DNA of 13,187 bases from Thermoproteota archaeon (GTDB lineage: Archaea; Korarchaeota; Korarchaeia; Korarchaeales; Korarchaeaceae): contig QMVU01000006.1 in NCBI GenBank assembly GCA_003661265.1, positions 1 to 13,187 on the forward strand, read 5' to 3'. A program made the position numbers and the translations under genes. The notes under the pieces were generated by a model. The model did not search any database. It was not told where the DNA came from and saw nothing but the letters and a program-made list of their open reading frames with translations. This document shows positions 1 to 13,187 of the stretch, piece by piece. How positions within the stretch are numbered: the stretch's first letter is position 1; each line of letters begins with the position of its first letter.

Positions 1-461
1 AGGAGGTAAAGCCCGACATAATAATCAACACTGGGCTTGCAGCTAGTAGATTGGTTATCTCCATAGAGAGAGTAGCTGTAAACATAATCGACGCTAGGAC
101 ACCGGATAATGACGGTTTAAGGCCTATAGACGAACCAATAGATCCTGAAGGTCCATTTGCCTACCCTTCAACCCTGCCCACGAGGAGGATTCTGGAACGC
201 TTGAAGTCCAGCGGAATCCCAGCAAGACTATCTTATTCAGCAGGGACGTACTTGTGCAATTTCGTCATGTACCTCTCCCTGAGAACCGTGGATAAGATGG
301 GCATGCGTACTCTGGCTGGCTTCATTCACGTTCCCTACACACCAGATCTGGCTGCAAAAAAGGAAAAACCAGCACCTAGCATGTCTCTAGACCTGATAAG
401 GAGAGCGGTTGAGATAGCACTGGAGGAGAGTTCTACTGAGCTTTCAAAAATTAGAAGCTGA
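1..461 (+). CDS. pcp: Pyroglutamyl-peptidase I, C-terminal part (5' end outside window)
   Basis: The reading frame is already open at base 3 and stops with TGA at 459-461, so about 152 C-terminal residues are visible of a family usually near 200-215. The enzyme is a cytosolic cysteine peptidase that removes N-terminal pyroglutamate from peptides. All three family catalytic residues are present: Glu in I-E-R-V-A-V-N (codon 66-68), Cys in S-A-G-T-Y-L-C-N (codon 255-257), and His in F-I-H-V-P (codon 327-329). The family stretches A-R-T-P-D-N-D-G and P-T-R-R-I are also intact. A TTG at 51 could be mistaken for the start, but the conserved I-I-I-N-T-G-L-A segment precedes it in frame, so the gene begins upstream of the window. 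The promoter is not visible, and no partner gene is evident. Confidence 0.95.
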
Positions 462-498
462 GGGAGGCCCAATTGTTAGTGAGGAGCTGTTCGTAGAT

Positions 499-510
499 TA
501 CATATAAATA
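499..510 (+). promoter_or_regulatory. TATA box of the decayed EamA transporter
   Basis: The sequence ttacatataaata fits an archaeal TATA element. It lies about 35 bases upstream of the likely TTG start at 540, so transcription would begin near 532. It seems to have outlived the gene it served. Confidence 0.5.
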
Positions 511-539
511 GGGACAGATCAAGATCCCAACGAAACATA

Positions 540-1281
540 TTGCTGGTTTCGAATATAACAAGAGCTCTCGCTGAGGCCCTTATTACCACCTTTCTATGGT
601 CCTCCTCATACATCTGATAAAAAAAGGCTCTTAAAGATAGATTCCCTGCTCTTTGCTGGTACTAGATATTTCTTAGCCTTTCTCCGCCTGCTATCTGTCT
701 TCCTCCTCAGACGGAGGTTTCCACCAGTAGGGAAGAAAGAATTGATTCATCTAGCTTGTCTAGGTCTCTCAGGATATGCTGGAATGCCCGCATTTCAGTT
801 TTTAGGTTTGCTTTACCTTGGAGCAACCGATTCGGCATTTATCTATTTTCTAAAGGAGATAGAGCTTAGATCGGGCGAACTCCTAGGTATTGTCCTCACG
901 ACCATATCCGGCATCTTTTGGGGAATTTATATGGTACTAGCCGGAGGAAGAACATCCGAGGTAGATGTTCTGACGAGAACCACGATCTCAATGGGTCTGG
1001 GTAGCACGCCTCTTCCCCTACTTTCGATGTTAACTGGTCCTTCCTGGATCTACATCGTTTGGTTAGGAAGTGGTAAACACAGCACTGGCCTTCATATTAT
1101 GGGTCCATTCTCTTGAGGAACTCAAGGCCTTTGAAACTTCAGTTTTGCAGAATACCATGCTAATCCAAATAATCTTGCTTTCCATGCTTTTTCTAGGTGA
1201 AATCCCCTCCCTAACAACGTGATAGGCATGGCTCTTGTGCTTAGTGGAGCGATTTTAGCTCAAAAAGCTCAAAATCGATGA
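540..1281 (+). pseudogene. Decayed EamA/DMT-family membrane transporter
   Basis: Reading piecewise across frames gives a recognisable EamA (drug/metabolite transporter) protein, normally about 280-300 residues with ten membrane helices. The first segment (540-614) gives a helix ending F-L-W-S-S-S-Y-I. Adjacent TGA and TAA stops follow at 615-620, then K-K-A-L-K-D in the same frame. A shift near 645-650 leads to L-F-A-G-T-R-Y-F-L-A and the helices to about 1066. A second shift near 1067 leads to V-V-N-T-A-L-A-F-I-L-W through to F-L-G-E-I-P-S. A third, near 1202-1216, leads to the closing helix G-M-A-L-V-L-S-G-A-I-L-A and a TGA at 1279-1281. Two stops plus three frameshifts in one gene argue for real decay rather than a single sequencing error. 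The transport substrate is unknown. The 742-1116 stretch alone looks like a small gene but is only the middle of this remnant. Confidence 0.85.
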
Positions 1282-1317
1282 TAAGTCCATAAGATATGCT
1301 AGGAGTTAAATCGACGG

Positions 1318-2007
1318 TTACTCCTTCTCTATTAAGGGAAGTATGCGCTCAAGCACGTAGTTTATGAAGGTCTCCTCGTCTATTTTGCTGAATATCGTCA
1401 CGACGCAGTTTCTAGTGAGTCCCACAACCAATCCATACTTTTTGTCTTCAAAGACAACGTACCATATCTTTCCATGCTTAAGGTACTCGTGATACAAGGT
1501 GGTATCCTGGAGGGCATTTCCGTAAAGGGCCAGCTTGTTTATGTTGGGCAGATCCACTTGGTCGAAGTAGATGACCTTTGTGGCCTCCGGATTGGATTCA
1601 TGCAATTCCTTTAAGGTCTCATGGGAGATCTTGGCCTCGATCACTGCTCCGGGCCTGGGAACTATTATTTCACCCAGCTTCGATGCTATGTTGTTTGCTA
1701 TCCTCCACTTCTCTACAACGAAGAGCAAAGTTGTTCCCTCCCTTTCTGTGAAGAAGAAGCCAGATTCCCTCGTAAACAGATTGTACCTTAGCTCTCCCCT
1801 GTAAGTTGTGGGGATTACCTTGTCCTCTGAGTAGATTCCCCACAGGAGATCCCTTCTGAAGTCAAGTTCCTTAACTTCGCTCATCAGCTTGAGCTCCTGC
1901 TCCCCATACTCTTCAACTCTTTCCATCCTCCAATCCTTCAGCTTCTCAGCAATAAGCTCCAATGGAACTCTCTCTTCGAGCTTAAACAGCTTTCCTGCTA
2001 GGACCAT
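1318..2007 (-). CDS. Uncharacterised archaeal protein, 229 residues
   Basis: I do not recognise a named family. The reading frame is clean, with biased codon use like its neighbours, so it is probably a real gene. The protein looks soluble: no signal peptide or membrane helix is visible. The N-terminal third is charged and helical. The C-terminal half carries alternating strand-like hydrophobic segments, including K-V-I-Y-F-D-Q-V-D-L-P, then K-I-W-Y-V-V-F-E and G-L-V-V-G-L-T-R-N-C-V-V, suggesting a compact alpha/beta domain. A TTG lies immediately upstream at 2008-2010, but ATG at 2005-2007 is preferred because a TATA-like element is centred about 26 bases upstream, which makes the mRNA leaderless at that ATG. 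It is divergent from the SMC gene across a 216-base gap, so it could share control with it. That link is only positional. Confidence 0.75.
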   Translation of the reverse strand: MVLAGKLFKLEERVPLELIAEKLKDWRMERVEEYGEQELKLMSEVKELDFRRDLLWGIYSEDKVIPTTYRGELRYNLFTRESGFFFTEREGTTLLFVVEKWRIANNIASKLGEIIVPRPGAVIEAKISHETLKELHESNPEATKVIYFDQVDLPNINKLALYGNALQDTTLYHEYLKHGKIWYVVFEDKKYGLVVGLTRNCVVTIFSKIDEETFINYVLERILPLIEKE

Positions 2008-2029
2008 CAAAGTAGGTTTCGTGGATAGG

Positions 2030-2037
2030 TATTAAAC
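2030..2037 (-). promoter_or_regulatory. TATA box of the uncharacterised gene
   Basis: On the minus strand this reads gtttaata, centred about 26 bases from the ATG at 2007. That is the spacing expected if transcription starts at the start codon (a leaderless mRNA). Confidence 0.55.
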
Positions 2038-2082
2038 ACTAACCCATCCCAAGACATCCGTTCTCCAACAGGGACAAAGAGC

Positions 2083-2109
2083 ACATAGCTCTCTAAGGAA
2101 GAGCTATGT
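2083..2109. repeat. Perfect 10-bp inverted repeat, 7-base loop
   Basis: The arm acatagctct (2083-2092) is the exact reverse complement of agagctatgt (2100-2109), with loop ctaagga. It sits in the gap between two divergent genes, about 76 bases from the minus-strand start and 115 bases from the SMC start. No gene ends here, so it is unlikely to be a terminator. It could be an operator for a dimeric regulator, or a hairpin in an unannotated RNA. Confidence 0.8.
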
Positions 2110-2156
2110 TAACTGGAATGAGGAATCGGTAAGACGCGAAAGGAAAAGGATCTGCA

Positions 2157-2167
2157 AATTCTTTTTA
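2157..2167 (+). promoter_or_regulatory. Possible TATA box of the SMC gene
   Basis: The stretch aaattctttttа-like (aaattcttttt) is the best AT-rich element upstream of the SMC gene, preceded by purine-rich aaaggaaaagga that could serve as a BRE. It would give a start near 2190 and a leader of roughly 34 bases. The match is weak. Confidence 0.3.
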
Positions 2168-2210
2168 GGTCGACATAAGTTCATGTTCTTTCGGGGTAAG
2201 AAACAACTTA

Positions 2211-2216
2211 AAGGAG
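2211..2216 (+). promoter_or_regulatory. Ribosome binding site of the SMC gene
   Basis: The sequence aaggag lies 7 bases before the ATG at 2224 and supports that start. Confidence 0.65.
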
Positions 2217-2223
2217 ACCAGAG

Positions 2224-4038
2224 ATGCCGTCTACCTACATCAAGGAGGTAGTGCTAGAGGACTTTATGTCCTATGAGTACTCCAGAGTACCCCTTAAGCC
2301 GGGGCTAAACATAATAACAGGTCCAAATGGAGCTGGAAAATCATCAATAGTTCTTGCAATAGCTGTTGCAATGGGACAGACATATACCGAGAGGTCTAGA
2401 AGACTTAGGGATCTAATAAGGAGAGGGAAGAATGTTGCACGCGTTACGGTCGTATTTGACAACAGGCCGGTTAATGGGAAGAGGCCAATTCCCTTCTCAA
2501 GGAAGGACGAGGTGAGGATATCCAGGTACCTGAGATCAGATGGCACTTACTGGTTTGAAATGGACTATAAGCCTGTAGACAAAGCGGAAGTTGTCTACAG
2601 GCTATCTCGCCTGGGAATAAACCCGAACAACATGCTGATAATTATGCACCAGGGCATGGTGCCGGAGTTCAGCCGTCTATCCCCACAAGAGAGACTGAGG
2701 CTTGTGGAGGAAGCTGCTGGCTTACATGAATACAGAGAGAGAATACTTAGCGCCAGAGAGAAGTTAGAGGCGATAGTTAGCGAGGAGGAGTCCCTGAAGG
2801 AGCTGCTCTCAAAAAGCGAGAGGACTATGGGATATTGGGAGGAGCAATACAGAAGGCTTCTTGAGAAAAGAGAGCTTAGAAAGAAGCTTAAGGAGCTTAG
2901 GCTTGAACTTGCATGGTCTAAGTGGAATCTACAACTTAAGAACGTTGAGAAGATAGGGGCAAGAATAGCTCAAAGGGAGTTAGAGGCAAATAAATGGAAA
3001 AATAGGCTTAATGAAGCTGAGAAAAGAGTCAAAGAGGCTAGAGAGGATCTAAACAGGGCTTGGGAGTATTTAGAAGAGGCATTCATAGAATTGTCCGTAG
3101 AGGAGAGGGCTTTGGGCAGGGTAGAGGCTTCTTCAAAGGAATCGATAAAAGACGCCATGAAAAGCGTAGAGGCGGCAAGAGCTAAGGTTGAAGCTCTAAA
3201 ATCCTCCTTCTTCGAGAAACAGGAAGAGCTAGTAGAGGCATCTGTGGAGAGGGCCATAAGCGAGTTCAGGCTGAAGATGATCCAGAGCGAGATATCGAGG
3301 CTTAAGAGGAAGCTATCAGAGGCTAGACAGAAGCTTTCAGAGCTCGAAAGCGAGGCAAAAAGTTTAGGACCTAAGGTAGAAACCGAGAGGTCTCCAGATG
3401 AAATAATTCAGGAGATCAGATTCACATCAGCCAGGCTCTCAAGCTTAGCGGATGTTTCCGATGACACCGAGCAGATGTACCTGAACTACTCGAAGATGCT
3501 AGAGGAACTGAAGGAAAAAGCCAAAATACTAGCAGAGAACAAAAGAGCAGCTCTAGAAGAGCTAGAAGAGAGGAGCAGGCTTTGGAGGAGGAAGCTGAGA
3601 TCCTTAGTTAACGAAGTAAACAGGACCTTTAACGAGATACTCGAGAGGCTAGATGCTAAGGGCGAAGTAAGGCTGATCGACTTAGATGACGTGGAGCAGG
3701 CTGGCCTGAGAATCTTCGTAGGCTATAGGGGGGCTCCCTTAGCCGAGTTGGACCCATTCACACAGAGCGGGGGGGAACGAACGACAGCAATAATAGCCTT
3801 CCTGCTTGCCCTGCAAAGGCAAATGAAATCTCCAATAAGAGTGGTAGACGAATTTGATGTTCACATGGATCCAGCAAATAGAGAAAGGGTGTTCGAGCAG
3901 ATCTTCGAGATACTGAAGGAGGCTGGAGGACAAAGCATTTTCGTTACGCCTAGAAGGCTCGTAGGGCTAAAAGGGGGCACCCACATAATCGTGGTTCAAA
4001 ACGTCGCTGGAACTTCCAGGATTCGGGAGGTTAGTTAA
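2224..4038 (+). CDS. Short SMC-family ATPase, Smc5/6-like, without a recognisable hinge
   Basis: This is an ABC-type SMC ATPase of 604 residues, expected to bind and organise or repair chromosomal DNA. The N-terminal head has Walker A G-P-N-G-A-G-K-S (33-40) and Q-loop Gln143, followed by V-P-E-F-S-R-L-S. Coiled coil runs from about 165 to 290 and from about 310 to 465. The C-terminal head has the ABC signature Q-S-G-G-E-R (514-519), Walker B R-V-V-D-E-F-D-V-H-M-D-P (539-550), and F-V-T-P (573-576). The segment V-P-E-F-S resembles Smc5 (V-G-E-F-S), R-V-V-D-E resembles Smc5, D-E-F-D-V-x-M-D resembles Smc6, and F-V-T-P resembles the I-T-P of both. Normal SMC proteins have about 1,100-1,200 residues and a central hinge. 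Here the arms are about 125-155 residues each, and no hinge is seen at 290-310. Both ATP-binding halves are intact, so this is not a truncated relic. A kleisin and a Kite-like gene follow. Family assignment to SMC is firm; the Smc5/6 subgroup is inference. Crenarchaeal coalescin (ClsN) is an alternative relative. Confidence 0.92.
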   Translation: MPSTYIKEVVLEDFMSYEYSRVPLKPGLNIITGPNGAGKSSIVLAIAVAMGQTYTERSRRLRDLIRRGKNVARVTVVFDNRPVNGKRPIPFSRKDEVRISRYLRSDGTYWFEMDYKPVDKAEVVYRLSRLGINPNNMLIIMHQGMVPEFSRLSPQERLRLVEEAAGLHEYRERILSAREKLEAIVSEEESLKELLSKSERTMGYWEEQYRRLLEKRELRKKLKELRLELAWSKWNLQLKNVEKIGARIAQRELEANKWKNRLNEAEKRVKEAREDLNRAWEYLEEAFIELSVEERALGRVEASSKESIKDAMKSVEAARAKVEALKSSFFEKQEELVEASVERAISEFRLKMIQSEISRLKRKLSEARQKLSELESEAKSLGPKVETERSPDEIIQEIRFTSARLSSLADVSDDTEQMYLNYSKMLEELKEKAKILAENKRAALEELEERSRLWRRKLRSLVNEVNRTFNEILERLDAKGEVRLIDLDDVEQAGLRIFVGYRGAPLAELDPFTQSGGERTTAIIAFLLALQRQMKSPIRVVDEFDVHMDPANRERVFEQIFEILKEAGGQSIFVTPRRLVGLKGGTHIIVVQNVAGTSRIREVS

Positions 4039-4152
4039 GAGCTGTTAACATCTACTTTACCTGCATACCTGTAGACATATCTCCACTACGAAAGTCAATG
4101 AAGTGAGGTATCGATTTGCGAAACTAAGATCTGGAGTTGTCATGGAAATTGT

Positions 4153-4162
4153 CATATTTATT
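4153..4162 (+). promoter_or_regulatory. TATA box of the kleisin-Kite unit
   Basis: The element catatttatt is centred about 26 bases before the AGGTG at 4185. It predicts a transcript starting at the Shine-Dalgarno element with a leader of about 11 bases. This implies that the kleisin and Kite genes can be expressed separately from the SMC gene. Confidence 0.55.
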
Positions 4163-4184
4163 CCACCGGTTGAGTATAAGTAGC

Positions 4185-4189
4185 AGGTG
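4185..4189 (+). promoter_or_regulatory. Ribosome binding site fixing the kleisin start at 4196
   Basis: The element aggtg lies 6 bases before ATG 4196. The GTG at 4187 falls inside this element, so it is unlikely to be the start codon. Confidence 0.6.
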
Positions 4190-4195
4190 CTCTTA

Positions 4196-4999
4196 ATGAG
4201 TTCCAAGTTAAAGAAGAGGAGAGAGATCCTGCTAAGGATCTTGGATTTATGCGAGAAAGCCGTTAAGGAGGAGATGGATCCTTTCCAAGTTGATGTTGTC
4301 CAGTTGTTTGGAAAATTAAGGGAGTTGCTCCCTGAATTGGAGACCGATGAAGAGCTCTACTTGGATTTGGAGGCTGTTCTGGGTTTAACCTCAGTTATCC
4401 TGAAGCAAGATGAGTGGATTCGGTATAGGTCCTCCTTGATGTTTCTGGATCCGCTTCTAGTTCTCCTGAAAATAGAGAAGTTGGAAGATAAGGATCTCGC
4501 CGATGTGCTGAGGAGAAGTTGGCGACCAATTGTAGAGGCTAGGGGGATCTCCCCTCTCTTCCTGGAAAGAGCTTTAGAATACTGGAGATCTCTTCCAGCA
4601 CTTGATGAGAGGAAAATTGAGTTAGGAGCCGAAGAGGAGCAAACAGGAAGTTTAACTATGTCCGATCTAGAATCTCTGGGTTTTGCTTCCGAGGAGGAGT
4701 TCTTATCCTTCCTGAGGTCTGAGGAGGAGAGGCTCAGAAGGGAAGCTGATAAGAGGGGCGGGGAAGTTCCTTACTGGGAGTTCATAGGCGCTGAAACTTT
4801 TGAGGAGACTATAAGAAGGGCCTATCTAGTTAGCTTCCTTTGCAGTTATGGGAGGGCCACGATAAGGAAGGATCCGATCTCAGGCGAGATGTGGCTGATT
4901 CCTCTAGAAAAACCGATGGAGAACAAAGTTTCCCTCGCAATACCAATAGATGAAGAGATGTGGAGGAAGAGAAATGTCGGAGGCAGAACTGAGGGCTAA
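4196..4999 (+). CDS. ScpA-like kleisin (SMC-bridging subunit)
   Basis: The protein has 267 residues and looks like a kleisin, the subunit that bridges the two SMC heads. The N-terminal helical region holds D-P-F-Q-V-D-V-V-Q-L (28-37), matching the ScpA pattern D-P-W-x-I-D-I-V. It is followed by a helix rich in Leu and Glu and by L-G-L-T-S-V-I-L-K (62-70), at the place of the ScpA 'ASxLL' helix. The middle (about 140-190) is acidic and probably flexible. The C-terminal part (about 200-240: E-T-F-E-E-T-I-R-R-A, then V-S-F-L-C-S-Y-G-R-A and I-S-G-E-M-W-L-I-P) fits the winged helix that binds the second SMC head. Its length is typical of ScpA (about 240-270). It overlaps the next gene by 26 bases, which suggests coupled translation with the Kite-like protein. 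Kleisins diverge strongly, so this rests on a short motif, domain order and neighbours. Confidence 0.7.
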   Translation: MSSKLKKRREILLRILDLCEKAVKEEMDPFQVDVVQLFGKLRELLPELETDEELYLDLEAVLGLTSVILKQDEWIRYRSSLMFLDPLLVLLKIEKLEDKDLADVLRRSWRPIVEARGISPLFLERALEYWRSLPALDERKIELGAEEEQTGSLTMSDLESLGFASEEEFLSFLRSEEERLRREADKRGGEVPYWEFIGAETFEETIRRAYLVSFLCSYGRATIRKDPISGEMWLIPLEKPMENKVSLAIPIDEEMWRKRNVGGRTEG

Positions 5000-5534
5000 A
5001 TTGAAGAGAGCAGCTCACATGCTTTTCTTCAGGATCCACTCCAAGCCAGGAGTTAAGGGCTGGGAACTGAAGAAAGGCCTCGGGAAGAACTACATTCAGG
5101 TAATTGAACTCCTAAACAAGGAATTGGAGAAGATAGGCCTTAAGGTGAGGGTCATATCGCAGGAGGGAGAGGAGCCCAAAGATGAGCAAGGTTTCCTGTA
5201 TAGCAGCTTCTTCATAACATTCAAGGATCCTCCAGACTGGCCCGAGATTAGGGGATCCGGGTGGAGGATAGATGAAATGGCGGCCCTTACAGCTTGCCTA
5301 TCTTTAATTCTCTCTAGGGGCGGTAAAATTAAGAGGAAAGAGATAGATGAGCTGCTTGAAAGGAAAATACCTTCTTGGAGGGCTAGAGCAATGATCGAGA
5401 GGTTTTTCAGGATGGGATACCTTTCATTGGGCGAGGAGGACGAGGTCATCATAGGATGGAGGAGCAGGGTGGAGATAGACCTACAAAAACTCATGACCTT
5501 GCTCCTAGGGAAGGAAACAGGAAGAACCGAATGA
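4974..5534 (+). CDS. Kite-family tandem winged-helix protein, Nse3/MAGE-like
   Basis: This 186-residue protein looks like two consecutive winged helices, as in the Kite family (ScpB, MukE, Nse1, Nse3/MAGE) that binds kleisins in SMC complexes. The first domain (about 20-85) contains G-W-E-L-K-K-G-L-G, then I-E-L-L-N-K-E-L-E-K-I-G-L-K-V, like the MAGE segment in which a helix ends in F-G-L-E-L. The second (about 100-175) contains A-A-L-T-A-C-L-S-L-I-L-S-R-G-G-K-I, then R-M-G-Y-L and I-I-G-W-R-S-R-V-E-I-D. In order and spacing these match MAGE L-x-L-I-x-x-x-G, K-x-Y-L and F-L-W-G-P-R-A. The start is ATG 4974 because ggagg at 4962-4966 sits 7 bases upstream; the ATG at 4950 has no such site. The gene overlaps the kleisin by 26 bases. 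ScpB is the main alternative. No paralogous second Kite is visible, so it may act as a homodimer. Confidence 0.68.
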   Translation: MSEAELRAKLKRAAHMLFFRIHSKPGVKGWELKKGLGKNYIQVIELLNKELEKIGLKVRVISQEGEEPKDEQGFLYSSFFITFKDPPDWPEIRGSGWRIDEMAALTACLSLILSRGGKIKRKEIDELLERKIPSWRARAMIERFFRMGYLSLGEEDEVIIGWRSRVEIDLQKLMTLLLGKETGRTE

Positions 5535-5550
5535 CCCAAAATCCATAAAA

Positions 5551-5558
5551 ACTTATAA
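5551..5558 (+). promoter_or_regulatory. TATA box of the YbjN-like gene
   Basis: The sequence acttataa predicts initiation near 5581, about 12 bases before the GTG start and right at the Shine-Dalgarno element. Confidence 0.5.
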
Positions 5559-5582
5559 CTGAATGTCCCCTATGCTAGCACA

Positions 5583-5587
5583 AGGTG
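5583..5587 (+). promoter_or_regulatory. Ribosome binding site of the YbjN-like gene
   Basis: The element aggtg lies 6 bases before GTG 5594 and supports this non-ATG start. The nine bases aggtgtagc recur before the ferritin-like gene at 6232. Confidence 0.55.
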
Positions 5588-5593
5588 TAGCTC

Positions 5594-6004
5594 GTGTCTG
5601 GAGCCTTGAAAACAGTTGGATCCTTCTTAGATCAGATGGGTGTTAAATACACCCTAGATGAGGAAAAGGGGCTTATCCTGAGCAACTGGTCAATCGAGGA
5701 TAAGCCCTTTACCGTAGGCGTTTGGACTTCCGGTCCCTGGTTGATAATAAGAGGCTATATACTTCCGAAATCAATGATACCAAGGGAAAAGGAACTTCAA
5801 CTCTACAGAGAACTGCTAAACAGTCATTATAACTTAGCAGAGGTAAGATATGACATAGATGAAGAAGGAAACATAGGGACGACCCAATCAATTCCATTGG
5901 AGGGTCTAAACATAAGCAACTTCCAATCCGAGTTTAACGCAGTTCTTTACGCAATTAAGTTCTTTCTTACGGAGATAGCAGGTAAATTAGAGATTGAAGT
6001 TTGA
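5594..6004 (+). CDS. YbjN-like domain protein, 136 residues
   Basis: The protein resembles the YbjN family, a small alpha/beta fold related to type III secretion chaperones that is common in bacteria and archaea and has no fixed biochemical role. The pattern is typical: an N-terminal helix and a short strand pair (Y-T-L-D-E-E-K-G-L-I-L), then strands around T-V-G-V-W and W-L-I-I-R-G-Y-I-L-P, then helix L-Q-L-Y-R-E-L-L-N-S-H-Y, strands in E-V-R-Y-D-I-D-E-E-G-N-I-G, and a closing long helix after G-L-N-I-S-N-F. No catalytic motif, signal peptide or membrane segment is seen. It has its own promoter 59 bases after the Kite-like gene, so co-function with the SMC complex is not implied. The start is GTG. 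Confidence 0.7.
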   Translation: MSGALKTVGSFLDQMGVKYTLDEEKGLILSNWSIEDKPFTVGVWTSGPWLIIRGYILPKSMIPREKELQLYRELLNSHYNLAEVRYDIDEEGNIGTTQSIPLEGLNISNFQSEFNAVLYAIKFFLTEIAGKLEIEV

Positions 6005-6007
6005 ATA

Positions 6008-6025
6008 AAGCCTCTTAAGCGGCTT
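6008..6025 (+). terminator. Weak hairpin after the YbjN-like gene
   Basis: The arms aagcc (6008-6012) and ggctt (6021-6025) pair across an 8-base loop, four bases after the stop codon. There is no clear T-run behind it, so a terminator role is only a guess. Confidence 0.2.
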
Positions 6026-6042
6026 AAGTTAACTTCTGAAAG

Positions 6043-6115
6043 TATGAGGCATAGAGATAAGGTCATACCTTAAATTACGACCTGCTTATTCTGCTCATTA
6101 GCTGGCAACCTCATA
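6043..6115. other. Intergenic segment with a nested pair of stems
   Basis: The arm tatgagg (6043-6049) is complementary to cctcata (6109-6115). Inside, aggtc (6060-6064) pairs with gacct (6079-6083). The 73-base span and 7-bp closing stem recall a tRNA, but no T-arm or T-loop consensus is present. It may be a small structured RNA or chance. The rest of the 6005-6242 gap shows nothing beyond the promoter near 6203. Confidence 0.2.
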
Positions 6116-6202
6116 GAGGAGACTTAAGTGACTATTCATTCTGGATCAAACAGCATGTGGTATTGGTAAGGCCCTCAATACTGGCTCTGAGCTCTCAAGA
6201 AG

Positions 6203-6214
6203 TTTAATTTTTAT
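6203..6214 (+). promoter_or_regulatory. TATA box of the ferritin-like/HAD unit
   Basis: The sequence tttaatttttat is centred about 26 bases before the AGGTG at 6232-6236. This predicts a leader of about 11 bases before the TTG start at 6243. Confidence 0.5.
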
Positions 6215-6242
6215 CTCGGAACATAAACCTTAGGTGTAGCAT

Positions 6243-6731
6243 TTGGAAGGAGAAAAACTCATTCAATTTCTGAGAAAGCAGATAGATTTGGAGAACGAAA
6301 TAGTAGAGGAGGGAAACAGGAGCGTCGAAGGTATCAGGAACGAACTTGTGAGAGAGCTAATAAGGGGAATAGCCCTTGACTCCATGAAGCGCGCGAACAT
6401 GTTAAGAGCAACAATAGCTCTGCTTTCAGGGGCTAAGATCTTCTTAACCGAAGAAAGGGAAAAGATCAGTGATCAGATAAAGAGGCATATAGAACTTGAA
6501 AAAACTGCTATGGAAACTTATTCCTCTCTACTTGACCAGGTATTGGACGAAAGGGTTAAGTTGCTTCTGGATTACATTCTTAAGGATGAGAAGAGGCATC
6601 ACCAGCTTCTCCTTAGAATAGACAACATGATAGTCAGAGCAGGGACTTTAAGAGAGAAAGACGCCTGGGACATGTTTTGGAGGTACTCTGTCTTTCACGG
6701 GCTTCAGGAGGTTGATCATCGAGTGAACTAA
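6243..6731 (+). CDS. Ferritin-like four-helix protein with an atypical metal site
   Basis: The 162-residue protein is almost entirely helical and fits the ferritin/rubrerythrin superfamily. Helix 1 has E17-N-E19, helix 2 is around L-D-S-M-K-R (45-50), helix 3 has I-E-L-E-K-T-A-M-E (83-91), and helix 4 has D-E-K-R-H-H (115-120). The second half keeps the expected Glu residues and an E-x-x-H (E116, H119). In helix 2 the matching positions appear to be Ser47 and Arg50, so half of the usual di-iron site is missing. A C-terminal aromatic tail follows, around 142-155. It may bind one metal ion, or may have lost oxidase activity. The TTG start is supported by aggtg 6 bases upstream. The HAD gene begins one base after its stop codon, so the two are probably co-translated. 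The superfamily call is good; the function is open. Confidence 0.75.
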   Translation: MEGEKLIQFLRKQIDLENEIVEEGNRSVEGIRNELVRELIRGIALDSMKRANMLRATIALLSGAKIFLTEEREKISDQIKRHIELEKTAMETYSSLLDQVLDERVKLLLDYILKDEKRHHQLLLRIDNMIVRAGTLREKDAWDMFWRYSVFHGLQEVDHRVN

Positions 6732-6732
6732 A

Positions 6733-7320
6733 ATGGCGGGATACAGGTTCTTAGTGACGGATCTAGACGGAACTCTCGTAACTCTTGACATAGATTGGGA
6801 TGAGCTGAGGGAGAAGGTCAGGAAGATAATAAAGACAGATCATCCCCTGAAACCTCTGGGCCCTAGTATCGTAGAGACCACCAGAGGTAATGAGGATCTC
6901 AGGAGAAAGGCCTTTGAGCTCGTTGAGAGGGAAGAGGTTAGAGCAGCTCTCGGAGCCTCTCCTGACCCAGAGCTCAAGGAGATGCTTTCTAGATTAAGGA
7001 AGAGAGGGGTAAAGATAGCACTTGTCACGTTACAGTCCCTTAAACCAGCTACCATAACCCTGAAGAGGTTGGGGGTCCACCACTTATTTGAGTTCTTAAT
7101 AACGAGGGAGTACTCTCTGAGTAGAAGGGAGCAGCTCTCCTTGGCAATGGATCTACTGAAAGCAAATCCAAGAGAAACCGTATTTGCTGGAGACTCCTCT
7201 TGGGATGTGATGGCAGGAAAAGAACTGGGCTGCCTTACCGTGGTTGTAGGGAGGAACATAGAGGGAGCGGACCTTTACGTTGAGAGATTCGTTGAGCTAG
7301 AAAAACTGTTCTCAGATTGA
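6733..7320 (+). CDS. HAD-superfamily phosphatase
   Basis: The 195-residue protein is a haloacid dehalogenase-type hydrolase, probably a phosphatase of the phosphoglycolate phosphatase-like group. Motif I is D10-L-D-G-T-L, with Asp10 as nucleophile and Asp12 as acid/base. Motif II is at V-T-L (98-100). The motif III basic residue is probably Arg131 or Arg132 rather than the usual Lys. Motif IV is G153-D-S-S-W-D158. The helical cap between about 15 and 80 is small (type C1). The substrate cannot be told from sequence. The gene starts one base after the ferritin-like stop. No Shine-Dalgarno lies at normal distance (aggagg is about 20 bases away), which points to coupled translation. Its last 46 bases are antisense to the end of the Lhr gene. 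Confidence 0.85.
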   Translation: MAGYRFLVTDLDGTLVTLDIDWDELREKVRKIIKTDHPLKPLGPSIVETTRGNEDLRRKAFELVEREEVRAALGASPDPELKEMLSRLRKRGVKIALVTLQSLKPATITLKRLGVHHLFEFLITREYSLSRREQLSLAMDLLKANPRETVFAGDSSWDVMAGKELGCLTVVVGRNIEGADLYVERFVELEKLFSD

Positions 7321-10202
7321 TCCTGTTCCCGCCTTCCCGTAAACCTTCTTAGAACGAGCCTTCTCCCTTCCTCGTAAAGCAGTTCGTAAAACCTGGAGGA
7401 AAGTCTGGGCTCACTCTTAAGGATCTCCTCTACCTTCTTACGCGGAAGACCGCTTGCCAGAGCTACAGCAGCTACTTTTCCGAACTTGGATATGAGGGAA
7501 GCCGTTCTCTTCAAGTCCCTCCAAATCCCTTTATTCTCCTTAGTGAGCGCCCCCTCCCTGGCTCTTGTTAGAACCAATCCGACTTCAAATTCATCGGCAT
7601 CGACCATGCCTATTCGCCTAGAACCGCATATCGGGCACTTCGGTACCTCATCCAACCTGTGAAGCTCAATTTCCTCGACGTATCCCTTACACTCAATGCA
7701 GGCAAATGTCCTGGTTTGGCTAAGCAACTCCACCCTCATCTTTGCCACCTTAAGAGTTCTCCTTCTCTCCAGAGGGACCCTCTCCAACTTTCTAGTCATC
7801 AGATCTATCCCTACTCTCGCTATAGGGCTAGGGCTTTCCAGCTCTCCAAGGCAGACTACTTCAATTTCTCCCTTAGTAATCTTCTTCAGCAGCTTTTCCG
7901 CTCCCTTGAGGTCTATGTCCCTTTCAATGGCCTCCCTAAAAGCTTCCTTATAGACCGGAGTGTCCCTTAAAGCGTCGATCAGGTTATCGACGAATTCCCT
8001 GCTAAGAGTAGCCCCCTTCTCAATTATACCCATCTTCCTAGCCGCTTGCGTTATCCTAAACCTGAAGAACCCGCTTCTCTCCATGGTTCTTCTGACAGTT
8101 TGTGAGATATCCGGCCCGCTCGCCTCCTTTAAGATGATCGAAATTTCTTCGGGGGACACCTGCCCCTTAAGGTATATCCTATAGGGATCTTCGCTAACAG
8201 CCACGGGCTTCGCAAATCTTTCGGTCAAAACCTCCGAGAGGAATCTTGAGAGAGCTCTGTTGATGAGAGTCCCTCCAAGGACGTGAACCACGACCAGGTC
8301 TTTGTATCCCTCTACAACTATCCTTCTGTCCGTTGGGACAGCATATCCAAGCCTACATTGTTCAAAAACAGGTTCTATTCCTCTAGCTATGAAATCAGGG
8401 GTAGATCCGTACCTCTTGGACAGATCCTCCGCTATTTCGAGGAGGCCCTTTCCCTCCCTGAACCCATCTTCGACGAACTTCCTAACCAGGCCAACTTCCT
8501 GTGCCACCTCATAAGGTACTGGGATCTCCTCTCCCACCCAGCTTGGAACAGCTCCTAAAAGATCTTCCGCTCTCTCAACGTATACTCGATCCTCGAAGAC
8601 TTGGATTACCTTCCAGACATCTCCGGCCATTATGAACTTGACCCCCGGCTTTCCATATTCGGCTACAAAAGGCTCGTCCAGAACACCAACGGGCTCATTG
8701 GATTCCTGATCTACAACTAGATATTGCTTTACGTCTGGTATCATGGAGAGATTCTCGAAGTAGTAGGTGTATATCCTTTCAGGAGGTCCCACCCTAAAGA
8801 ACTCGATTTCCTTAAAGGAAAGCCCCAAGAAGGGGCTTCTCATATGGGCCATGAACCTCAGCAGGTCCATAAACTCGTCAAACTCTAAGTTCCTGTAGTT
8901 ATATGCTCCCTTAACTATGGCATATACTTCCTCCACGCTCCACCTCTTCTTTGTGAGGAGAAATCCAACTATTTCGTGCATTAGAGCATCTAGGGGCTTC
9001 TCAGGTATCTTTACAGGTTCAAGTTCCTCGGACATAGCCCTTCTAGCCACAACTAGGGCCTCAATTGCGTCATCAGGGTTCTGGACTATCACCGTGCCCT
9101 TCGAAACCGCGCCTATCCTGTGCCCACTCCTGCCAACCCTTTGGACTAAACGCGTCGCCTGCCTCGGGGAGTTGTACTGTATCACCATATCGATAGATCC
9201 TATGTCTATGCCAAGTTCCAGACTTGATGTAGCTATTAACGCCTTAAGACTCCCTGACTTAAGACCTCTTTCCGCCCTAAGCCTGCTCTCAAGAGCTAGA
9301 GATCCGTGATGTACGTTTATTGGCATGGAAACATCCCAGAGCTTGAAACGACTCCCGAGAACTTCGGTCATAGGCCTGGTGTTAGTGAATATAAGGCAGG
9401 ATCTTGAGGCCTCTACAATTTCCTTTATGCAACGGAGTCTGGCTGCAACATCAGGATATGTGTAAAGCTTCGAGGCAAGCTTGATGTCCTCTGGGAAGGG
9501 CTCTGGATAAGCTATCTCAACCTTCATAAGCTTGGTGATGGGCACGTATATCGTCTCGCAGGAACCTGAGGATCCAACTAGAAAACGAGCAACAGCCTCT
9601 GGGGTTCCAACAGTTGCTGAAAGCCCTATTATCTGGAAATCACCTTTTTTCAACCACTTCAATCTTTCAAGAGCTAAAGCAAGTTGGGCTCCCCTTTTGC
9701 TCTCAGCTAACTCATGAACCTCATCTACTATGACGTGTCTCACGGTTAGCAGGTTCTCTCTAAGCTTTCTACCCACAAGCATTATCTGCAAGGTCTCCGG
9801 TGTCGTTACCATTATATCTGGTGGCATTTCTGCTTGAGTTCTCCTCTCCCTAACCGAGGTGTCCCCATGCCTGACTCCTATGGAAAGATCCAGTTTGCTA
9901 CACCACCATTGAAGCCTGTCCATTAAATCTCGATTTAGAGCCCTCAAGGGAGTAATGTATAAGACTTTGACGCCCCTCACCCCCCTTTCTTCCAGAAGTT
10001 TGCTTAATATGGGGAGAAAAGCCGCCTCAGTCTTACCTGTTCCAGTCGCTGCTATTAGAAGAACGTTTTTCCCTTCTAATATGGGCTTAATGGCCTTGGC
10101 TTGCGGATCTGTCGGTTTAATGAAACCCCTTTCCTCAATGAGTCTCTTGACTGGCTCTGCGAGCATTTCAAACGCGTTTGAGTTGTCGGAAATTGATTTC
10201 AT
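7275..10202 (-). CDS. lhr: Lhr-type superfamily 2 DEVH helicase (archaeal ASH-Ski2 class)
   Basis: This 975-residue protein carries the full SF2 helicase set. Walker A is A-A-T-G-T-G-K-T (51-58), motif Ia is T-P-L-R-A-L, T-T-P-E is at 133-136, motif II is D-E-V-H (160-163), and motif III is S-A-T (195-197). F-T-N-T-R is near 272, T-S-S-L-E-L-G-I-D is at 325-333, and motif VI is Q-R-V-G-R-S-G-H-R (354-362). A winged helix and the Lhr core domain should follow. Four cysteines, C835-x2-C838 and C856-x2-C859, form a likely zinc-binding site, followed by a C-terminal domain and a Ser-rich tail. Lhr proteins are ATP-driven 3'-5' translocases implicated in nucleic-acid repair and RNA metabolism. The length is slightly above usual (about 850-950). 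ATG 10202 has a TATA element about 30 bases upstream (nearly leaderless). Assignment to aLhr1 or aLhr2 was not attempted. Confidence 0.95.
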   Translation of the reverse strand: MKSISDNSNAFEMLAEPVKRLIEERGFIKPTDPQAKAIKPILEGKNVLLIAATGTGKTEAAFLPILSKLLEERGVRGVKVLYITPLRALNRDLMDRLQWWCSKLDLSIGVRHGDTSVRERRTQAEMPPDIMVTTPETLQIMLVGRKLRENLLTVRHVIVDEVHELAESKRGAQLALALERLKWLKKGDFQIIGLSATVGTPEAVARFLVGSSGSCETIYVPITKLMKVEIAYPEPFPEDIKLASKLYTYPDVAARLRCIKEIVEASRSCLIFTNTRPMTEVLGSRFKLWDVSMPINVHHGSLALESRLRAERGLKSGSLKALIATSSLELGIDIGSIDMVIQYNSPRQATRLVQRVGRSGHRIGAVSKGTVIVQNPDDAIEALVVARRAMSEELEPVKIPEKPLDALMHEIVGFLLTKKRWSVEEVYAIVKGAYNYRNLEFDEFMDLLRFMAHMRSPFLGLSFKEIEFFRVGPPERIYTYYFENLSMIPDVKQYLVVDQESNEPVGVLDEPFVAEYGKPGVKFIMAGDVWKVIQVFEDRVYVERAEDLLGAVPSWVGEEIPVPYEVAQEVGLVRKFVEDGFREGKGLLEIAEDLSKRYGSTPDFIARGIEPVFEQCRLGYAVPTDRRIVVEGYKDLVVVHVLGGTLINRALSRFLSEVLTERFAKPVAVSEDPYRIYLKGQVSPEEISIILKEASGPDISQTVRRTMERSGFFRFRITQAARKMGIIEKGATLSREFVDNLIDALRDTPVYKEAFREAIERDIDLKGAEKLLKKITKGEIEVVCLGELESPSPIARVGIDLMTRKLERVPLERRRTLKVAKMRVELLSQTRTFACIECKGYVEEIELHRLDEVPKCPICGSRRIGMVDADEFEVGLVLTRAREGALTKENKGIWRDLKRTASLISKFGKVAAVALASGLPRKKVEEILKSEPRLSSRFYELLYEEGRRLVLRRFTGRREQDQSENSFSSSTNLST

Positions 10203-10227
10203 GTCCGATAATGAGGGGGCTTACGTC

Positions 10228-10236
10228 TTATTTATT
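10228..10236 (-). promoter_or_regulatory. TATA box of lhr
   Basis: The minus strand reads aataaataa, centred 30 bases from the ATG at 10202. Transcription would start within a few bases of the start codon. Confidence 0.5.
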
Positions 10237-10430
10237 CTAATTGATGCTTTTCCCACCAAGATCATAGTCTACTGCATAAATTTGCTCTAGAAGGAGATCT
10301 TGCCCAAAAACGAAATACGCGTAAGATCATCTGTGCTAAGGGCAAGCGACGTGGGGTGGATAATAAGGGCGTATCTCTGAAGCGAAGAACTAGCTCGGTG
10401 AGATAGCAACACGATGTAATTATGGAAAAG

Positions 10431-10494
10431 TGGGAGGGGACCGATGAGAAAGAACCCTTCTCATTATGGGAGGGGAGAGGGGGGAGGAGGCAGG
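10431..10494. repeat. Hairpin between 10-bp direct repeats, followed by a G-rich tract
   Basis: The sequence tgggagggga occurs exactly at 10431-10440 and 10467-10476. Between the copies, atgagaa (10444-10450) and ttctcat (10458-10464) form a perfect 7-bp stem with a 7-base loop. The second copy runs into a G-tract with GGG, GGGG and GGGGGG runs (10468-10485) and two further GG pairs, a composition that could form a G-quadruplex. The function is unknown. Confidence 0.75.
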
Positions 10495-10614
10495 ACATAG
10501 TTAATGCCACTAGCTAAAAATGTTGTGGGTTCTAGGGAAACGAAGGAGCAATGCATCAAGTCAGGGAGAAATGCCGTAGAAATCTCTACTAACTAGCTTA
10601 CGCTTTTTAATTGC

Positions 10615-12129
10615 TTAGATGTAATCTGGTATCCTTCTAAGAAGCATTCCTTCTACGGTAATAGGTTTTGTTCTTATAGCGACGTTGTAGGCCTCCGTGA
10701 GTTTTGATTCTCTCTCGGCATATATCGTCATGATAGGATCTCCCTTCTCCACCTTATACCCGACCTTTGCATGCAGAAGAACCCCTGCTCCTTTCTCTGC
10801 TGGAGCTCCAGCAGCTAAAGCTATCTCCTTTATCGATTTGTTGTCGACATCCGTGACATATCCATCGCAGGGAGCCCTTATTTCTGCCGTATACTCTCCT
10901 ATAGGAATGTCTTCCGGTCTTACGTCAGGATTTCCGCCTTGGGCTTCTATAATTTCTCTCATCTTCTTCAACGCCTTTCCAGAAGTCAAAGCTTCCTCAG
11001 CTAGCTCTTTACCACTTCCTCTCGGAGCGACACCAGCCATCTCTAAGAGAAGACCTGCTAGCGAAGTGGATTTCTCTATAAGACTAGCTGGTCCCCTTCC
11101 CTGCAGGGCTTCAAGGGCTTCCTTTGCCTCTAGAGCTGGTCCAACAGCATGCCCAACTGGCTGTCCTCCGTAAGTAATGCCGCATTGGACCCTTATGCCG
11201 AACCTTCTTCCCAGCTCAACGAACTGGCTTGAGAGGAGTTCGGCCTCCTCAATGCTCCTCACCTTGGCCCCTTTTCCTGTTGGGATATCTACAACCAACC
11301 CCTTTGTCCCAGTAGCCAGCTTCTTCGACATTATTGAGGCCAGCATCTGTCCCCTTGGATCTATTTCGAGAGGGTGTTCGACTCTTATGAAAATATCATC
11401 TGTCGGAGCGAGTCCAAGCCTTCCTCCCCAAACGATAGCTCCACCAACCTTCAGGGCTATCTCTCTAAATTCCTCTGCCGTGAATTCGACGGGAGCTAGA
11501 ACCTCCATGGTATCAGCCGTCCCTGTAGGACTAGTTATAGCCCTACTAGAGGTCTTAGGTATGAGTACACCAAGCGAGGCTACGATGGGTACGATCAGAA
11601 GGCTGACCTTATTTCCCGGGACGCCACCTATGGAGTGCTTCTCGAAAGCCGGTCTTCCGAAATCTATGGTTTCGCCTGTCTCCACCATGGCCCTTGTTAA
11701 GGCTTCAATTTCATCCATGCTCATTCCATGAAACTCTTGAGACAGCAGGAAGGCAGCTATTTCAAGATCGGTGAGGTTGTAGCTTACAGCATCCTCTATA
11801 ATAGTTCTTATCTCCTCAGGAAGCAGTTTTTTGCCCTCCATCTTCTTCTTTATGTACCTGAAAGAAGGAGGTCTCCCTCCTATGGAAAGGGATATCACGT
11901 CTCCTTCCTCTACTTCCAAAATTTCTATGAGTTCCTGGGACAAAGAAGCAAAACCCGGTTCCACCTGATTGCTGGATACTGATAGGAAGGCAGAAGCCCT
12001 TCTCCTTTTATGCTCGACCCTAACCCTGTCGTTAGCCCTCATGCCTTGACTTCTGGCATCTTTCTCGTTTATCAGGACGAGACGCCTGCCGACAGGAAAT
12101 CCAAGGGGTTTAACTTTTAGTTTCAGCAT
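10615..12129 (-). CDS. deoA: AMP phosphorylase (archaeal thymidine phosphorylase-like family)
   Basis: The 504-residue protein matches the archaeal AMP phosphorylase family, which splits AMP (also CMP and UMP) with phosphate into ribose 1,5-bisphosphate and free base. In archaea that have it, R15P isomerase and type III RuBisCO then convert this product to 3-phosphoglycerate. Neither gene is in the window. An N-terminal domain of about 85 residues, absent from bacterial thymidine phosphorylase, precedes the nucleoside phosphorylase fold. The phosphate-binding segment K-H-S-I-G-G-V-P-G-N-K is at 164-174. The active-site signature S-S-R-A-I-T-S-P-T-G-T-A-D-T is at 194-207. The C-terminal domain includes A-P-C-D-G-Y-V, as in the family. 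Length is normal (about 500). The gene is monocistronic with a leader of roughly 8 bases. Identification is firm at family level; the AMP preference follows from the archaeal N-terminal domain. Confidence 0.94.
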   Translation of the reverse strand: MLKLKVKPLGFPVGRRLVLINEKDARSQGMRANDRVRVEHKRRRASAFLSVSSNQVEPGFASLSQELIEILEVEEGDVISLSIGGRPPSFRYIKKKMEGKKLLPEEIRTIIEDAVSYNLTDLEIAAFLLSQEFHGMSMDEIEALTRAMVETGETIDFGRPAFEKHSIGGVPGNKVSLLIVPIVASLGVLIPKTSSRAITSPTGTADTMEVLAPVEFTAEEFREIALKVGGAIVWGGRLGLAPTDDIFIRVEHPLEIDPRGQMLASIMSKKLATGTKGLVVDIPTGKGAKVRSIEEAELLSSQFVELGRRFGIRVQCGITYGGQPVGHAVGPALEAKEALEALQGRGPASLIEKSTSLAGLLLEMAGVAPRGSGKELAEEALTSGKALKKMREIIEAQGGNPDVRPEDIPIGEYTAEIRAPCDGYVTDVDNKSIKEIALAAGAPAEKGAGVLLHAKVGYKVEKGDPIMTIYAERESKLTEAYNVAIRTKPITVEGMLLRRIPDYI

Positions 12130-12160
12130 TCTACATCGAAATTTCTAGCAAAATGGGCCT

Positions 12161-12167
12161 TAAAAAG
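12161..12167 (-). promoter_or_regulatory. TATA box of the AMP phosphorylase gene
   Basis: The minus strand reads cttttta about 35 bases before the ATG at 12129. The predicted transcript starts near 12138. Confidence 0.45.
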
Positions 12168-12321
12168 ATGTCTTTGGGCTAAGCCTTCGATAAAAACGTA
12201 AAATCTTATTCTAACGAACGTAGGACTTGACCTCCTGATAGGCTCTTGGAATTAAAGACTCTTTCACCTGCAGTCATCAGCCATAGAGAGGATCGTGAGA
12301 AGGCATTACCCTCCTGCCAAA

Positions 12322-12329
12322 GTTTTATA
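12322..12329 (+). promoter_or_regulatory. TATA box of the [2Fe-2S]/FAD oxidoreductase gene
   Basis: The sequence gttttata lies about 28 bases upstream of GTG 12354, so the mRNA is probably leaderless. Confidence 0.6.
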
Positions 12330-12353
12330 CATGTGAACCACTAGATCGCCTTG

Positions 12354-13187
12354 GTGCCCTTGAACCTTAGAATAAAGAATCACCCCATTCTAGATTTCCC
12401 TAGGGAGAGGGTAGTCACTTTTACATTTGAGGGAAGAGAAGTCCTGGCTTATGAGGGAGAGAGCATAGCTGCCGCACTTTATGCCTCTGGTCTAAGGATT
12501 TTCACTTGGAGCCATAAGAGAAGGAGACCTAGAGGATGGTTCTGCGGGATCGGCAAATGTTCCTCCTGCCTCATGACCGTAAACGGCATCCCAAACGTAA
12601 GAACATGTATAGTGCCCGTAAGAGATGGGCTTGACGTTAGAAGACAGGAGGCAGGGGTAGGAAAACTACCTTTAACCTCACACGAAAATCCTGAGGTGGA
12701 AAAGATAGATGTGGAACTGGCAGTAGTAGGGGGAGGACCAGCTGGCCTCTCAGCAGCCATAACTGCTAAGAGACTTGGGGGTCGCACCATCGTAATCGAT
12801 GAGAACTTCAAGGCTGGGGGGCAGCTGATAAAGCAAACTCACAAGTTCTTCGGATCTAGAGAAAATTACGCAGGAGTTCGTGGTATAGAAATAGCCAAGA
12901 TTTTGCTTAAGGAACTGAAGGAGCTTGGAGGAAGCTGGCTTCTAAGCTCTACTGTGGTTGCGGACTACTTGGATGGAGGAAAACACGTTCTATTAGTTCC
13001 ATCATTGACGGAACCTAAGATCAGGGTTATTAGGGCAGATAAGGTCATTGTAAGTACAGGAGCCAGGGAAAACATGCTGCTCTTTCCGAATAACGACCTT
13101 CCTGGAGTTTATGGGGCCGGAGGAGTTCAAACCCTGATGAACGTCTTTGGTGTGAAGCCGGGAGAGAGGGCATTAGTTGTAGGAGCG
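12354..13187 (+). CDS. [2Fe-2S]/FAD oxidoreductase, sarcosine/proline/opine dehydrogenase alpha-subunit type (3' end outside window)
   Basis: The frame is open to the window edge (278 codons seen). An N-terminal ferredoxin-like domain has a plant-type [2Fe-2S] ligand set C64-x4-C69-x2-C72-x12-C85. It is followed by a FAD-binding Rossmann motif G-G-G-P-A-G (126-131), E-N-F-K-A-G-G-Q-L (142-150 region), and V-S-T-G-A-R-E-N-M-L near 230. The last residues, R-A-L-V-V-G-A, begin a second, NAD-type Rossmann site. The order matches the alpha subunit of heterotetrameric sarcosine oxidase, dye-linked proline dehydrogenase, opine dehydrogenase and hydrogen cyanide synthase (HcnA fused to HcnB). The substrate cannot be assigned without the remaining part and neighbours; a beta subunit gene might follow. 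GTG 12354 is chosen from the leaderless spacing to the TATA box; TTG 12351 and TTG 12360 are alternatives. Confidence 0.88.
   Translation, partial: MPLNLRIKNHPILDFPRERVVTFTFEGREVLAYEGESIAAALYASGLRIFTWSHKRRRPRGWFCGIGKCSSCLMTVNGIPNVRTCIVPVRDGLDVRRQEAGVGKLPLTSHENPEVEKIDVELAVVGGGPAGLSAAITAKRLGGRTIVIDENFKAGGQLIKQTHKFFGSRENYAGVRGIEIAKILLKELKELGGSWLLSSTVVADYLDGGKHVLLVPSLTEPKIRVIRADKVIVSTGARENMLLFPNNDLPGVYGAGGVQTLMNVFGVKPGERALVVGA

Follow-up and report, generated by a model that had tools for sequence, protein, structure and literature searches.

A reduced, hinge-less SMC–kleisin–Kite gene trio of probable Smc5/6 type in an uncultured archaeon

Introduction

Smc5/6 is a DNA-handling machine that eukaryotes use in chromosome repair. 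Three neighboring genes in an uncultured archaeon raise the question whether archaea possess a complete machine of the same type, and whether it is related to the ancestor of the eukaryotic one, as a preliminary description of this DNA had proposed. Our analysis indicates that the three genes very probably encode a reduced and hinge-less SMC–kleisin–Kite complex of Smc5/6 type.

Archaeal SMCs related to Smc5/6 have already been published (PMC9389158). Like the short SMC-like ATPase described here and its relatives (named mini-SMCs), they cluster with Smc5 and Smc6 apart from canonical SMC; the consulted passages of that paper do not describe their partners or a loss of the hinge. Among the titles and abstract openings listed by literature searches, none described Nse4- or Nse3-type partners in archaea. 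Two publications, van Hooff et al. 2025 (Cell Reports 44:115855; cited in PMC12629237) and Yoshinaga and Inagaki 2021, may overlap with the present finding.

Results

The window, that is, the whole stretch of 13,187 nucleotides analyzed, contains the trio of adjacent same-strand genes where the preliminary description had located it, as three plus-strand ORFs (2224-4038, 4187-4999, and 4950-5534). The features considered below are the following:

1318..2010, minus strand: conserved neighbor, function unassigned, 230 aa, divergent from the SMC gene
2224..4038, plus strand: Smc5/6-type SMC ATPase, 604 aa, hinge domain undetectable, without zinc hook
4196..4999, plus strand: Nse4-type kleisin, 267 aa, ORF open from GTG 4187
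4974..5534, plus strand: Kite (tandem winged-helix), Nse3/Nse1-like, 186 aa, ORF open from ATG 4950
7275..10202, minus strand: presumably Lhr-like helicase, 975 aa, convergent with the operon

The kleisin start at ATG 4196 agrees with a 267-aa homologue (P0001). The Kite ORF from 4950 comprises 194 aa; the adopted start, ATG 4974, shortens it to 186 aa, with which the kleisin and Kite genes share 26 bases. Scans for sigma-70 promoters and terminators gave nothing beyond shuffled sequences. The operon has one SMC gene, and most genomes scanned carry a single mini-SMC, intact or split into two halves (G004, with at least two, is an exception; one of the two genome sets scored only 3 candidates per genome), and one Kite match.

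The head of the window SMC combines features of Smc5 and Smc6. It matches PF02463 at 111.8 bits (Pfam cut-off 40), and its Walker A motif reads GPNGAGKS. The Walker B motif, VVDEFDVHMDPANRERVF, fuses a Smc6-like DEFDVxMD to a Smc5-like MDPxNxxRVF, and differs from canonical SMC motifs such as DEIDAHLD or DEVDAHLD. Smc5 is its top PDB match (E 8.2e-32), and the mini-SMC family profile scores best on Smc6/Smc5. The earlier reading of the head is borne out. A canonical archaeal SMC used as control (L015) gave 45 PDB matches at E ≤ 1e-10, none of them a Smc5/6 chain.

The region between the two heads is short. Only 259 aa separate them in the window SMC, and none of the 22 Pfam models that it matches at E ≤ 1 is SMC_hinge; the same search recovered the hinge in Asgard relatives, which served as positive controls. 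Interhead length separates 24 mini-SMC entries (212-328 aa) from 23 full-length SMCs (782-903 aa), whereas glycine and proline content by itself fails to tell hinge-less from hinged SMCs cleanly. No CxxC was found between the heads in any of the 24 mini-SMC entries (23 distinct), the window SMC included. Judged by sequence, mini-SMCs appear to have lost the hinge, which is undetectable in them. The missing hinge is a feature absent from the preliminary description.

The second gene was assigned mainly through its family. As a single sequence, the window kleisin scores best on Nse4_C among 24,736 Pfam models (E 0.07, below the cut-off), which is a weak match; Nse4_C was found in 27 of 41 kleisin relatives (best E 2.7e-5), none of which matched another kleisin family, SMC_ScpA included, at E ≤ 0.1. 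The profile searches raise the kleisin assignment beyond chance. The control set of five canonical archaeal ScpA proteins gave no Nse4_C match. The first four PDB matches of the kleisin profile (A8) are Nse4 proteins, followed by ScpA N- and C-terminal domains, and the match to the ScpA N-terminal domain (6ivh_A, E 0.0066) points to the N-terminal helical domain of kleisins. The predicted structure has a kleisin-type C-terminal winged helix that fits ScpA-C and Nse4, and is weak outside this domain (pLDDT 73.8, pTM 0.40). The gene's earlier assignment as a kleisin is upheld.

The third gene, described earlier as Nse3/MAGE-like, is best recognized by its predicted fold. The structure modeled for it has tandem winged-helix domains, as in the Kite superfamily; Nse3 is its nearest fold, and it also matches JetB (8dk1_F, 8as8_C). 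The single-sequence search with the longer ORF placed MAGE first among the 24,736 Pfam models (E 0.05, below the cut-off); the 186-aa version matches no Pfam family at E ≤ 0.1, and no RING match was found in this sole Kite of the operon. Among its relatives, just 4 of 34 match MAGE and one matches SMC_ScpB (E 0.055), and the best E in the PDB profile search was a weak 0.0067. A canonical ScpB, as a control, matches SMC_ScpB at 7.4e-38 and does not match the Kite profile A9 (E 0.44 in a set of 18 sequences). The Kite assignment therefore draws on the modeled fold and, weakly, on the PDB profile, the sequence alone being weak. The predicted folds of both partners contain the kleisin-type or winged-helix domains whose absence would have counted against the earlier description.

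The trio is complete in 137 of 349 genomes. Kleisin and Kite genes are adjacent in 137 of 140 genomes, and for 123 of 136 genomes the SMC and kleisin genes lie at most 1.5 kb apart, as measured from the listed SMC piece. The genes are linked far beyond chance (Fisher p 1e-83 from the 349-genome counts, uncorrected for kinship), and the linkage, which the preliminary description expected in relatives, is also conserved within the archaeon's own phylum. These counts exclude the second halves of split SMC matches and the second pieces or weaker second matches of Kite (G098, G361) and kleisin (G204, G207, G233, G090; G090 is represented by the piece next to the Kite in place of a higher-scoring one on another contig). 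Three genomes whose SMC position was not listed (G186, G275, G298) were counted for presence only. A hinged SMC accompanies the mini-SMC in 69 of 143 genomes, and in four Asgard genomes the operon itself is present with a hinged SMC.

The picture of one cluster holds for the window and most genomes, but not for one euryarchaeal group, where the genes are dispersed. In all 10 of its loci that were examined, about 1.5 kb around the SMC is free of kleisin and Kite genes, and wider flanks also lack both in 8 of 9 genomes; one genome has the kleisin–Kite pair at a distance of 5 kb, and a further genome has it on a different contig. An initial search for relatives (593 stretches, 102 relatives, 80 loci) yielded mostly bacterial SMC, with the trio in 3 of 6 archaeal loci scanned; because it was poor, neighborhoods were drawn mostly from genome searches. 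SMC-like proteins of 768 aa, from relatives without the trio, were considered as Rad50 and proved to be short canonical-type SMCs (NCBIfam SMC_prok_A, 480 bits).

A head tree was built with Rad50s included and ASRPs left out; a truncated Asgard protein, duplicates, P0146 (identical to L178), and L269 were omitted. The window head groups with Smc5 and Smc6 in a Smc5/6-type clade (SH-aLRT/UFB 92.8/99), apart from Rad50 and the canonical SMC clade (98.8/100). Within the tree, eukaryotic Smc5/6, represented by just four sequences on long branches, joins the main mini-SMC group (95.3/96). When the LG+C20 model was applied with a guide tree, UFB support was 99 for the Smc5/6-type clade, 98 for eukaryotes with mini-SMCs, and 100 for the canonical clade.

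Discussion

The head tree leaves room for two histories. It is a serious prospect, somewhat short of an even one, that the system is of Smc5/6 type while eukaryotic Smc5/6 came from hinged Asgard versions, with the mini form as a hinge-less side branch. The operons with a hinged SMC in four Asgard genomes fit this history, and AU tests rejected neither the grouping of eukaryotes with those SMCs (p 0.249) nor that with full-length Asgard SMCs (p 0.067). The best trees instead join eukaryotes to the mini-SMC group, a result that long branches may cause. The proposed relation to the ancestor of eukaryotic Smc5/6 is accordingly retained in that the heads group together, and qualified by this possible closer tie to hinged Asgard forms.

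Archaeal and bacterial Smc-ScpA-ScpB likewise has its SMC, kleisin, and Kite genes next to one another, and the trio could be a fast-evolving canonical archaeal version that has lost its hinge and resembles Smc5/6 artefactually. We regard this as improbable. SMC_prok_A is the best NCBIfam model of the window SMC (230 bits, cut-off 729), and ScpA and ScpB occur among the weaker matches; the cut-off does not discriminate, because the truly canonical L015 also falls below it (556 bits). However, a tree uniting mini-SMCs and canonical SMC to the exclusion of eukaryotes was rejected (AU p 0.0021), and the canonical control failed to find Smc5/6 at E ≤ 1e-10. The hinged SMCs beside mini-SMCs also speak against it, as both kinds coexist in one genome. 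Canonical ScpA and ScpB of another phylum belong to other Pfam families, and the trio belongs to another SMC clade and other kleisin and Kite families: SMC_ScpA was found in 0 of 41 kleisins and SMC_ScpB in 1 of 34 Kites, with positive controls.

A defence role against plasmids or phages, of the Wadjet/MksBEF or Lamassu-like kind, is still less probable. Wadjet (JetABCD/MksBEF) also combines SMC, kleisin, and Kite, and the Kite model matches the fold of JetB. In PADLOC the window SMC matches mad3 (135 bits), LmuB (112 bits), and JetC (47 bits), and the neighboring helicase resembles BrxH (336 bits). A canonical-type SMC, however, yields the same generic matches (mad3 216, LmuB 77 bits), and at E ≤ 0.01 no match was obtained for the kleisin, the Kite, the 230-aa neighbor, or five further window genes, these six neighbors being small or metabolic genes. 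The stable gene order in 137 of 349 genomes also argues against this role.

It is hardly credible that the SMC is a Rad50 or an ASRP/coalescin-type protein followed by unrelated winged-helix genes: ASRPs (coalescin/ClsN, Sph) are also short archaeal SMC-like ATPases, of similar length (593-position model), and low-scoring Rad50 (70 bits) and ASRP (62 bits, cut-off 300) matches exist, but grouping with Rad50 was rejected in the ASRP-free head tree (AU p 0.0003), the partner genes co-occur with the SMC, and mini-SMCs have no CxxC between the heads whereas the consulted passages of PMC9389158 give a zinc hook for most ASRPs. Both head placements that would have refuted the preliminary description, inside Rad50 and inside canonical SMC, are thereby rejected.

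For the favored Smc5/6-type complex, the likeliest mechanism, with its putative stoichiometry and ATP cycle, can be sketched. Two short SMC copies would engage head to head around ATP, with the kleisin contacting one head at its neck through the N-terminal helical part and capping the other with the C-terminal winged helix. The Kite would sit on the kleisin middle and help keep DNA atop the engaged heads, and ATP would open and close this head–kleisin–Kite clamp. Since the large arm–hinge ring could not assemble in the usual manner without a hinge, DNA would be held mainly in the clamp. The task is probably genome maintenance, not bulk chromosome folding, because about half of the carrier genomes also have a hinged SMC.

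The eukaryotic core (Smc5, Smc6, Nse4, Nse1, and Nse3) shares with the trio the head type, the Walker B motif, an Nse4-type kleisin, and an Nse3/Nse1-type Kite. It differs in having two different SMCs instead of one, two Kites (Nse3, and Nse1 with a RING) instead of one without a RING, and a hinge with long arms, whereas mini-SMC arms are much shorter. We give equal weight to accepting and doubting a broader reading, in which non-Asgard archaea widely keep a complete Smc5/6-type machine, beside or instead of canonical Smc-ScpA. The core would then be a distinct complex older than eukaryotes, and the form common in archaea would be a natural hinge-less, clamp-only complex that handles DNA without an arm–hinge ring.

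The same gene set in many other archaea bears on the origin of Smc5/6. Wells et al. 2017 left open whether the Smc5-6 branch is distinct from cohesin and condensin (PMC5228436); a complete set in archaea that includes a kleisin and a Kite of its own, often beside a hinged SMC, makes this question testable. The hinge-less form tests how far SMC action requires a ring. Archaeal Smc-ScpA has been argued to work generally without a Kite (PMC7055376), and a Kite-bearing archaeal SMC system is now added to that picture.

The genes at 5594-7317 were excluded from the system because, among the loci compared, a same-genus genome alone matched. Neighbor counts omit locus L011, a duplicate of L283. The 230-aa neighbor has no significant match in Pfam and PDB searches. 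Of the 32 loci with enough flanking sequence, 17 contain a homologue at most 5.5 kb from the SMC, and homologues occur in three euryarchaeal genomes; the neighbor is possibly an accessory factor. The 975-aa helicase matches NCBIfam PRK13767 (ATP-dependent helicase) at 515 bits, under the cut-off of 849. In 19 of 36 loci a similar ORF is found no more than 3 kb from the Kite, and the helicase is a possible functional partner of the operon.

The SMC–kleisin–Kite gene cluster

The window is contig C6 in an archaeal genome that is 71% complete. The features discussed here are as follows.

1318-2010, minus strand: 230-aa protein, conserved near the SMC gene
2224-4038, plus strand: gene 1, ORF of the SMC ATPase
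4187-4999, plus strand: gene 2, kleisin; likely start ATG 4196 (homologue P0001 is 267 aa)
4950-5534, plus strand: gene 3, ORF of the Kite; likely start ATG 4974
7275-10202, minus strand: Lhr-like helicase, adjoining the Kite gene

Genes 1 to 3 lie side by side on one strand, as the preliminary description had stated. The identification of this trio as an Smc5/6-type SMC–kleisin–Kite module is well supported, while its assembly and function are predictions; strictly defined, the Smc5/6 complex does not include it.

The ATPase head belongs to the Smc5/6 type

The gene 1 protein matches Pfam SMC_N with 111.8 bits, and its closest PDB chain is Smc5 (9lwi_I, 8.2e-32). A profile built from 31 relatives (A10, the mini-SMC family) was searched against PDB chains, and the top nine rows contain only Smc5 or Smc6, followed by the SMC head 5xei_A (221 bits) and, in row eleven, human Smc5 (199.5 bits). 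Human Smc6, yeast Smc6, and yeast Smc5 score 246, 238, and 237 bits, the species being our attribution to chains listed by molecule name only. Lower scores were found for Smc2 (193), Smc3 (163), Smc4 (150), Smc1 (144), and Rad50 (73 bits). With the canonical archaeal SMC L015 as control, none of the 45 PDB chains at E<=1e-10 is Smc5 or Smc6. The affinities, together with the Walker B motif of gene 1 (DEFDVHMDP), bear out the earlier view of the head as Smc5/Smc6-like and not canonical.

A head-domain tree of 62 proteins (320 columns, LG+F+G4, Rad50 root; supports as SH-aLRT/UFB) separates a canonical SMC clade (98.8/100) from an Smc5/6-type clade (92.8/99). The latter includes four full-length Asgard SMCs as well as the hinged Asgard operon SMCs and two divergent mini-SMCs, whose pairing obtains only 26.3/67, and within it eukaryotic Smc5/6 groups with the main mini-SMCs (95.3/96). 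Under LG+C20 with a guide tree, the UFB values are 100 (canonical), 99 (Smc5/6-type), and 98 (eukaryotes plus main mini-SMCs). Monophyly of Smc5 and Smc6 is weak under LG+F+G4 (6.1/71) and not resolved under LG+C20. Mini-SMCs inside Rad50 or canonical SMC, the placements against which the preliminary description was to be checked, are rejected by the AU test (0.0003 for Rad50; 0.0021 for canonical SMC excluding eukaryotes), and so is eukaryotic Smc5/6 with canonical SMC (0.0022). The test does not reject a grouping of eukaryotes with either the Asgard operon SMCs (0.249) or the full-length SMCs of Asgard genomes (0.067).

Mini-SMCs lack a detectable hinge and zinc hook

The gene 1 protein matches 22 Pfam families at E<=1, and SMC_hinge is not one of them; it is likewise missing from the 25 families commonest in 31 mini-SMC members, which rank ahead of 144 rarer ones. 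The positive controls were detected: two Asgard operon SMCs (2.8e-13 and 1.1e-10), a full-length Lokiarchaeota SMC (8.8e-8), and L015 (5.3e-17). The segment between the head halves spans 259 residues in gene 1 and 212-328 residues in 24 mini-SMC entries (23 distinct), compared with 782-903 in 23 full-length SMCs, and a CxxC zinc hook occurs in none of the 24. A separate shortening is observed on the canonical side of the head tree, where four SMCs from the window's family (L104, L107, L109, and L111; 764-768 aa) have a middle region of only 420-440 aa.

In the phylum of a Lokiarchaeota-titled record, which we take to be Asgard, an SMC of this trio type occurs in 4 of 176 genomes (831, 832, 840, and, truncated, 761 aa), always with kleisin and Kite matches downstream. 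Pfam detects the hinge in two of these operon SMCs, and the corresponding segment of the other two shows 82-94% identity. Directly upstream, with slight overlap, lies an ORF of 461-463 aa in all three with enough contig (119-1507 in L250; L277-L279); the single example scanned is an AAA ATPase. For two full-length Asgard SMCs (L275 and L276), downstream ORFs match the Kite profile with 24 bits, and the ORFs located where a kleisin would be expected reach only 3.9 and 10.7 bits.

In SMC complexes, as described in PMC10512200, the kleisin bridges two SMCs by binding one at its neck and the other at its cap, Kites participate in the DNA clamp, and the ring is outlined by arms, hinge, and kleisin subcomplex. 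By comparison with this reviewed architecture, heads, kleisin, and Kite without a hinge should keep the clamp and would lose the hinge-closed ring.

Linkage and distribution of the trio

Among 29 genomes of the window's phylum, mini-SMC is found in 15 (E<=7.1e-92), Kite in 14, and both in 13, the three exceptions being at contig ends; in one genome (G005) the two lie on separate contigs. Contigs with the titles Thermofilales, Thaumarchaeota UBA160, and Bathyarchaeota also carry the three genes together. The phylum of the Bathyarchaeota record (349 genomes, counted without kinship correction) yields SMC in 143, kleisin in 142, Kite in 141, all three in 137, and neither SMC nor Kite in 202. Kleisin and Kite are adjacent on the same strand in 137/140, and in 123/136 SMC and kleisin are correctly ordered and no more than 1.5 kb apart (measured from the best SMC piece listed). 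The picture differs in the phylum to which G034, a Euryarchaeota-titled record, belongs: mini-SMC occurs in 13/148 genomes (E<=8.9e-84), and none of ten loci fetched has a kleisin or Kite within ~1.5 kb. The three-gene cluster is thus not universal. Wider flanks in nine of these genomes revealed the kleisin–Kite pair in one (G626, ~5 kb downstream), and the roughly half of G607 that was covered has it on a different contig (kleisin 5.8e-83, Kite 1.2e-65); the pair therefore persists in at least two such genomes.

A hinged SMC was detected in 147 of the 349 genomes, a count that weak hinges may escape: 69 have both SMC kinds, 74 mini-SMC only, 78 hinged only, and 128 neither. One Bathyarchaeota genome (G031, contigs 12 and 10; L263 and L283) has, on one contig, a hinged canonical SMC next to ScpA and, on the other, the mini-SMC trio.

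Relation to published work

Archaeal SMCs have been divided into canonical and SMC5/6-related groups (PMC9389158, citing a 2021 paper), and the parts of that source consulted mention neither partners nor an absent hinge for the latter. Archaeal Smc-ScpA is argued to be generally without a Kite (PMC7055376), and PMC5228436 raises the question whether Smc5-6 is a distinct branch. Our literature searches revealed no account of archaeal Nse4/Nse3-type partners; van Hooff et al. (Cell Reports, 2025), on archaeal ancestors of SMC complexes, may cover them.

Neighboring genes and variant operons

The 230-aa protein is a candidate fourth component of the system. In 17/32 loci it is at most 5.5 kb away from the SMC gene, and three euryarchaeal genomes have it too. 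Besides the window, the loci with this protein are L142, L141, L283-L285, L288, L290, L293, L295, L296, L300, and others, together with L335, L336, and L345; Pfam and PDB searches gave no significant match. An Lhr-like helicase is encoded no more than 3 kb from the Kite gene in 19/36 loci, mostly convergent and in both phyla sampled. This proximity and the Smc5/6 kinship are the only hints that the trio might conceivably act in repair.

A second, divergent operon (L135, G004 contig 25) encodes a 404-aa kleisin (907-2118) with a long N-terminal extension that looks, by eye, like a winged-helix regulator. At L134 (G004 contig 8), an ORF (8564-9367) that we take by eye to resemble a RecA/KaiC-like ATPase separates a weakly kleisin-like gene from the Kite.
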